A model generated the notes under the pieces. It made no database searches and was not told the origin of the DNA. It saw nothing but the letters and a program-made list of their open reading frames with translations. The translations under genes and the position numbers were made by a program. Positions 1 to 55,301 of a stretch of DNA of 55,301 nucleotides are shown piece by piece. Position 1 is the stretch's first letter. Each line of letters begins with the position of its first letter. Origin of the DNA: an uncultured Pseudomonadota bacterium (GTDB lineage Bacteria > Myxococcota_A > UBA796 > GCA-2862545); assembly GCA_903861005.1 (NCBI GenBank), contig CAIOSP010000142.1, forward strand, positions 1 to 55,301, written 5' to 3'.

Positions 1-360
1 AGACTGCATCATCCAGAAGCTGTGCGTCAGCGTCACGCTGTGCGTCGGGAGCTCGTTCGTTCGGGTTGGGCACGTCACGCCCACGTCGTCGCGGCCCACC
101 ACGCAGCCCATCGTGAACGTCCCGGACGGGATCGTCTTCCAGATGCCCAGGATGGTCGGCGCCGACGCAGAGTCCGTGTCGGCCGTGGACGGGTCCGTGT
201 CCGCGGTGGGCTCGTCCGTGTCCGCGTCGGCGTCCGTCTCCGTAACGACAAGGTCCGTGTCGGCGGGCGCGGACGCGCCGTCCTTCGGGTGCCGGAGGGG
301 CAAGCAGGCCGACTGGCTCAGCAGGGCGCCCGCGACGAGGAGCAACGAGTCCGAACGCAT
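1..360 (-). CDS. Formylglycine-generating-enzyme (SUMF1)-like lipoprotein, C-terminus cut by window edge
   Basis: Partial: 120 codons are visible and the reading frame is still open at base 1, so the catalytic core lies outside the window. The protein starts with a short signal peptide ending in a lipobox (SQSAC, Cys19), so it is probably a lipoprotein. An Asp/Thr-rich linker with repeated DTD units follows (residues about 33-63). Residues about 68-120 then carry the typical opening of the FGE-sulfatase/SUMF1 fold: W-K-T-I-P-S-G-T-F-T-M-G-C, then P-T-H-S-V-T-L-T and F-W-M-M. In this superfamily the domain is either a Cys-to-formylglycine enzyme or a non-catalytic structural relative; the catalytic cysteines would be downstream, so activity cannot be judged. 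Family call is good, precise function unknown. Confidence 0.8.
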   Translation of the reverse strand, partial: MRSDSLLLVAGALLSQSACLPLRHPKDGASAPADTDLVVTETDADADTDEPTADTDPSTADTDSASAPTILGIWKTIPSGTFTMGCVVGRDDVGVTCPTRTNELPTHSVTLTHSFWMMQS

Positions 361-670
361 GGACGCTCCCGGGAAACTTTGGCGCATGTGCGGCACGGCG
401 CAGGTAGCACGATCCGCGTCTATTGGATCCTACGGGCACCCTACAGGCGACGTCGTCGGTTCGGTGACGGGGCGAGGCGGGGGAGGACATCGAGAGGGCG
501 GTGTGGCGGGGTTCCCGCGAAGGCCGAGGTCCGCGCGTGGGTCGGCGGGCGGGCGGGGCGCGGTCCGGTCGGCTGCGTCCCGGCGGTCGACGCGCGCGTG
601 AGTGGGGCGCGCAGAAGAGGAGCGCGGGTGCGGACGGGCTGTGGTAAACCTTCGGGAGCGCAGGGAGGGG

Positions 671-690
671 CTTGAAATGCCTGTGCTCCG
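671..690 (+). repeat. Dispersed short repeat, copy A
   Basis: Core CTTGAAATGCCTGTGCTCC, preceded by a related CCTTCGGGAGC..GGGAGGG stretch. The same core recurs exactly at 1107-1126, and with two substitutions at 8022-8040. On the minus strand all three copies can be read as a peptide of the form E-H-x-H-F-K-x-L-P, so this could be a coding remnant of a dispersed gene family or a non-coding repeat. Identity unknown. Confidence 0.55.
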
Positions 691-779
691 TCGGCGACGA
701 GCACGCGTGGGACTTCGAGCGTCAGCCGGAGCGGCTGTTGGCGCTGCCTGCGGCCGACCTGGGCGGGCCGCAGGTGAGA

Positions 780-1033
780 TCAGCGCGTGACGACGGCGCC
801 GTCGGCCTCGGCGTCGTCGAGCGCGGGATCGAGCGCGCCGGGCTCGCCGTCGACCTCGCGCACGAACGCCCGCGTCAGCGCGATCGTGGTGGCGAGCTGC
901 GGCAGGGACGTGTCGGCGCCTTCGATGAGCGACGCGTGGTCGATCCCGGGCAGCAGCACGAGCCAGGCGGGCGTGGTGAGCGAGGCGACGACGGCCTCAC
1001 ACGCCTCGCGTCGGTCCGCGGTCAGCACGCGGG
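780..1033 (-). pseudogene. Possible C-terminal remnant of an alpha/beta-hydrolase-like protein
   Basis: The last ~80 codons of this minus-strand frame look protein-like, unlike their surroundings. They read A-W-L-V-L-L-P-G-I-D-H-A-S-L followed by an amphipathic helix ending T-R-A-F-V-R-E-V-D-G. This resembles the final strand, catalytic-His loop and last helix of alpha/beta hydrolases (compare the G-A-G-H loop of the intact hydrolase at 8319-9452). Upstream the frame stays open to base 1250 but becomes compositionally random and runs through the dispersed repeat at 1107-1126. No nucleophile elbow or N-terminal half is present. I read it as a truncated relic. It could also be a chance open frame. 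Confidence 0.3.
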
Positions 1034-1106
1034 TACGGCCGCGGTTCGATGACGGGGCGTCGCGGCGGGAGACGACGTGTGGTCGACCTTCGGAAGCGGG
1101 GAGGAG

Positions 1107-1126
1107 CTTGAAATGCCTGTGCTCCG
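1107..1126 (+). repeat. Dispersed short repeat, copy B
   Basis: Identical core to copy A over 20 bases, again preceded by GACCTTCGGAAGC and GGGGAGGAG. The similarity extends about 25-30 bases to the left of the core and ends soon after it on the right. It lies at the upstream edge of the hydrolase-like remnant, which suggests the repeat marks a rearrangement point. Confidence 0.55.
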
Positions 1127-1267
1127 CGACGTCCGGACGGCGCGCCCGGAACCGGTCCCGCTGGTGGGCGATGGCGGGACTGGCTCCTGTACGCGTTGGC
1201 CACAGATGGTGTAGCATCCCAGCCGCGGGCCCCACGTCGACCCACCACACCGTCCTTGGGGGCCCCG

Positions 1268-2050
1268 ATGATCCTCTTCGCGCTCGTCACCTTGGGCGTT
1301 TCGACCGCGTTCGAAGGCAATGGCCCGACCGTCAGCGACCCGCAGCTGGCGACCGGCGAGTTCCACGACGACTACGACTACCCGCGCGCCGCTGGCGCCC
1401 ACGTGTCGGCACGCGTCACCTCCACCGTCTTCGACACCTACGTCGGCCTCGACATGCCAGGTCTGGCCGCCCTGGAGAACGACGACACGTCCAGCGGCGG
1501 TGGCTCATACGTGGAAGGTACTGTCGTCGCCGCTGGCACGTGCTGCGTGTTCCTGACCTCGTACAAGGCCGGTCAGTCTGGCGCGTACACGCTGGAGGTC
1601 ACCAGCCTCGGGACCTCCGCCAGCCCCGTGGCGAGCGCCCCGTCGACCGCTGGGGGCCTCGGGCCGCAGCTCGACGCCGCGCTGCGTGCCTGGGCCAGTG
1701 GGTTCGCGGGACACCAGGGCGTGGCGCACGCCGGCGGCGTCATCGCCTTCACCGAGTACGACATCGACCTACGGGTGGACGGCACGGAGACGGTGACCGT
1801 CATCGACCACTTCACCTTCGGGCGATTGACGCAGACCACGCTGAACGCCACGTTCGGGGACTTCGCCGACGAGGCTTCGGCGTTGGCGACCTACCGGGCG
1901 CTGGCGGCGCGAGTGCAGGAGGCGAGCATGCCGTGCTGTTCTTTCGTCGCCTCGGAGATGGATCTGGACGGCCTGCACTCGACCAACTGGATCCCGTTCG
2001 ATCTGACCGGGCAGATGGGGCCGCTGACGAACGTGATGTTGGAGGTTTAG
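1268..2050 (+). CDS. Exported protein with PPC-like domain
   Basis: 260 residues. It starts with a short hydrophobic segment (M-I-L-F-A-L-V-T-L-G-V-S-T-A), probably a signal peptide. Residues about 15-115 resemble the bacterial pre-peptidase C-terminal (PPC) beta-sandwich: a strand ending S-T-V-F-D-T-Y-V-G-L, then E-N-D-D-T, then T-S-Y-K-A-G-Q-S-G-A-Y-T-L-E-V. PPC domains are usually accessory modules on secreted enzymes. Residues about 130-260 match nothing I recognise and contain a C-C pair (M-P-C-C-S-F). The frame is open upstream to 1196, but the ATG chosen here is the one that gives a hydrophobic N-terminus. A likely secreted or periplasmic protein without an assignable reaction. Confidence 0.65.
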   Translation: MILFALVTLGVSTAFEGNGPTVSDPQLATGEFHDDYDYPRAAGAHVSARVTSTVFDTYVGLDMPGLAALENDDTSSGGGSYVEGTVVAAGTCCVFLTSYKAGQSGAYTLEVTSLGTSASPVASAPSTAGGLGPQLDAALRAWASGFAGHQGVAHAGGVIAFTEYDIDLRVDGTETVTVIDHFTFGRLTQTTLNATFGDFADEASALATYRALAARVQEASMPCCSFVASEMDLDGLHSTNWIPFDLTGQMGPLTNVMLEV

Positions 2051-2127
2051 GTGGCGAAGTTTCCGAAGATCGTCGATGGAGAACTTACGATGGTGTGGAC
2101 CCTGAACCTGACCCTCCTGCACACCCC

Positions 2128-3372
2128 ATGAAGACGCGCACGCGCCTCGCGCAGCTGTCCGTCATCGCCGCGGCCCTCGCTGTCGGCACCGCCTGCGACC
2201 ACACTAAGGCAGCGTCCTCCGACTGGGCAGCGCTGGGCGAGTTCATCGACGGGGGCGAGCCCGCTCTGGACCCGTTGATGCCGTCGATCGCGATCGATCC
2301 GACGGTCGACCGCCCGGTCGTGTCGGTGCACGAGTCGCCAGGCGGCACCGCGAGCTTGGTGCGCGTGCGCGCATGGACCGGATCCGAGTGGTCGCTCCTC
2401 GGTCAAGCGTCGTCGTCCAGCCTGGGCGGCTTTGCGCCGCGCGTGCGTGCGTCCGACGTCACTGTGAGCGCGGATGGCACGGTGTGGCTCGCCTGGGTGG
2501 AGAACGACCCGCGCCGCACCGACGCGCAGAACGTGTACGTCGCAAAGTGGGAGGGTTCCGCGTGGGCGCTGGTCGGGGAGAACCTCGCCACGTACCCGAT
2601 CATCGAAGACCAAGACCCGGGCAACACCGCGCTCGACCCGTCGATCGTCGTCGACGGGACCGGGGCTCCGTGGGTCGCGTGGATCGAGTCCGGGGAGCGC
2701 GGCTCCAGCCCAGACGTGCAGGTCAAGCGCTTCGACGGCGTCGCATGGCAGGCGGTGGGACCGGAGGCGCTCGCGACCGACGACCGCGACGACGCCGTCT
2801 GCCTGCTCTTCGATGGGGAACAACGACCGGTGATCGTGTCGGAGAAGACGTCGGCCGGTGCGGTCACTAGCGTGGTGACGATTCAACGTTGGGAGTCCGA
2901 CACGTGGACGCCGATCGGCGAGCTGAGCGGCGGGGACCACGGCTACGAGCGCGCACCCGACGCCGCGTTCGCGCCCAACGGCGCCGATCTGTACGTGGCG
3001 TACCGGGGCGGGCCCGCCGGCGCCTATCGGCTCTACGTGGACCACTGGGACGGTCAACAGTGGGCGGCGAGCAGCGAACCGGTCGACGACGGGGACGGCG
3101 CCGATGTCGGCACCGCCACCATCGCGGTCGACAGTCAGGCGAGGCCGGTGGTGTCGTGGTCGCAGCAGCGCGACGGTCAGGCGAGCATCCAGGCGAAGCG
3201 CCGATCGGGTTCGACCTGGGAGGCGCTCGGCGGTGAGCTCGACGACACGAGCGGCTTCAACTTCGGCCCGGTGAACGCGGTCGACGCGTCCGACGCCCCG
3301 ATCGTGGTGTGGGACGACGGCAGCTCCGGCGAGCGCCACGCGACCGCCCGACGCTGGACCGGCGACGAGTAG
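2128..3372 (+). CDS. Lipoprotein with beta-propeller/sialidase-like repeats
   Basis: 414 residues. Basic N-terminus (M-K-T-R-T-R), hydrophobic core and a lipobox ending G-T-A-C-D give a clear lipoprotein signal peptide. The mature part repeats a pattern of about 50-60 residues: P-S-I-A-x-D or similar, P-V-V-x-W or P-W-V-A-W, then W-x-G-x-x-W-x-x-L-G. This is typical of six-bladed propeller proteins related to sialidases and of many myxobacterial surface lipoproteins. No catalytic Asp-box set could be picked out, so an enzyme function should not be assumed. It lies 77 bases after the PPC-like gene on the same strand and may be cotranscribed. The start is chosen because the signal peptide begins exactly there; the much longer frame upstream reads nonsense. 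Confidence 0.75.
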   Translation: MKTRTRLAQLSVIAAALAVGTACDHTKAASSDWAALGEFIDGGEPALDPLMPSIAIDPTVDRPVVSVHESPGGTASLVRVRAWTGSEWSLLGQASSSSLGGFAPRVRASDVTVSADGTVWLAWVENDPRRTDAQNVYVAKWEGSAWALVGENLATYPIIEDQDPGNTALDPSIVVDGTGAPWVAWIESGERGSSPDVQVKRFDGVAWQAVGPEALATDDRDDAVCLLFDGEQRPVIVSEKTSAGAVTSVVTIQRWESDTWTPIGELSGGDHGYERAPDAAFAPNGADLYVAYRGGPAGAYRLYVDHWDGQQWAASSEPVDDGDGADVGTATIAVDSQARPVVSWSQQRDGQASIQAKRRSGSTWEALGGELDDTSGFNFGPVNAVDASDAPIVVWDDGSSGERHATARRWTGDE

Positions 3373-3547
3373 CTGCGACCGTCGCTTGCGTGCGCGATCA
3401 GGACGTGCGCGGATCGACCGGTCTCCGCGGGAACCCCACCGCGCTGCGACAGCCCGCCTCGATCGCACCCATCATACCCTGTCTTCCGTGTCGGGCTTGA
3501 CGCCCGGCCGCGCCCTCATCACCATGCGGTAGGGTAGGACGTAGTCC

Positions 3548-3673
3548 ATGAGCGAGAACGACAAGACTCCGTGCTCCGTGTGCTTTCAACGCAGGGGGGG
3601 AGGGGGCGGCTTGCGGGCGGCGATGGAGCGGCCGTTACCGCCCGACGTGCTCCGGGTGCTTGACGTCTCCTAG
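3548..3673 (+). CDS. Possible small CxxC protein (unrecognised)
   Basis: 41 codons, ATG to TAG. Translation starts M-S-E-N-D-K-T-P-C-S-V-C-F and continues through a Gly run to a short amphipathic end. The Cys-x-x-Cys pair and acidic start resemble small zinc-knuckle proteins. Codon third positions are mostly G or C, as in neighbouring genes, but in this DNA that is weak evidence. A weak AGGA lies about ten bases upstream. A run of seven G inside the frame would be prone to slippage. May well be non-coding. Confidence 0.2.
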   Translation: MSENDKTPCSVCFQRRGGGGGLRAAMERPLPPDVLRVLDVS

Positions 3674-3780
3674 GCCTGGACCGGAGTCGCTGGGCTACAG
3701 GTTGATGCCATGATCTGCGAAAATAGGCGAAATACTATGGTAAGTCGCGTGCAGTGTGGCTGCGTCCTCCTCGTCAAGCC

Positions 3781-3860
3781 CCGCCAGCCAGTTCGAAATT
3801 CGTTCTGAATGCCCAATCAGAAACGAAGCCCGCCGCGCCGCAAGGTTCGGCGGGCTTCTT
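3781..3860. repeat. 80-bp hairpin repeat, copy 1
   Basis: Aligns without gaps to 4673-4752 with about 8 differences by eye, roughly 90% identity. The left half contains CCAGTTCGAAATTCGTTCTG; the right half is a strong hairpin. The two copies bracket the toxin-antitoxin pair in direct orientation. A third, partial relative lies at 6171-6229. Confidence 0.8.
3825..3858 (-). terminator. Hairpin terminator downstream of the toxin gene
   Basis: Perfect 11-bp stem GAAGCCCGCCG/CGGCGGGCTTC with a 12-base loop. On the minus strand it is followed by GTTTCTGATT, a moderate U-rich tail, and it sits about 60 bases past the stop codon of the PIN toxin, so it fits as the terminator of that operon. The stem is symmetrical and could work on both strands. 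Confidence 0.6.
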
Positions 3861-3917
3861 CGTGAGGGGGCGCGAGGAACGCGTCGCTCCCTGCGTCGCA
3901 GCGCGCCTCTCAGTCGA

Positions 3918-4322
3918 TCACGGGATGAGCTGAAGACCAAGCGCGCGGTACGCCTCGAAGCGACGGTCGACCGACATCAGGGCGACTCCCTCGACCAGCG
4001 CCTGCGAGATCAGCATGCGATCAAATGGGTCACGGTGACCGGAGTCGACGTAGGGCAACTCGGCGGCGCGTTCGGCGTGAGCGCGTCGGACATCGAGGAC
4101 CCGGTACCCACGCGTCTCGATCTCGCGCGCGAAGAAGTCCCTCGCGGCGACGGGGAGCGGCAGCTTTCCGAGGGCGTGCTTGATGCCAATCTCCCAGATC
4201 GTCGCGGTGCTCAAGAGGAGATCGTTGTCGGGATCGACGTAGGCCGCCCTGGCGTCTCCCTTGAGTCGGGGATCGTCGACGGCCGCCCACAGGAACACGT
4301 GGGTGTCGATGAGCAGCTTCAT
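3918..4322 (-). CDS. vapC: VapC-like PIN-domain ribonuclease toxin
   Basis: 134 residues, the usual length. Begins M-K-L-L-I-D-T-H-V-F-L-W, the first PIN strand with catalytic Asp6. Further acidic residues sit where expected: Glu44 in I-W-E-I, Asp98/Asp101 in H-R-D-P-F-D-R-M-L, Asp119 in M-S-V-D. The pattern is that of the COG3744-type VapC group. PIN toxins are Mg-dependent RNases that cleave tRNA or rRNA and are held inactive by the cognate antitoxin. The start overlaps the antitoxin stop (ATGA), so the pair is translationally coupled. The frame is open 12 codons further upstream, but that would extend into the antitoxin. All catalytic positions are intact, so the toxin is probably functional. 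Confidence 0.9.
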   Translation of the reverse strand: MKLLIDTHVFLWAAVDDPRLKGDARAAYVDPDNDLLLSTATIWEIGIKHALGKLPLPVAARDFFAREIETRGYRVLDVRRAHAERAAELPYVDSGHRDPFDRMLISQALVEGVALMSVDRRFEAYRALGLQLIP

Positions 4323-4558
4323 CGCCAGTCCGCGAAGTCGTCCAGGGGGGCGTCCCACCCCTCCGGCAGCGGGAAGGACCAGCCGCCGATGGGCCTTGGG
4401 CTGCGATCGGCCCGCTCGCCGACGACCTCCCGCGCGCGGCGGACGAGGGCTTCGACCACGAACCGCGACACGGTCTGGTGCCGTGCCGCCGCAGCTTCTT
4501 CGATGAGCCGCTTGTCCTCAGGTGCGATCCGGAGCTCGAGTCGTTCGACTGCCGCCAT
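4319..4558 (-). CDS. DUF1778-like (TacA-type) antitoxin paired with a PIN toxin
   Basis: 79 residues. The N-terminal part R-L-E-L-R-I-A-P-E-D-K-R-L-I-E-E-A-A followed by F-V-V-E-A-L matches the ribbon-helix-helix DNA-binding region of DUF1778 antitoxins. The C-terminal tail ends P-L-D-D-F-A-D-W-R; this acidic/aromatic stretch probably wraps the toxin, as in other VapC partners. DUF1778 proteins are best known with GNAT acetyltransferase toxins, so a PIN partner is atypical. The start is the ATG giving the standard RHH beginning; the open frame upstream runs into non-coding sequence. Such antitoxins usually autorepress their operon. Confidence 0.8.
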   Translation of the reverse strand: MAAVERLELRIAPEDKRLIEEAAAARHQTVSRFVVEALVRRAREVVGERADRSPRPIGGWSFPLPEGWDAPLDDFADWR

Positions 4559-4907
4559 GCTACACCTCACTGTACGGGATGTACGGCAGATTCCGCCCGG
4601 GGTCAAGCGCCACGAACACGTCTGGTGGGGCCGCGCGGCCAGTCGGCCACGTCGATGCGTGCTGGTCCAGGCCCGCCAACCAGTTCGGAAGTCGTTCTGG
4701 TTGCCCAACCCAAAACGAAGCCCGCCGCGCCGCAAGGTTCGGCGGGCTTCTTGCTTTGGCGTTGCGCAGACCGGGTCGATGTTCCGCGTTCACAGGCACC
4801 AGCCCCGGTTCGCATCCTGTCCTCGTCCCAGAGGTCGTGGTCCGCGCGCGTCGAACGGCGCGCGGCGAGCCTCAATCGGCTGTGGTAGATCAGGGAAGGA
4901 GGTCGCC
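4559..4907. other. Intergenic region between divergent antitoxin genes
   Basis: Contains the second 80-bp hairpin repeat and otherwise no supported gene. It must hold the toxin-antitoxin promoter (minus strand) and the promoter for the small antitoxin gene (plus strand), but no clear -35/-10 pair was found. Confidence 0.5.
4673..4752. repeat. 80-bp hairpin repeat, copy 2
   Basis: Direct repeat of 3781-3860. Its hairpin (4717-4750) has the same perfect 11-bp stem and is followed on the minus strand by GTTTTGGGTT. No gene ends next to this copy on either strand, so termination of a neighbour does not explain it. That supports a repeated element or a duplicated border rather than an ordinary terminator. 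Confidence 0.8.
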
Positions 4908-5138
4908 GTGGACGCCGAGGCGCTCGCTCACGAAGCCGCGCGTCTGCAAGTCGCCGAACAGCACGCGCGGCTCGATCGGATCGTCGACGCGCTCGCATCC
5001 GGCGCGGAGCGAGACGTTGCCGCGGCATGGGACCAGGAGATCGCCCGCCGGATCGACGACCTCGACCGCGGGGTCGTCGAGTCGGTGCCGTGGGCCGAGG
5101 TCCAGCGTCGTCTCCACCCGCGGCGCGCCTCGCGGTGA
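4908..5138 (+). CDS. Addiction-module antitoxin (TIGR02574/Unstab_antitox-like)
   Basis: 76 residues, GTG start preceded by an excellent GGGAAGGAGG ribosome site seven bases upstream, which decides the start. The C-terminal half, W-D-Q-E-I-A-R-R-I-D-D-L-D-R-G and V-P-W-A-E-V-Q-R-R-L, is the hallmark of the small helical antitoxins that pair with RelE/ParE-type toxins. The gene ends in GTGA, the usual coupling to a toxin start, but the following toxin frame is broken (next entry). This antitoxin therefore seems to be left without a working partner here. It could still act on a related toxin elsewhere. Confidence 0.75.
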   Translation: MDAEALAHEAARLQVAEQHARLDRIVDALASGAERDVAAAWDQEIARRIDDLDRGVVESVPWAEVQRRLHPRRASR

Positions 5139-5300
5139 CGTAGGGCGCTCGTCGCATCCGGCCGCACGGGCCGAATGGGAGGACGCGACAGCATCGTGCG
5201 CCGTCGAGCGTGTCGAGCTCGGTGAGGGGTGCGTCGCCGACCTCGGACCGTCCCTCTCGCGTGCCTCCGACACCGCGCTCACCTTCGCGGCGCAGTGGAT
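5135..5300 (+). pseudogene. Decayed ParE/RelE-like toxin
   Basis: A GTG overlaps the antitoxin stop where a coupled toxin should begin, but that frame hits TAG at its third codon. Recognisable toxin sequence resumes in another frame from about 5155: H-P-A-A-R-A-E-W-E-D-A, then E-R-V-E-L-G-E-G-C-V-A-D-L and L-S-R-A-S-D-T-A-L-T-F. This is the usual order for the first helices of ParE-type toxins (normally ..HPAAREEF..GLGERF..V). After T-F-A-A the similarity stops, and the C-terminal strands and catalytic or target-binding residues are missing. Frameshift, early stop and truncation together make it a relic. Confidence 0.55.
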
Positions 5301-5354
5301 CCGGCGGTGGGAACGGTGGCACGCGGGTTGCTTTTCCGTTTGGCGGGAGGGAAA

Positions 5355-6110
5355 ATGGCCGGAACGCTTCGGGATGAGGTGGTGGTGGTGACGGGTGCGG
5401 CCCGCGGAATGGGCGCTGAGCATGTGCGGGGGCTCGTCGGCGCGGGTGCCAAGGTGATCGCCACCGATGTGCTGGATGAGGAAGGGGATGCGCTCGCGCG
5501 GTCGCTGGGCGATCGCGTCGTGTACCTCCACCATGACGTCACGCGCGAGGAGGACTGGGTGCGCGTCGTGGCCCAGGCCGAGGCGCGGTTCGGCCCCGTT
5601 CGGCACTTGGTCAACAACGCGGGTATCGTCACGTTCGGTGCGATCGAGGCGATGTCGCCGGAGACGTTCCGGCACACGCTCGACGTCAACCTCACCGGGT
5701 GCTGGCTAGGAATGCACGTCGCCATCCCGTCGATCAAGCGCGCGGGGGGCGGCTCCATCGTGAACGTGTCCTCGACCGCGGGGCTCCAGGGATACGGCAA
5801 CCTGGGCGCCTATGTGGCGAGCAAGTGGGGGCTGCGGGGGCTGACGAAGACGGCCGCGCTTGAGCTCGGCCGACACGGAATTCGCGTGAACCTCATCCAC
5901 CCGGGCCCCATCCGGACGCCGATGATCGCGGATCTCGACGCGGACCAGCTCACGTCCACCCAGCCCATCCCGCGGGTGGGAGAGCCGGCCGAAGTGACCG
6001 CGCTCCTGCTGTACCTCCTCGCGGACGCGACCTACAGCACCGGGCACGAGTTCGTGATCGATGGCGGTGCGACCGTCGGTCAGGTGTTCGACACGCTCGA
6101 AGCGCTCTGA
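5355..6110 (+). CDS. Classical SDR-family NAD(P)-dependent oxidoreductase
   Basis: 251 residues, the standard size for classical short-chain dehydrogenases. Cofactor motif T-G-A-A-R-G-M-G near the N-terminus, N-N-A-G, catalytic Ser in N-V-S-S-T-A, and Tyr/Lys in Y-V-A-S-K are all present, followed by H-P-G-P-I-R-T-P-M. The protein ends with the common F-V-I-D-G-G-A-T. An acidic residue after the second strand (A-T-D-V) suggests NAD rather than NADP. The overall pattern is closest to the 3-alpha-(20-beta)-hydroxysteroid dehydrogenase/3-oxoacyl-ACP reductase-like group, but the substrate cannot be read from sequence. GGGAGGGAAA directly before the ATG fixes the start. No obvious operon partner. 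Confidence 0.9.
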   Translation: MAGTLRDEVVVVTGAARGMGAEHVRGLVGAGAKVIATDVLDEEGDALARSLGDRVVYLHHDVTREEDWVRVVAQAEARFGPVRHLVNNAGIVTFGAIEAMSPETFRHTLDVNLTGCWLGMHVAIPSIKRAGGGSIVNVSSTAGLQGYGNLGAYVASKWGLRGLTKTAALELGRHGIRVNLIHPGPIRTPMIADLDADQLTSTQPIPRVGEPAEVTALLLYLLADATYSTGHEFVIDGGATVGQVFDTLEAL

Positions 6111-6170
6111 GGCTCGGCAGAGGGCGACGTGCGCGTACGAGGCGCTCGTCGTTCTCGCCTTCCAGCCCGG

Positions 6171-6229
6171 CCCGCCAGTTCGAGAATCGTTTGAACGGCC
6201 CCTTGAGATCCGCGATCTTGGAGGGGCCG
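6171..6229. repeat. Partial third relative of the hairpin repeat; terminator-like
   Basis: The left part CCCGCCAGTTCGAGAATCGTTTGAA is clearly related to the left half of the 80-bp repeats. The right half is a different hairpin (6196-6229, CGGCCCCT/AGGGGCCG with an internal AGAT/ATCT pair). It lies between the convergent ends of the SDR gene and the exported protein gene, so it may terminate one or both. The conserved left part with a swapped hairpin suggests a modular repeat. Confidence 0.55.
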
Positions 6230-6331
6230 AGTCTGTGGTGAGCGTTCGCCAGCACCCGCCGCGGCAGCGGTCCCTCCACACTTGTCCGGTCTGCCTGCAG
6301 GTCCCGCCGAGTACGACGGCCGAGGCCGACG

Positions 6332-7606
6332 CTACTCCCAGGCGCGACCGAGGATGAGCGCCGCGTTCGGGTTCGACTGCAGCTGGGTCGCCCAAGACGC
6401 GGCCACGACGCCACCGTTCGCTTCGACCGGAACGATCGACCCCCACGATCCGGTGCCCACGATCGCCTTGGTCCAAAGCCAAGGTGCGCCCGGCTTGCCG
6501 ATCGCCACCCTCGCGCTCAAGCCAAGGTCGTCCACCCAGGCGATCGCCGCGACGGTGCCGTCCCGCGAGAAGGTCGCGGTGGGCCACCCGGCCGACTCCG
6601 TTCGTGCCGAGAGCCTCCCCGGCGTGGTCCAGGTGCCGCCGATCAGTCCGGTGCTGATCCAGATCGCCCCGTTGTTGGAGGCGTCGAGGACCTGCCACGC
6701 GGCGAGCAGCTCGCCCGCGTCGTCCACGGCGAGCGCCGGGTAGTACACGACCTGACTGACGCCCGACACGCGCCGCGCCGCGCTCCACGGTCCCGCCAAG
6801 AGCCGTGTCGCCACGACCATCTGCGTGCCGTCGAGGTAGCCGATCGCCGCGTCGCCGCTCACGTCGAGCGCCGCGATCGGGTTCCACAGCGTCTGCCCGC
6901 TGCCCGACGACACGATCACCGGCGGCTCCCAGGTGCCCCCCGCGTGAAGATACGCAGCTCCGACCGCGCTTGCGCCGCCGGAAGCGCCTTGCAGCCAGGC
7001 CACGACCGCGTCGCCGGCGTCGTCCACCTTCAGATCAGGGGCGGCCGCCCCCACCGCGGGGTCCGACAACCTCGTGACGGCGGACCACACCCCTGTCGCT
7101 GACCCCATTCGGGCCTCGACACCCGACGCGTCCTGCCAGACCGCGTGGACCGCCCCGGCGGCGGTGATGCCGAGGTCGAAGTTTCCGACCGCGGTGCCGG
7201 GGGCGAGCTCGAAGGGCACACCGAACGTGCCGCCCGGCGGCCGAACGGACACGAGCAGCTTGGACGGGACGTAGCGCGTGGCCACGGTCACCCACGCGAC
7301 CGCCGTCGTCTCGTCTGGGCCGATGGCCACGGCCGCAGGTCCCCCGAGCGCGTCGGTCCGCACGCGCGCGCTTCGGGACCACAGCCCGAGTGCGCTCCGG
7401 TCCGAGTACCGGATGTCACCCGTGTCGGCCCACACGGAGACGGCGTGGCCGCGCGCGTTCACCGCGACGACGGGCGCCTCGGGCGGGGAGGACACCGCAA
7501 ACGCCCCCTGCAGCGTCGTCGAGCGCTTCCAACTGCCTGCCTCTGCGGGTGTGGAGATCGAGAGGACGGCGCCCAGGGCCAAGCAGATCGGGGTGACGGA
7601 TCGCAT
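6332..7606 (-). CDS. Exported beta-propeller-like protein
   Basis: 424 residues. Signal peptide M-R-S-V-T-P-I-C-L-A-L-G-A-V-L followed by a likely A-E-A-G cleavage site, without a lipobox. The mature protein repeats units with A-V-A-W or A-V-S-V-W and a following D-x-x-G, each containing W-S or W-T-T-P. This resembles propeller repeats seen in many secreted actinobacterial and myxobacterial proteins. No catalytic motif was recognised. AGAGG lies eight bases before the ATG. It converges with the SDR gene, with the hairpin repeat in between. Probably secreted or periplasmic, function unknown. Confidence 0.7.
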   Translation of the reverse strand: MRSVTPICLALGAVLSISTPAEAGSWKRSTTLQGAFAVSSPPEAPVVAVNARGHAVSVWADTGDIRYSDRSALGLWSRSARVRTDALGGPAAVAIGPDETTAVAWVTVATRYVPSKLLVSVRPPGGTFGVPFELAPGTAVGNFDLGITAAGAVHAVWQDASGVEARMGSATGVWSAVTRLSDPAVGAAAPDLKVDDAGDAVVAWLQGASGGASAVGAAYLHAGGTWEPPVIVSSGSGQTLWNPIAALDVSGDAAIGYLDGTQMVVATRLLAGPWSAARRVSGVSQVVYYPALAVDDAGELLAAWQVLDASNNGAIWISTGLIGGTWTTPGRLSARTESAGWPTATFSRDGTVAAIAWVDDLGLSARVAIGKPGAPWLWTKAIVGTGSWGSIVPVEANGGVVAASWATQLQSNPNAALILGRAWE

Positions 7607-8318
7607 GTGCGCCTCTTTGGCCGGAGGCTCGTCTCCGACTCTGAGGACAACATGCCGTCATCACTCCGCGCCGTGGATGACGAGTCGATGAGAACATGGG
7701 TCGGTGCCGAGGTCGCTCATGGAATGACCTTGCTCTGCGTCCGGACGCCTTCCGGACGTCGATCCGGAAGGCGCGTACCCGTTGGTGTTCGCCCTCGATC
7801 CGATCGTCGCCGTCTTGAAGGACTACGACCGCACCGTCGGCCTGATCCGCGCTCACGAGGCGGAGGTCACGCCGGATCCGCGCCCCGCTCCAGGAAGCGC
7901 GGCGGTCAGCCTGTGGGCTTCGGAGGCGCGCGTCGGCGTCACGCCGGTGGGTGGGGGCAGCTCACGAGGAGATCGCGGCGGGAGAGGGCGTCTGGCGGTC
8001 GGTCGGCAACGGGGGCAGGATCTTAAAATGCGTGTGCTCCTTCCCCGTGAGCGCGTCCACGAGGACGGTGTTCTCTCGCTGCATTCCGAAGGCCGCCGAC
8101 CTGTCGGCCCGCGGCCAAGCCGCGCGCGGACGTCGTGGGTGAATTGATCCGCTCGCCTTCGTAGACCCTGGAATGCGTGACACGGTCAGAACGACGCGTA
8201 GAAACCGCCGCGTGGACCCTTCAAGATCGCGCAAGGAGCCCAAGATACCCCCGGGATTGACGCGTGTCCGACCGCATGCGATGTCGGTCCCGGGATGACA
8301 GATCCTGAGAGGCCTGCC
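7607..8318. other. Gene-poor stretch with repeat copy C and a coding-like fragment
   Basis: No intact gene could be supported. On the plus strand at about 7760-7900 one frame reads like protein (P-D-V-D-P-E-G-A-Y-P-L-V-F-A-L-D-P-I-V, then L-I-R-A-H-E-A-E-V), but it lacks a convincing start and soon turns into biased sequence that runs over the repeat at 8022. It may be a relic. Promoters of the two flanking, outward-pointing genes must also lie here. Confidence 0.45.
8022..8040 (+). repeat. Dispersed short repeat, copy C
   Basis: CTTAAAATGCGTGTGCTCC, two differences from copies A and B. A GGGGGCAGGAT lead-in resembles the GGGGAGGAG before the other copies. On the minus strand it can be read as E-H-T-H-F-K-I-L-P-P-L-P. 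Confidence 0.5.
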
Positions 8319-9452
8319 ATGCGTGCGCTGTTCGTTGCCCTCGCCCTCGCCGTCACCGCCTGCTCCCCGCGGCCGCCAGACGACGCTGACACCACCCCCG
8401 CGCTGCCGATCGCGTTCTCCGATCCGGCCGCCGATGGTCCCTACGACGTCGGCATCTCCACCTTCCTGCTCCCTGAGGTCGCCGGCTACATGAACGTGCC
8501 GGTCGAGGTGTGGTACCCGACGTCCACCCCCTCCGCGGAGCGCACGACGTACGACTTCGTCGGCCTCCCCTTGCCGGCGAATGGCTACCGCGACGCCCCG
8601 CCTGATCTCACCGCGCCAAACCTCGTCGTCGCCTTCAGCCACGGGTTCGGCGGCGCCCGGCAGCAGAACTACACGATGGCAGAGCGACTGGCCTCCCACG
8701 GGTTCGTGGTGGTCGCGCCCGATCATCCCGGCACGACCACGCTCGACTTCCTCGCCACCTACGGCGACCTCGGCCCCTCGCTGCTCCGCCGCCCCTACAC
8801 GGTCCGGGCGGCGGTGGACGCGGTGTTGGACGGGGCGGTGAAGGGTCTGGACCTGCACCGCGAGACCTACGGCATGATCGGGCACAGCCTCGGCGCGTGG
8901 ACGGCGCTCGCGGTCAGCGGCGGCGCGCTGTCGTCGGACGCGTTCCACGCCGCGTGCGACGGAGACGACCACCCAGCCTCGTGCGAGATCATCGGCGACA
9001 TCACCTACACCGACGAGGAGGTGGAGGAGTACGGCCAGCCCGACCCGCGCGTCACCACCACCATCCTGCAATCCCCGGGCGGCTACTACAGCTTCGAGTC
9101 GTCCTCGCTCGCGCGCATCGAACGGCCGCTGGTCATGGGCGGCACCCTCGACGACACGCTCCCCTACGAGGCCGAGACAGTCCCGACCTTCGACCTGCTC
9201 GCCTCGCCGGCCACGCTCATGACGCTCGAGGGCGCGGGCCACTACGGCTACACGAACATGTGCGATCTCTCCATCGCCACCATGTTCGCGAAGGACTGCG
9301 AAGGCGTGGAAGGCGGCTTCGCGGATCCCTTCGTCGTGCGTGAGCTCGCCGCCGAATACGTCGTCGCTTGGATGGGCAGCACGCTGGGCGAGCAGCCGCA
9401 GTACGGCGATTGGCTCGGCGCGCGCGATGGCGTGGAGTGGCTGCAGAAGTGA
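8319..9452 (+). CDS. Lipoprotein alpha/beta-hydrolase (PAF-acetylhydrolase/dienelactone-hydrolase-like)
   Basis: 377 residues. Signal peptide with lipobox A-V-T-A-C (Cys15), so it is probably anchored in a membrane. The hydrolase core is clear: oxyanion-type F-S-H-G-F-G-G at about 107-112, P-D-H-P-G, the nucleophile elbow G-H-S-L-G (Ser190), a later G-T-L-D-D as candidate acid, and G-A-G-H-Y as the catalytic His loop. The start Y-D-V-G-I-S-T followed by V-E-V-W-Y-P-T is typical of platelet-activating-factor acetylhydrolase-like and dienelactone-hydrolase-like proteins. The substrate is unknown, probably an ester or lipid. GAGAGG seven bases before this ATG favours it over the upstream in-frame ATG. 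An insert with a few cysteines lies after the nucleophile. Confidence 0.85.
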   Translation: MRALFVALALAVTACSPRPPDDADTTPALPIAFSDPAADGPYDVGISTFLLPEVAGYMNVPVEVWYPTSTPSAERTTYDFVGLPLPANGYRDAPPDLTAPNLVVAFSHGFGGARQQNYTMAERLASHGFVVVAPDHPGTTTLDFLATYGDLGPSLLRRPYTVRAAVDAVLDGAVKGLDLHRETYGMIGHSLGAWTALAVSGGALSSDAFHAACDGDDHPASCEIIGDITYTDEEVEEYGQPDPRVTTTILQSPGGYYSFESSSLARIERPLVMGGTLDDTLPYEAETVPTFDLLASPATLMTLEGAGHYGYTNMCDLSIATMFAKDCEGVEGGFADPFVVRELAAEYVVAWMGSTLGEQPQYGDWLGARDGVEWLQK

Positions 9453-9682
9453 GCCCCCAGCGGGGCGTGCTTCCTGAACGGGCTTTGGATCCATGACGAG
9501 GTGTAGCGACCTGCCGCGCGCGTGCGGCGACCGAGGGGCTCACGGCGCCGTCCATGTGTTCGTCGGCGTCGGAGTCCGCAGTGCTTCGCGTCCATGCCGA
9601 TCCTGAGCGCGCGCTCACCAGATGGCCCCGCCGAGGGCTGGGTCTGCGACGGACGTGTGTCGTGCCGCGAGACCTCCCTGGT

Positions 9683-11188
9683 TCACCCGCAGTCCGCCGC
9701 GCAGTTGTCCACGGTCTCCGGGCCGTCGCACACGCCGTCCCCGCAGCACCCCGAGGTCTGCCCCGGCTCACAGTCCGCGGCCGCCGGTCCGCCGCCACCG
9801 ACCGCGCCTATGTCCCCGATCGCCGACAGCAGGGCGGGCGACACGAGCGCGACCGCGTAGGTCAGGCACATCTCGTCGAGCGTGCCCTCGCCCCAGGTGA
9901 CGTCCCGCGGCGTGAGCTGCTCGCCGTTCACCACGGGCTGGTTGGCGGCCGAGTTGTCGAACCTGCAGGTCATGCGCAGCGTCGTGTCGGATCCGACCTG
10001 CGCCCACTGGTCCTCGGGGAAGAAGTAGGACTGCTGCCAGCTGAAGTTCCACTCGGGGATGTCGAGCAGGCACGCCTCGTCCTGCCCGGTCCGCTGCATG
10101 TCGAGCGAGATCGCCCTCCCGAGCTGGTGCATGTGGCCCATGACGCCGATGATCGGCACCTCGATCGGCGCGTTGCCAAACAGCGGCTGGAGGTTGAGTG
10201 TGTTCTCCTGCGCCGCGTTGGGCTCGCCGGCGGGGATGCGGATGTCCATGTTCGGGAACGGGATCTGCAGCACCGCCTGCGTCGGCGTCTCACCCGCCGG
10301 GTACAGCCAGATGCGCGTCGCCGTGCGGTCGCCCGGCACCTCGTCCTGCGTGCGGCCCAGCGTGTTGTAGTGGATCTGCATCACGAGCTTGGTGCCCGCG
10401 TCGACGTACCGGCCGATGCCCTCGGGTAGGAACTCGCCGACCTGACCGGGCGCCCAGGCGAGCACGGTGGTGGCCGTGGGGTTGCCGGGGCAGGCGTACC
10501 CGGGTTCGGGATCGGCGGCGTCGAGCTGCGTGAGGCTCGCGGCCTCGCTCGCGTCGAACGCGTACAGGATCAGGTGGTGCACGATCTCCGCCTCCTCGGG
10601 CGCCACCTCCAGGCCGCGGATCCAGGTGCCCTCGGTGAAGTCATGATCGACGACGATGCACCGGTAGTCGTCGGGTCTCGACACCACTGGCGTGTACGGA
10701 TCCGGCGACGCGAGCACCAGGTCCGGATCGCCCCAGGCGTCGCGGCGGTCGAGCATCGGGTGCTCGATCGGCGCGGGCGAGACGTAGTCGGACTCGTCGC
10801 CCGCGGGGAAGTTCGCGGCGGCCCACGCGGCCACCGTGTCGCGCTGTTCGGTGGTGAGCGCGCGGCTGTCCTGGATCGCGTGGCAGTCTTGGGACGGCAT
10901 CCACGGAGGCATCTCACCCGCCGCCACCGACAGCGCGGCCTGCTGGGCCCACGCGGGCGGGCCGTCCGCCCAGGCCGCCGCGTCGTAGGTGATGTCGAAC
11001 GTGCCGATCCCGCCCGGCTGGTGGCAGCTCTGGCAGCGCTGCTCGAAGATCGGGCGGACGTCGGCCTGGTAGGTCGGCGTGGAGTCGGTCGTGCACGCGG
11101 ACGCGAACGACGCGGCGATCGCGAGCGCGGCGGCCCGCCGGGGCGACGGGGATCCAGCGGCGACGCCTCGAACGATCCACTCACGCAT
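9683..11188 (-). CDS. Heme-c domain fused to a PHM/DBH-like copper monooxygenase, lipoprotein
   Basis: 501 residues. N-terminus with lipobox A-S-A-C (Cys32). Residues about 40-130 form a small cytochrome c-like domain with one heme site C-Q-S-C-H (52-56) and a candidate axial Met in G-E-M-P-P-W-M-P. Residues about 150-450 resemble the copper type II, ascorbate-dependent monooxygenase fold. The six copper ligands known from PHM can be placed: His204-His205 and His273 (I-H-Y-N) for one copper, His352-x-His354 (G-H-M-H) and Met440 (D-E-M-C) for the other. The C-terminus ends in a Cys-rich C-C-G-D-G-V-C...C-A-A-D-C segment seen in myxobacterial surface proteins. A hydroxylating role is inferred, with the heme perhaps feeding electrons. 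GGAGAG precedes the ATG. Confidence 0.75.
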   Translation of the reverse strand: MREWIVRGVAAGSPSPRRAAALAIAASFASACTTDSTPTYQADVRPIFEQRCQSCHQPGGIGTFDITYDAAAWADGPPAWAQQAALSVAAGEMPPWMPSQDCHAIQDSRALTTEQRDTVAAWAAANFPAGDESDYVSPAPIEHPMLDRRDAWGDPDLVLASPDPYTPVVSRPDDYRCIVVDHDFTEGTWIRGLEVAPEEAEIVHHLILYAFDASEAASLTQLDAADPEPGYACPGNPTATTVLAWAPGQVGEFLPEGIGRYVDAGTKLVMQIHYNTLGRTQDEVPGDRTATRIWLYPAGETPTQAVLQIPFPNMDIRIPAGEPNAAQENTLNLQPLFGNAPIEVPIIGVMGHMHQLGRAISLDMQRTGQDEACLLDIPEWNFSWQQSYFFPEDQWAQVGSDTTLRMTCRFDNSAANQPVVNGEQLTPRDVTWGEGTLDEMCLTYAVALVSPALLSAIGDIGAVGGGGPAAADCEPGQTSGCCGDGVCDGPETVDNCAADCG

Positions 11189-11352
11189 CTTGGCTCTCCA
11201 GGGTGTGTTGCTGGCTCCCTCTAGCGGCGGGGGCGACGGCGCTCCGTCGGCGTTGGGTCAGGCTCGGTCAGGGCGTGTCAGCGCAGGAGCCCCACGGGGA
11301 GCCTCGCGCCGACCACCGAGATCCGATACGCGCAGGCCCTCCCGAGGTCCCT

Positions 11353-11868
11353 ATGGACGGCGTCGCCCGCTGCATCTCCTGCCTCCGCCGCGAGCGTCGC
11401 CACGATCACGACGTCGTCGAGGTCGAGATGGCGGGCGGCGCGCGCAAGCCGACGTTGCCGCCCGAGCTCGCGGCGTGGCGCACGCTGCGTCAGGTGAAGG
11501 AGGGTGAGCTGCCCGCACCCGTGGCCGTGTGCGCGGCGTGTGGTCAGCCGATGTTCACCGTCGAGGGGGAGCTCCCGCCGCTGGCGGAGTGGGTGTTCGC
11601 GCTGCCGTCCGGGCCGATCGTGGTCGGCCCGGACGGCGTGGCGCGCGACGCGGACGACGCGGAAGCGGACCAGAAGATCGAGGCGCACCACAAGCCGTCG
11701 ATCACGCCGCCCAACGGCGCCAGCGCGATCGTGCTCGCGTCGATGCTGGCGATCGTGGCGCTCGGCTTTGGTGGCCTGATCAGCCTGTGCGACTGCCCCG
11801 GCGTGGCGCTGACGCTGGCGGCGCCCGCGGGGGCCGCCTTGGCGGGGCGGGCGCGCGAGCGGCGGTGA
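11353..11868 (+). CDS. Unrecognised protein with two CxxC pairs and a C-terminal membrane segment
   Basis: 171 residues. The N-terminal third carries C-I-S-C and later C-A-A-C-G, which could together bind one zinc ion. An acidic stretch follows (D-A-D-D-A-E-A-D). A hydrophobic segment of about 20 residues (S-A-I-V-L-A-S-M-L-A-I-V-A-L-G-F-G-G-L-I) lies near the C-terminus and leads to a C-D-C and a basic R-A-R-E-R-R end. It looks like a zinc-ribbon protein tethered to the inner membrane. GAGG six bases before the ATG supports this start rather than the longer open frame. Divergent from the copper enzyme gene. No family recognised. Confidence 0.6.
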   Translation: MDGVARCISCLRRERRHDHDVVEVEMAGGARKPTLPPELAAWRTLRQVKEGELPAPVAVCAACGQPMFTVEGELPPLAEWVFALPSGPIVVGPDGVARDADDAEADQKIEAHHKPSITPPNGASAIVLASMLAIVALGFGGLISLCDCPGVALTLAAPAGAALAGRARERR

Positions 11869-11969
11869 TCGGGCGCTGCGCCGGGCGGCCGCGGGCCAGG
11901 GCGCGCCCTTGCCGTAGCGGCTCACGCGGATGAACCTCAAGGGGTGAGGGGATGAAGGGGCGGCCAGGG

Positions 11970-12947
11970 TCAGGCCGGGAGCATCCCGGCGGCGCGGTAC
12001 CCTTGGACGGCGTGGACCATGGCTTTGTCGATCGCGTACTGTGGCGCCCAGCCCAGCTCCGCCCGCAGGCGCGCGCTCGAGCACACGAACGCGGGCGCGG
12101 TGATCTGGCGCACCTGCTTGTCGTCGAGCTGGTTGTGGAAGGGGACGACCGACGCCGCGGCCGTGGCGACGCCGCTCGCCGCGCGCAGGACCCACTTGGG
12201 CACCGGCACCACCCACACGCGTCGCCCGACGGCGTGCCCGATCGCGCCCCACAGGGCGTGAATGTCGGTGTCGTCGGGGTGGCTGGTGAAGTAGGTCTGC
12301 GAGCCCGGGCGCGTGTCGTCCGCCATGCGCAGCAGCGCGTCGACCAGGTCGCGTACGTCCACCCACGACAGCCGCTGCGGCGGGCCCGCGGCGCGCATGC
12401 CGACGCCGGCGCGCGCGGCCTGAAACAGCGTGAGCGTGGCCTCGTCCTCAGGACCAAAGACCATAGGCGGGCGGAAGATCGTGGTGGGGAAGGGGGCGGC
12501 GCGTACGACGACCTCCGCCCGGGCCTTGGCGTCGCCGTAGGGATCGATCGGCGCGGGCGTGTCGGCCTCGGTCCAGGGGCGGTCGGCGGGCGACGGCCCC
12601 GCCGCGGCGAGCGACGACGCGAACAGCAGGCGACGCGGCGGCGTGGCCTGTCGGGTCAGGCACGCGACCAGATCCTCGACCGCGTGCAGGTTGATGCGCG
12701 CGTAGTCGGCCGGGTCGGCCGCGGTCACCACGCCGGCCAAGTGGATCACGACGTCACACTCCGGGAGCGCGAAGTCGGGGTTCGCGAACGAGGACAGATC
12801 GCCCTGCAGCACGTCCACGCCCGGCGCGAGGACGGACGCCTTGGACGGCGTGCGCAGCAGCGCGGTGACGGTGTGGCCGCGGGCGATCGCCTCGCGGCAC
12901 AGGTGTCGACCGATGAAGCCGGTGGCCCCGGTGATGAACAAGCGCAT
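11970..12947 (-). CDS. NAD-dependent epimerase/dehydratase-like (extended SDR) protein
   Basis: 325 residues, as expected for extended SDRs. Rossmann motif T-G-A-T-G-F-I-G at 7-14, an H-L-A-G-V-V loop, catalytic Ser in A-S-S-L-A-A-A-G and Tyr/Lys in Y-G-D-A-K. After this comes F-R-P-P-M-V-F-G-P and the usual V-D-V-R-D-L-V-D. The pattern fits the broad group of nucleoside-diphosphate-sugar epimerases, 3-beta-HSD-like and hopanoid-associated epimerases. The product cannot be named from sequence. It is convergent with the CxxC membrane protein and points away from the phosphatase gene. Confidence 0.85.
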   Translation of the reverse strand: MRLFITGATGFIGRHLCREAIARGHTVTALLRTPSKASVLAPGVDVLQGDLSSFANPDFALPECDVVIHLAGVVTAADPADYARINLHAVEDLVACLTRQATPPRRLLFASSLAAAGPSPADRPWTEADTPAPIDPYGDAKARAEVVVRAAPFPTTIFRPPMVFGPEDEATLTLFQAARAGVGMRAAGPPQRLSWVDVRDLVDALLRMADDTRPGSQTYFTSHPDDTDIHALWGAIGHAVGRRVWVVPVPKWVLRAASGVATAAASVVPFHNQLDDKQVRQITAPAFVCSSARLRAELGWAPQYAIDKAMVHAVQGYRAAGMLPA

Positions 12948-13188
12948 GTGGGGCGGTCTCCTGTCGAAGGGTCAAGCCGGGACCCCTACGGGGGGCGCAC
13001 TCGGGCCGCAAGGCCTCCTGGGCGGATGGGGTGGCGCGTGTGGCCGCCTGCCGGGTCGGGGCGCGACAGGCCCGACGGCATGCGGCGCGCGTGACGTCCA
13101 ACCGCAACGTTCATGTGACGCGCGCGTGACAGCCGCGCAGGCTAACGGACACCCGGCGCCGCGCCGGCGGCCGCCCTTGGAGGTCTCT

Positions 13189-14757
13189 GTGACGTGGTCC
13201 CGACGCGAGTTCCTGGAGCGCTGCGCGGCGCTCGGCGTGGTGATGACGGCGCTGCCGTCAATGGGCTGTGGGCCCAAGGGCGACGGCCTGCCGGACGATG
13301 GCTTCCCTCGCTACCAGTGGGACGGCGACCCTGGCCCCGAGGGCACCTTCTCGCACGGCGTCGCGTCGGGCGATCCGCTGTCGGACTCGGTGCTGCTGTG
13401 GACGCGCGTGTCTCCCGGCGCAGACGGCGACGTGGACGTGTTTGTCGAGGTGTCGGAGTCGCCCACCTTTGAGCAGCGCGTGGCGGTCGACACGTTCACC
13501 GTGAACGCGGACACCGACTACACCCTCAAGCTCGACCAGACCGGGCTGGAGCCCGGCAAGACCTACTTCTACCGGTTCTCCGCGCTGGGCCGCACGTCGC
13601 CGATCGGTCGCGCGCGCACGCTGTCGGTGGGCGCGCTCGAGCGGCTCCGCGTCGCGGTCTGCTCCTGCTCCAACTACGGGTTCGGTTACTTCCACGGCTA
13701 CCGCCACATCTCGCAGCGCGCGGATCTGGACTTCTGGGTCCACCTCGGCGACTACTTCTACGAGCACGCCAGCGTCGGCGAGGGCTTCTTCTACGGCGGC
13801 TTCCGTCCGCTCGACCCGCCCAACGAGCTGCTCACGCTCGAGGACTACCGCCGCCGCTACGCGTGGTACCGAGGCGACGTCGACCTGCAGGAGGTGCACC
13901 GCCAGCACCCGATGATGCACTGCTGGGACGACCACGAGTTCGCCGACAACCCGGAGATCGGCGGCGCGGCCAACCACGACGCGGACACCGAGGGTTCTTG
14001 GGAGGACCGCGTCGCGGCCGCGCTCAAGGCCTACAGCGAGTGGATCCCGAGCCGCCTGGACGGCAACAAGATCTACCGTGAGTTCGTGCTGGGCGATCTG
14101 GCGCACGTGATCTTCACCGACCGCCAGCGCCGCTTCCTGTGGCCCGAGCCCGACGACGCGGAGCTCTACCTGGGCGCCGCTCAGTCCACCTGGTTGGCCG
14201 ATCGCCTGACGAACGTCACCGCGCCGTGGCTGCTGTTCTGCACCGGCACCAGCTTCACCTCGCGCAGCCCCGCGGGCGAGGCCGGCGGCGCGTTTGACGG
14301 CGAGCCGTGGGACGGCGCGTCGCGGCGGGCCGTGCTCGACGAGTTCGCCGCGGCGGGCATCGAGAACGTGGTCGTGCTGGTGGGGGACATCCACAAGTCG
14401 CAGGCGCTGGACGTCGCGCACGATCCGACCGCCTACGACCCGGCGACGGGCGCGGGGTCAGAGGGCGTCGAGTTCGCGTGCGGCTCGATCACCTCGCCGG
14501 GCTTGGGCACCGGAGACACGGGCGCCGCGCAGCTGCTGTGGACGGTCGGCGACCAGCGCTCCTACCTGCTGCTCGACATCACGCGGGAGAAGCTCCAGGC
14601 CGAGTTCTGGGGTTACGCAGACGCGCTGAAGGAGCAGGAGGCGACGCCTCAGGAGCTGCTGCTCAAGTCGTTCACGACGACGTCGGGCAGCCACCACCTG
14701 GTCGAGACCGCCACCGCCTCCACGCCGCGCGCCGACGCGCCAGAGCTGGCCCCCTGA
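13189..14757 (+). CDS. phoD: PhoD-like alkaline phosphatase, Tat-exported lipoprotein
   Basis: 522 residues from a GTG preceded by TTGGAGG. The N-terminus has a twin-arginine signal, S-R-R-E-F-L-E, with hydrophobic segment and a lipobox-like S-M-G-C, so Tat export followed by lipidation is likely; Tat export also fits a metal-loaded enzyme. Core motifs of the PhoD family are present: F-S-H-G-V-A-S-G-D-P, L-W-T-R-V-S-P, G-D-Y-F-Y-E-H (metal ligands), D-D-H-E-F-A-D-N, and V-G-D-I-H-K-S. PhoD enzymes are Ca/Fe phosphodiesterases-phosphomonoesterases that release phosphate from organic esters outside the cytoplasm. The open frame continues upstream, but without Shine-Dalgarno or signal sequence. 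The next gene follows after 15 bases and is probably cotranscribed. Confidence 0.9.
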   Translation: MTWSRREFLERCAALGVVMTALPSMGCGPKGDGLPDDGFPRYQWDGDPGPEGTFSHGVASGDPLSDSVLLWTRVSPGADGDVDVFVEVSESPTFEQRVAVDTFTVNADTDYTLKLDQTGLEPGKTYFYRFSALGRTSPIGRARTLSVGALERLRVAVCSCSNYGFGYFHGYRHISQRADLDFWVHLGDYFYEHASVGEGFFYGGFRPLDPPNELLTLEDYRRRYAWYRGDVDLQEVHRQHPMMHCWDDHEFADNPEIGGAANHDADTEGSWEDRVAAALKAYSEWIPSRLDGNKIYREFVLGDLAHVIFTDRQRRFLWPEPDDAELYLGAAQSTWLADRLTNVTAPWLLFCTGTSFTSRSPAGEAGGAFDGEPWDGASRRAVLDEFAAAGIENVVVLVGDIHKSQALDVAHDPTAYDPATGAGSEGVEFACGSITSPGLGTGDTGAAQLLWTVGDQRSYLLLDITREKLQAEFWGYADALKEQEATPQELLLKSFTTTSGSHHLVETATASTPRADAPELAP

Positions 14758-14772
14758 TCGCGCGAGGGAACG

Positions 14773-15243
14773 ATGGCATCGCCGATCCACGTGGAGCTCA
14801 CCCGCGACCTGAACCACACGCGCGACGAGATCGCGGACGGGATCCTGACCCCGGCCGCGTGGTCGAGCTTCAAGGGCGCGGGCCCCATCCCGGGGATCAA
14901 GTCGGCGTCCTTCTCCACGCGCACCCCTGAGGTGGTGGGCACGGTGATCGACGTCGAGAACCAGGACGGCTCCCGGCATCGCGAGACGATCGTCACCTGG
15001 ACGCCCGGCGAGATCGGCCTGCGCATGGACGGCTTCTCGGGTCCGCTGGCCGCGCTCGCGTCGCACTTCGACGAGCGCATGCGCTTCACGCCGCTGGGCG
15101 AGGGGCGCGTGCGCGTGGTCCGAAGCTTCGACCTGCACCCGCGCTCCATGTTCGGCGCCGTGGCGCTCAAGATGATCGGCCCGCTGCTGCTGCGCGCCGC
15201 GGCGGCCCACTTCGACGAGATCGAGGCCGCGCCTAGGGCCTAG
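14773..15243 (+). CDS. SRPBCC/polyketide-cyclase-like small protein
   Basis: 156 residues. The layout fits the START/SRPBCC helix-grip fold: an N-terminal strand V-E-L-T-R-D, a helix D-E-I-A-D-G-I-L, several beta strands with G-I-K-S-A-S-F-S-T-R and E-T-I-V-T-W-T-P-G, and a long C-terminal helix. Such proteins bind hydrophobic ligands, sometimes as cyclases or lipid carriers. No signal peptide, so cytoplasmic. It follows the phosphatase by 15 bases, but the functional link is unclear. Family assignment is by pattern only. Confidence 0.55.
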   Translation: MASPIHVELTRDLNHTRDEIADGILTPAAWSSFKGAGPIPGIKSASFSTRTPEVVGTVIDVENQDGSRHRETIVTWTPGEIGLRMDGFSGPLAALASHFDERMRFTPLGEGRVRVVRSFDLHPRSMFGAVALKMIGPLLLRAAAAHFDEIEAAPRA

Positions 15244-15293
15244 GTGAGGGCGCTGTGGGGGCGGGCGTCGGCGCGGACGACCTCATGTTTCGC

Positions 15294-15334
15294 TTGCTGA
15301 TCGGGGGTTCTTCCTTTATATTGAACGTACGTTC
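15294..15334 (+). promoter_or_regulatory. Promoter of the hydroxylase gene with TetR-type operator
   Basis: Candidate -35 TTGCTG (15294-15299), 17-base spacer, -10 TATATT (15317-15322), in an AT-rich patch that stands out in this DNA. Immediately downstream and touching the -10 is a perfect 12-bp palindrome GAACGTACGTTC (15323-15334), which would cover the start site. Palindromes of this type are typical operators of TetR/FadR-like repressors that sense acyl chains or hydrophobic compounds. No TetR-family gene lies in the window. Confidence 0.65.
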
Positions 15335-15360
15335 GGTAATCTGAAGCGACGGAGCGTCTG

Positions 15361-17592
15361 ATGAGCGTCGGCCCTGCAGCCCAAGGTGCGCACACCGCGA
15401 CGATCAACGGTCGGAAGATCCGCGTGGAGCCCAAGGAGACGCTGCTCCAGGCCGCGCTCCGCGAAGGCGTCGCGTTCCCGAACAGCTGCCGCGTGGGCGG
15501 GTGTGCCACCTGCAAGTGCCGGCTGGTCGAGGGTGAGGTCAAGGAGCTGACCGAGTCGACGTACTTGCTGTCGGACGAGGAGTTGGACGCGCGAACCATC
15601 CTGGCCTGCCAGAGCGTGCCGCAGACCGACGTGACGATCGAGGTCGCGCTGAAGGACGGCGCTCGTCGCGTCGCCAGAGGCGTCGTCACCGCCAAGGAGT
15701 CGCTGACCGCAGACATCGCGCGGCTGCACGTGCAACTCGACGCGCCGCTCGACTACAAGCCAGGTCAGTTCGCCAACCTTCGGCTCGGATCGCTGCCAGG
15801 CCTTTCGCGCAGCTACTCGTTCGCCACCCCGCCGCGCGTGGACGGGCAGCTCACGTTCTTCGTGCGCAAGGTGCCAGGCGGCGCGTTCTCCACGCGCGTG
15901 GTCGACCACGACGTAGTCGGTGAGTCGATCACGGTGGAGGGGCCCGCGGGTGTGTTCGTGCTTCGCCCCGGCGAGGCGCCGCTGATCTTCGTGGCGGGCG
16001 GCAGCGGGCTGGCGCCGGTGCTGTCGATTCTGCGCGCCGCGGTGGACGCGGGCGACGCGCGCCCGGCGACGCTGCTGTTCGGCGCGCGCACCCAGGCAGA
16101 CCTGTACGCGCAAGACGAGATCGACGCGATCGCCAAGGCGTGGCGCGGGTCGTTCACTTTTGTGCCGGTGCTGTCGGACACGGCCGCGGACACCGCGTGG
16201 GCGGGCGCCCGAGGCATGGTGGCGGACCACCTGGCGCCCTACGTGGTCGAGGGGGCGCACGCCTACCTGTGCGGGCCGCCGCCCATGGTCGACGCGGCGG
16301 AGTCGGCGCTGCGCGCGCGCGGCGTGTCCAAGCAGCACATCCACGCGGACCGCTTCACCACGCGCAAGGAGCTGGTCTCGGCCGCACCCGCGCCGCAGGT
16401 CGACGCGCGGGTGGCTGGGGTGTTGGACTACCTCAAGTACTTCCTGTTCCACGGGATCGGCGCGTACGCGGTGTGGGGCATCCTGGCGGGCGGGAGCGCG
16501 ACGTACATCGGCCTGTTCGGGATCATCGTCGCGTACATGCTGGGCGACGGGCTGCTGGGGGACGACACGTCCACGCCGCGTTTCACGCGCCCCCGCATCC
16601 TCACCGTGCAGCTGTGGATGGCGCTGCCGCTGCTCTGCGTGATCGTTTTCGCGTCGCTGTGGATGGTGTCACCCGGAGATCCGCTGGGCTTTGGCGCGTG
16701 GGCCTCGTCGCTCACCGGCGTCGATCTGCTCGCGTCGCGCGCGGCGACGACGTTCGGCGAGCACGTCGCGGCGGGCGTGATCACCGGGCTGATGATCGGG
16801 CTCGTCGGCACGATCCCCGGGCATGAGCTGACGCACCGGACGTGGGATCCGATCTCGCTGACGATCGGGCGCTGGCTGCTCGCGTTCAGCTTCGACACCA
16901 TCTTCTCGATCGAGCACGTCTTCGGGCACCACCGCTACGTGTCGACGATCGACGATCCGGCGACCGCGCCGCGCGGGCGCAGCGTGTACGTCCACGTCGT
17001 GGCGTCGACGATCAAGGGCAACGTCAGCGCGTGGAAGATCGAGACGCGCCGCCTGGAGCGCAAGCGCCTCGCGGTGTTCAGCGTGCACAACGTGTTCCTG
17101 CGTGGGCAGGCGATGAGCGCGCTGCTGCTGGTCCTCGCATTCGCGATCGGCGGGTGGAGCGCGATCGGGTACTTCGTGGCCTGCGGGCTGTGGGGCAAGT
17201 CGCTCTTGGAGATCGTGAACTACATGGAGCACTACGGCATGGTGCGCGATCCCGACGTGCCCGTGCAGCCGCGCCACTCCTGGAACACCAACCGGCGCAT
17301 CAGCAGCTGGGCGATGTTCAACCTGACGCGGCACTCGCACCACCACGCCCAGGGTGAGGTCGCGTACCAGGATCTGCGGCCCATGCCCGAGGCGCCGATG
17401 ATGATCAACGGCTACCTCACGACCATCCTGGTCACGCTGGTGCCGCCGCTCTGGCACGCGCTGATGACGCCCAAGGTCCTGGCGTGGGATCGCGAGTACG
17501 CGACCGACGACGAGAAGGTCCTCGCGGCGCGCGCGAACGCCCGCAGCGGCATGCGCGCCTTCCAGCAGACGGGCGCGTCGGCCGCCAAGTAG
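15361..17592 (+). CDS. Self-sufficient AlkB/XylM-type hydroxylase fused to ferredoxin-NAD(P)H reductase
   Basis: 743 residues, combining two proteins that are usually separate. Residues about 11-95: plant-type [2Fe-2S] ferredoxin with Cys43, 48, 51 and 83. Residues 100-335: FNR-type reductase with flavin motif R-S-Y-S-F-A (150-155), G-G-S-G-L-A-P (213-219) and C-G-P-P-P-M (304-309). Residues about 355-715: integral-membrane di-iron hydroxylase with the AlkB histidine boxes H-E-L-T-H (488-492), E-H-V-F-G-H-H (518-524), N-Y-M-E-H-Y-G (620-626) and R-H-S-H-H-H (657-662), between several membrane segments. The order equals XylA followed by XylM. Expected role: NAD(P)H-driven terminal hydroxylation of alkanes, fatty acyl chains or alkylbenzenes at the inner membrane. 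GGAG precedes the ATG by six bases. Confidence 0.9.
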   Translation: MSVGPAAQGAHTATINGRKIRVEPKETLLQAALREGVAFPNSCRVGGCATCKCRLVEGEVKELTESTYLLSDEELDARTILACQSVPQTDVTIEVALKDGARRVARGVVTAKESLTADIARLHVQLDAPLDYKPGQFANLRLGSLPGLSRSYSFATPPRVDGQLTFFVRKVPGGAFSTRVVDHDVVGESITVEGPAGVFVLRPGEAPLIFVAGGSGLAPVLSILRAAVDAGDARPATLLFGARTQADLYAQDEIDAIAKAWRGSFTFVPVLSDTAADTAWAGARGMVADHLAPYVVEGAHAYLCGPPPMVDAAESALRARGVSKQHIHADRFTTRKELVSAAPAPQVDARVAGVLDYLKYFLFHGIGAYAVWGILAGGSATYIGLFGIIVAYMLGDGLLGDDTSTPRFTRPRILTVQLWMALPLLCVIVFASLWMVSPGDPLGFGAWASSLTGVDLLASRAATTFGEHVAAGVITGLMIGLVGTIPGHELTHRTWDPISLTIGRWLLAFSFDTIFSIEHVFGHHRYVSTIDDPATAPRGRSVYVHVVASTIKGNVSAWKIETRRLERKRLAVFSVHNVFLRGQAMSALLLVLAFAIGGWSAIGYFVACGLWGKSLLEIVNYMEHYGMVRDPDVPVQPRHSWNTNRRISSWAMFNLTRHSHHHAQGEVAYQDLRPMPEAPMMINGYLTTILVTLVPPLWHALMTPKVLAWDREYATDDEKVLAARANARSGMRAFQQTGASAAK

Positions 17593-17604
17593 CGGCGAGC
17601 AGCG

Positions 17605-18228
17605 CTACCTGGGCTTGAGCGCGAGCCCGGTGAACATGTGGCCGACGAAGCGCGGTGACCCCTCCGCGTAGGCCGCGTCCTGCTCCGCGTGCACAAAGCC
17701 CGCGTCGTGGATCAGCTGCGCGATCGGACGGTTGAGGTGGCAGCCGCCCGCGAATTGCTTCCAGGTGGGCGTGATGCGGTGCTGCCACGCGGCGACGCCC
17801 GCGTCCGGGGCCAGGCCGTGCTCTGCGTAGATCAGCGCTCCGCCGGGCTTGAGCACGCGCCACATCTGGGCGAGCGCCGCCGGCGCGTCGGGGATGGTGC
17901 AGAGCGTGTACGTGAGCAGCACGGTGTCGACGCTGTTGTCAGCCAGGGGGATCTGCTCGCCGGGCAGGTCCAGCCACTCCACCGGCACCGGAGACGTCGC
18001 GAGGTTGCGGCGGGCGCGCCGTCGCATCCCCGCCGACGGCTCCAGCGCGTAGACCTTCTCGACCAGCGCCGGATCATACAGCGCGAAGTTGATCCCGGAT
18101 CCCGCGCCGACCTCCAGCACCACGCCCGCGCAGCGCGGCACGGCGCGCGCACGCATCTTCATCACCAGCGGCGACGAGCACACGGCGTGGATGACGATCG
18201 GGAGGACGTGGTCGTCGTACAGGCCCAT
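17605..18228 (-). CDS. Class I SAM-dependent methyltransferase (type 11/METTL7-like)
   Basis: 207 residues. SAM-binding motif L-E-V-G-A-G-S-G-I-N, acidic ribose-binding region A-L-E-P-S, then D-T-V-L-L-T-Y-T-L-C-T-I and W-R-V-L-K-P-G-G-A-L, all in the usual order for Methyltransf_11 proteins. The end G-C-H-L-N-R-P-I followed by a helix and G-H-M-F-T-G-L-A resembles the METTL7-like small methyltransferases, which may act on lipophilic thiols or phospholipids. The substrate is not readable. The gene ends 12 bases from the convergent hydroxylase stop. Confidence 0.85.
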   Translation of the reverse strand: MGLYDDHVLPIVIHAVCSSPLVMKMRARAVPRCAGVVLEVGAGSGINFALYDPALVEKVYALEPSAGMRRRARRNLATSPVPVEWLDLPGEQIPLADNSVDTVLLTYTLCTIPDAPAALAQMWRVLKPGGALIYAEHGLAPDAGVAAWQHRITPTWKQFAGGCHLNRPIAQLIHDAGFVHAEQDAAYAEGSPRFVGHMFTGLALKPR

Positions 18229-18349
18229 GAGGCGCTCCGGCGTGTGGACGCCACGCCCAGCGTAGCCGACGCGGCGGGCCCGATCACGCCGCGCGGTGGT
18301 GATCGCGGGTTGGCGCGGCCGGTGCTAGAACACAGCAGGAGGGACCCGC

Positions 18350-18778
18350 ATGAGGCGCTACGCGCTGCTGCTCGCGCTGCTCGCCTGTCACGGAGGCTCC
18401 AAGCCCGACGACACCGACGTCGATCCGGACGACACCGACGTGCTCGACACCGACGTGCTCGACACCGACGTGCTCGACACCGCGGTCGACGACACGGACG
18501 TCGCGGACACCGACGTGTTGGACACGGCCCCCCTGTCGGTGAGCTGCGGGCAGGAGGTCTGCGACGGCGCGACCCAGTTCTGCCTGACGTCGATCCCCGG
18601 CCAACGACCGGACACCGGCCTGCCGCCGCCCGACTACACCGACTGCGTCGCGCTCCCCGCGGCCTGCCAGGATGACGTGTCCTGCGCCTGCCTGGTGACC
18701 GAGGGCGCCATCCCAGCGTTCGCGGAGTGCTCCGGCGACGCGACGACCGGGCTGTCGGCCCTCATCGCCTACCCGTAG
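18350..18778 (+). CDS. Small lipoprotein with Asp-Thr repeat linker
   Basis: 142 residues. Very short signal peptide M-R-R-Y-A-L-L-L-A-L-L-A-C with lipobox Cys13. Residues about 20-60 are an Asp/Thr/Val repeat (D-T-D-V-L units) that probably forms a flexible, highly acidic stalk. The C-terminal ~80 residues contain eight cysteines in C-G-Q-E-V-C, F-C, D-C, A-C and C-A-C patterns, suggesting a compact disulfide-bonded domain. AGGAGGGACCCGC directly before the ATG fixes the start. No family recognised. Confidence 0.7.
   Translation: MRRYALLLALLACHGGSKPDDTDVDPDDTDVLDTDVLDTDVLDTAVDDTDVADTDVLDTAPLSVSCGQEVCDGATQFCLTSIPGQRPDTGLPPPDYTDCVALPAACQDDVSCACLVTEGAIPAFAECSGDATTGLSALIAYP
18431..18475 (+). 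repeat. Three perfect tandem 15-bp units coding D-T-D-V-L
   Basis: GACACCGACGTGCTC occurs three times without a mismatch, with diverged units before and after. Because the unit is a multiple of three, gain or loss of copies keeps the frame and changes stalk length. Confidence 0.9.
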
Positions 18779-18898
18779 CGGCGACTTGGCGCGCTCACGG
18801 CGCGTGGTGGCGGGAGTCACGTGCGGGGAGCTCCGAGCGCGCTCGGCGTGGCGGCGCGCCGCGAACCGGGCGACGTTGCGCCGGTCGCGGAGGTTGGC

Positions 18899-20107
18899 AT
18901 GTTGGAGCTGCGCACAGGTCGTTGGGGTGCTTGGGCGGCGTGGGCCGCGCTCGTGGTCGGCTGCGCGGCGCCAGGCGACGATGAGCCTGCGGCCACGGAG
19001 CCGAGCCTGGAGGGCTTTCGTCAGGTGGTGCCCGGCGACGGCATCCCCGCCGAGCTCCCCATCCAGGACGCGAACAACAACCTGTCGATCGCGCGCTTCG
19101 ACGGTCGCCTGTTCCTGGCGTGGCGCACGGCGCCGTCGCACTTTGCCAGCGAACAGACCGAGATGCTCGTTGCGTCGACCACGGACGAGGTGACGTGGCG
19201 CTTCGAGGGCCGCTTCGCGCTGGGCCGCGACGTGCGGGAGCCGCAGCTGGTCCCCACCGACGACGGCCTGTGGTTCTATTTCGCGCGGCTGGGCATCACG
19301 GTGGTGGACTTTGAGCCGGGCGGCGTGGTCCGCACCCGCTACAACGGCCCCGGGGACTGGACGGAGCCCGAGCCGTTCGGCCCGCCTGATCTGGTCGCGT
19401 GGCGCATCGACAAACTCTCGGACGGGCGCTTCCACCTGTTCGGCTACACCGGCGGCGCCGCCGAGTACGGCACCACCTACGAGCCGATCGAGGTGCACTG
19501 GCTGGCGAGCGACGACGGCGTGAACTGGGTCAACGGCTCGGGCGCCGACACCGACGTGGTGCTGTCGGGCGGCGGGTCTGAGACCTCCGCGCAGCTGATG
19601 GCCGACGGCAGCCTGGTGGCGGTCGTACGCAGCGAGGAGGGCGACCCGGACGGCACGGGGTTCGGCAGCCTGATCTGCTCGGCGCCCGCGGACGATCTGG
19701 GCACCTGGACCTGCGCCCATGACGACCGCAAGTACGACTCGCCGCTGCTGCTCCGCCACGGCGACGACCTGTGGCTGATAGGTCGACGTCAGGTCGAGTA
19801 CGACGGGCGCTTTGACCTGGGCATGCCGCGCGACTGGGCGATCAACCACCTGGACTACCTGGCCCGCTACTCGGGCACGCCCAAGCGCTGCAGCGTGTGG
19901 TCGGTGGACGGCGCGACGCGCTCGGTCCGCCTGGCGTTCGACCTGCCGAGCCTGGGCGACACCTGCTTCCCCGACGCGGTGGAGGACGGCGACGACGCCT
20001 TCCTGGTCTACAACTACAGCAACGATCCGGACGGCCCGGAGATGACGTGGCTGCAGGGCCAGCTCTCGCCGACCCACCTGTACCGCCAGCGGCTGCTGGT
20101 CCCGTAG
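18899..20107 (+). CDS. Lipoprotein with sialidase-like beta-propeller
   Basis: 402 residues. The signal peptide ends V-V-G-C-A, a clear lipobox. The mature chain shows propeller-type strand patterns: L-S-I-A-R-F-D-G-R-L-F-L-A-W-R-T, then S-T-T-D-E-V-T-W (an Asp-box-like S-x-D-x-x-x-T-W), then R-E-P-Q-L-V and W-L-A-S-D-D-G-V-N-W. The repeated S-D-D-G-x-x-W motif is typical of sialidase/exo-alpha-sialidase folds and of glycan-binding relatives. A complete arginine triad could not be assigned, so catalytic activity is open. GGAGGTTGGC before this ATG decides the start over the longer frame. Confidence 0.7.
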   Translation: MLELRTGRWGAWAAWAALVVGCAAPGDDEPAATEPSLEGFRQVVPGDGIPAELPIQDANNNLSIARFDGRLFLAWRTAPSHFASEQTEMLVASTTDEVTWRFEGRFALGRDVREPQLVPTDDGLWFYFARLGITVVDFEPGGVVRTRYNGPGDWTEPEPFGPPDLVAWRIDKLSDGRFHLFGYTGGAAEYGTTYEPIEVHWLASDDGVNWVNGSGADTDVVLSGGGSETSAQLMADGSLVAVVRSEEGDPDGTGFGSLICSAPADDLGTWTCAHDDRKYDSPLLLRHGDDLWLIGRRQVEYDGRFDLGMPRDWAINHLDYLARYSGTPKRCSVWSVDGATRSVRLAFDLPSLGDTCFPDAVEDGDDAFLVYNYSNDPDGPEMTWLQGQLSPTHLYRQRLLVP

Positions 20108-20117
20108 GGCGCGCCGC

Positions 20118-20924
20118 TCAGTCCTGCTGGACCCGCACGTCGATCGACAGCAGCTGCGCTTCGGTGCGCGGCAGCTCGATCAGCAGGGCGGGCAGGTCGT
20201 AGCCGGGAACCGACACGCTCAGCGTGTGCGGGCGGTCGGTCGACGGCGTGGCAAACACGGCCAGCGCGACACCGTCGGAGTCCGGCAGGCAGCGCTGCAG
20301 CGACGGATTGCTCACGGCGAGCGTGTCGTCGAGGAGGTGGAGCTCCAACCCGGGCGTGCAGGTGGGCGTGGCCGCGGCGGTGTCGACCTGATGGTAGGCC
20401 TCGCACACCGAGCCGACGCAGCGTCGCACGCGCACCACGATGGGCAGCGCTGTCGACACGTCCAAGTACGACGGCGACGCGGAGGGCACGCCGATGGTCG
20501 TGAGGTCCGCCGCGCTGAGCACGGTGCGCCAGGGGGCGTCGCCGAACGCGCCACGGAGCTGGACGCTGCGCTCGGTCGGGCGGAACGCGCGGCCTTTGCT
20601 GGAGCCCTCGGTGCCGGGCGCCAGGATCGAGCTGCCGCCGTCACCGAGCGACACGTCGACGCTGCGGGTGTCGTCGCGGAAGGTGGCGCGCACGCCGCAC
20701 GCGTCGTCCGTGACCTGCACGGGCGGCGCGAAGGTGTCGCGCAGCGTGGGTACGCTGTCCGGGCCCGTTGCGGGTTCGACGACGAAGGTGGAGCGCAGGG
20801 CGCGGCACACCGGCCCCGGGCTGCTGCGCAGGGAGACCTCGACCGTCTGGCCCTTGCCGCCGGCGCGCGCGGAGGCGGGGACGAGCGCCATGGAGACAAA
20901 CAGGAGCGCGGCGGTGGACCTCAT
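20118..20924 (-). CDS. Exported protein of unknown function, coupled to pseudokinase gene
   Basis: 268 residues. Signal peptide M-R-S-T-A-A-L-L-F-V-S-M-A-L-V with cleavage near A-R-A-G, no lipobox. The mature part is beta-rich with scattered cysteines (P-V-C-R-A, D-A-C-G-V, R-R-C-V-G-S-V-C, T-C-T-P, R-C-L-P) that may form disulfides. No known domain recognised. The ATG overlaps the stop of the upstream pseudokinase gene (ATGA) with GGAGG ahead, so the two are translationally coupled and probably act together across the membrane. Confidence 0.65.
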   Translation of the reverse strand: MRSTAALLFVSMALVPASARAGGKGQTVEVSLRSSPGPVCRALRSTFVVEPATGPDSVPTLRDTFAPPVQVTDDACGVRATFRDDTRSVDVSLGDGGSSILAPGTEGSSKGRAFRPTERSVQLRGAFGDAPWRTVLSAADLTTIGVPSASPSYLDVSTALPIVVRVRRCVGSVCEAYHQVDTAAATPTCTPGLELHLLDDTLAVSNPSLQRCLPDSDGVALAVFATPSTDRPHTLSVSVPGYDLPALLIELPRTEAQLLSIDVRVQQD

Positions 20925-23194
20925 GGCGCACCTCCAATCGCGGCCAGTCGTCGGGGATCGCAGCTCTGCAGCGCGTGACCCGCGTCCGTGCAGGTGGCGC
21001 AGACGCCGCGCCAGTCGCTGGCCAGCTTGCGCTGGTCCTCCGCCATCATGGCGACCCATACGTGCTCGGCGGCGTCGCAGCGCGCGCCCCGATCCGGACC
21101 GGCCGCGTCTTGCGCCGCGCTGAAGCGGCTGGTCGCCACCTGCGCGACCGCGGCGCTGAACGTCGGACCGTAGGCGCCGCCAGACCCGCGACGCGCGCGC
21201 GCCAGGAACGGTGCGAGCCGGTTGGTTCCGTCCAGCCAGCTTACGAAGGTGGTGAGCGTAGGGGAGTCGGCGGTGGACACGGCCGCGCGCAGCGGACCGA
21301 ACGTGGAGTTGCCTTTCTCGGCTAGCATCGCGTCGATCTCGCCGCCGTGGCCGTTCGGGCTGCTGACGACGCCGCGCACACGCGAAAGGTCGTCGACCGT
21401 GTACCAGGGGAGCGGCGCGACGGCGTCGATCCAGGGGGACGGCGCGGGCGGGCCCGCCGCCGCCGCGGGAGCGACGGGCGACGCGGTCACAGACGCCAGC
21501 CCAATCTGCGGCGGCGGCGCATCCGTCGTGCTCGTCGGGGCGCGCGCCGACGAGCGCGGGCCAGGCGGGGGCAGGTCGCGCGTGGTCGTGTCGCGCGGAG
21601 CGGCGGCTGGGGCGTCGCGGGTGACGTTCACGTGCGGGTGCGTCGCCTCGTGGAGCACAGGCGGCGGCCGAGTCGCGGGCGGCGTGGCCGTGGGGGGCGG
21701 CGCAGGAGGCGCCGCGACCACGGGCTCTGGTGCGGGGGGCTGGGCCTCGACGGGAGCGGACGCCACCGTCGGCGGCGTGACGTCCGCGACGGGCGGCGCA
21801 TGGGTTGGCTCGTGCTTGCCGAGCAGGGACTGCCAGCCGATGGTGCCGCCGCCTCCGACCAAGGCGAGCACCACGACCGCCGCCAGCCCAACCTTCCAGC
21901 CAGAGGAGGATGGCGCGGGCTTGGCCGCGTTGGCGACGGGAGCCGAATTCGCCGAAGGCGCGGGCTTGGCCGCGGCGGCCGGACGAGCGCTCTCAGGCAC
22001 CGGCGTCTCGACCGGCTCGGGCGCGGCGACCGGCGGGGGAGCCACGTCGAGTGAAGGGGCGGGGAGCGGCGGTCGGGCGCTGTGGTCCACGCCGGGGGAC
22101 GGCTGAACCAGCAGCAGCGGCGCGATGGTGGCGCCGCTGCGCTCGGGCGAGGAGCCGTTGGCCCACACGGGCGGGCCGGAAGCCGCCGCGAGCGCTGCCA
22201 TCGAGCCGCTCTGGCCGGGCTGGGTCAGATCGTGCTCGTCGATGGGGGCCAGATCGTCGATCGGCTCATGGAAGTCGGCGTGGGGCGCGTCGCGCAGCTT
22301 GGCCATGCGCGCGCGCAGCGCCTCGGCGGCGTCGGTGCCCGCCAGCAGGCCGGCCAGCGCGGTCGCGAGGGCGCCGGCGCTCGCGTAGCGCTGCGCTGGG
22401 TCGTGGTGGACGCAGTGCAGGAGCACGTCCGCCAAGCCCATGCGGCGCTTGTCGAGCTTGTCCGCGCGGGCCTCGGTGAGGAAGTCCTCCAGGCGCGTGC
22501 CGCGCAGGGGCTTGGAGCGGCCGGCGGCCTTCTCCAGCAACACGTCGCCCTCGACCAGCTGGTAGAGGATGCAGCCCAGGCTGAACACGTCCGACGGGGG
22601 GATCGAGCGGCCGTCGTAGCGCTCGGGCGCCACGAAGTAGGGCGTGCCGGTGGGGCGTCCGGGGTTGGCGGCGGGCAGGTGCGCATCGAGCGTGTGGGCG
22701 ATGCCCAGCTCCATCACCTTGACCTGGCCATCCCAGGTCACGAGGAGCCCGCCTGGGGTGAGGTGCGCGTGCACATAGTCCGCGTGGTGCAGCGCGCTGA
22801 CGCCGGCCGCCGCCTGACGGACCACCTCGACCGCCTCCTCCAGCAGCAGCGACGTGGTCAACGTGCTGGCGGGGATGCCCCCGATCATGTCGAACTCGAC
22901 GTACGGGACGTCCTCGAAGGCGCCGACGGCCCGCACACCGACGAGGTTGTCGTGGTGCAGGGTGGTCAGGATGGCCCAGTCCGGGCGCATCCAGTCGGTC
23001 GGCGCCAAGCTGACCTGCCGCATGATGGAGAGCTGCGCGGGCGTGGGCACCTGCACGGCGAACGAGGCGGGCTCGGCCTCGCTATGCGAGGCGGACAGGG
23101 CGATGCCCATATGTCCTGCCCCCAACACGCCATGTAGCCAAAAAGGACCCCATCCCCTTGGGAAGGAGTCGCTCGTCGTTGGTGCGGTCCCCAT
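20921..23194 (-). CDS. Membrane-anchored Ser/Thr pseudokinase
   Basis: 757 residues. Residues about 15-290 have a Hanks-type kinase fold: glycine loop G-V-L-G-A-G-H-M-G (22-30), V-A-P-E (188-191) and D-V-F-S-L-G (202-207). The catalytic residues are all replaced: the VAIK lysine is Gln48 (F-A-V-Q), HRD reads H-A-H (142-144) with Lys and Asn of the catalytic loop also lost, and DFG reads E-L-G (162-164). It is therefore expected to be inactive as a kinase and to act as a binding or scaffold domain. A Pro/Ala-rich linker precedes one membrane segment (about 433-455), then a Pro-rich external stretch and a C-terminal domain with C-A-T-C and late cysteines. The start is the ATG nearest the kinase domain. 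Confidence 0.8.
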   Translation of the reverse strand: MGTAPTTSDSFPRGWGPFWLHGVLGAGHMGIALSASHSEAEPASFAVQVPTPAQLSIMRQVSLAPTDWMRPDWAILTTLHHDNLVGVRAVGAFEDVPYVEFDMIGGIPASTLTTSLLLEEAVEVVRQAAAGVSALHHADYVHAHLTPGGLLVTWDGQVKVMELGIAHTLDAHLPAANPGRPTGTPYFVAPERYDGRSIPPSDVFSLGCILYQLVEGDVLLEKAAGRSKPLRGTRLEDFLTEARADKLDKRRMGLADVLLHCVHHDPAQRYASAGALATALAGLLAGTDAAEALRARMAKLRDAPHADFHEPIDDLAPIDEHDLTQPGQSGSMAALAAASGPPVWANGSSPERSGATIAPLLLVQPSPGVDHSARPPLPAPSLDVAPPPVAAPEPVETPVPESARPAAAAKPAPSANSAPVANAAKPAPSSSGWKVGLAAVVVLALVGGGGTIGWQSLLGKHEPTHAPPVADVTPPTVASAPVEAQPPAPEPVVAAPPAPPPTATPPATRPPPVLHEATHPHVNVTRDAPAAAPRDTTTRDLPPPGPRSSARAPTSTTDAPPPQIGLASVTASPVAPAAAAGPPAPSPWIDAVAPLPWYTVDDLSRVRGVVSSPNGHGGEIDAMLAEKGNSTFGPLRAAVSTADSPTLTTFVSWLDGTNRLAPFLARARRGSGGAYGPTFSAAVAQVATSRFSAAQDAAGPDRGARCDAAEHVWVAMMAEDQRKLASDWRGVCATCTDAGHALQSCDPRRLAAIGGAP

Positions 23195-23359
23195 GCATCG
23201 CCCTCGCGCTGTGCACGATATCGCATTTTGGGTCTGCGCAACGGGGGCGCGCGTGGGGAGGGCGTTCGCGGCGTCTTCTGCGGGTCCTCGCAAATTCGGG
23301 GTGGATGGCGCTCACCCGCCAGGAATAGAGTCGAGCCCTCGACTCACTGTGGTGGCTGT

Positions 23360-25876
23360 ATGCGCGCTTCGTTCGTTCTGGTCCTCGCGTTGGCGGGGTG
23401 CTCGGGTGTGTCTGGCGATGACTCGTCGGACAACCAGGCGCCCGCGTCTCCCGACGTCTCCCTGACGCCGCTCAAGCCCCGCACGGACGACGCGCTCCGC
23501 CTGGAGGTCGCAGGCGAGCTGATCGATCCGGACGGCGACGACGTGCGCCTGGCGGTCGAGTGGTCGGTCGACGGCACGGTCAAGGACAACCTCCAGGACG
23601 AGCTGGTGGTCTCCGAGAACGACACCGAGGTGGGCGAGCGCTGGACGGCGACGGTCACGGCCGTCGACTCGCACGGCCTCGCCAGCGAGCCTGTCGTGCT
23701 CGAAGTCCAGATCGACAACACCCCGCCCACCGTCACCCTGGCGGCCGATCCGCCGTCTCCGCCCGCGGGCGCGGGCGCGACGGTGATCGTCACGTCGAAC
23801 GACGATGACGGCGACGACGTTACCGTGGATCTCACGTGGTCGCTCAACGGCGTCGCGCGGCCGGATCTGGCGGGCGCGGTCACGCTGCCTGGCTCGCAGA
23901 CGGTGCGCGGTCAGGTGTGGTCGGTCCACGCCGTGCCGAACGACGGCCACGAGCACGGCGAGTCCGCCGATCTCGACATCACGATCGCGGACAGCCCGCC
24001 CGTGGTGACCTCGGCCACGGTGTCGCCCACGGGCCCGTCGGAGACGGACGTGATCACCGTCACCGCGAGCGCGTCGGACCCGGAAGGCGATCCGGTGCAC
24101 TTCGAGTACGCCTGGGTGGTGGACGGCGTGACTGTCCCCAACGCGACGGCCGACACGCTCGACGGCGCCTCGTTCAACAAGGGCCAGGTCATCCACGCGC
24201 TCGTCACCGCCTTGTCCGACCAGGGCGCTCGCAGCGCGCCGTTCGCGTCGAACGAGGTCACCGCGGTCAACACCGCGCCCAGCGCGTCGGCTGCGGCGAT
24301 CTCCCCGTCGGCGGGCAGCAAGGCCACCACCTTCAGCTGCAGCGCCACGGGCCTCGCGGACCTTGACCCGGCCGACTCGCCCACGTCCACCACCAGCTGG
24401 GCGGTCAACGGCCAGACGGTCGCGGCGACCGCCACGCTCGACGGGACGCACTTCTCTCGCGGCAATTCGCTGACCTGCACCGCCACGCCCACCGACGGTG
24501 TCGCCGGCGGCACGCCGCGTGTCTCTGCGCCGGTGGTGGTGGGGGACGCGCCGCCCACCCTCGCCTCGGTGACGTTGACCCCGGCCAGCCCCACGGCCAG
24601 CAGCGTGCTGCTCGCCACGCCCTCCGGCCCGTTCGATCTGGACGGGGACTCGGTCGGGTACCAGTACGCCTGGTACGTCAACGGGGTGCTGTCCTCCGGC
24701 TCGGGCGCGGCGCGCTCGGCGGCCGACCTGCACCGCGGCGATCTGGTCACGGTCGAGGTCACGCCGTTCGACGGCACGCTGACCGGCGTGCCTGCGAGCA
24801 GCGCGGCGGTGACCCTCGGCAACACCGCGCCGGCGATCCTGAGCCTGACCTTCTCGCCGGACCACCCCAACCGCTTCTCGCCGGTGGTGGTGTCGGCCTC
24901 CACGTTCGACCAGGACGGCGACACGGTGACCGCCCACTACGCGTGGACCGTGAACTCGGTCCCCGCGGGCTCTGACCAGGACACGCTCCCGGCCGGCCTG
25001 TTTGCGCGCGACGCGGTCGTCGGCGTGACCGTGCTGATCGACGACGGTCACGGCGGCGCCGACCAGGACTCGGCCACGACCACGATCGGCGACGCGCCGC
25101 CCACCGTGCCCAGCGTCACCCTCGATCCGTTTGACGCCATCTCGTCGGACGACCTGCTCTGCCAGCTCGACACGCCGTCGACGGACGCCGACGGTGACCC
25201 GGTGACCTACTCGTTCCATTGGTCCTGGAACGGTCACCCGTTCGACTACGGCACCAACACGTCGAACAGCAGCACCATGCCCGCTCGCTACACCGAGATC
25301 GGTGAGGACTGGCACTGCTGGGTGTCGGCGTCGGACGGCACGTACGCCACCGACTCGCCGCACCAGTCCGTGATCATCGCGTCGGTCCCGTGCGGCCTGA
25401 ACGCCACCGACAACGGCGACAGCGTCTGCGAGTGCGCGGTGAACTACCAGTGGTGCGACACCGCCCACTGGGACTGCTGCTACGTCGCCCCGACCACCGT
25501 CCGGGTGACGGTGGTGCGCGCCGTGATCGCCTCGCTGGACGGCAGCGGCCTGGAGTGGGACAGCTCGGTCCTCGGCTCGGGCTACGCGGCGCCGGACCCG
25601 TACGTGGACGTGTGGGGGAGCAACGTGCTCGCTGGGACCACGTCGATCTACAACGACACCTACACGCCGGCGTGGAATCAGTCGATCAGCGGCGCCGCGG
25701 TGTCCGCGGGGACCCGGATCGACTTCGACGTGTACGACGACGACCTCTTCTCGGACGAGTACATCGGCGGCATCGGCGTGACCTACGCCGAGGTCATGGC
25801 CCACCTGAACCAGGGTCAGTACACCCTGCACGGCACGGGCGTGATCGACCTGGTCGTGCGGTTCGACTCGCCCTGA
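23360..25876 (+). CDS. Large lipoprotein with Ig/PKD-like repeats and a C-terminal C2-like domain
   Basis: 838 residues. Signal peptide with lipobox L-A-G-C-S (Cys14 region). Residues about 30-670 hold roughly seven repeats of about 90 residues. Each has a P-P-x-V start, a D-x-D-G-D-x-V segment followed by Y-x-W-x-V-N-G, and a closing acidic strand; these resemble PKD/Ig-like modules with calcium-binding acidic loops. A Cys-rich bridge (N-G-D-S-V-C-E-C, W-C-D, D-C-C) leads to a C-terminal part of about 120 residues that looks like a C2 domain: V-T-V-V-R-A, A-P-D-P-Y-V-D-V-W, T-Y-T-P-A-W-N-Q, F-D-V-Y-D-D-D. C2 domains bind calcium and phospholipid. A surface or outer-membrane-associated adhesin-like role is inferred. 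Confidence 0.75.
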   Translation: MRASFVLVLALAGCSGVSGDDSSDNQAPASPDVSLTPLKPRTDDALRLEVAGELIDPDGDDVRLAVEWSVDGTVKDNLQDELVVSENDTEVGERWTATVTAVDSHGLASEPVVLEVQIDNTPPTVTLAADPPSPPAGAGATVIVTSNDDDGDDVTVDLTWSLNGVARPDLAGAVTLPGSQTVRGQVWSVHAVPNDGHEHGESADLDITIADSPPVVTSATVSPTGPSETDVITVTASASDPEGDPVHFEYAWVVDGVTVPNATADTLDGASFNKGQVIHALVTALSDQGARSAPFASNEVTAVNTAPSASAAAISPSAGSKATTFSCSATGLADLDPADSPTSTTSWAVNGQTVAATATLDGTHFSRGNSLTCTATPTDGVAGGTPRVSAPVVVGDAPPTLASVTLTPASPTASSVLLATPSGPFDLDGDSVGYQYAWYVNGVLSSGSGAARSAADLHRGDLVTVEVTPFDGTLTGVPASSAAVTLGNTAPAILSLTFSPDHPNRFSPVVVSASTFDQDGDTVTAHYAWTVNSVPAGSDQDTLPAGLFARDAVVGVTVLIDDGHGGADQDSATTTIGDAPPTVPSVTLDPFDAISSDDLLCQLDTPSTDADGDPVTYSFHWSWNGHPFDYGTNTSNSSTMPARYTEIGEDWHCWVSASDGTYATDSPHQSVIIASVPCGLNATDNGDSVCECAVNYQWCDTAHWDCCYVAPTTVRVTVVRAVIASLDGSGLEWDSSVLGSGYAAPDPYVDVWGSNVLAGTTSIYNDTYTPAWNQSISGAAVSAGTRIDFDVYDDDLFSDEYIGGIGVTYAEVMAHLNQGQYTLHGTGVIDLVVRFDSP

Positions 25877-25877
25877 C

Positions 25878-26507
25878 GTGACCCAACGCCGCGCCGTCGC
25901 CGTCTGCGTCTTCGCCAAGCCCCCGCAGCCAGGGGCCTGCAAGACGCGGCTGGCGGCGGTGGTCGGCGACGACGCGGCGGCCGAGGTGGCGCGCGCGATG
26001 CTGCTCGACACCTGGGACGTGGTGACGGCGGTGGACGGCGTCACGCCCATCTTGGCGACCACCGATCCGGCCGCGGACCACGGGCTGGGGCCGGTCACCG
26101 CCTGGGACCAGGGGGGAGGGGATCTGGGCGCGCGGCAGGTGCGGGTGCTGCAGCGCGCGCTCGTGGAGCACGACGCGGCCCTGGCCGTGGGCGCCGACAT
26201 CGGGTCGCTCACGCCCGAGCTTCTGGCAGGCGCCGTGGCGCAGCTGCGTGAGCACGCCGCGGTGCTCGGGCCCGCGGAGGACGGCGGCTACTGGATCCTT
26301 GGACTGACCCGGTGCCCGGACGACCTGCTCGACGGCGTGGCGTGGAGCGTGCAGTCGACCGGCGCTGAAGTGCTGGCGCGCCTGACCGCGCGGCTCGGCG
26401 ACGTGGCGATCGCGCCGACCGCGTGGGACGTCGACGAGCTCGCGGACCTGCGCCGCGCCGCGACCGGACCGGGTCGGCTGGGCGCGGTCGCGCGTCAGTT
26501 GATGTAG
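25878..26507 (+). CDS. DUF2064/TIGR04282-family glycosyltransferase-like protein
   Basis: 209 residues, GTG start one base after the stop of the large lipoprotein. V-F-A-K-P-P-Q-P-G-A-C-K-T-R-L near the N-terminus is the signature of this family (usually FxKxPxxGxxKTRL). It is followed by G-A-D-I-G-S-L (usually GxDxPxL) and by G-P-A-E-D-G-G-Y-W-I-L-G-L. The fold is that of GT-A nucleotidyl/glycosyl transferases. The family sits near cell-surface or aminoglycoside biosynthesis genes, but the reaction is not settled. Close spacing suggests cotranscription with the lipoprotein. Confidence 0.85.
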   Translation: MTQRRAVAVCVFAKPPQPGACKTRLAAVVGDDAAAEVARAMLLDTWDVVTAVDGVTPILATTDPAADHGLGPVTAWDQGGGDLGARQVRVLQRALVEHDAALAVGADIGSLTPELLAGAVAQLREHAAVLGPAEDGGYWILGLTRCPDDLLDGVAWSVQSTGAEVLARLTARLGDVAIAPTAWDVDELADLRRAATGPGRLGAVARQLM

Positions 26508-26516
26508 GCGGCGTCG

Positions 26517-26918
26517 CTAGGAGGCGAAACCGTCGTCCTTGGGCGGCGCGCCGGCGTCCCACGATCCCTCGCAGTCCTGCCAGCCGCGGGTGCCGCCCCC
26601 GAGGGAGAGGGTGTTCGTGTAGCCCATCTCGGCCAGCGATCGCGCCGCGAGGGCCGACCGGAAGCCGCCGCCGCAGATCAGGATGAGCTCGGCGTCCGGG
26701 TCCGGGAAGCGCCGCTCGACGTCGCGCTCGAGCACGCCGCGGCCGAGGTGGACGGAGCCGGGGATGCGCCCGGCCTCCCACTCGCGGTCCTCACGGACAT
26801 CGACGAGCAACGGGGACTCTCCAGCCGCCAGGCGCGCCTGGACCTCGGTGGCGGTGGTCTCGCGGACGGCGGCGCGGGCCGCGTCGGTGACGGTCAGGAA
26901 GCGGGGGCTGTGCTTCAT
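26517..26918 (-). CDS. Rhodanese-domain protein
   Basis: 133 residues, a single rhodanese domain with a short N-terminal extension. L-L-V-D-V-R-E-D-R-E-W at 38-48, G-R-I-P-G-S-V-H-L at 50-58, and the active-site loop C-G-G-G-F-R with Cys82. This persulfide-forming cysteine and six-residue loop are typical of sulfurtransferases such as GlpE/PspE-like proteins. No signal peptide, so cytoplasmic sulfur transfer is expected; donor and acceptor are unknown. The gene overlaps nothing and converges with the glycosyltransferase-like gene. Confidence 0.9.
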   Translation of the reverse strand: MKHSPRFLTVTDAARAAVRETTATEVQARLAAGESPLLVDVREDREWEAGRIPGSVHLGRGVLERDVERRFPDPDAELILICGGGFRSALAARSLAEMGYTNTLSLGGGTRGWQDCEGSWDAGAPPKDDGFAS

Positions 26919-27028
26919 CGGGGGGGCTCCTATTGGCTTTGTGCTTGTCAACCGTTCGTCGTAGTGGCCCCTTTCGGGTCAAGGAATGTATAGTGCGCCC
27001 ACCCCCCCTCGGGCTCTCCGGAGGCGCC

Positions 27029-28744
27029 GTGCTCCGTCCGCTCATCCTGTCCTCGCTCTTCTTCGTCGCTTCGCCCGCTTTCGCCGTCGACAGGCATCCG
27101 CCTGGCGAGCGGATCGAGCAGGCGCTGTCCGCCCAGATCACCCAAGATGGCCTGGACCAGCTCGAAGACGTGATCGTCGACGTGGTCCCCACGCTGATCC
27201 CCGCGGACGCGCTGGCCATCCCCGACATCCACGTGGACGTCACCGTGGCGCAGGTCGACCTGACCAACGCCAACGCGACGATCGACGTGAACAGCGTGAA
27301 CCTCGTCCCCAAGCCCGGCGTGCTGGAGATGACCCTCAACGCGAACCTGCTGCTGGGCTCGGCCGCCGACCCCTACCAGATGCACATCGCGACGCTGTTC
27401 GACTGGTGCAATGACCCCGGTCACCTCACCGCGAACGTCTCGCTCAAGCTCAACGTCACCATCTCGGTCGTCACCCTCCCGGGCGGCGAGCGCGCGTTTG
27501 ACGTGAACATCGACCTGCCGGGCAACGGCGTGGCGGTGAACAGCCTGAACGTGTCCGGTGCGTGCGACACGGCGCTGAACATCGTCGGCAACGCCCTCAA
27601 GGACGTGCTGGTCAACTCGGTGCTGCTGCCGCAGATCCAGCCGCTGATCTCGAGCCTCGGCCCGACCATCGAGAACGCGCTCAAGGCCGCCTCGATCAAC
27701 CAGTCGCTGGACCTGCTGGGCCACACGATCGACCTGCAGCTGCTCCCCAAGCAGGTCTTCATCACGACCAACGGCATCGAGATCCAGCTGTCGGGTGGCG
27801 CCAGCGCGCCTGAGCAGGACTCGTGCATCGCCGACCACGATCCGGGCGGCAGCCTCAAGACCGACACGCCCGTGCCGGGGATCGGCCTCGCGCCGGCGGA
27901 CCTGGCGATCGGCGCGTACGTCTCGGATGACTTCATCAACGAGGTCCTCTACGCGGCGTTCCGAAGCGGCGTGCTCTGCGTCAACGTCGACAAGGACTTG
28001 GTGGGCAGCGCGCTGCCCATCGCGCTGGACTCCTCGCTGATCCCGCTGATCGGCGGCCAGGAGTACAACGCGATCATCCCGGCCACCGCGGCGCCGCTGA
28101 TCATCCACACGAACCCCGGCAAGGTGCCGACCGTCATCGTCGACGGCGCCCATGACGTGGGCATCCGCCTGCAAGAGTTCAACCTCGCGTTCGTCACCGA
28201 TGTGGAGGCCCGTCAGGCCACCGTCATCGGCCTGAACATGGACGCGAACATCGGCATCGACCTGCCCTTCGACGGCGTGACCGGCGAACTGGCGATCAGC
28301 CTCGACGACGTGAAGGCCTCGAACTTCCACTTCACGACCACCCAGGCGCTGGTCCCGGGCACGGAAGCGGGCATCGAGACCTCGTTCAGCGGCCTGCTCG
28401 ACACCATCCTGGGCGCGGCGCTCGGCGGTCTGTCCGACAGCCTCGCGTTCACGCTCCCCAGCCTCTCTGGCCTCGGCCTCACCCAGCTCGACATCGGGCC
28501 GGGCGGCGACCAGCAGGACTGGCTCCTCGCCAAGGTCGGCCTCGGCCTCGTCAGCTACGGCGGCGGCACCGACACGGGCGCTGGCGGCGCGGGCGGCTGT
28601 GGTGGCTGCGGTGGTTCGGGCGGCTGCGGCGGCGCGAGCTGCGCCAGCGGCGGCGGTTGCTCGGCGAACGGCGGGATGATCCCCGGCGCTCCCCTGTACG
28701 TCTTCATCCCCCTGTGGCTGCTGCGTCGTCGTCGCGACGTCTGA
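27029..28744 (+). CDS. Exported TULIP/BPI-like protein with MYXO-CTERM-like anchor
   Basis: 571 residues from GTG preceded by CCGGAGG. Signal peptide L-R-P-L-I-L-S-S-L-F-F-V-A-S-P-A-F-A. The start of the mature protein, A-Q-I-T-Q-D-G-L-D-Q-L-E, followed by I-P-D-I and long amphipathic beta strands with V-D-V-T-V, resembles the opening of BPI/LBP-type (TULIP) lipid-binding barrels. The C-terminus has a Gly/Cys-rich stretch (about 515-550), a hydrophobic segment P-L-Y-V-F-I-P-L-W-L-L and a final R-R-R-R-D-V. This is the three-part layout of MYXO-CTERM/GlyGly-CTERM sorting tails, so surface anchoring is likely. A lipid-binding role is inference from the fold resemblance. Confidence 0.65.
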   Translation: MLRPLILSSLFFVASPAFAVDRHPPGERIEQALSAQITQDGLDQLEDVIVDVVPTLIPADALAIPDIHVDVTVAQVDLTNANATIDVNSVNLVPKPGVLEMTLNANLLLGSAADPYQMHIATLFDWCNDPGHLTANVSLKLNVTISVVTLPGGERAFDVNIDLPGNGVAVNSLNVSGACDTALNIVGNALKDVLVNSVLLPQIQPLISSLGPTIENALKAASINQSLDLLGHTIDLQLLPKQVFITTNGIEIQLSGGASAPEQDSCIADHDPGGSLKTDTPVPGIGLAPADLAIGAYVSDDFINEVLYAAFRSGVLCVNVDKDLVGSALPIALDSSLIPLIGGQEYNAIIPATAAPLIIHTNPGKVPTVIVDGAHDVGIRLQEFNLAFVTDVEARQATVIGLNMDANIGIDLPFDGVTGELAISLDDVKASNFHFTTTQALVPGTEAGIETSFSGLLDTILGAALGGLSDSLAFTLPSLSGLGLTQLDIGPGGDQQDWLLAKVGLGLVSYGGGTDTGAGGAGGCGGCGGSGGCGGASCASGGGCSANGGMIPGAPLYVFIPLWLLRRRRDV

Positions 28745-28765
28745 GCGCCGAGGAGCCTAGAGCCC

Positions 28766-29848
28766 TTGTCTCGCATCGTGCTGGCAGGCGGCGGCACCGG
28801 GGGCCATGTGTACCCGGCGTTGGCCATTGGCGACGTCTTGCGGTCACATGGCCACACGGTGCTCTACTACGGTGACGGGGGCCGCCTGGAGGCCCGCGTG
28901 GCCCCGCAGCGGGGCTACACGTTCCGCCCGGTCGAGGCCGCGCAGTACCCGCGCGGCGGGCTGGTGGGCCGCGTCAAGTTCGCCCTGGCGCTGCTCAAGG
29001 GCATCGTCGCGGTGCGGCGCATGCTCAAGCAGGACAAGGTCGACGCGGTGCTTGGCGTCGGCGGCTACATCGCAGCACCCACCGTGCTGGCCGCGGCGTC
29101 GCTGGGCATCCCGCGCGTCATCCACGAGGCGAACGTCGTGCCGGGCATGGCGAACCAGCTCTGCGCGCGCGTGGCGGACCGGGTGCTGCTGACCTACGCG
29201 GCCACGGCGTCGCGGATCAAGAGCAGCGCGCCCAAGGTCGTGGTCGGCGTGCCGGTCAACCGGGCGCTGCTCGGTGGCGATCGCGCGGCGGCCGCCGCTC
29301 GTTATGGCCTGGACCCGCACTGTGTCACCGTGCTGTTCGTCGGCGGGTCGCTGGGCGCGGCGCGCCTCAACGACCTGGCGATCGCCCTGTCGCGCGACCC
29401 GTCGCGCGGCGACGTGCAGATCCTGCACCTGACCGGCCCCAAGTACGAGGCCGACGTGCGGGCCGGCTACGGCACCGTGCCGCCCGGCGTGTCGGTGGTT
29501 GGGTACGAGGACCAGATGGCCTTCGCCTACGCCATGGGCGATCTCGTCGTCGCGCGGGCCGGATCGTCCACACTGGCGGAGCTGGCCGCGGCTGGGTGCC
29601 CGTCGCTCTTGGTGCCCAGCCCCAACGTCACCGAGAACCACCAGGAAGAGAACGCGCGCGGCCTGGAGGCGGCGGGCGCCGCGGCCGTCGTGGTCGAGCA
29701 CGGCTGGGACGTGGCAGCGAACGTGCGCTTGATCGTCGACCTGATGGCCGACCCCGTCCGGCTCGCCGCGATGCGCACAGCCGCGCTCGGGTGCGCGCGC
29801 CTGGACGCCGCCGAGCGCGCCGCGGACGTGGTCGAGGGCCTGCTCTAG
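28766..29848 (+). CDS. murG: MurG, lipid II-forming N-acetylglucosaminyltransferase
   Basis: 360 residues, standard length. Begins S-R-I-V-L-A-G-G-G-T-G-G-H-V-Y-P-A-L, the MurG lipid-binding G-loop signature. Further motifs: V-G-G-Y, H-E-A-N-V-V-P-G-M-A-N, F-V-G-G-S-L-G-A and R-A-G-S-S-T-L-A-E-L, the donor-binding loop. It transfers GlcNAc from UDP-GlcNAc to lipid I on the inner face of the cytoplasmic membrane. TTG start with GAGGAG about 11 bases upstream. It stands apart from other division and cell-wall genes, next to the lipid transport locus. It could be the only copy or a paralogue; the window cannot tell. Confidence 0.95.
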   Translation: MSRIVLAGGGTGGHVYPALAIGDVLRSHGHTVLYYGDGGRLEARVAPQRGYTFRPVEAAQYPRGGLVGRVKFALALLKGIVAVRRMLKQDKVDAVLGVGGYIAAPTVLAAASLGIPRVIHEANVVPGMANQLCARVADRVLLTYAATASRIKSSAPKVVVGVPVNRALLGGDRAAAAARYGLDPHCVTVLFVGGSLGAARLNDLAIALSRDPSRGDVQILHLTGPKYEADVRAGYGTVPPGVSVVGYEDQMAFAYAMGDLVVARAGSSTLAELAAAGCPSLLVPSPNVTENHQEENARGLEAAGAAAVVVEHGWDVAANVRLIVDLMADPVRLAAMRTAALGCARLDAAERAADVVEGLL

Positions 29849-29852
29849 GCCG

Positions 29853-30629
29853 CTACCAGCGGTGGCCCAGGTTGCGCTCCAGGAAGCGCTTCACGACCGG
29901 GTCGGTGGAGTGTACGAACTTCGACGTCTCCTGGTACGCCACCAGCTTGCCCTTCCACAGCATGCCCACGCGGTCGGCGATGGCCTCGGCGGAGACGATG
30001 TCGTGGGTGATCACGATGAACGTGATGCCCAGCGCCGCCTTCATCTTGCCGATCAGCTCGTCGATGGTGTCGGACGTGAGCGGGTCGAGGCCGCTGTTCG
30101 GCTCGTCGAACAGGACGATCTCGGGCTCCATGATGATGGCGCGCGCCAGCCCGACGCGCTTGCGCTGACCGCCCGACAGCGCGGGCGTGGGGCGGTCGTA
30201 CAGGCCCTTGAGCTCGACCAGCGCGAGCTTCTCTTCGGCCTTGGCCCGGCGCTCCTCGGCGCTCATGGTCGTGTGGTGGAGCAGGGGGAAGGCGACGTTG
30301 TCGCCGGCGCTCATGCTGTCGAACAGGGCGCCGTCCTGAAAGAGCATCCCGAAGCGGCGGCGCGTGGCGTACTTCAGCTTCTCGTTGGCCACGGCCATGT
30401 CGACGTCGCCGATCCAGACGTGGCCGGAGTCAGGCTGGAGCAGGCCGACCAGGTGCTTGAGCAGCACGGACTTGCCCGTGCCCGACGGGCCGATGATCGC
30501 GGTGGTGCGGCCGCGCTCGAACGACATGGACACGTCGTCGAGTACGATCAGATCGCCGAAGCGCTTGCTGACGTTCTCAAGCCGGATGATCGCGTCCTGG
30601 TGCGGGATGATGTCGACGTTGTCCGTCAT
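29853..30629 (-). CDS. mlaF: MlaF-like ABC transporter ATPase
   Basis: 258 residues. Walker A G-P-S-G-T-G-K-S, signature L-S-G-G-Q-R-K-R, Walker B I-V-L-F-D-E-P followed by N-S-G-L-D-P, and H-loop I-T-H-D, all intact. This signature with N-S-G-L-D-P is characteristic of the MlaF/Mkl group, which powers retrograde (or anterograde) phospholipid transport between inner and outer membranes. ATG overlaps the stop of the permease gene upstream (ATGA). It is the last gene of a three-gene operon with two MlaE-like permeases. Confidence 0.92.
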   Translation of the reverse strand: MTDNVDIIPHQDAIIRLENVSKRFGDLIVLDDVSMSFERGRTTAIIGPSGTGKSVLLKHLVGLLQPDSGHVWIGDVDMAVANEKLKYATRRRFGMLFQDGALFDSMSAGDNVAFPLLHHTTMSAEERRAKAEEKLALVELKGLYDRPTPALSGGQRKRVGLARAIIMEPEIVLFDEPNSGLDPLTSDTIDELIGKMKAALGITFIVITHDIVSAEAIADRVGMLWKGKLVAYQETSKFVHSTDPVVKRFLERNLGHRW

Positions 30630-31363
30630 CCGTAGGCGACCTCGCTCACGAAGTAGTTGAGGATCGCGCAGCACACTGCGGAGATCACGACCGCGGCGTT
30701 GGTCGCGCGTCCGACGCCCGCGGGGCCGGGCGGGCTGGTGAAGCCGCAGAAGCAGCTCACCGCACAGATGAACGACCCGAACAGGCCACCCTTGATGCCT
30801 GCGACCATCAGGTCCGTGCCGGAGGTGGTGTTCCAGACCAGCGCCAGGAAGGGTCCGCCGGGCTCGCCCAGTTGGTAGACCGTCACCAGCCACGCCGAGC
30901 CGATGAGCGTGGCGATGCTGATGATCGTGAGGGCAGGGAGCACGAGCACGATGCCCAGGAAGCGCGGCGTCACAAGGTAGACGTAGGGGTCGACGGCCAT
31001 GACCTCGAGGGCGTCGATCTGCTCTCGGATGCGCATGACCGCGATCTGGGACGCCATCTCCGTGCCCGCCTTCGCCGACACCATGGCTGCCACCATGATC
31101 GGCGCGAGCTCCCGGACGCCGGCCAACCCGACGAACATGCCGAGCATCTGCTGGGCGCCCATCGGTCGGAAGGCGACGTAGCCCTGGAGCGCCAGGTTGG
31201 TGCCCACGAAGAAGCTGATCACCAGCAGGATCGGCAGGCTGCGGACGCCGATCCGGTAGGCCTCCTCGATGGTGCGGGCGACGGGCAGCTTGTGGGTGAA
31301 CGAGGAGCGCACGACGCGCCCCGCGAAGATCCCGAACTGGCCCAGCGTGAGGAGCGTGTTCAT
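30626..31363 (-). CDS. mlaE: MlaE-like permease (copy 1)
   Basis: 245 residues with about five membrane segments. Typical MlaE/YrbE sequence: N-L-A-L-Q-G-Y, G-V-R-E-L-A-P-I-M-V-A-A-M-V-S-A-K-A-G-T-E-M-A, R-I-R-E-Q-I-D-A-L-E-V-M-A-V-D-P and R-F-L-G. It forms the membrane core of the Mla transporter that passes phospholipid between MlaD and the bilayer. Starts one base into the stop of the second permease gene and overlaps the ATPase gene by four bases, so all three are tightly coupled. Confidence 0.93.
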   Translation of the reverse strand: MNTLLTLGQFGIFAGRVVRSSFTHKLPVARTIEEAYRIGVRSLPILLVISFFVGTNLALQGYVAFRPMGAQQMLGMFVGLAGVRELAPIMVAAMVSAKAGTEMASQIAVMRIREQIDALEVMAVDPYVYLVTPRFLGIVLVLPALTIISIATLIGSAWLVTVYQLGEPGGPFLALVWNTTSGTDLMVAGIKGGLFGSFICAVSCFCGFTSPPGPAGVGRATNAAVVISAVCCAILNYFVSEVAYG

Positions 31364-32118
31364 CAGCCCCGTCCGTACAGCGCGCTGGTGAGGAAGTAGT
31401 TGGCGATGACGAACGAGGTCACGGCGATGACCACGGTGTCGTTGACCGCGCGACCGACGCCCGCCGCGCCCCCGGAGGCGAAGTAGCCCTTCCAGGTGGC
31501 GACCAGCCCGATGATCCCACCAAACACGGTGGTCTTGAGGATCCCGCCGCCCAGGTCCATCGGCTTGGAGAGCGCCCAGAGGTTGGCCCAGAACACGCCG
31601 TTCGTCTCGCCGCGGAACACGACCGCGACCAACCAGCCGCCCATCACGCCCGACACCGCGCCGACCAGATCCAGGATGGGCGTGGCGATCAGCGCCGCCG
31701 CCACCCGCGGGACGATGTGCACCTTGAGGGGATCGATCCCCATCACCTCGGTCGCGTCGAGCTCCTCGCGGATCCGCATGGCGCCGATCTCAGCGGCGAA
31801 CGCGCTGCCACCTTGCGCCGCGACGAGCACGCTCGCCAGCACCGGCGCCAGCTCGCGAAACACCGCCACGCCCACCAGCGACGACAGCAGCCGTTGGGCG
31901 CCGAACAGCGTGAAGATCTGCAGGCCCTGAAGCGCGAGCACCATGCCCGCCGGGAAGGTCACCGCGATCACCGGGAGCGCGCAGCGCGTGGCGAGCAGCC
32001 ACAGCTGGTGGGCGCCCTCCGACAGGGGCCACCGGGTGGTGAAGAGCCGCAGCAGCACCGCGCCGGAGAATCGACCAAAGCTGCCGAGGGCGCGGAATCG
32101 ATCCCACAACTCGTCCAC
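31363..32118 (-). CDS. MlaE-like permease (copy 2)
   Basis: 251 residues from a GTG with CGGAG six bases upstream. The frame is open to 32259, but that would overlap the divergent gene by 75 bases and the added residues are not MlaE-like. Core motifs: P-A-G-M-V-L-A-L-Q-G, F-R-E-L-A-P-V-L-A-S-V-L-V-A-A-Q-G-G-S-A-F-A, R-I-R-E-E-L-D-A-T-E-V-M-G-I-D-P. It differs clearly from copy 1 (an A-Q-G-G-S-A instead of S-A-K-A-G-T), so the transporter may use a heterodimeric permease, as YrbEA/YrbEB do in actinobacterial Mce systems. First gene of its operon. Confidence 0.85.
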   Translation of the reverse strand: MDELWDRFRALGSFGRFSGAVLLRLFTTRWPLSEGAHQLWLLATRCALPVIAVTFPAGMVLALQGLQIFTLFGAQRLLSSLVGVAVFRELAPVLASVLVAAQGGSAFAAEIGAMRIREELDATEVMGIDPLKVHIVPRVAAALIATPILDLVGAVSGVMGGWLVAVVFRGETNGVFWANLWALSKPMDLGGGILKTTVFGGIIGLVATWKGYFASGGAAGVGRAVNDTVVIAVTSFVIANYFLTSALYGRG

Positions 32119-32184
32119 GGGCGCTCCGTCGCCGATGGGATACTTCGGCGCTGACAGCGGGGCGACCCGCAAGGCGGAGGCAAC

Positions 32185-32583
32185 ATGGCATCGCGCAAGG
32201 TTGGCGACGGCGACACCGATCCGGACGAGCTCGACGGCCCGCCCGTAGAGTCTGAGCACGCGAGCCGGCGCATCTTCTCGCGCCTCGCCAAGCGCCTGCA
32301 GAACCCGCGCGAGCTGGGCGGCGACGCCATGGACCTGATGGGCGCCTTCCTAGAGACGTCCGACCGCGCCAAGACCGAGATGGTGAAGATGGTCGCGCGC
32401 GAGGTCCGCAACTACCTCGACGAGCTCAAGCTCAAGGAGGACATGCGCAGCCTTCTCACCGGCCACAGCCTTGAAGTGAAGATGTCGCTGTCGCTCAAGC
32501 CGCTGGCCGACGCCGCCGCCCCGGCTCCTGCGCCACCTGAGCCTGTCGCTGAGAGCGACGAGACGAAGGACGAAGACACGTGA
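32185..32583 (+). CDS. Small charged helical protein in the mla locus
   Basis: 132 residues, ATG with GGCGGAGG nine bases before. No signal peptide. The central part (A-M-D-L-M-G-A-F-L-E-T-S-D-R-A-K-T-E-M, R-E-V-R-N-Y-L-D-E-L) is strongly helical and probably coiled coil. It is followed by S-L-E-V-K-M-S-L-S-L-K-P-L and an acidic Pro/Ala tail. The stop overlaps the mlaD start, so it is coupled to the lipid-transport protein. Pattern is phasin-like, but I cannot name a family. A role in organising or regulating the transporter is only suggested by position. Confidence 0.7.
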   Translation: MASRKVGDGDTDPDELDGPPVESEHASRRIFSRLAKRLQNPRELGGDAMDLMGAFLETSDRAKTEMVKMVAREVRNYLDELKLKEDMRSLLTGHSLEVKMSLSLKPLADAAAPAPAPPEPVAESDETKDEDT

Positions 32584-33539
32584 TCAAGTCGCGTCGCTAC
32601 GAGATCGGCGTCGGCCTGCTGCTGGCCGCGTCCATGGTGCTGCTGGCCTGGCTCGCGCTCAAGATGGGCGCCATCGGAGACCTCGGTCCCCACGTCGACG
32701 TGCTGCTGCGCGTCGAGGACGCGGCGGGCCTGGATCCCGGCGCAGAGATTGCGGTGGCGGGCGTGAAGGTCGGTGAGGTCGGCGCGTTGTCGGTGGCCGA
32801 CGGCAAGGCGGTCGCGCACCTCACGATCAGCACCGACGCTGGCCTTCGGCGCGACGTGAACGTCCGCATCCGCGCGCGCAGCATCCTGGGCGAGAAGTAC
32901 CTGCAGCTCACGCCGGTGAGCGGCGACGCGCCGCTGTTGGCCAACGGCGACACGCTGGAGCTGCTGGGCGATCAGGTCGAGATCGATGAGATCGTCGCGG
33001 CGCTGGGCCCGGTGGTCAAGGCCGTCGATCCGGAGGCCTTGGGCGCCGCCATCTCCACGTTCGTGGACGCTGTTCGCGAAGACCCGGAACGGGTGAAGCG
33101 CCTACTCGCCAACGTGGACGTGACGGCGGCGAACGCGGCGGAGGCCTCCAAGGAGCTGCCGCAGCTGGTGTCCCGCGCCAACGCGACGATCGCCCACGCG
33201 GACGCCTCGCTGCGCGCGCTGGACGCGCGCCTCGCCGACGCCAAGCAGCCGCTCGCCCGCGCGGACGACCTGCTCGCCAAGCTCCAAGCCGTCCCGTACG
33301 ACGAGACGGTCGCCGACGCGCGCGCCACCATGGCCGACGCGCGCGCCGCCTTGGGCGACGCCCGTGGCGTGCTCGGCGACGTCGGGGGCATCGGCCCGGA
33401 CCTGCGCAAGCTGCTTGCCAACCTGTCGAAGATCGACGATGACTGGATCCACCAGACCCTGCGTCACCAGGGCGTCTACATCCACCTGTTCCCCGAGCGC
33501 GCTAAGCGCGACCGCGGGGCCGCTCCGGAGTCCCGATGA
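32580..33539 (+). CDS. mlaD: MlaD-like MCE-domain lipid transport protein
   Basis: 319 residues, GTG start overlapping the upstream stop (GTGA). One N-terminal membrane anchor (about 8-27, preceded by K-S-R-R-Y-E-I-G-V-G). An MCE domain follows at about 37-115: A-G-L-D-P-G-A-E-I-A-V-A-G-V-K-V-G-E-V and A-R-S-I-L-G-E-K-Y-L-Q-L. The rest is long helices with Ala-rich heptads that could form a periplasmic coiled coil, longer than in E. coli MlaD (about 180 residues). It should bridge the permease and the periplasmic side. Divergent from its partner permease genes. Confidence 0.92.
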   Translation: MIKSRRYEIGVGLLLAASMVLLAWLALKMGAIGDLGPHVDVLLRVEDAAGLDPGAEIAVAGVKVGEVGALSVADGKAVAHLTISTDAGLRRDVNVRIRARSILGEKYLQLTPVSGDAPLLANGDTLELLGDQVEIDEIVAALGPVVKAVDPEALGAAISTFVDAVREDPERVKRLLANVDVTAANAAEASKELPQLVSRANATIAHADASLRALDARLADAKQPLARADDLLAKLQAVPYDETVADARATMADARAALGDARGVLGDVGGIGPDLRKLLANLSKIDDDWIHQTLRHQGVYIHLFPERAKRDRGAAPESR

Positions 33540-33853
33540 TGCGCGTCGCCCTCATGTTCGTCCTGATGACCTGCGCTTCGGTGGCGCACGCCCAGGACGC
33601 GGGCCAGCCGGGCTGGATGACCGCGGACACCGTGTCGACGCGCTTCCCGGGCGAGAAGCTGGTCGGACAGTCGTTCACGTCGGGCACGCAGGTGACCGTG
33701 GTCGTGAAGGACGGCGATCAGGTTCGCGTCACCAACGGCGACAAGTTCGGCTGGGTCCCTGCCGCGTCGGTCACGGCCACCCCGCCTGAGGGCGCCGCTT
33801 CGCAGCCCCCGATCCAGGTGAACCTGGGTCCGGCCGGCGCCGTCCCCCAGTAG
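33536..33853 (+). CDS. Small exported SH3-like protein
   Basis: 105 residues. Signal peptide M-M-R-V-A-L-M-F-V-L-M-T-C-A-S-V-A-H-A-Q. The mature part W-M-T-A-D-T-V, T-Q-V-T-V-V-V-K-D-G-D-Q-V-R-V, F-G-W-V-P-A-A-S-V is the pattern of a bacterial SH3 domain. The start overlaps the mlaD stop (ATGA; a second ATG follows at once), so it belongs to the mla operon. It may bind the transporter or peptidoglycan in the periplasm; function unproven. Confidence 0.75.
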   Translation: MMRVALMFVLMTCASVAHAQDAGQPGWMTADTVSTRFPGEKLVGQSFTSGTQVTVVVKDGDQVRVTNGDKFGWVPAASVTATPPEGAASQPPIQVNLGPAGAVPQ

Positions 33854-33876
33854 GCAGGTCGGCCTCGCGTGCGCTA

Positions 33877-33890
33877 CGGTGACGTCACCG
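33877..33890. promoter_or_regulatory. 14-bp perfect palindrome before a lipoprotein gene
   Basis: CGGTGACGTCACCG is fully self-complementary and ends on the GGAG that serves as ribosome site for the next gene. It could be an operator or an RNA hairpin that hides the ribosome site, or chance in GC-rich DNA. Confidence 0.25.
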
Positions 33891-33900
33891 GAGCGTGACC

Positions 33901-34674
33901 ATGCGAGCCCTTCTGATCCCCATCGCCTTGCTTGGCGGCTGCGACTTGTTCAACAAGGCCGCCGACGCGATCAACGGCGTGATCGATCCGGTCGTCGCCG
34001 TGGGCGTGATCGCGGTGGTCGACACGCCCCAGGCGATCTCGGACCGCATCACGCTGCCCGAGGAGTACCAGGCCGGCGTCAGCGCCGAGATGTTCCTGGC
34101 CGACGCGCGCAACGTGTCCGATCTGGCGAACGCGCCCATCGCGGGCGCCGACGTGACGATGGCCGGCTGCGGCGACACGGTCACGCTCGCGGACGGCGGG
34201 AACGGCAGCTACTTGACCGCAGCGCAGCTCCCGGGCTGTGCTGGGCCCACCTTCACGGTCCGTCGCGCCGACGTGGACCCGAACTCGGTCCTTCCGGTGA
34301 CCATCCCCGCCGAGCAGGACGCGGGCATCCCGGCGCAGGTGGACGCCGGCGCCGACCTGACGCTCGACCTCTCGAAGGCCGACTGGAGCGGCGCGGTGAT
34401 CGTCGTCCTCGACGCCACCGACGGCTCGGTCGTGTGGACCAGCAAGCCCACCGACATCACCGGCTGGTACCAGCTGCTCAAGGGCCAGATGGACCTGTCG
34501 GCCGTGACCATCCCCGGCGCGTCCTTCGCCGCGAACGCTGAGTACGCGGTCGTCGTCACCGGCCTGCAGCGAACCAAAGGCGCCGACCTGGAAGAGGTCA
34601 ACACGGTGCTGTCGACGGTCGCGGGCGGCCGGGGCGCGGTCTACCTGACCACCACGCGGACGCTGCCCAAGTAG
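33901..34674 (+). CDS. Lipoprotein of unknown function
   Basis: 257 residues. Short signal with lipobox L-G-G-C-D (Cys13). The mature chain contains two cysteines (A-G-C-G-D, P-G-C-A-G) that could pair, and a beta-rich pattern with N-A-P-I-A-G-A-D-V-T-M resembling a carboxypeptidase-regulatory or Ig-like sandwich. The ATG here has GGAG seven bases before, better than the GTG two codons upstream. It lies 47 bases after the SH3-like gene and may still be part of the mla operon. Confidence 0.7.
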   Translation: MRALLIPIALLGGCDLFNKAADAINGVIDPVVAVGVIAVVDTPQAISDRITLPEEYQAGVSAEMFLADARNVSDLANAPIAGADVTMAGCGDTVTLADGGNGSYLTAAQLPGCAGPTFTVRRADVDPNSVLPVTIPAEQDAGIPAQVDAGADLTLDLSKADWSGAVIVVLDATDGSVVWTSKPTDITGWYQLLKGQMDLSAVTIPGASFAANAEYAVVVTGLQRTKGADLEEVNTVLSTVAGGRGAVYLTTTRTLPK

Positions 34675-34726
34675 GCCGCGAAAGCGGACCACGACGCGGA
34701 CGCTGCCGTAGCAGGCCGTTGAAGCG
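34647..34726 (+). repeat. Tandem duplication of 40 bp across the gene end
   Basis: The segment 34647-34686, which contains the lipoprotein stop codon, is followed directly by a second copy (34687-34726), about 33 of 40 bases identical by eye (shared core ACGCGGACGCTGCC). The second copy is non-coding. Confidence 0.7.
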
Positions 34727-34761
34727 CAGCGGACGGCGCGCTCCGCCGCCCAGCCGACTCG

Positions 34762-35718
34762 CTAGTCGGCGTCGGTCGCGTCGCGCAGGTCGGGCTCCGC
34801 GGCGAGCGCTGGCGCGTCCCACAGGCTGAGCATCTCGGGCTCGGCGGGCGCGCTGGGCGCGGCGCGCGGGCGACGCGTCGGCGAGGACACGGCGTGGGGG
34901 CGCGCGCTCACCCGGAACGGCCCACACGCGCTCGTCTGCTCGGCCACGTGCACGGTGATGTCGGTGCGACCCAGCGTCTGCACGGCCTGCTCGGCGGCGC
35001 GCAGGGCCTCGTCGGGTGCGTTGTTCTCCTCGGACAGGTGGCCCAGGACCAGGTGCTTGAGGCGTGACGACGCGCCGCGCACCAGCAACTCGCCGGCCTG
35101 GTCGTTCGACAGGTGGCCGTGGCGGCCGCGGATGCGCTGCTTGAGCGACCACGGGTAGGACCCGTCCATCAGCATCTGCACGTCGTGGTTGAACTCGACG
35201 ACCGCGACGTCGAGGCTGGCCAGCAGCTGCTCCATCAGGCGCGGCGCGTGGCCCAGGTCGGTGATGACGCCCACGCGCGCGCCGTCGGACTCCACGGCCC
35301 ACGCGACGGGCTCAGGCGTGTCGTGCGGGATGGCGTGCGCCTCCAGGGTCCAGCCCTGCCACGCGATGCGCGCGCCGGTCGGCACCACCTCGACCTGACG
35401 GGGGCGATGCGCGTCGGACAGACGCCCGAACGTGCCCTGCGTCATGTAGAACGGCACCTGGCGGCCCTGCGCGGCCTCGAGCTTGCGGTCGAGGATGGCG
35501 GCCGCGGCCACGTGATCGCTGTGCTCGTGCGTGATGAGCACCGCGTCGATGGTCGAGCCGCCCAAGCCCACGGCCTCCAGGCGCTTGAACACCTGCAAGG
35601 CCGACAAGCCGCAGTCGATCAGCACGCCGCGACGACCGTCACCGACGTAGGTAGCGTTGCCCTTGGACCCAGAGCCGAGCGGCACGAGCGCCAAGGAGGA
35701 GGCGTAGAGGGGCAGCAT
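34762..35718 (-). CDS. MBL-fold metallo-hydrolase (WalJ/YycJ-like)
   Basis: 318 residues. The metal motif I-T-H-E-H-S-D-H-V (HxHxDH) follows the D-C-G-L-S strand. Further G-S-G-S-K-G-N-A near the N-terminus, I-T-D-L-G-H-A and G-H-L-S-N-D-Q-A-G are characteristic of the YycJ/WalJ group, metal-dependent exonuclease-like proteins linked to DNA-damage response and cell division. The C-terminal 60 residues are Ala/Pro-rich and probably disordered, longer than in relatives. No signal peptide, so cytoplasmic. Divergent from the phosphofructokinase gene. Confidence 0.85.
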   Translation of the reverse strand: MLPLYASSLALVPLGSGSKGNATYVGDGRRGVLIDCGLSALQVFKRLEAVGLGGSTIDAVLITHEHSDHVAAAAILDRKLEAAQGRQVPFYMTQGTFGRLSDAHRPRQVEVVPTGARIAWQGWTLEAHAIPHDTPEPVAWAVESDGARVGVITDLGHAPRLMEQLLASLDVAVVEFNHDVQMLMDGSYPWSLKQRIRGRHGHLSNDQAGELLVRGASSRLKHLVLGHLSEENNAPDEALRAAEQAVQTLGRTDITVHVAEQTSACGPFRVSARPHAVSSPTRRPRAAPSAPAEPEMLSLWDAPALAAEPDLRDATDAD

Positions 35719-35804
35719 GAGGTCGGGCAGTGTACGTCATGCAGGGGCAGGGCGTCCACGTCCGATCGCCAGATCGACGGCACGCCGCGTGCAGCGAGGT
35801 CCGC

Positions 35805-36869
35805 ATGCGAGTCGGGATCATGACAGGGGGCGGCGACGCCCCAGGGTTGAACGCGGTGATCCGCGCCTTCGTCAAGCGGGGCGCGGGTCAGCTCGGCCTT
35901 GAGGTCGTGGGCATCGAAGACTCGCTCGCGGGCCTGCTGCACCAACCTCTCGGTGTGCGGAACCTGACGCCCCGGGATTGCCGCGGCCTGCTCCAGCGCG
36001 GCGGCACCGTGCTCGGCACCACCAACCACGGCGACCCGTTCGCGTACCCCCAAAAGGATGGGTCGGTGAAGGACCGCTCCGGCGACATCGCGGACAGCCT
36101 GCGCGCGCTGGGTGTGGAGGGCCTGGTCTCGATCGGCGGCGACGGCAGCCAGCGCATCGCCATGCGCCTGATGCGGGAGCGCGGCATCCCGGTGATCGGC
36201 GTCCCCAAGACGATCGACAACGATCTGGCCGCCACGGACGTCACGTTCGGGTTCCGCTCCGCCGTGGACGTGGCGACCGACGCGCTCGACCGCCTGCACA
36301 CCACGGCCGAGTCGCACGACCGCGTGATGCTGCTGGAGGTCATGGGCCGCGACACCGGCCACATCGCGCTGGAGGCAGGCATCGCCGGCGGTGCGGACGT
36401 GATCCTGCTGCCCGAGATCCCCTACGTGCCGGCGCGGGTGGCGTCCAAGATCCACCGACGCCGCGCGATGGGCCGCACCTTCACGATCATCGTCGTCGCC
36501 GAGGGCGCGCTCCCGGTAGGTGCGTCGGTTGCGGATCGCGCCGCAGCGCTCAAGCGGGGAGGGGGCGCGTCGGCCATCGTGGTCGAGGCCCTCAAGCCCT
36601 TCGTCGACTCCGAGATGCGCGTGACCGTGCTCGGCCACTTGCAGCGCGGCGGCTCGCCGATCCCCTACGACCGTGTGCTGGCCACGCGCTTCGGCGTGGC
36701 GGCGGCGGACGCGGTCGCGGCCGGCGAGTGGGGCAAGATGGTCCGGCTGCACAACGGCGTGGTCGACCTGGTGCCGCTGGAGCAGGCCGTGGCGGCCAAC
36801 CGATACGTGGATCCGGACGGCGATCTCGTTCGGGTCGCGAGGGCGACCGGCGTGGAGTTCGGCGCATGA
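35805..36869 (+). CDS. pfkA: 6-phosphofructokinase, ATP-type by active-site residues
   Basis: 354 residues. G-G-D-A-P-G-L-N-A at the N-terminus, phosphate-binding G-G-D-G-S (111-115), catalytic loop P-K-T-I-D-N-D (134-140), and M-G-R-D-T-G-H-I-A. A glycine after GGD fits ATP as phosphoryl donor, while PPi-dependent enzymes have Asp there. The Lys before T-I-D-N-D is the mixed pattern seen in group III PFKs. It phosphorylates fructose 6-phosphate in glycolysis. GAGG before this ATG sets the start. The stop overlaps the next gene start (ATGA). Confidence 0.93.
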   Translation: MRVGIMTGGGDAPGLNAVIRAFVKRGAGQLGLEVVGIEDSLAGLLHQPLGVRNLTPRDCRGLLQRGGTVLGTTNHGDPFAYPQKDGSVKDRSGDIADSLRALGVEGLVSIGGDGSQRIAMRLMRERGIPVIGVPKTIDNDLAATDVTFGFRSAVDVATDALDRLHTTAESHDRVMLLEVMGRDTGHIALEAGIAGGADVILLPEIPYVPARVASKIHRRRAMGRTFTIIVVAEGALPVGASVADRAAALKRGGGASAIVVEALKPFVDSEMRVTVLGHLQRGGSPIPYDRVLATRFGVAAADAVAAGEWGKMVRLHNGVVDLVPLEQAVAANRYVDPDGDLVRVARATGVEFGA

Positions 36870-37732
36870 CCGTCTCGGTCGCGGTGATCGGCGTGGGCGT
36901 GGCGGGGCGAGCCCGGGTACGCGCGCTGCACGACCACCCGCGGGCCACCCTGGTCGCCGTCCACCGGGGTCGATTCGCGGCCGACGCGGGCGTGCCGGTC
37001 GTGGGCGCGGACGAGGTCCTCAAGCTCGCCGAGTTGGTGATCATCTCGAGCCCCAGCGAGACCCACGAGGTCTGGGTGGAGGCGGCGCTGCGCGCGGGGC
37101 GGCACGTGATCGTCGAGTACCCGCTGGCGCGCACGGGTGCTGCGGCGCGCCGCCTGCTCGCGCTGGCCGCGGAGAAAGGGAAGCTGCTGCATGTCGAGCA
37201 CATCGGCCGCCTGGCCCCGCCGACGGTCTGGCTGGCCGAGCGGGTCGCGGCGGAGGGGTGGACGGACGCGTCGATGACCTTCGAGTCCCCAGGGGCGCCC
37301 TGGCCGGACGGCGCGACCCATGCGTGGCAGGCCGAGTCGCGGCTCCACCGCTTGACCCAGGTCCTCGGCTGGCCCGCGACGCTGGAGGTGGGCCGGGTGG
37401 ACGGCGCGCGCATCGAGGCGGACGCGGCGTGGACGGACGGACGCCGGGCCCACCTCAGGTTCCTTCGGGGCGGCGGCGGGGAGCGCGGCCTGGACTTTGT
37501 CGTGCGCACGCCCCACGGGGAGCGGCGCATCACCGGGAGAGGGGCGTCGAGCGACGGCTCGCCCGTCCTGCTGGCTGAGCGGGCCCTGTTTCGGGCTGAC
37601 CTGGACACCGCGCTCGACAGAATTGCAGGCGACGCGAATTCCTACGTCAGCGACGAGGTGATGGCGGCAATCCTCGATCTCACAGAGGTCCTGGGGCAGG
37701 GGCAAGGCGAGCGTTCCGTCAAACCCGCGTGA
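36866..37732 (+). CDS. Gfo/Idh/MocA-type dehydrogenase resembling biliverdin reductase
   Basis: 288 residues. Rossmann motif V-I-G-V-G-V-A-G-R at the N-terminus, the I-I-S-S-P-S-E-T-H loop, and V-E-Y-P-L-A in place of the usual E-K-P-x-A. V-E-Y-P-L followed later by L-L-H-V-E-H-I-G is typical of biliverdin reductases within this family, so reduction of a tetrapyrrole or similar substrate is possible. The usual family EKP lysine is absent, as in biliverdin reductases. No heme oxygenase gene is nearby. Translationally coupled to phosphofructokinase, with no obvious metabolic link. Family sure, substrate uncertain. Confidence 0.7.
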   Translation: MTVSVAVIGVGVAGRARVRALHDHPRATLVAVHRGRFAADAGVPVVGADEVLKLAELVIISSPSETHEVWVEAALRAGRHVIVEYPLARTGAAARRLLALAAEKGKLLHVEHIGRLAPPTVWLAERVAAEGWTDASMTFESPGAPWPDGATHAWQAESRLHRLTQVLGWPATLEVGRVDGARIEADAAWTDGRRAHLRFLRGGGGERGLDFVVRTPHGERRITGRGASSDGSPVLLAERALFRADLDTALDRIAGDANSYVSDEVMAAILDLTEVLGQGQGERSVKPA

Positions 37733-37774
37733 CAGACCTTTGCCGGACGCGACGAATTCCATTATCGGCGCGCG

Positions 37775-37852
37775 CCAACCGCCCGGGGTCTCGGTCGGTT
37801 GGGAATAGGGAGCGCCACCTGCCGCGGGTGGTTGCGGGTCCCTGGTGGCGCT
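37775..37852. promoter_or_regulatory. Two consecutive inverted repeats before the act operon
   Basis: First: CCAACCG/CGGTTGG (37775-37802, 14-base loop). Second: perfect 9-bp AGCGCCACC/GGTGGCGCT (37811-37852, 24-base loop). The first could end transcription of the dehydrogenase gene, although no T-tract follows. The second lies about 50 bases before actA and is probably in its leader or promoter, as a regulatory hairpin or operator. Confidence 0.35.
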
Positions 37853-37903
37853 GATCGCACGGCATACCAGCCGCGCCCTGTGCCTGAATGTACCGGAGGG
37901 TGG

Positions 37904-38632
37904 ATGCTCCGACCGATCAACAACGCCTGGGCCCTCGCCGGCCTCTCAGCCATCGTGCTGGGAACCGCTGGCTGTCCAGACGTCGACGCTTTCCATGGCG
38001 ATGAGCTGTTCCAGCACGAGGCACACTCGCTGCTGCCGCCTGCGCCGTCCCCTTACGAGGAGGGCGCGCAGCCTTGGCAGATCGCGACTGGCGTGACCAC
38101 GGGTGAGGCGCCGGCACAGCCGGTCGCGTTCCCGCACGCTCGCCACGTCACGGACATGGGCATCCAGTGCGAGTACTGCCACGTCACGGCGCGGCGCTCG
38201 ATTCACGCTGGCGTGCCGTCCACGGCGACGTGCATGAACTGCCACAAGTACGTGAAGAAGGACTCGCCCGAGGTCCAGAAGATCTGGGCGTCCCTCTCCA
38301 CGAACACGCCGATTCAGTGGAGCCGCGTCCACGACCTCCCTGACTACGTGCACTTTGCGCACAACCGGCACGTGAACGCCGGCGTGCAGTGCACGGAGTG
38401 CCACGGTCAGGTCGGCCAGCAGGGCCAGCTCAGCAAGTGGAACGAGACCGACGCGAACGGCGTCACGGTCGAGCATGTCGGCGCCAAGTCCCCGATGATT
38501 CGCGAGACCAGCCTCCAGATGGGCTGGTGCCTCGACTGTCACGCGACCCACTCGTCGATCGACACCAACTACGGGGACCAGGCGAACCTTCGGCGTGCAG
38601 AGCTGAAGGATTGCTGGACCTGCCACAAGTAA
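37904..38632 (+). CDS. actA: Alternative complex III subunit ActA, pentaheme cytochrome c
   Basis: 242 residues, ATG with CCGGAGGG directly ahead. Hydrophobic N-terminus ending in a possible lipobox G-T-A-G-C (Cys24). Five heme c sites: C-E-Y-C-H 89-93, C-M-N-C-H 110-114, C-T-E-C-H 163-167, C-L-D-C-H 209-213, C-W-T-C-H 237-241. This number and the position as first gene before actB identify ActA. It receives electrons from the iron-sulfur subunit ActB and passes them to ActE or soluble cytochrome c in the periplasm. Confidence 0.93.
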   Translation: MLRPINNAWALAGLSAIVLGTAGCPDVDAFHGDELFQHEAHSLLPPAPSPYEEGAQPWQIATGVTTGEAPAQPVAFPHARHVTDMGIQCEYCHVTARRSIHAGVPSTATCMNCHKYVKKDSPEVQKIWASLSTNTPIQWSRVHDLPDYVHFAHNRHVNAGVQCTECHGQVGQQGQLSKWNETDANGVTVEHVGAKSPMIRETSLQMGWCLDCHATHSSIDTNYGDQANLRRAELKDCWTCHK

Positions 38633-38645
38633 TCGGGAGCCGATC

Positions 38646-41600
38646 GTGCCGAAGCTGAATCGCCGCGACTTCCTCAAGGCCCTGGGTGTGACGGGTAGCG
38701 CTAGCGCTCTCGCCGCCTGCGGTCTCGACACCAACCGGTACAAGACCCCCGTCGAGCACATCATCCCGTATGTGGTGAAGCCCGATCAGGTCACGCCCGG
38801 TACCCCCACCTTCTTCGCGACCAGCATCACCCGCGGCCCGTCCGCGCGGTCGGTGACGGCCCGCCACCGGGAGGGCCGCGTCATCAACGTGAGCCACAAC
38901 CGGTATGCGGGGCCTCGCGCCAGCATCGGCAGCGCCGCGCTGCTCGAGCTGCAGAAGCACTACAGCCCCGAGCGGATCAAGGGTCCCACGGACGCCGGTC
39001 AGCCGGTCGCCTGGGACGCTGGCCTCGCCAAGCTCGCGGAGGCCGTCAAGGCCGCTCGCGACGCCGGCAAGAAGATCGCGTTCGTCGGCGCCTACAAGAG
39101 CGGTCCGATCGTCGACCTCCTCAAGGACTTCGCCACGGACGCGGTGTTCTGGGAGCCCCTCGGCTACGAGGCGGACGTCGCCGCGGCGGCGGCCCTCTTC
39201 GGTCGCGGCTCGGTTCCGTACTACGGCGTCGACAAGGCCGGGTACGTCCTGTCCTTTGGCGCGCCGTTCCTGAGCGGCACCTGGGGCGACGCGGGCCTGC
39301 AGGAGCGCTACGCCACCGCCCGCAACCCCAACGTCGACAAGCGCGTCGCTCGCTTCGCGCTCCTCTCGCCGCTGCGCGACCAGACCGGCGTCAACGCCGA
39401 TGACTGGTTCGCCGTGGCCCCTGGCCAGCAGGTGCTCGTCGCCCGCGCCATCGCCAAGCTGGTGGCCGAGCGCAACGGCGCCTCGGACGCCATCAAGGCC
39501 CTCATCGGCGACGTCAGCGTCGAGCAGGCCGCGGGCGCTTCGGGCGTCACGGCCGAGGACCTCAAGTCCATCGCCGAGAACTTCGTCGCCGGTCAGGGCG
39601 TCGCCATCCCCGGCGGCCCCACGGGCTCGACGGACCTCGCGGTCGCGACCTACCTGATCAACCTCGCTGGCGGCGCCGCCGGTGACCGCTTCAACCTCGG
39701 CGGCTTCCAAGGCCCTGTCGACGGCTGGGCTCGCCTCGCCGCGCTGATCGCGGACCTGGACGCGGGCAAGGTCGGCGTCCTGATCCTCGACGACGCCAAC
39801 CCCGTCTACGCGCTGCCGGACGACGCCAAGTTCGCCGACGCCGTGAAGAAGGCCGACCTGCTGGTGTCCGTGTCGTCGCACCCCGACGAGACGACCAGCC
39901 TGGCCACCCTGGTGCTCCCGGCCTCGGATACGTTCGAGGACTGGGGCGCTGAGACCCCGATCTCCGGCACCTTCCTCGTCCGCCAGCCGGCGATGACGCC
40001 GGTCTACGACACCCGCTCGCTCGGCGACATCCTGTTGGGTGTGGGTCGCGCCGCGGGCCTCAACCTGCCGGCCGTCGTCGCCGACTACGCTCCCGGCACC
40101 GCCATCATCCCGGTCGCCACGACCACGCTCGGCTTCAACCCGCCCACCTGGCGCGAGTACGTCGCGTCCTGGTGGCAGGCGCAGCTTTGGGACGGCGTCA
40201 CGCCGGTCCCCGCGTTCTGGGAGAAGTCGGTCGTCGAGGGTCTTGTCGTCAAGCCGCAGCTCGACGCCTACCCGACGCTGTCCGCCGCCACCTACGCTTG
40301 GACGGACGACGCCATCGGCGGCACGGGCGAGTGGATCCTGCTCGCGCACCCGCACCACCACCGCCACGACGGTCGCTACGCGAACCAGCCGTGGGCGCAG
40401 GAAGTCCCTGACGCGCTGACCGGCACCACCTGGACTTCCGTCCTCGTGATGAGCGCCGAGCAGGCCGCGCAGCTTCAGGTCGTCATGGACGACGTGGTCA
40501 CGGTCACGTCGGAGTCCGGCAGCTTCGAGCTCCCGGTCTACCCGCTTCCCGGTGTCACCGGGAACAACGTGTCGATCGCGTTCGGCCAGGGCCACACGGG
40601 CAATGGTCGCTACGCGGACGGACGCGGCGTCAACGTCGCCAAGGCCTTCAAGGTCGCGGTCGACGGCAAGGGCTCGTTCTCCTGGGCTCCGCAGCGCGTC
40701 ACGCTGCAGAAGGCCGCCAAGAAGGTCATCGTCGCCCACACGATGAGCGTGTTCGGCATGAGCGACGCCGGCCGCAACTTCGGCGCGATCGTCAGCGCCG
40801 AGAAGATCGCCGCCGTCGGTGACGCGGTCTCCGAGGAGCCGGGCTCGCTGACCGGCATCCACGAGATGGAGATGGACCCGCGGCTCACCGAGAAGGGCAT
40901 CACGAACTTCTACGAGCTGCCTGACCACCCCACGTACCGCTTTGGCCTGACGGTCGACACGAACTCCTGCAACGGCTGTGGTTCGTGCATCATCGCTTGC
41001 TACGCCGAGAACAACCTGCCCATCGTCGGGCCGGATCAGGTGAGCAAGGGCCGCGAGATGGCCTGGATCCGCGTCGACCGCTTCTGGGAGAACGACGTCG
41101 GCGGCAAGGACGACATCCGCTTCGTCCCGATGATGTGCCAGCAGTGCGGCCACGCCGGCTGTGAGAACGTCTGCCCCGTGTTGGCGACGTACCACAACCT
41201 CGATGGCCTCAACGCCATGGTCTACAACCGCTGCGTCGGCACCCGCTACTGCAGCAACGCCTGCCCCTACAGCGTGCGTCGCTTCAACTTCCACACGTTC
41301 ACGTGGCCGGAGCCGTTCAACCTCCAGCTCAACCCGGACGTGTCGGCCCGCACCATGGGCGTGATGGAGAAGTGCACGTTCTGCGTGCAGCGTATCCGCG
41401 CGACCAAGTCGGCCTGGAAGGACCGCCATGGCCTCACGGCCGTGGTGCCGGACGCCGAGCTCAACAAGCTCCCCGCGTGCGTCGAGGCCTGCCCCAGCCA
41501 GGCCATGACCTTCGGCAACCTCAAGGATGAGGCGAGCCTGATCAGCTTGGCCCGCAAGTCGGCCCGTACCTACGAGCCGCTCAAGGACCTCAACGCCATG

Positions 41601-41828
41601 TCGGCGGTGAACTACCTCGCCAAGGCGAACTTCCACGCGGACCCCACCGCCGACCATCATGGCGGCGGCGAGGAGCACGCGGAGGGCTCGGCGGAAGCCG
41701 CAGCCCCCGAGGCCGCCCAGGCGGCGCCCGCTGAGGCCGCCCCCGAAGGCGCCGCTGCGGCGCCTTCCGCACCCCCGACCGAGGCCGCCCCCACGGGCGC
41801 CGAGGCCGCCCCCGTTCCGGCACACTAG
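38646..41828 (+). CDS. actB: Alternative complex III subunit ActB, molybdopterin-like plus iron-sulfur protein
   Basis: 1060 residues, GTG start after a CGGGAG site. The N-terminus N-R-R-D-F-L-K with A-L-A-A-C-G is a Tat signal plus possible lipobox. Residues up to about 740 resemble molybdopterin oxidoreductases, but ActB is known not to carry the cofactor. Residues about 765-970 are a ferredoxin-like domain with cysteine groups at 775 (C-N-G-C-G-S-C), 831 (C-Q-Q-C-G), 863 (C-V-G-T-R-Y-C), 910 (C-T-F-C) and 945 (C-V-E-A-C-P), expected to hold three [4Fe-4S] and one [3Fe-4S] cluster. The last 45 residues are an Ala/Pro/Glu tail. It moves electrons from quinol oxidised near ActC to the hemes of ActA. 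Confidence 0.95.
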   Translation: MPKLNRRDFLKALGVTGSASALAACGLDTNRYKTPVEHIIPYVVKPDQVTPGTPTFFATSITRGPSARSVTARHREGRVINVSHNRYAGPRASIGSAALLELQKHYSPERIKGPTDAGQPVAWDAGLAKLAEAVKAARDAGKKIAFVGAYKSGPIVDLLKDFATDAVFWEPLGYEADVAAAAALFGRGSVPYYGVDKAGYVLSFGAPFLSGTWGDAGLQERYATARNPNVDKRVARFALLSPLRDQTGVNADDWFAVAPGQQVLVARAIAKLVAERNGASDAIKALIGDVSVEQAAGASGVTAEDLKSIAENFVAGQGVAIPGGPTGSTDLAVATYLINLAGGAAGDRFNLGGFQGPVDGWARLAALIADLDAGKVGVLILDDANPVYALPDDAKFADAVKKADLLVSVSSHPDETTSLATLVLPASDTFEDWGAETPISGTFLVRQPAMTPVYDTRSLGDILLGVGRAAGLNLPAVVADYAPGTAIIPVATTTLGFNPPTWREYVASWWQAQLWDGVTPVPAFWEKSVVEGLVVKPQLDAYPTLSAATYAWTDDAIGGTGEWILLAHPHHHRHDGRYANQPWAQEVPDALTGTTWTSVLVMSAEQAAQLQVVMDDVVTVTSESGSFELPVYPLPGVTGNNVSIAFGQGHTGNGRYADGRGVNVAKAFKVAVDGKGSFSWAPQRVTLQKAAKKVIVAHTMSVFGMSDAGRNFGAIVSAEKIAAVGDAVSEEPGSLTGIHEMEMDPRLTEKGITNFYELPDHPTYRFGLTVDTNSCNGCGSCIIACYAENNLPIVGPDQVSKGREMAWIRVDRFWENDVGGKDDIRFVPMMCQQCGHAGCENVCPVLATYHNLDGLNAMVYNRCVGTRYCSNACPYSVRRFNFHTFTWPEPFNLQLNPDVSARTMGVMEKCTFCVQRIRATKSAWKDRHGLTAVVPDAELNKLPACVEACPSQAMTFGNLKDEASLISLARKSARTYEPLKDLNAMSAVNYLAKANFHADPTADHHGGGEEHAEGSAEAAAPEAAQAAPAEAAPEGAAAAPSAPPTEAAPTGAEAAPVPAH

Positions 41829-41839
41829 AGGACACGGCT

Positions 41840-43192
41840 TTGCACGAATCCATCGACGCGAACCGGCCCGATTCTTACGCGGCCGCCAACCGTGACATCA
41901 TCCGCGTGCTCCTCAAGCCCAACCTGGGCTGGGCCGTCCTGTTCATCATCGCGACGTCGATGATGCTCTACGGCTTCTGGTGTGAGTTCCAGCAGCTCAC
42001 CTGGGGCCTCGGCATCGCCGGCTACAACCCGCCGATCATGTGGGGTGTCTACATCGTCACCTTCGTGTTCTGGGTTGGCATCGGCCACGCAGGCACGCTG
42101 ATCTCGGCCATCCTCTTCCTGGTCCGCAGCCGCTGGCGCACGGGCGTGTACCGCGCCTCGGAAGGCATGACGGTGTTCGCCGTCATGACCGCGCTGCTCT
42201 TCCCGGTCCTCCACCTTGGCCGCGCCTGGCAGGTGTACTGGTTCTTCCCGTACCCGAACCAGCGCTACCTGTGGGTGAACTTCAAGTCGCCGCTGATGTG
42301 GGACGTGTTCGCCATCAGCACGTACTTCACGGTGTCGGCCGTGTTCTTCTTCATCGGTCTGGTGCCGGATCTCGCGGTCGTTCGCGACCACAGCACCGGC
42401 CTCGTGAAGAAGATCTACGCGGTGCTCGCGCTCGGCTGGCACGGCACGGATCGTCAGTGGTACCACTACATGGGCGCCTACGGCTTCTTCGCCGCCCTGG
42501 CCGCCCCGCTGGTTCTGTCGGTCCACTCGGTCGTGTCTTGGGACTTCGCCATGGCGGTCACCGCCGGCTGGCACAGCACCATCTTTCCGCCCTACTTCGT
42601 CGCCGGCGCCATCTTCTCCGGCTGCGCGATGGTCATCACGCTGCTCCTGCCCATGACGTACGCGTTCAAGTGGCACGCGTACGTGAACATGTGGCACTTC
42701 GAGCACCTGGCCAAGATGTGCCTGCTGACGTCGGGCATCCTGACCTACGCCTACGGCGTGGAGTACTTCATCGGCTGGTACAGCCAGAACGCGTACGAGT
42801 GGGGCATCTTCTCCTGGCGCGCCACCGGTGAGTACGCCTGGGCCTTCTGGATCATGGTGTTCTGCAACTGCGTCGCGCCGCTCCCCTGGTACTTCCGCAA
42901 GGTGCGGACCAACCCTTGGGCCTTGTTCATCATCTCGATCTTCGTGAACATCGGCATGTGGTTCGAGCGCTTCAACATCGTCATCTCGTCGCTGGCCCAC
43001 CAGTTCGACCCGGCGACGCACGCCTACTACCGCATCTCGCCCATCGAGTACGGCATCATGATCGGCTCGTTCGGCTGGTTCGGCTTCTGGTTCCTGCTCT
43101 TCCTGCAGACCCTGCCTGCCATCGCCATCGCCGAGATCAAGGAAATGATCGCGCCGCCTGTGCGCGGTGCAGCTCATGTGGAGGCCAAGTGA
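41840..43192 (+). CDS. actC: Alternative complex III subunit ActC, NrfD/PsrC-like quinol-oxidising membrane protein
   Basis: 450 residues with about ten membrane segments and a TTG start after GAGGAC. NrfD-like pattern with H-A-G-T-L-I-S-A-I-L-F-L, W-Q-V-Y-W-F-F-P-Y-P and D-L-A-V-V-R-D. ActC is the large membrane subunit where menaquinol or ubiquinol is thought to be oxidised beside the [3Fe-4S] cluster of ActB. Its stop overlaps the actD start (GTGA). Confidence 0.94.
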   Translation: MHESIDANRPDSYAAANRDIIRVLLKPNLGWAVLFIIATSMMLYGFWCEFQQLTWGLGIAGYNPPIMWGVYIVTFVFWVGIGHAGTLISAILFLVRSRWRTGVYRASEGMTVFAVMTALLFPVLHLGRAWQVYWFFPYPNQRYLWVNFKSPLMWDVFAISTYFTVSAVFFFIGLVPDLAVVRDHSTGLVKKIYAVLALGWHGTDRQWYHYMGAYGFFAALAAPLVLSVHSVVSWDFAMAVTAGWHSTIFPPYFVAGAIFSGCAMVITLLLPMTYAFKWHAYVNMWHFEHLAKMCLLTSGILTYAYGVEYFIGWYSQNAYEWGIFSWRATGEYAWAFWIMVFCNCVAPLPWYFRKVRTNPWALFIISIFVNIGMWFERFNIVISSLAHQFDPATHAYYRISPIEYGIMIGSFGWFGFWFLLFLQTLPAIAIAEIKEMIAPPVRGAAHVEAK

Positions 43193-43758
43193 GCGCCGCG
43201 CACGCTGAAGTCGCGTCTGGTACGCGCATCAAGGGCATCTACGCCCACCTCGACTGCCTGCTCGCCGGAGTTGAGAAGCTCAAGGAGGCCGGCATCTCTG
43301 GCTTCCAGGTGCTCTCGCCGCTGCCTCGCCACGAGATCCTCGAGGTGATGTACGAAGGCCGCCCGTCGCCGGTTCGCTGGTGGACGCTGGTCGGTGGCGT
43401 CACGGGGATCAACACCGGCCTGCTGCTGACGTCGCTCACGGCGTCGCAGTGGCCGATGATCAACCCGGGCGGCAAGCCCGTCGTGGCCCTGCCGCCCTAC
43501 GCGGTCATCATGTTCGAGTGCACCATCCTGTTCGGCGCGCTGTTCACGCTCGCCGGCCTGATCGTGCACTGCGGCCTGCCGGGCTTCGGTCTGGACAAGT
43601 CGCTCCAGGACCCGCGCGTGTCGGACGACAAGTTCGGCATCGCGTTCCTGCGCGCCTCGGCCAAGGATCTGGAGCGCATCGCTGCGATCCTGTCCGACAC
43701 GGGCGCCATCGAGATCACCCGCGGTGACGACACCATCTACGAGGTGCCCAATGCGTAA
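43189..43758 (+). CDS. actD: Alternative complex III subunit ActD (DUF3341)
   Basis: 189 residues, GTG start overlapping the actC stop. The opening K-G-I-Y-A-H-L-D-C-L-L-A-G-V-E-K-L and F-Q-V-L-S-P-L-P-R-H-E is the DUF3341 domain. Two membrane segments follow (about 62-85 and 104-128), then a cytoplasmic end with L-E-R-I-A-A-I-L. ActD is a structural subunit without cofactors. The longer open frame upstream lies inside actC in another phase and was rejected. Confidence 0.93.
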   Translation: MSAAHAEVASGTRIKGIYAHLDCLLAGVEKLKEAGISGFQVLSPLPRHEILEVMYEGRPSPVRWWTLVGGVTGINTGLLLTSLTASQWPMINPGGKPVVALPPYAVIMFECTILFGALFTLAGLIVHCGLPGFGLDKSLQDPRVSDDKFGIAFLRASAKDLERIAAILSDTGAIEITRGDDTIYEVPNA

Positions 43759-44359
43759 GACAGTGCGCTTGGCCGCGGTCGCGCTTGCGACCGGCCTGTC
43801 CAGCACCGCCTGGGCGCTGCCCTGGAACATCGACATGGCGGACTCGGCCTCGGTGAAGGCCTACGAGCAGGCCATGGCCGTGCTGCCTGACGGCGTGATG
43901 TCGCAGTCCAACCTGCTGACGCCGATCAGCTACCGCCGCAACTGGACCCTCACGGGCCCGGACGTCAACAACCTGACGGCGGAGATGGTGCTGGGCGAGG
44001 CCTTCGACATGAAGGACGCCGCGCACATCGCCAAGGGCGCCGTGCTGTACAACACGTACTGCGTGCCCTGCCATGGTGACGGCGTGAACCTCGGCCCCGT
44101 CGGCCAGCCCGGCCGCTACCCTGCGGTCGCGGTGCTCGCCGGCGACGCCGGTCGCCTCAACAAGGTGTCGGACGGCTGGGTTTACCTGACCGTGCGCAAC
44201 GGCAGCCTCTCGACCCTCATGCCCGGCTACAGCTTCGCGCTGTCCGACGGTGAGATCTGGTCGTTGATCTCGTTCCTTCGTTCCGAGACGGTCCTGAAGG
44301 GCACCACCTACGTTCCGCCCGTGACGGCTCCGGCCGCCACCACCGGGGGCACGCCATGA
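43751..44359 (+). CDS. actE: Alternative complex III subunit ActE, monoheme cytochrome c
   Basis: 202 residues. Signal peptide M-R-K-T-V-R-L-A-A-V-A-L-A-T with cleavage near S-T-A-W-A; there is no lipobox cysteine, whereas ActE is often described as a lipoprotein. A single heme site C-V-P-C-H (104-108) and probable axial Met157 in T-L-M-P-G-Y. It probably delivers electrons from ActA to the terminal oxidase. Overlaps actD by eight bases and actF by four (ATGA). Confidence 0.92.
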   Translation: MRKTVRLAAVALATGLSSTAWALPWNIDMADSASVKAYEQAMAVLPDGVMSQSNLLTPISYRRNWTLTGPDVNNLTAEMVLGEAFDMKDAAHIAKGAVLYNTYCVPCHGDGVNLGPVGQPGRYPAVAVLAGDAGRLNKVSDGWVYLTVRNGSLSTLMPGYSFALSDGEIWSLISFLRSETVLKGTTYVPPVTAPAATTGGTP

Positions 44360-45711
44360 ACGCCGTCCGAAACAACGCCCAGGTCGATGCCGCCATCGAC
44401 GCGGTCAAGGGCCGCCAGCTCCCCGGCACCGTGAAGGCGCTCGCCTTCGCGGGGATCGTGTGGGGCATCGGCGCGTTCGGCTACGGGCTCACCTGGGACA
44501 AGAAGTGGACCTGGGGCGCCTTCCTGGTCGCGCTGGTCTACACGTTCGCCATCGCCCAGGGCGGCGTGGCGTTCGGCGTGATCATGCAGGGCACGCAGGC
44601 TCGCTGGGGCCGTCCGCTCAAGCGCGTGGCGGAGTCCTTCGGCTTCTTCCTGCCGGTCGCCTGGCTGCTGCTCGTCGCGTTCCTGATCTTCGGCCTGCCG
44701 ATCTACCCGTGGAACCCCGCCTACTGGGGCACCCCGACGCCGATCGCGCCGCACATGGTCGGCGCGCCGGCGAGCAAGGAGATCTGGCTCAACCCGCTGT
44801 TCTTCCAGGTCCGCACGGCCCTCGCGGTCGGCTTCCTGATCCTCCTCGACTTCCTGTTCATCCGCAACTCGCTCGGCGGCGACCTCGTCCTCGCCAAGCA
44901 GCGGCTGGGTGACGCGGCGCCGTCCTGGTGGAACTTCTTCATCGCCGGCCGCACCGACGGCAAGGCGGCGGGTGAGGCGGGCCTCGCGTCCAACTACACC
45001 CTCGTCCCGTTCATCGGCTTCACCTACGCCATCGTCATGTCGCTGATCGCGTTTGATCTCGTCATGTCGCTGGACCCCTGGTGGGTGTCGAACATGTTCG
45101 GTGGCTGGATGTTCATGTCCTCGCTGCTGATCGGCTTCTCCACGCTGGCGGTCTTTGTGACGGTCGGCCGCGACTGGCTCGGCCTCGCGGGCTGGGTCAA
45201 GCCCAAGACCACGCATGATCTCGGCCGCTTCATGCTCGCCGGCACCATGTTCTGGGCCTACACGCTCTACGCGCAGATCCTGCCGATCTACTACACGAAC
45301 GTGCCGGAAGAGACCTCGTTCCTGCTGACCCGCCTCATGCTCCCCCAGTGGGGCTGGCTGGCGCGCACGGTCGCGGTCCTCTGCTTCATCGCTCCCTTCA
45401 CCATCCTGCTCTCCCGCGGGATCAAGAAGATGCGCTACCCGTTCGCAGGCGTCGCCCTGTTGTCGCTGACCGGCTTCTTCCTGGAGCGCTCGCTCCTGGT
45501 GCTGCCGTCGGTCTACTTCGGCGACACCTTCCCCACGGTCCAGTTCCTGGTCATCAACGTCGGCATCTTCGCGGGCTTCATCGGCCTGTTCGTGCTGGTC
45601 GTCGGTGGCCGTCTGGCCCAGGTCCCTGCGGTGCCGGTCGCTGACCCGCTCCTCTTCGACCACCCCTGGGACGAGCACGTCCACGCGTTCGGCAGCCACC
45701 ACGGCCACTAG
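44356..45711 (+). CDS. actF: Alternative complex III subunit ActF, second NrfD-like membrane protein
   Basis: 451 residues with about ten membrane segments. The pattern A-F-L-V-A-L-V-Y-T-F-A-I-A-Q-G-G-V-A-F-G, I-Y-P-W-N-P-A-Y-W and F-D-L-V-M-S-L-D-P-W-W-V-S fits ActF proteins. It pairs with ActC in the membrane and may take part in proton translocation. Its end is followed by a clear terminator, so the operon is actABCDEF; no actG/actH and no heme-copper oxidase genes follow in this window. Confidence 0.93.
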   Translation: MNAVRNNAQVDAAIDAVKGRQLPGTVKALAFAGIVWGIGAFGYGLTWDKKWTWGAFLVALVYTFAIAQGGVAFGVIMQGTQARWGRPLKRVAESFGFFLPVAWLLLVAFLIFGLPIYPWNPAYWGTPTPIAPHMVGAPASKEIWLNPLFFQVRTALAVGFLILLDFLFIRNSLGGDLVLAKQRLGDAAPSWWNFFIAGRTDGKAAGEAGLASNYTLVPFIGFTYAIVMSLIAFDLVMSLDPWWVSNMFGGWMFMSSLLIGFSTLAVFVTVGRDWLGLAGWVKPKTTHDLGRFMLAGTMFWAYTLYAQILPIYYTNVPEETSFLLTRLMLPQWGWLARTVAVLCFIAPFTILLSRGIKKMRYPFAGVALLSLTGFFLERSLLVLPSVYFGDTFPTVQFLVINVGIFAGFIGLFVLVVGGRLAQVPAVPVADPLLFDHPWDEHVHAFGSHHGH

Positions 45712-45727
45712 GCCCTGATGGTCCTGT

Positions 45728-45772
45728 GAGGCCCGCGCTCGGTTCGTCCGACCGCGGGCCTCTTCACTTTCT
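45728..45772 (+). terminator. Rho-independent terminator of the act operon
   Basis: Perfect 10-bp stem GAGGCCCGCG/CGCGGGCCTC with a 15-base loop, followed by TTCACTTTCT. It begins 17 bases after the actF stop codon. Confidence 0.85.
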
Positions 45773-45781
45773 GGGGGAGCG

Positions 45782-46309
45782 ATGTCGCTGCGGATCACGG
45801 GTGGTGAGGCGAGGGGACGGATCGTGCGGCAGCCGGTCCTCGACGGCGTGCGGCCGACGTCGTCGCGCGTGCGCGAGGCGCTGTTCTCGATGATCGGGCA
45901 GGACCTGTCCGGGCTCACGGTGCTCGACGCGTTCGGCGGGTCCGGACTGCTGGGCCTGGAGGCTTGGTCGCGCGGGGCGAATGTGGTGATCGTCGAGCGT
46001 AGGCCGCACATCGCGCGCGCGATCCGCGACACCGCCGCGGACCTGGGCGCCACGGTCGACGTGAAGGTGGGGGACGTGCTGACGCTCGGGCCGTCGCTCG
46101 GCCGCTACGACGTCTTGCTCTGCGACCCGCCCTACGCTCACGACGCCGGCGAGGTGCTCACCCGCCTCGGGCCGCTCGTGCGCGGGCAGATGGTGTACGA
46201 GTCTGATGCGAAGGCCAGCTTGCCCCAGATCTCTGGGCCGCTGACGCTGGATCGAGTACGACGTTTCGGCGGAACGGCGCTATGGCTCTACCTCGGAGAG
46301 CAACCATGA
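45782..46309 (+). CDS. rsmD: RsmD, 16S rRNA (guanine966-N2)-methyltransferase
   Basis: 175 residues. R-I-T-G-G-E-A-R-G-R at the N-terminus, R-P-T-S-S-R-V-R-E-A-L-F, SAM motif L-D-A-F-G-G-S-G-L-L-G and catalytic D-P-P-Y are all diagnostic. It methylates one guanine of 16S rRNA during 30S assembly. GGGGGAGCG before the ATG. The stop overlaps the following crotonase gene (ATGA). Confidence 0.95.
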   Translation: MSLRITGGEARGRIVRQPVLDGVRPTSSRVREALFSMIGQDLSGLTVLDAFGGSGLLGLEAWSRGANVVIVERRPHIARAIRDTAADLGATVDVKVGDVLTLGPSLGRYDVLLCDPPYAHDAGEVLTRLGPLVRGQMVYESDAKASLPQISGPLTLDRVRRFGGTALWLYLGEQP

Positions 46310-47118
46310 ACCCCGCTGCGCTCGACCAAGCCCTGGACGCGATCGTCCGCGTTCGAGGCAAGTCCCTGCGGCGACCGGGTCGTGTGTCCCTCGACCTTCG
46401 AGGTCAGGTCGCCGAGCTAGTCATCGACAACCCCCCGGACCGCCACGCGCTCACCTTCGGCATGATGGAGGACCTGGGTCGCGCCGTGAAGCGCCTGCGC
46501 GAGTGGGACGGCACCGTCGTGATCCTGCGTGCATCGACGCCGGACGGCTTCTGCTCGGGCGGCCACCTCGACGAGGTCCGTGAGTCGCTCGCCGTGTCCA
46601 CGGTGGGCGCCGCGATGGGCCGGTCGATGACCGCCATCTGTGACGCGATCAGCGAGCTCCCGCAGGTCACCGTGTCGGTGATCACCGGGCCCGCGGTGGG
46701 CGGCGGCGCCGAGCTGGCCACCTCCACCGATCACCGCCTCATGACTGAGGCCGCGTGGATCCAGTTCCGCCAGGCGGCGCTGGGCATCGGCACCGGCTGG
46801 GGCGGCGGGCGCAGGCTCGTCGGCATCGTCGGTCGTCCGTCCGCCACGCGCTGGCTCACCACCTCCGCCAAGGTCGGCGCCAAGACCGCGCTCAGCGCTG
46901 GGTTTGCTGATCGCGTCGTCACCGGCGACGCCCGCGAGGCCGCGATCGAGTTCCTCAAGCCCGTGCTGTCGCTCCCGCCCGAGGGCGTGCGCGCCGCCAA
47001 GCGTCAGCTGGTCGCCGCGAGCCAGGTCCCGCCCGACTACGACGCCGAGGCCCGCATCTTCGTCGAGGGCTGGGGCGGCCCCGCGCACCGCAAGGCGCTG
47101 GACCAGAGCGGCGGGTAG
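46306..47118 (+). CDS. Crotonase-family protein resembling ethylmalonyl-CoA decarboxylase
   Basis: 270 residues, ATG with CGGAG ahead. Crotonase oxyanion loops: C-S-G-G-H-L and A-V-G-G-G-A-E-L-A. Closer features match the ECHDC1-like group: G-G-A-E-L-A-T-S-T-D-H-R, then G-I-G-T-G-W-G-G-G-R-R-L, and near the end W-G-G-P-A-H. In that group the enzyme removes CO2 from ethylmalonyl- or methylmalonyl-CoA formed by side activity of acyl-CoA carboxylases, a metabolite repair role. The ordinary hydratase Glu pair is not evident. Coupled to rsmD by overlap, without functional relation. Confidence 0.75.
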   Translation: MNPAALDQALDAIVRVRGKSLRRPGRVSLDLRGQVAELVIDNPPDRHALTFGMMEDLGRAVKRLREWDGTVVILRASTPDGFCSGGHLDEVRESLAVSTVGAAMGRSMTAICDAISELPQVTVSVITGPAVGGGAELATSTDHRLMTEAAWIQFRQAALGIGTGWGGGRRLVGIVGRPSATRWLTTSAKVGAKTALSAGFADRVVTGDAREAAIEFLKPVLSLPPEGVRAAKRQLVAASQVPPDYDAEARIFVEGWGGPAHRKALDQSGG

Positions 47119-47153
47119 GGACCCAACGTCGGCGCTTGGCGTCGTCGCGCGGA

Positions 47154-47759
47154 CTACCGCGCCTGGGCCAGCCACGCGTCCAAGTGCGCCACCCGCGCGG
47201 TCGCGTCCGAGCACACGGTGGGCGCCGCGGCGCGTGTGTCGTCCGCGACCTTCGCCCAGCGCGCGCGCTGCTGACCCAAGGACGCGATCAGGTGCGGATC
47301 GCCGTGCTCGCGCAGGCGCGGGCCGAACGCCAGGTTCAGACCCGTGGCGGGCTCCTCGCCAGCGACCGCGCGCATGACGGCGGCGAAGCCCTGCGCCTCG
47401 GGCGCCAGCGCCTCCGCCTCGATGCGCCATCCACGGGCGGCGAGCCCGACCCGCAGCAGCTCCGGGTCGTCCTGCGCGTGCGCGACCAGCACGGTGGGCC
47501 TAGGCCCCGCGTCGAGGATCGCCAGGATGGTCCGCGCGCCCATGCCGGCGATCACCGCGACCGGCACCTCGCGAAAGCAGCTCAGGCCGTCCGCGATCAC
47601 CCACGGCACGCCCGACCGCCGGGCCCGGTGCGGCTCGCGCTCGGTGGCGATGGCGCCCAGCGCGCGGGCGACCTCGGCGTGGTCGGCGCCCACGTCCACG
47701 ATCCAGCCGCGGTCCTTGGGCACCAAGGCCAGCACCACGTCGCGTCGACCCAGGTTCAT
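47154..47759 (-). CDS. TrmK-like tRNA (adenine22-N1)-methyltransferase
   Basis: 201 residues. V-D-V-G-A-D-H-A-E-V-A-R replaces the usual D-I-G-T-D-H-A-Y-L, and V-A-V-I-A-G-M-G-A-R-T-I corresponds to the I-S-G-M-G-G motif of TrmK (COG2384). It should bind SAM and methylate A22 of tRNA, although the family is mainly known from Gram-positive bacteria. The ATG overlaps the stop of the upstream gene. The frame is open further upstream, but that part belongs to the neighbour in another phase. Confidence 0.75.
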   Translation of the reverse strand: MNLGRRDVVLALVPKDRGWIVDVGADHAEVARALGAIATEREPHRARRSGVPWVIADGLSCFREVPVAVIAGMGARTILAILDAGPRPTVLVAHAQDDPELLRVGLAARGWRIEAEALAPEAQGFAAVMRAVAGEEPATGLNLAFGPRLREHGDPHLIASLGQQRARWAKVADDTRAAAPTVCSDATARVAHLDAWLAQAR

Positions 47760-48580
47760 GCGCGGCCCGCTTCGGTCAGCGCAGCGCGGGCGCGGGACGC
47801 CACCTGTCCCAGGCGCGCGCGCGCGTCGGCGCTCAGCGCGCGATCGGGTTCGCGCAGCGCGACGCGCGCCTCGGTCAGCGCCGCCGTCCAGCCCGCGACG
47901 TCCTCGCCGCGCTCCAGGGCGGCCTCCGCGGCCTCCAGCGATGTCCACAGGTCGGCCTGCACGGTCACGGGCACGTCGGGCGCGAGCGAGGCGTCGCGCA
48001 GGGCGAACAGGGCCGCCCACGCTTCGGGCGCGGCGCGCAGGCGGGCGACCTCGGCGTCATGCTCGCGACGGGCCAGCCCAGGACCCTGGGACTCTCGCAG
48101 CCCGGCGAGCAGACCCCGCACGCCGACCGTGGTCAGGCCCACGGCGAGCAGGGCAGGGAGCAGCGCCCACCCTACGCTCGACGCCGCGAACCACGCGCCC
48201 GCGCCGACGAACGGCACGAGCAGCAAGGACGCCGCCGCGGCCAGCAGCGCGCCGACCGAGGTCAGCAGCGCCCCTGGCCCAGGGCCGGCGAGCACGCGCG
48301 TGGGCACCCCCAGCGCGGTCGAGCGTGACGCGGCCAGCGCCTCTGCCGCGCGAGGGCTCGGCGAGCCGTCGATCACCACCGGCACACCCGACTCGGCGAG
48401 CCGCGCGAGCGCGCTCACCGGCAGCCCGGACGCGGCGGCGACGCGCTGCCGGTCCGCGACCATCAGGCCCGACACGACCGACGGGTTCACCACCACGAGC
48501 GCGCTTCGACCTGTGTCGGCCGTGGCCTCCGGACGTGTCGGAGGCGGCGGGCGGGTGGTGGTGCGGACCTCGTCGGGCAA
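47756..48580 (-). CDS. Unrecognised membrane protein
   Basis: 274 residues. The N-terminal third has alternating strands and helices (S-A-L-V-V-V-N-P-S-V-V, G-V-P-V-V-I-D-G-S). Two hydrophobic segments lie at about 104-125 and 130-155 (L-L-T-S-V-G-A-L-L-A-A-A-A-S-L-L-L-V and W-A-L-L-P-A-L-L-A-V-G-L). The C-terminal third is Ala/Glu-rich helix, probably coiled coil. Coupled to the TrmK-like gene by ATGA. No family recognised. Confidence 0.6.
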   Translation of the reverse strand: MPDEVRTTTRPPPPTRPEATADTGRSALVVVNPSVVSGLMVADRQRVAAASGLPVSALARLAESGVPVVIDGSPSPRAAEALAASRSTALGVPTRVLAGPGPGALLTSVGALLAAAASLLLVPFVGAGAWFAASSVGWALLPALLAVGLTTVGVRGLLAGLRESQGPGLARREHDAEVARLRAAPEAWAALFALRDASLAPDVPVTVQADLWTSLEAAEAALERGEDVAGWTAALTEARVALREPDRALSADARARLGQVASRARAALTEAGRA

Positions 48581-48595
48581 GGGCGCTCCTAGGGC

Positions 48596-48973
48596 CTAGG
48601 TGGGCCCGGGGAGGCGTGCGGGGCCGCCGGGGGGCGCCTGGCCGGGAGGACCGGGCGGACGGGGAGGGGGCTGCGGGGCCCAGCGCACGACGCACTGGAA
48701 CTGGCCCTTCTTGGAGTCCTCGGAGATCATCACGAGGCCAGAGAGATCGGCGCGCACCGCGAACGCGAGTTCGAACGACGCACCCGACGCGCGGACGGCC
48801 GGGCCGATGTCGTCGCCCATGTACTGCACGAGCGTGCGGACGGTCTCCAGCACGTTCTGGATCGCCTTTCGGGGGTCTGCCTTGACCTCGGACTCGGACT
48901 TGGAGAGGCCGCCGGACGCGGGCGCCTCCAGCAGAAACTGCTTGTCACCGAGGAAGGTAAGATAATTCGCCAT
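48596..48973 (-). CDS. Small protein, possibly trypco (CU044_2847-like) domain
   Basis: 125 residues. After a short beta start (Y-L-T-F-L-G-D-K-Q-F-L-L-E), the helix I-Q-N-V-L-E-T-V-R-T-L-V leads to F-E-L-A-F-A-V-R-A-D-L-S-G-L-V-M-I and F-Q-C-V-V-R-W. This resembles trypsin-co-occurring domain proteins, which end in a similar two-strand pattern. The last ~25 residues are Pro/Gly-rich and disordered. The assignment is tentative. No protease gene is adjacent; the DegP-like gene is 4 kb away. Confidence 0.5.
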   Translation of the reverse strand: MANYLTFLGDKQFLLEAPASGGLSKSESEVKADPRKAIQNVLETVRTLVQYMGDDIGPAVRASGASFELAFAVRADLSGLVMISEDSKKGQFQCVVRWAPQPPPRPPGPPGQAPPGGPARLPGPT

Positions 48974-49089
48974 GCGTAGGCCCTCGTGGGTTCGGCTGCG
49001 GTGTGGGCGCGATCTCTAACGCGCTTCACGCAGTGGTCGCATGTCGTGCACAGGACGTGGTAAGGTCGCGCCCCGCGCTGGGAGTGCCT

Positions 49090-49623
49090 TTGTCTGGGCC
49101 GTTGAACCTCGAGCAGATCCTGACCTTCCTCATGGACACGCCCATGTTCCGGGATCTCGATCCCACGGAGCTGTCGGAGATCGTGCACATCCTGCAGGTC
49201 CGGCACATCCGTCAGGGACACAAGGTGTTCAACGAAGGCGAGACCGGCGACGCCTGGTACATCGTCTACGAGGGCGAGGTCGACGTGCTCAAGGACAGCG
49301 GGCTCGGCATGGAGCGCCTGGCGCGCCTCGGCCCGCGCGCCTGCTTCGGCGAGATGTCCATCCTCGACGGCTCCGCGCGCTCGGCCACGGTGCTGCCCGT
49401 GGGCGACGTCAGCGTGCTGCGCTTCCCGCGGCTCGAGTTCCAGGACCTGCTCCGCGCGGGCAACCTCGCGGCCTACAAGCTCGTCCTGCAGATGGCGCTC
49501 GTGCTCGTCGGCCGTCAGCGCAGCACCACGTCCCGTCTGACCACGCTGCTCAAGCTGAACCAGGACATCCTGGTCCGCGAGGGCCTCACCCCGATCGTCG
49601 AGATCTTCTCGTCGTCTGAGTGA
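49090..49623 (+). CDS. Cyclic-nucleotide-binding domain protein (no DNA-binding domain)
   Basis: 177 residues from TTG with GGGAG five bases upstream. The CAP/cNMP-binding fold is clear: F-R-D-L-D-P-T-E-L-S, V-F-N-E-G-E-T-G-D-A-W-Y-I-V-Y-E-G-E-V, and the phosphate-binding cassette F-G-E-M-S-I-L-D-G-S-A-R-S-A-T. The G-E-M and R-S-A-T residues suggest that cAMP or cGMP can still bind. No helix-turn-helix follows, so it is not a CRP-type regulator; it may control a partner protein. Confidence 0.85.
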   Translation: MSGPLNLEQILTFLMDTPMFRDLDPTELSEIVHILQVRHIRQGHKVFNEGETGDAWYIVYEGEVDVLKDSGLGMERLARLGPRACFGEMSILDGSARSATVLPVGDVSVLRFPRLEFQDLLRAGNLAAYKLVLQMALVLVGRQRSTTSRLTTLLKLNQDILVREGLTPIVEIFSSSE

Positions 49624-49635
49624 GGGGCCGGTGCC

Positions 49636-50502
49636 TCAGTTCACCTGGATGAAGGTGGGCGTGGCGAGCGGGTTGAGACCGAACTGGTTGAACACCGGCT
49701 GGCAGTCGGTGTCGTTGGGATCGGACTGGCAGCCCTTCGGCGTGTCGTAGCCGCCGCCACCGGACGCCACGACCGCGTTGCGGGTCAGGTCGCTGGTCTT
49801 GAGCAGCGTCGACAGATCCATGTCGATGGTGTCGTCGTCGGGTGCGAAGTGGCTGAAGGTCCAGGTGGTCACGTTGTCCGCCGCGCAGGACGTGACCGGG
49901 CCGGTGCCGTCATGCACGCAGTTCACCGCGTGGATCTGCACGGGCCACGTCGTCTGGCCGCCGCTCGTGGGCGACAGGCCCAGCTGGAAGTGCTGCCAGC
50001 CGGTGATCGGGTTCACGAACATGCCCGCGACGTCGAGCGGGGGCGCGGCTGCCTCCAGCGTCTGGTGATCGAACGCGAACGGGACGCCGATCTTGAACGT
50101 GACGCCGTCGTACGCGCCGCCGGGAACGGTGCCCACGACCACGTCGTTCATGCCCGGCGTTCCGCCCTCGCAGAAGCCGTCTCCGGACTCAAAGTCGAGC
50201 AGCGTCAGGCCATCGCCGGACCACGGCGAGCCCGCCGTGAGCTCCACCGGCACCGCGTCGCCGGTGTTCGCGTCGATCAGCGCCACGTCATGCACGAACA
50301 GCCGCATGTCCGTGGGGCGGACCGTGGTGACCGACAGCCCGATCTCCGACACCTGCGTGCGGCACTCGAAGGGGATCTTGTCGAACATCGCGCGGAACTG
50401 GATGGAGACGTCGCGCGACTCCGGCGCGGTGTCCTGCTTGTCGGGCGGCGGCTCCTTGTGGCAGGCGGCGAGGACGAGCACGAGCACGAGCAGTCGCGGC
50501 AT
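49636..50502 (-). CDS. MbnP-like lipoprotein (metallo-mystery pair four-Cys family)
   Basis: 288 residues. Lipobox V-L-A-A-C (Cys14). The pattern S-I-Q-F-R-A-M-F, P-F-E-C, P-T-D-M-R-L-F-V-H-D-V-A-L-I-D, L-L-D-F-E-S-G-D-G-F-C, V-V-G-T-V-P-G-G-A-Y-D-G-V-T-F, G-V-P-F-A-F-D-H and G-W-Q-H-F-Q-L matches MbnP/TIGR04052 proteins. Later cysteines (C-V-H-D, S-C-A-A-D, G-C-Q-S-D, D-C-Q-P) complete the four-Cys character. MbnP binds copper and is normally encoded beside MbnH, a di-heme peroxidase-like enzyme that oxidises a Trp in MbnP. No such gene is adjacent here. GGAG precedes the ATG. Confidence 0.8.
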   Translation of the reverse strand: MPRLLVLVLVLAACHKEPPPDKQDTAPESRDVSIQFRAMFDKIPFECRTQVSEIGLSVTTVRPTDMRLFVHDVALIDANTGDAVPVELTAGSPWSGDGLTLLDFESGDGFCEGGTPGMNDVVVGTVPGGAYDGVTFKIGVPFAFDHQTLEAAAPPLDVAGMFVNPITGWQHFQLGLSPTSGGQTTWPVQIHAVNCVHDGTGPVTSCAADNVTTWTFSHFAPDDDTIDMDLSTLLKTSDLTRNAVVASGGGGYDTPKGCQSDPNDTDCQPVFNQFGLNPLATPTFIQVN

Positions 50503-50710
50503 GGAGTTCTCCAGTTCGCTTCCATATCACGACCCTTCAAGCTCGCCCCAGACTGTCGGCGCCAGGGCTGCGCTTGCGGGCAGTGCATGAGGGAAAGCCC
50601 GCATCGCAGAAGCGCCGCTCCAGAGGCAATGTTGGACACCACCCTCCAGATCGAGCGGCCGACGTTCGACGGATGAAACGTGGCCTTGTCCGGTTCTGGA
50701 GGCGTACCGA

Positions 50711-53008
50711 ATGGGTATCCGTGGACGTACGTTGGCGTGGATGTTTGTCGTGCTCAGCCTCGCGCTTTCTGCGGGCTTCTCGTACAACGCCCGCATCGTC
50801 AGCGACGAGGTCCGCAGCGAGGAGGATCGGGACAACGCCCAGCGCGCGCACTCCGCCGCGATCTGGCTGGAGGACTCCGCGCAGACGCTGCTTGGCCAGA
50901 GCCGGGACTACGCGAAGTGGGACAACACCTGGAACTTCGTCCGTGACGAGGCGCCCAAGTACCTGATCGACGACTTCAACGCGGGGAGCTGGGCCAGCCT
51001 CGACATGGACGCGCTCGTCATCGGCCGCCCGGGTGATCTGCGCTTTGCCAGGTCGCGCCCGGTGGTTGGCGCCGACGACGCGCCGCTGTCCATCGACACG
51101 CTCGCAGCGATCGCGTCGGTCCTTCAGCGGGCGACGGAGGGGACCGGACTCGTCTCCTACGATGGAGACGCGTGGGTCTACGCTTTGACGCCGGTGCTTC
51201 GCACGGACGGATCCGGCGGCGATGGCATGGTGTGGATCGCGCTCAGGCGGCTCGACGAGCGTCGCCTCGCGTTCGTGTCGCGTATGACGTCGAGCGCGGT
51301 CGAGGTTCTTCCTCCTGCGTCCACGGGCGCGACGGGCGAGCGTGCACACGAGACCTACTCGACGCCGCTCGAGTTGGGGGTGAGCAAGGGTTGGCAGCTG
51401 CGTGTCACCCGCCCCTCTGAGGTGCACGCACGCATCTTGGCGCGCATGCTGGAGCTCGCGACCGCCATGATGATCGCGGGCGCGGCGGTGCTGCTGGCCT
51501 CGCTGACGCTGGTCGACCGCCTGGTGCTCCGCCGCATCGTGCAGCTCTCGGACCAGGCGCGGGCGATCCAGCCCGGCGACGCCGCACGTCGGCTGGTGAT
51601 CTCCGCCGACGACGAGTTCGATCACCTCTCCGAGGCGTTCAACTCGCTGCTCGACGGCGTCGCGGCTCGAGACGCCAAGCTTCAGCACGACTCCATGCAC
51701 GACATGCTCACGGGCTTGGGCAACCGGGCGCTGCTGCACGATCGCCTGGAGCGGGCGCTGACGCGCGCCCAGCGCGCCGCGACGCCTGGGTTCGCGCTGC
51801 TCTTCATCGATCTGGACCGACTGAAGATGGTGAACGACCTGCTCGGCCACGACATGGGCGACCGGCTGATCGCCGAGATCGGCGAGCGCATCCGCGCCGT
51901 GGTGCGCTCGAGCGACACGGTCGCGCGCTTGGGTGGCGATGAGTTCGCCGTGATCCTCGAGGACACGGTGTCGGCGGTGGTCGCCGCGCAGCGCGCGCAG
52001 CGACTGCTCGCCGCGATCCGCGAGCCGTTCACGTTTGCCCAGCAGGGCATCAACATGACGGCGAGCATCGGCGTGACGCTCCCGTCGATCGGGAGCACGG
52101 TCGCGTCGCTGCTCAAGGAGGCCGACACAGCGATGTACGCCGCCAAGCAGGCGGGTCGAGACGGCTGGTCGGTGTACGACGAGGCGATGCATGGCCGCGT
52201 GCTCCACAGGCTGGAGACCGAGCGGCGCATCCGTCGCGGCCTGGATCAGAGTGAGTTCGTGCCCTGGTTCCAGCCCATCGTCGGGCTACCCGGTGGTCGT
52301 ACGCAGGGCTTTGAGGCGCTCGCGCGCTGGAAGCACCCCGAGCGCGGCTGGGTGCAGCCGGACGACTTCATCCCCGTCGCCGAGGAGAGCCGCCTGATCG
52401 GCGAGCTGGACATGATGCTGTTGGAGAAATCCGTCGCGGAGTTCGCGCCGTGGGCGCGCGCCCGCCCGGACCTGTTCCTGTGCGTGAACCAGTCCGCCCA
52501 GCGGTTTGAGGCGCCTGATCTGGAGATCCAGGTCGCCGCGCTGATCGACCGCTACGATCTGCCCGAGCGCTCGCTGGTGCTCGAGGTCACCGAGACGCAG
52601 TTTGGTCGCAGCGAGGACCGCTGGTCTGAGCGCATCGCGCGCCTCTCAGCGCTCGGTGTTCGCGTCGCGCTCGACGACTTTGGCTCGGGCTACTCGTCGC
52701 TCATGCGCCTGCGCACGGTGCCGGTCGGCATGTTGAAGCTCGACCGCGCGTTCGTCTCAGACCTTGCGGCCGGCAACGGCGCGCTCGCCCGCGCGGTTCT
52801 GCAGCTGGCCGTGGAGCTTGGCCTCCCGGTCATCGCTGAGGGCGTGGAGGACCACGTCGCCCACACCGCGCTCGTCGACTCCGGGTGCGCCTTCGCGCAG
52901 GGCTACGGCTACGCCAGGCCCATGTCCGGGTCCGACGTGAGCGCGTGGCTGCGGCTCGCTGAGGCCCGGCGCTCCGCCGAGCCCTTCATCATGAGCGTCG
53001 CGAAGTAG
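50711..53008 (+). CDS. CHASE4-like/HAMP/GGDEF/EAL cyclic-di-GMP signalling protein
   Basis: 765 residues. Membrane segment near 9-27, periplasmic CHASE4-like sensor to about 250 (D-Y-A-K-W-D-N-T-W-N-F is typical), second membrane segment about 250-272, HAMP, then GGDEF and EAL domains. The GGDEF motif (408-412) is intact with an R-S-S-D inhibitory site five residues before it. The EAL motif (535-537) is intact, with the N of C-V-N-Q-S, the E of L-E-V-T-E-T, D-D-F-G-S-G, L-K-L-D and A-E-G-V-E-D, so both synthesis and hydrolysis of c-di-GMP are possible. Output may depend on the external signal. No paired genes. Confidence 0.93.
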   Translation: MGIRGRTLAWMFVVLSLALSAGFSYNARIVSDEVRSEEDRDNAQRAHSAAIWLEDSAQTLLGQSRDYAKWDNTWNFVRDEAPKYLIDDFNAGSWASLDMDALVIGRPGDLRFARSRPVVGADDAPLSIDTLAAIASVLQRATEGTGLVSYDGDAWVYALTPVLRTDGSGGDGMVWIALRRLDERRLAFVSRMTSSAVEVLPPASTGATGERAHETYSTPLELGVSKGWQLRVTRPSEVHARILARMLELATAMMIAGAAVLLASLTLVDRLVLRRIVQLSDQARAIQPGDAARRLVISADDEFDHLSEAFNSLLDGVAARDAKLQHDSMHDMLTGLGNRALLHDRLERALTRAQRAATPGFALLFIDLDRLKMVNDLLGHDMGDRLIAEIGERIRAVVRSSDTVARLGGDEFAVILEDTVSAVVAAQRAQRLLAAIREPFTFAQQGINMTASIGVTLPSIGSTVASLLKEADTAMYAAKQAGRDGWSVYDEAMHGRVLHRLETERRIRRGLDQSEFVPWFQPIVGLPGGRTQGFEALARWKHPERGWVQPDDFIPVAEESRLIGELDMMLLEKSVAEFAPWARARPDLFLCVNQSAQRFEAPDLEIQVAALIDRYDLPERSLVLEVTETQFGRSEDRWSERIARLSALGVRVALDDFGSGYSSLMRLRTVPVGMLKLDRAFVSDLAAGNGALARAVLQLAVELGLPVIAEGVEDHVAHTALVDSGCAFAQGYGYARPMSGSDVSAWLRLAEARRSAEPFIMSVAK

Positions 53009-53009
53009 C

Positions 53010-54485
53010 TCAGTCGACGAAGAGGATCTGCCGGAGCCCGCCGCGCTGCACCAGCAGCATCCCGCGGTCCTTGCCCTTCAGCGCGCGCTTGAGCTCGTCG
53101 ATGCTCGACACCGGCTTGCGGTCCACCTCGACCAGGATGTCGCCTGGCTGCAGGCCGGCCATCGCCGCGTCGCAGCCGGGGGTGATCGCGGTGACGACGA
53201 CGCCCGCGGTCTTGGGGTCGGCGCCGAGCTCCTGGCGGATCGCGTCGTTGAGCGCGGCCACGGTGACCCCGCGGAGCAGGCTGACCTCGGCGTCCGGCGC
53301 GTCGACGCGGCCGCCCTTGCCCGGGTCCTTGAGCTCCTCGAGCGTGGCCTGAAGCTGCTGCGGCTGGCCGTCGCGGAGCACGTCGAGCGCGACCGAGACG
53401 TGCGCGCCCTTCAGCGAGATGGTGTTGCGCAGGTCCGCCGCGCCGTCGATCGGCGACCCGTCGACCGCGACGATCACGTCGTAGGGCTTGAGCCCGGCCT
53501 TGTCCGCGGGCGTGCCCGGCGTCACCTGGCTCACGATCGCGCCGTGGCGATCCCCAAGCCCGAGCATGTCGGCGGCGGCGGGATCGAGGTCCGCCGGCGC
53601 CACACCCAGGAAGCCGCGCACCACGTGTCCGTCGCGGAGCAGGCGCTCCATGATGTCCTTGGCCAGGTTGGACGGGATGGCGAAGCCGATGCCGTCGTAG
53701 CCGCCGGACTCAGACGCGATCGCCGAGTTGATCCCGACCAGCTTGCCGTCCAGGCTGACGAGCGCGCCGCCGGAGTTGCCGGGGTTGATCGCCGCGTCCG
53801 TCTGCAGGTAGTCCGAGTAGGACGCCAGATCCTGCACGTGGCGGCTGCGCGCGGACACGATGCCCATGGTGACCGAGCCCTGCAGGGCGAACGGGCTTCC
53901 TATGGCGAGCACGGTCTGACCCAGGCGCAGGTGGTCGGAGTCGCCGAAGCTGAGCGCGGTGAGGTCCTTGGGCACCTCGCCCTCCAACTCGACGAGCGCG
54001 ACGTCGGTGGCGGCGTCGGTCGCGCGCACCTTGGCCGCCAGCTTGCGGCCGTCGGACAGCGTGACCGTGAGCGAGTCGGCGCCCTCGACCACGTGGTTGT
54101 TCGTGAGGATCAGGCCCTTCGTGTCGATGACCACGCCGGAGCCGACGCCGCGCTCGTAGTGGTGACCGCCGCGGCCAGGGGCGCCCTGCATTCCCTGGGG
54201 GCCCTGCATGCCGGGCATCCCGAAGAAGTACGGCATCATCTGGGACTGCGGCGCCTCCTCGACGTCACGCTCCGATTGGATGTGCACCACCGCGTTCACC
54301 GCCGCCTCAGCGACGTCCGCCACGGCGTTGGGGTTCGCGTCGACGGCGCTCGCCCAGGCGGGCTCCACCATGGAGTCCACCGCGCGGCGCGCCACGCGCT
54401 GCGCGACGGGGGCCTGACCCAGTCCATCGCAGGCCGGGAGCCAGGTCGCAGCCAGGAGCAGCAGGGGGAGTTCGAGCCTTCTCAT
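53010..54485 (-). CDS. DegP/HtrA-type serine protease, lipoprotein with two PDZ domains
   Basis: 491 residues, ATG with GAGGTGACC ahead. Lipobox L-P-A-C (Cys19), unusual because most DegP proteins are soluble in the periplasm. Trypsin-like triad: His131 (N-N-H-V-V), Asp161 (T-D-V-A-L-V), Ser238 (G-N-S-G-G-A-L). Two PDZ domains follow, about 285-380 (G-F-L-G-V-A) and about 400-485. A Met/Gly/Pro/Gln-rich loop (about 82-107) replaces the DegP LA loop. Role: folding control and proteolysis of envelope proteins at the membrane. The gene ends one base from the c-di-GMP gene (convergent). Confidence 0.93.
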   Translation of the reverse strand: MRRLELPLLLLAATWLPACDGLGQAPVAQRVARRAVDSMVEPAWASAVDANPNAVADVAEAAVNAVVHIQSERDVEEAPQSQMMPYFFGMPGMQGPQGMQGAPGRGGHHYERGVGSGVVIDTKGLILTNNHVVEGADSLTVTLSDGRKLAAKVRATDAATDVALVELEGEVPKDLTALSFGDSDHLRLGQTVLAIGSPFALQGSVTMGIVSARSRHVQDLASYSDYLQTDAAINPGNSGGALVSLDGKLVGINSAIASESGGYDGIGFAIPSNLAKDIMERLLRDGHVVRGFLGVAPADLDPAAADMLGLGDRHGAIVSQVTPGTPADKAGLKPYDVIVAVDGSPIDGAADLRNTISLKGAHVSVALDVLRDGQPQQLQATLEELKDPGKGGRVDAPDAEVSLLRGVTVAALNDAIRQELGADPKTAGVVVTAITPGCDAAMAGLQPGDILVEVDRKPVSSIDELKRALKGKDRGMLLVQRGGLRQILFVD

Positions 54486-54586
54486 GGTCACCTCGTGGGC
54501 GCGTCCGCATCGACGCACGACGGGTGACTACGCACTACGGGCCGCGACCTTACACCCTGGCCCCAAGTTTGACGGACCGCGACGAC

Positions 54587-55301
54587 TCAGTTGGCGCCGA
54601 GGATCCGTAGCTCGCACTGGAAGGAGCCCTCGCCCGCGGTGCGGGTGACGATCTGGAAGCGGTCGGCGTCGGACAGGTCGAGCGCCACGGCCTTGCCGAA
54701 GCCCACCTGCTTGAGCGCGCGCAGGTCGACGGTCACCCGCGACCACGCCGACGTGCCGTCGCCGCACACGAACTCCTGGCCGTAGAAGTCCCAGTTGTCG
54801 TTGGTGCAGTCCTCGTCCTTGGCGTCCTCGTCGAGCTGCAGCTTGCGGACGAACTGGGCGCGGTAGCTGCGGCCGTCACCGCGGACCTCCATCCGCAGCT
54901 CAGTCTTGGTCGCCAGATCCGTGCGCGTCAGGTTCACGCCCACGCCGGCGAACGGGTCGGTCACGGTGGTGGTGACGCCGCCGAACCAGCGCAGCGTGCA
55001 GCCCAGGCCGTCGTTGCCGGTGTGGAGCAGCTGCAGCAGCGAGACGGAGGTGCCGTGCTTGCAGGCGTCGTCGGCGAACGTGTACCAGTACTGGCCGATG
55101 GGGCTGCCGAAGTGCTCGTCGCACTCCACCGTGCGGCTGGCGATCGGCTCGTCGCCGGGCGTCAGGCCCTGGGTGAGCACTTGGTCGGTCAGCTTGACGG
55201 TCTTGGCGTCGACCATGACGAACGCGTCCGCGCCTGCGGCCGGGCGGGGCGCGATGGCGGTCGGCGCGGCGCCCGCGGCGCCCGCGGCGATCGGCGCGGC
55301 C
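54587..55301 (-). CDS. CIA30/CBM11-like domain protein, N-terminus cut by window edge
   Basis: At least 238 codons; the frame is open to the last base, with an Ala/Pro/Gly-rich linker (A-A-P-I-A-A-G-A-A-G) before the domain, so the true start lies outside. The domain (about 209 residues) has the layout of the galactose-binding-like CIA30/CBM11 fold: G-Q-Y-W-Y-T-F-A-D-D-A, a T-E-L-R-M-E-V-R-G-D-G-R-S-Y core strand, W-S-R-V-T-V-D-L, and the final F-Q-C-E-L-R-I-L. Six cysteines suggest disulfides and export. Carbohydrate binding is possible. The call rests on fold pattern only. Confidence 0.55.
   Translation of the reverse strand, partial: AAPIAAGAAGAAPTAIAPRPAAGADAFVMVDAKTVKLTDQVLTQGLTPGDEPIASRTVECDEHFGSPIGQYWYTFADDACKHGTSVSLLQLLHTGNDGLGCTLRWFGGVTTTVTDPFAGVGVNLTRTDLATKTELRMEVRGDGRSYRAQFVRKLQLDEDAKDEDCTNDNWDFYGQEFVCGDGTSAWSRVTVDLRALKQVGFGKAVALDLSDADRFQIVTRTAGEGSFQCELRILGAN

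Follow-up and report, generated by a model that had tools for sequence, protein, structure and literature searches.

The two-copper oxygenase core of peptidylglycine α-hydroxylating monooxygenase (PHM) is used by animals to finish peptide hormones. In PHM and in dopamine β-hydroxylase (DBH), as set out in passages of two papers, O2 is bound at CuM, an electron arrives from CuH, and both electrons come from ascorbate (PMC4846438, PMC6123673). How the electrons enter these enzymes, and how they cross the ~11 Å between the coppers, is described in the same passages as a matter of long debate. An excerpt of one survey describes the PHM/DBH fold as widespread in eukaryotes (PMC8812541). Human DBH has the same catalytic core as PHM, with an extra domain N-terminal of it, and also uses ascorbate. 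This extra domain is a DOMON domain and not a cytochrome c; a section of PMC4846438 describes DOMON as an Ig-like sandwich, belonging to a class some of whose members bind heme or sugars.

Here we describe a bacterial gene whose product joins a PHM-type core to a heme c domain. Rat PHM, as described in part of PMC6123673, differs from it in having no heme and in using ascorbate as reductant. The two share the two-domain core, the six copper ligands in the same order, and the equivalents of PHM Gln170 and of a core Tyr. The heme domain has its own known counterparts among small cytochromes of the PF13442 type, such as the PccH-type protein 4RLR and hydrazine synthase α (5C2V). Both share with it the CxxCH site and the motif leading into that site, and 5C2V shares the C-terminal helix motif as well; unlike the protein described here, however, these small c-type cytochromes have no PHM core attached. 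We found no description of a cytochrome c–PHM fusion in the open-access literature searched, which does not imply its absence in print. Probably, the protein is exported and anchored to the membrane, and is a dicopper hydroxylase with the PHM/DBH fold whose electron donor, a heme c, is part of the same chain.

Results and Discussion

The gene lies at 9683–11188 on the minus strand of the window, the whole stretch of 55,301 nucleotides that was analysed, and encodes an uninterrupted lipoprotein reading frame of 501 residues from its ATG. A Pfam scan of the protein gave the expected domain order of cytochrome c domain, Cu2_monooxygen and Cu2_monoox_C. With hmmscan, Cu2_monoox_C (PF03712) scored 25.1 bits, above its cut-off of 23, and the cytochrome (PF13442) 23.7 bits, below its cut-off of 27. 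Cu2_monooxygen (PF01082) scored 28.8 bits by hmmscan, just below its cut-off of 30, and 31.1 bits, above it, in the genome search. NCBIfam gave no model for the window protein (one weak match far under cut-off), nor for 71 family members.

Relatives were ranked with the full-length query, and the conservation counts below refer to 80 named loci, which are the best 80 of 150 relatives. The genome-scan patterns were drawn from the copper core alone and included its HMH and YRC motifs, so the way the loci were chosen accounts in part for the conservation seen in those columns.

Residues 1–32 (11093–11188, minus strand) form a signal peptide with a lipobox-type Cys32 (FASAC). The lipobox is weak by itself, and its Cys aligns in 77 of the best 80 of 150 relatives, which supports the earlier proposal of an extracytoplasmic lipoprotein. 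The sequence-only reading had also argued for this location from the Cys-rich C-terminal tail (9689–9772, minus strand). That argument has been dropped because the tail is absent from the four other full-length copies in the same genome; it is confined to the window protein and a near-identical twin, L037 (98% identity). The tail motif, C-G-D-G-x-C...E....C..D-C, was found elsewhere in 1.04 Mb (the window plus 116 loci) in the same gene (L004, L007, L037) and in one other reading frame, in L092. Separately, a Cys-rich C-terminal stretch of 118–146 residues follows the core in L040–L045, L048–L051, L053 and L104.

The copper core is made up of a CuH half, residues 170–276 (10361–10681, minus strand; PF01082 match, genome search and fold match), and a CuM half, residues 344–444 (9857–10159, minus strand; PF03712 and fold match). 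All six copper ligands are at the positions assigned to them by the sequence-only reading. Those of CuH are the pair His204-His205 (10574–10579, minus strand; PHM H107 and H108 in the PHM alignment) and His273 (10370–10372, minus strand; PHM H172), each conserved in 80/80 of the best 80 of 150 relatives. Those of CuM are His352-x-His354 (10127–10135, minus strand; PHM H242 and H244), conserved in 79 of these 80, the exception being a truncated row, and Met440 (9869–9871, minus strand; PHM M314), conserved in 78. The full set of six is kept in 78 of the same best 80 of 150; the two exceptions are L047, which ends at a contig edge, and L089, which has no equivalent of Met440.

Other features of the core are conserved as well. 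Residues Cys177, Cys233, Cys408 and Cys441 are kept in 80, 80, 78 and 78 of the best 80 of 150 relatives, and we take the pairs 177/233 and 408/441 to be the equivalents of the PHM disulfides 81–126 and 293–315. Gln271 (PHM Q170) and Tyr175, the Tyr before the first core Cys, are each found in 80/80 of the same set. In PHM, according to a passage of PMC6123673, Q170 is part of a water network linking H108 and the peptide. Among 71 family members, Cu2_monooxygen was detected in 66 and Cu2_monoox_C in 71 (E ≤ 0.01).

When the window protein alone was compared with the PDB (phmmer, E ≤ 1), no PHM match was obtained, and the one cytochrome match had E = 0.75. A profile of the five copies from its own genome matched the rat PHM chains with E = 3.4e-8 over profile positions 148–442. 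Aligned with PHM, the profile matches its HH pair, its H172 site together with the Gln two residues upstream, the Tyr and Cys with which the core opens, and the closing E-M-C. The HxH pair is offset by two positions, and HxH-x-L-G is evident by eye in both sequences. Since the single sequence finds no PHM in the PDB, the case for homology is built on the profile and on the fold.

An AlphaFold2 model was made from an alignment of 71 sequences including the window protein, with 10 of the 80 loci (near-duplicate, truncated or deviant) omitted. It has a mean pLDDT of 86.7 and a pTM of 0.83, and the only segments below 50 pLDDT are residues 1–13 and 465–501. Foldseek placed PHM and DBH chains at ranks 1 to 31, with a best E of 2.0e-16. 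By VIA-align, 26 PHM/DBH entries matched with Z of 20.8–25.5 over 251–292 residues, mostly model residues 150–468; the next fold, of the PNGase F type, had Z = 8.1. The rat PHM structures 1PHM, 1OPM and 1SDW gave Z of 24.2–24.4 at about 19–20% identity, and human DBH (4ZEL) gave 25.5. Thus, the two PHM β-domains on which the sequence-only reading had staked its claim are present in the model. Because the model superposes closely on PHM and DBH, a PHM-type two-site copper layout is likely.

The heme c domain (PF13442-like; Pfam match and model) spans residues 38–140 (10769–11077, minus strand). It contains CQSCH at residues 52–56 (11021–11035, minus strand), the covalent heme c site with His56 as proximal ligand, and Met93 in an MPPW motif (10910–10912, minus strand). 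A CxxCH site and a candidate Met ahead of the copper ligands had been proposed beforehand, and both proved well conserved: the two heme Cys, the His and Met93 are found in 80/80 of the best 80 of 150 relatives, although L073 has the variant site C-x3-CH, with one extra residue between the Cys. The other residue considered, position 103, is His in just 5 of these best 80 of 150. Met93 is therefore most likely the distal heme ligand, to judge from its column in the alignment.

Residues 33–140 modelled alone gave a pLDDT of 91.1, with helices at the N- and C-terminal ends. With this isolated domain the best Foldseek match had E = 3.7, which is not significant, and four of its six rows were c-type cytochromes or respiratory subunits; VIA-align returned a single row with Z = 2.0. 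A sequence profile of the heme domain, from an alignment of 67 rows including the window protein (14 of the 80 loci omitted), matched the PccH-type cytochrome and the hydrazine synthase heme domain with E = 5e-4 each. Antitermination protein Q also appeared in this list, at E = 0.0036 and higher, and was taken as a chance match. Cytochrome_CBB3 (PF13442) was detected in 48 of the 71 family members at E ≤ 0.01. The proposed fusion of a PHM-like copper core to a heme c domain is thus supported by the Pfam order, the profile and the PHM/DBH fold of the core. We infer that the protein is loaded with both heme and copper and carries out monooxygenase chemistry.

The heme site is present in all of the best 80 of 150 relatives kept, although the scan patterns came from the copper core alone. 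Furthermore, the spacing from His56 to His204 is 134–148 residues in all 81 rows (the same 80 and the window protein), so the distance in sequence between the heme and copper domains varies little. The window protein's own genome has five full-length copies, the other four being 33–55% identical to it, and the six copper ligands, the heme site, Met93 and the lipobox Cys are invariant across the five. A sixth copy, L122 on contig C111 of the same genome, has an early break and carries a Tyr where the second CuH His would be expected; it is either a decayed copy or an assembly fault.

Among sampled genomes of the phylum Myxococcota, to which the window probably belongs to judge from these relatives, PF03712 matches were found in 98 of 188 and matches to the family profile in 94 of 176. 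In the family-profile matches listed, with two exceptions, the alignment begins at model position 5 or earlier (of 407) and therefore takes in the heme end; nearly all extend over the full model. A survey of Cu2_monoox_C proteins for N-terminal cytochrome c domains, which the sequence-only reading had suggested, showed a fused heme site in 21 of the 29 top-scoring PF03712 loci taken from other genomes (L008–L036). Within the 29, L019 has its heme site in another frame, and L025 starts partway through the heme domain, where its locus ends. Six myxobacterial genomes, reached via named loci, gave 52 matches, 38 of which span from model position 6 or lower to 398 or higher: nine in Nannocystis exedens, six in Paraliomyxa miuraensis, nine in Plesiocystis pacifica, three in Sorangium cellulosum So ceGT47, nine in S. 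cellulosum So ce26 and two in Hyalangium versicolor. The heme c–PHM fusion is a large, conserved, paralogous family, which the sequence-only reading had missed, and it extends the PHM/DBH fold to a large family in bacteria, some of whose carriers are in culture.

A second family copy was seen within the same short locus in L046, L106 and L108, where it is on the same strand, and in L068, L069 and L081 of Nannocystis. The gene is also present in a record titled Klebsiella pneumoniae MAG (L111), which groups with myxobacterial sequences in the tree and is probably a mislabelled bin.

Some relatives have no fused heme, a point that the sequence-only reading likewise missed. The remaining six of the 29 best PF03712 loci (L008, L009, L010, L024, L026 and L031) have no heme site, and the window protein's own genome also has one heme-less PHM-like lipoprotein, L123. 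A protein of the actinomycete Nonomuraea (L125) is 31% identical over 62% of the query and has a lipoprotein-like start; no CxxCH reading frame of at least 80 residues was found in its 7-kb locus. All of these proteins show, by eye, the same copper-ligand pattern as the window protein. Given such relatives, the copper core does not require a fused heme. In a tree of the copper core (89 rows), the heme-less rows fall to one side of the fused rows with support of 81/60 and long branches. When Nonomuraea was added and L123 omitted, the Nonomuraea row joined the fused side on a long branch. L037, L047 and L089 were omitted from the trees.

Is the heme, then, the electron donor? A genuine PHM-type oxygenase might instead be served by another periplasmic reductant, with the heme c sensing redox state or gases, serving for docking or forming a structural cap. 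The heme-less relatives in the same phylum, in the same genome and in an actinomycete are compatible with this idea, as is the N-terminal DOMON domain of DBH, for which part of PMC4846438 gives a proposed role in ligand binding or regulation. We nevertheless consider such a role unlikely, for the heme site and its distal Met show the same degree of conservation as the copper ligands in the best 80 of 150 relatives, and the spacing between the two domains is near-fixed. Furthermore, His/Met ligation is the usual electron-carrier type of heme.

Our preferred reading is that the heme feeds the coppers. In this mechanism, CuM (His352, His354 and Met440) would bind O2 and hydroxylate a C–H bond of a small or extracellular substrate, while CuH (His204, His205 and His273) would relay the second electron. 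Electrons from periplasmic cytochromes would enter at the N-terminal heme c (His56/Met93), which would reload the coppers and so take the role of free ascorbate in the animal enzymes. Most simply, the heme would stand in for ascorbate as final donor, given that the copper sites are kept and that a likely His/Met heme c lies at near-fixed spacing from them. We infer, on good grounds, that electrons pass from heme c to copper; their direct supply from the respiratory chain is plausible. Moreover, that the fusion is common in myxobacteria suggests a copper hydroxylase with its own electron donor, not relying on vitamin C. More tentatively, and as a possibility that we would not yet call probable, the family may consist of widespread, multicopy myxobacterial C–H hydroxylases independent of ascorbate, in which a covalently attached heme c hands respiratory electrons directly to the dicopper site and the paralogs have diversified for various extracellular substrates. 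In such a natural fusion, with a coloured and covalently attached donor, electron flow would be directly traceable by stopped-flow spectroscopy.

What might the substrate be? The roles of PHM residues R240, N316, Y318 and Y79 are those that we assume from the biochemistry of PHM. Arg240, two residues before the CuM HxH, is presumably the Arg that binds the substrate carboxylate. It is absent from the window protein, where Met350 takes its place, and among the relatives with a residue at this position (79 of the best 80 of 150) it is never Arg in 79/79, being Gly, Ala, Met, Ser, Thr and others. At least 76 of the best 80 of 150 have a Leu, Ile, Val or Met where PHM has N316. Given the lack of Arg at the one position and this hydrophobic set at the other, peptidylglycine appears an unlikely substrate. 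The PHM chains are the closest solved sequence relatives, which would fit a bacterial peptidylglycine α-hydroxylase, assisted by heme and making amidated peptides. However, besides the missing Arg, no PAL lyase domain was found in the chain by Pfam, and we regard this alternative as highly improbable. "PHM-like" was accordingly not taken to mean peptide amidation, which on these alignments seems unlikely for the window protein.

The changed substrate contacts (Met350, Leu442) could also be taken to mean that the protein is no monooxygenase in vivo and is instead a peroxygenase, a relay for copper or electrons, or some other oxidase built on these ligands. An excerpt of PMC6123673 states that, in PHM, H2O2 can bypass a normal requirement. 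Against this, all ligands of both copper sites are retained together with Gln271 and Tyr175, and a storage or relay protein would presumably require neither the CuM Met nor the two-site layout. This explanation is distinctly unlikely, and a C–H hydroxylase remains our preferred assignment.

The gene neighbourhood was considered as a guide to the substrate. A reading frame at 8295–9452 is convergent with the gene, and the next clear gene on the other side, at 11970–12947, encodes a separate epimerase-type protein. Clustering of long reading frames at the 80 loci gave no clear conserved neighbour, and GC-rich antisense frames clutter the result; with no conserved neighbour to name a substrate at these loci, operon logic was set aside. 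Ten same-strand neighbours from eight loci belong to different families and include two α/β hydrolases, too few to use. Elsewhere in the window, a reading frame of 743 residues (15361–17592, plus strand) combines a 2Fe-2S ferredoxin, an FAD/NAD reductase and a domain of the fatty-acid-desaturase type, and may encode a membrane di-iron oxygenase fused to its reductase.
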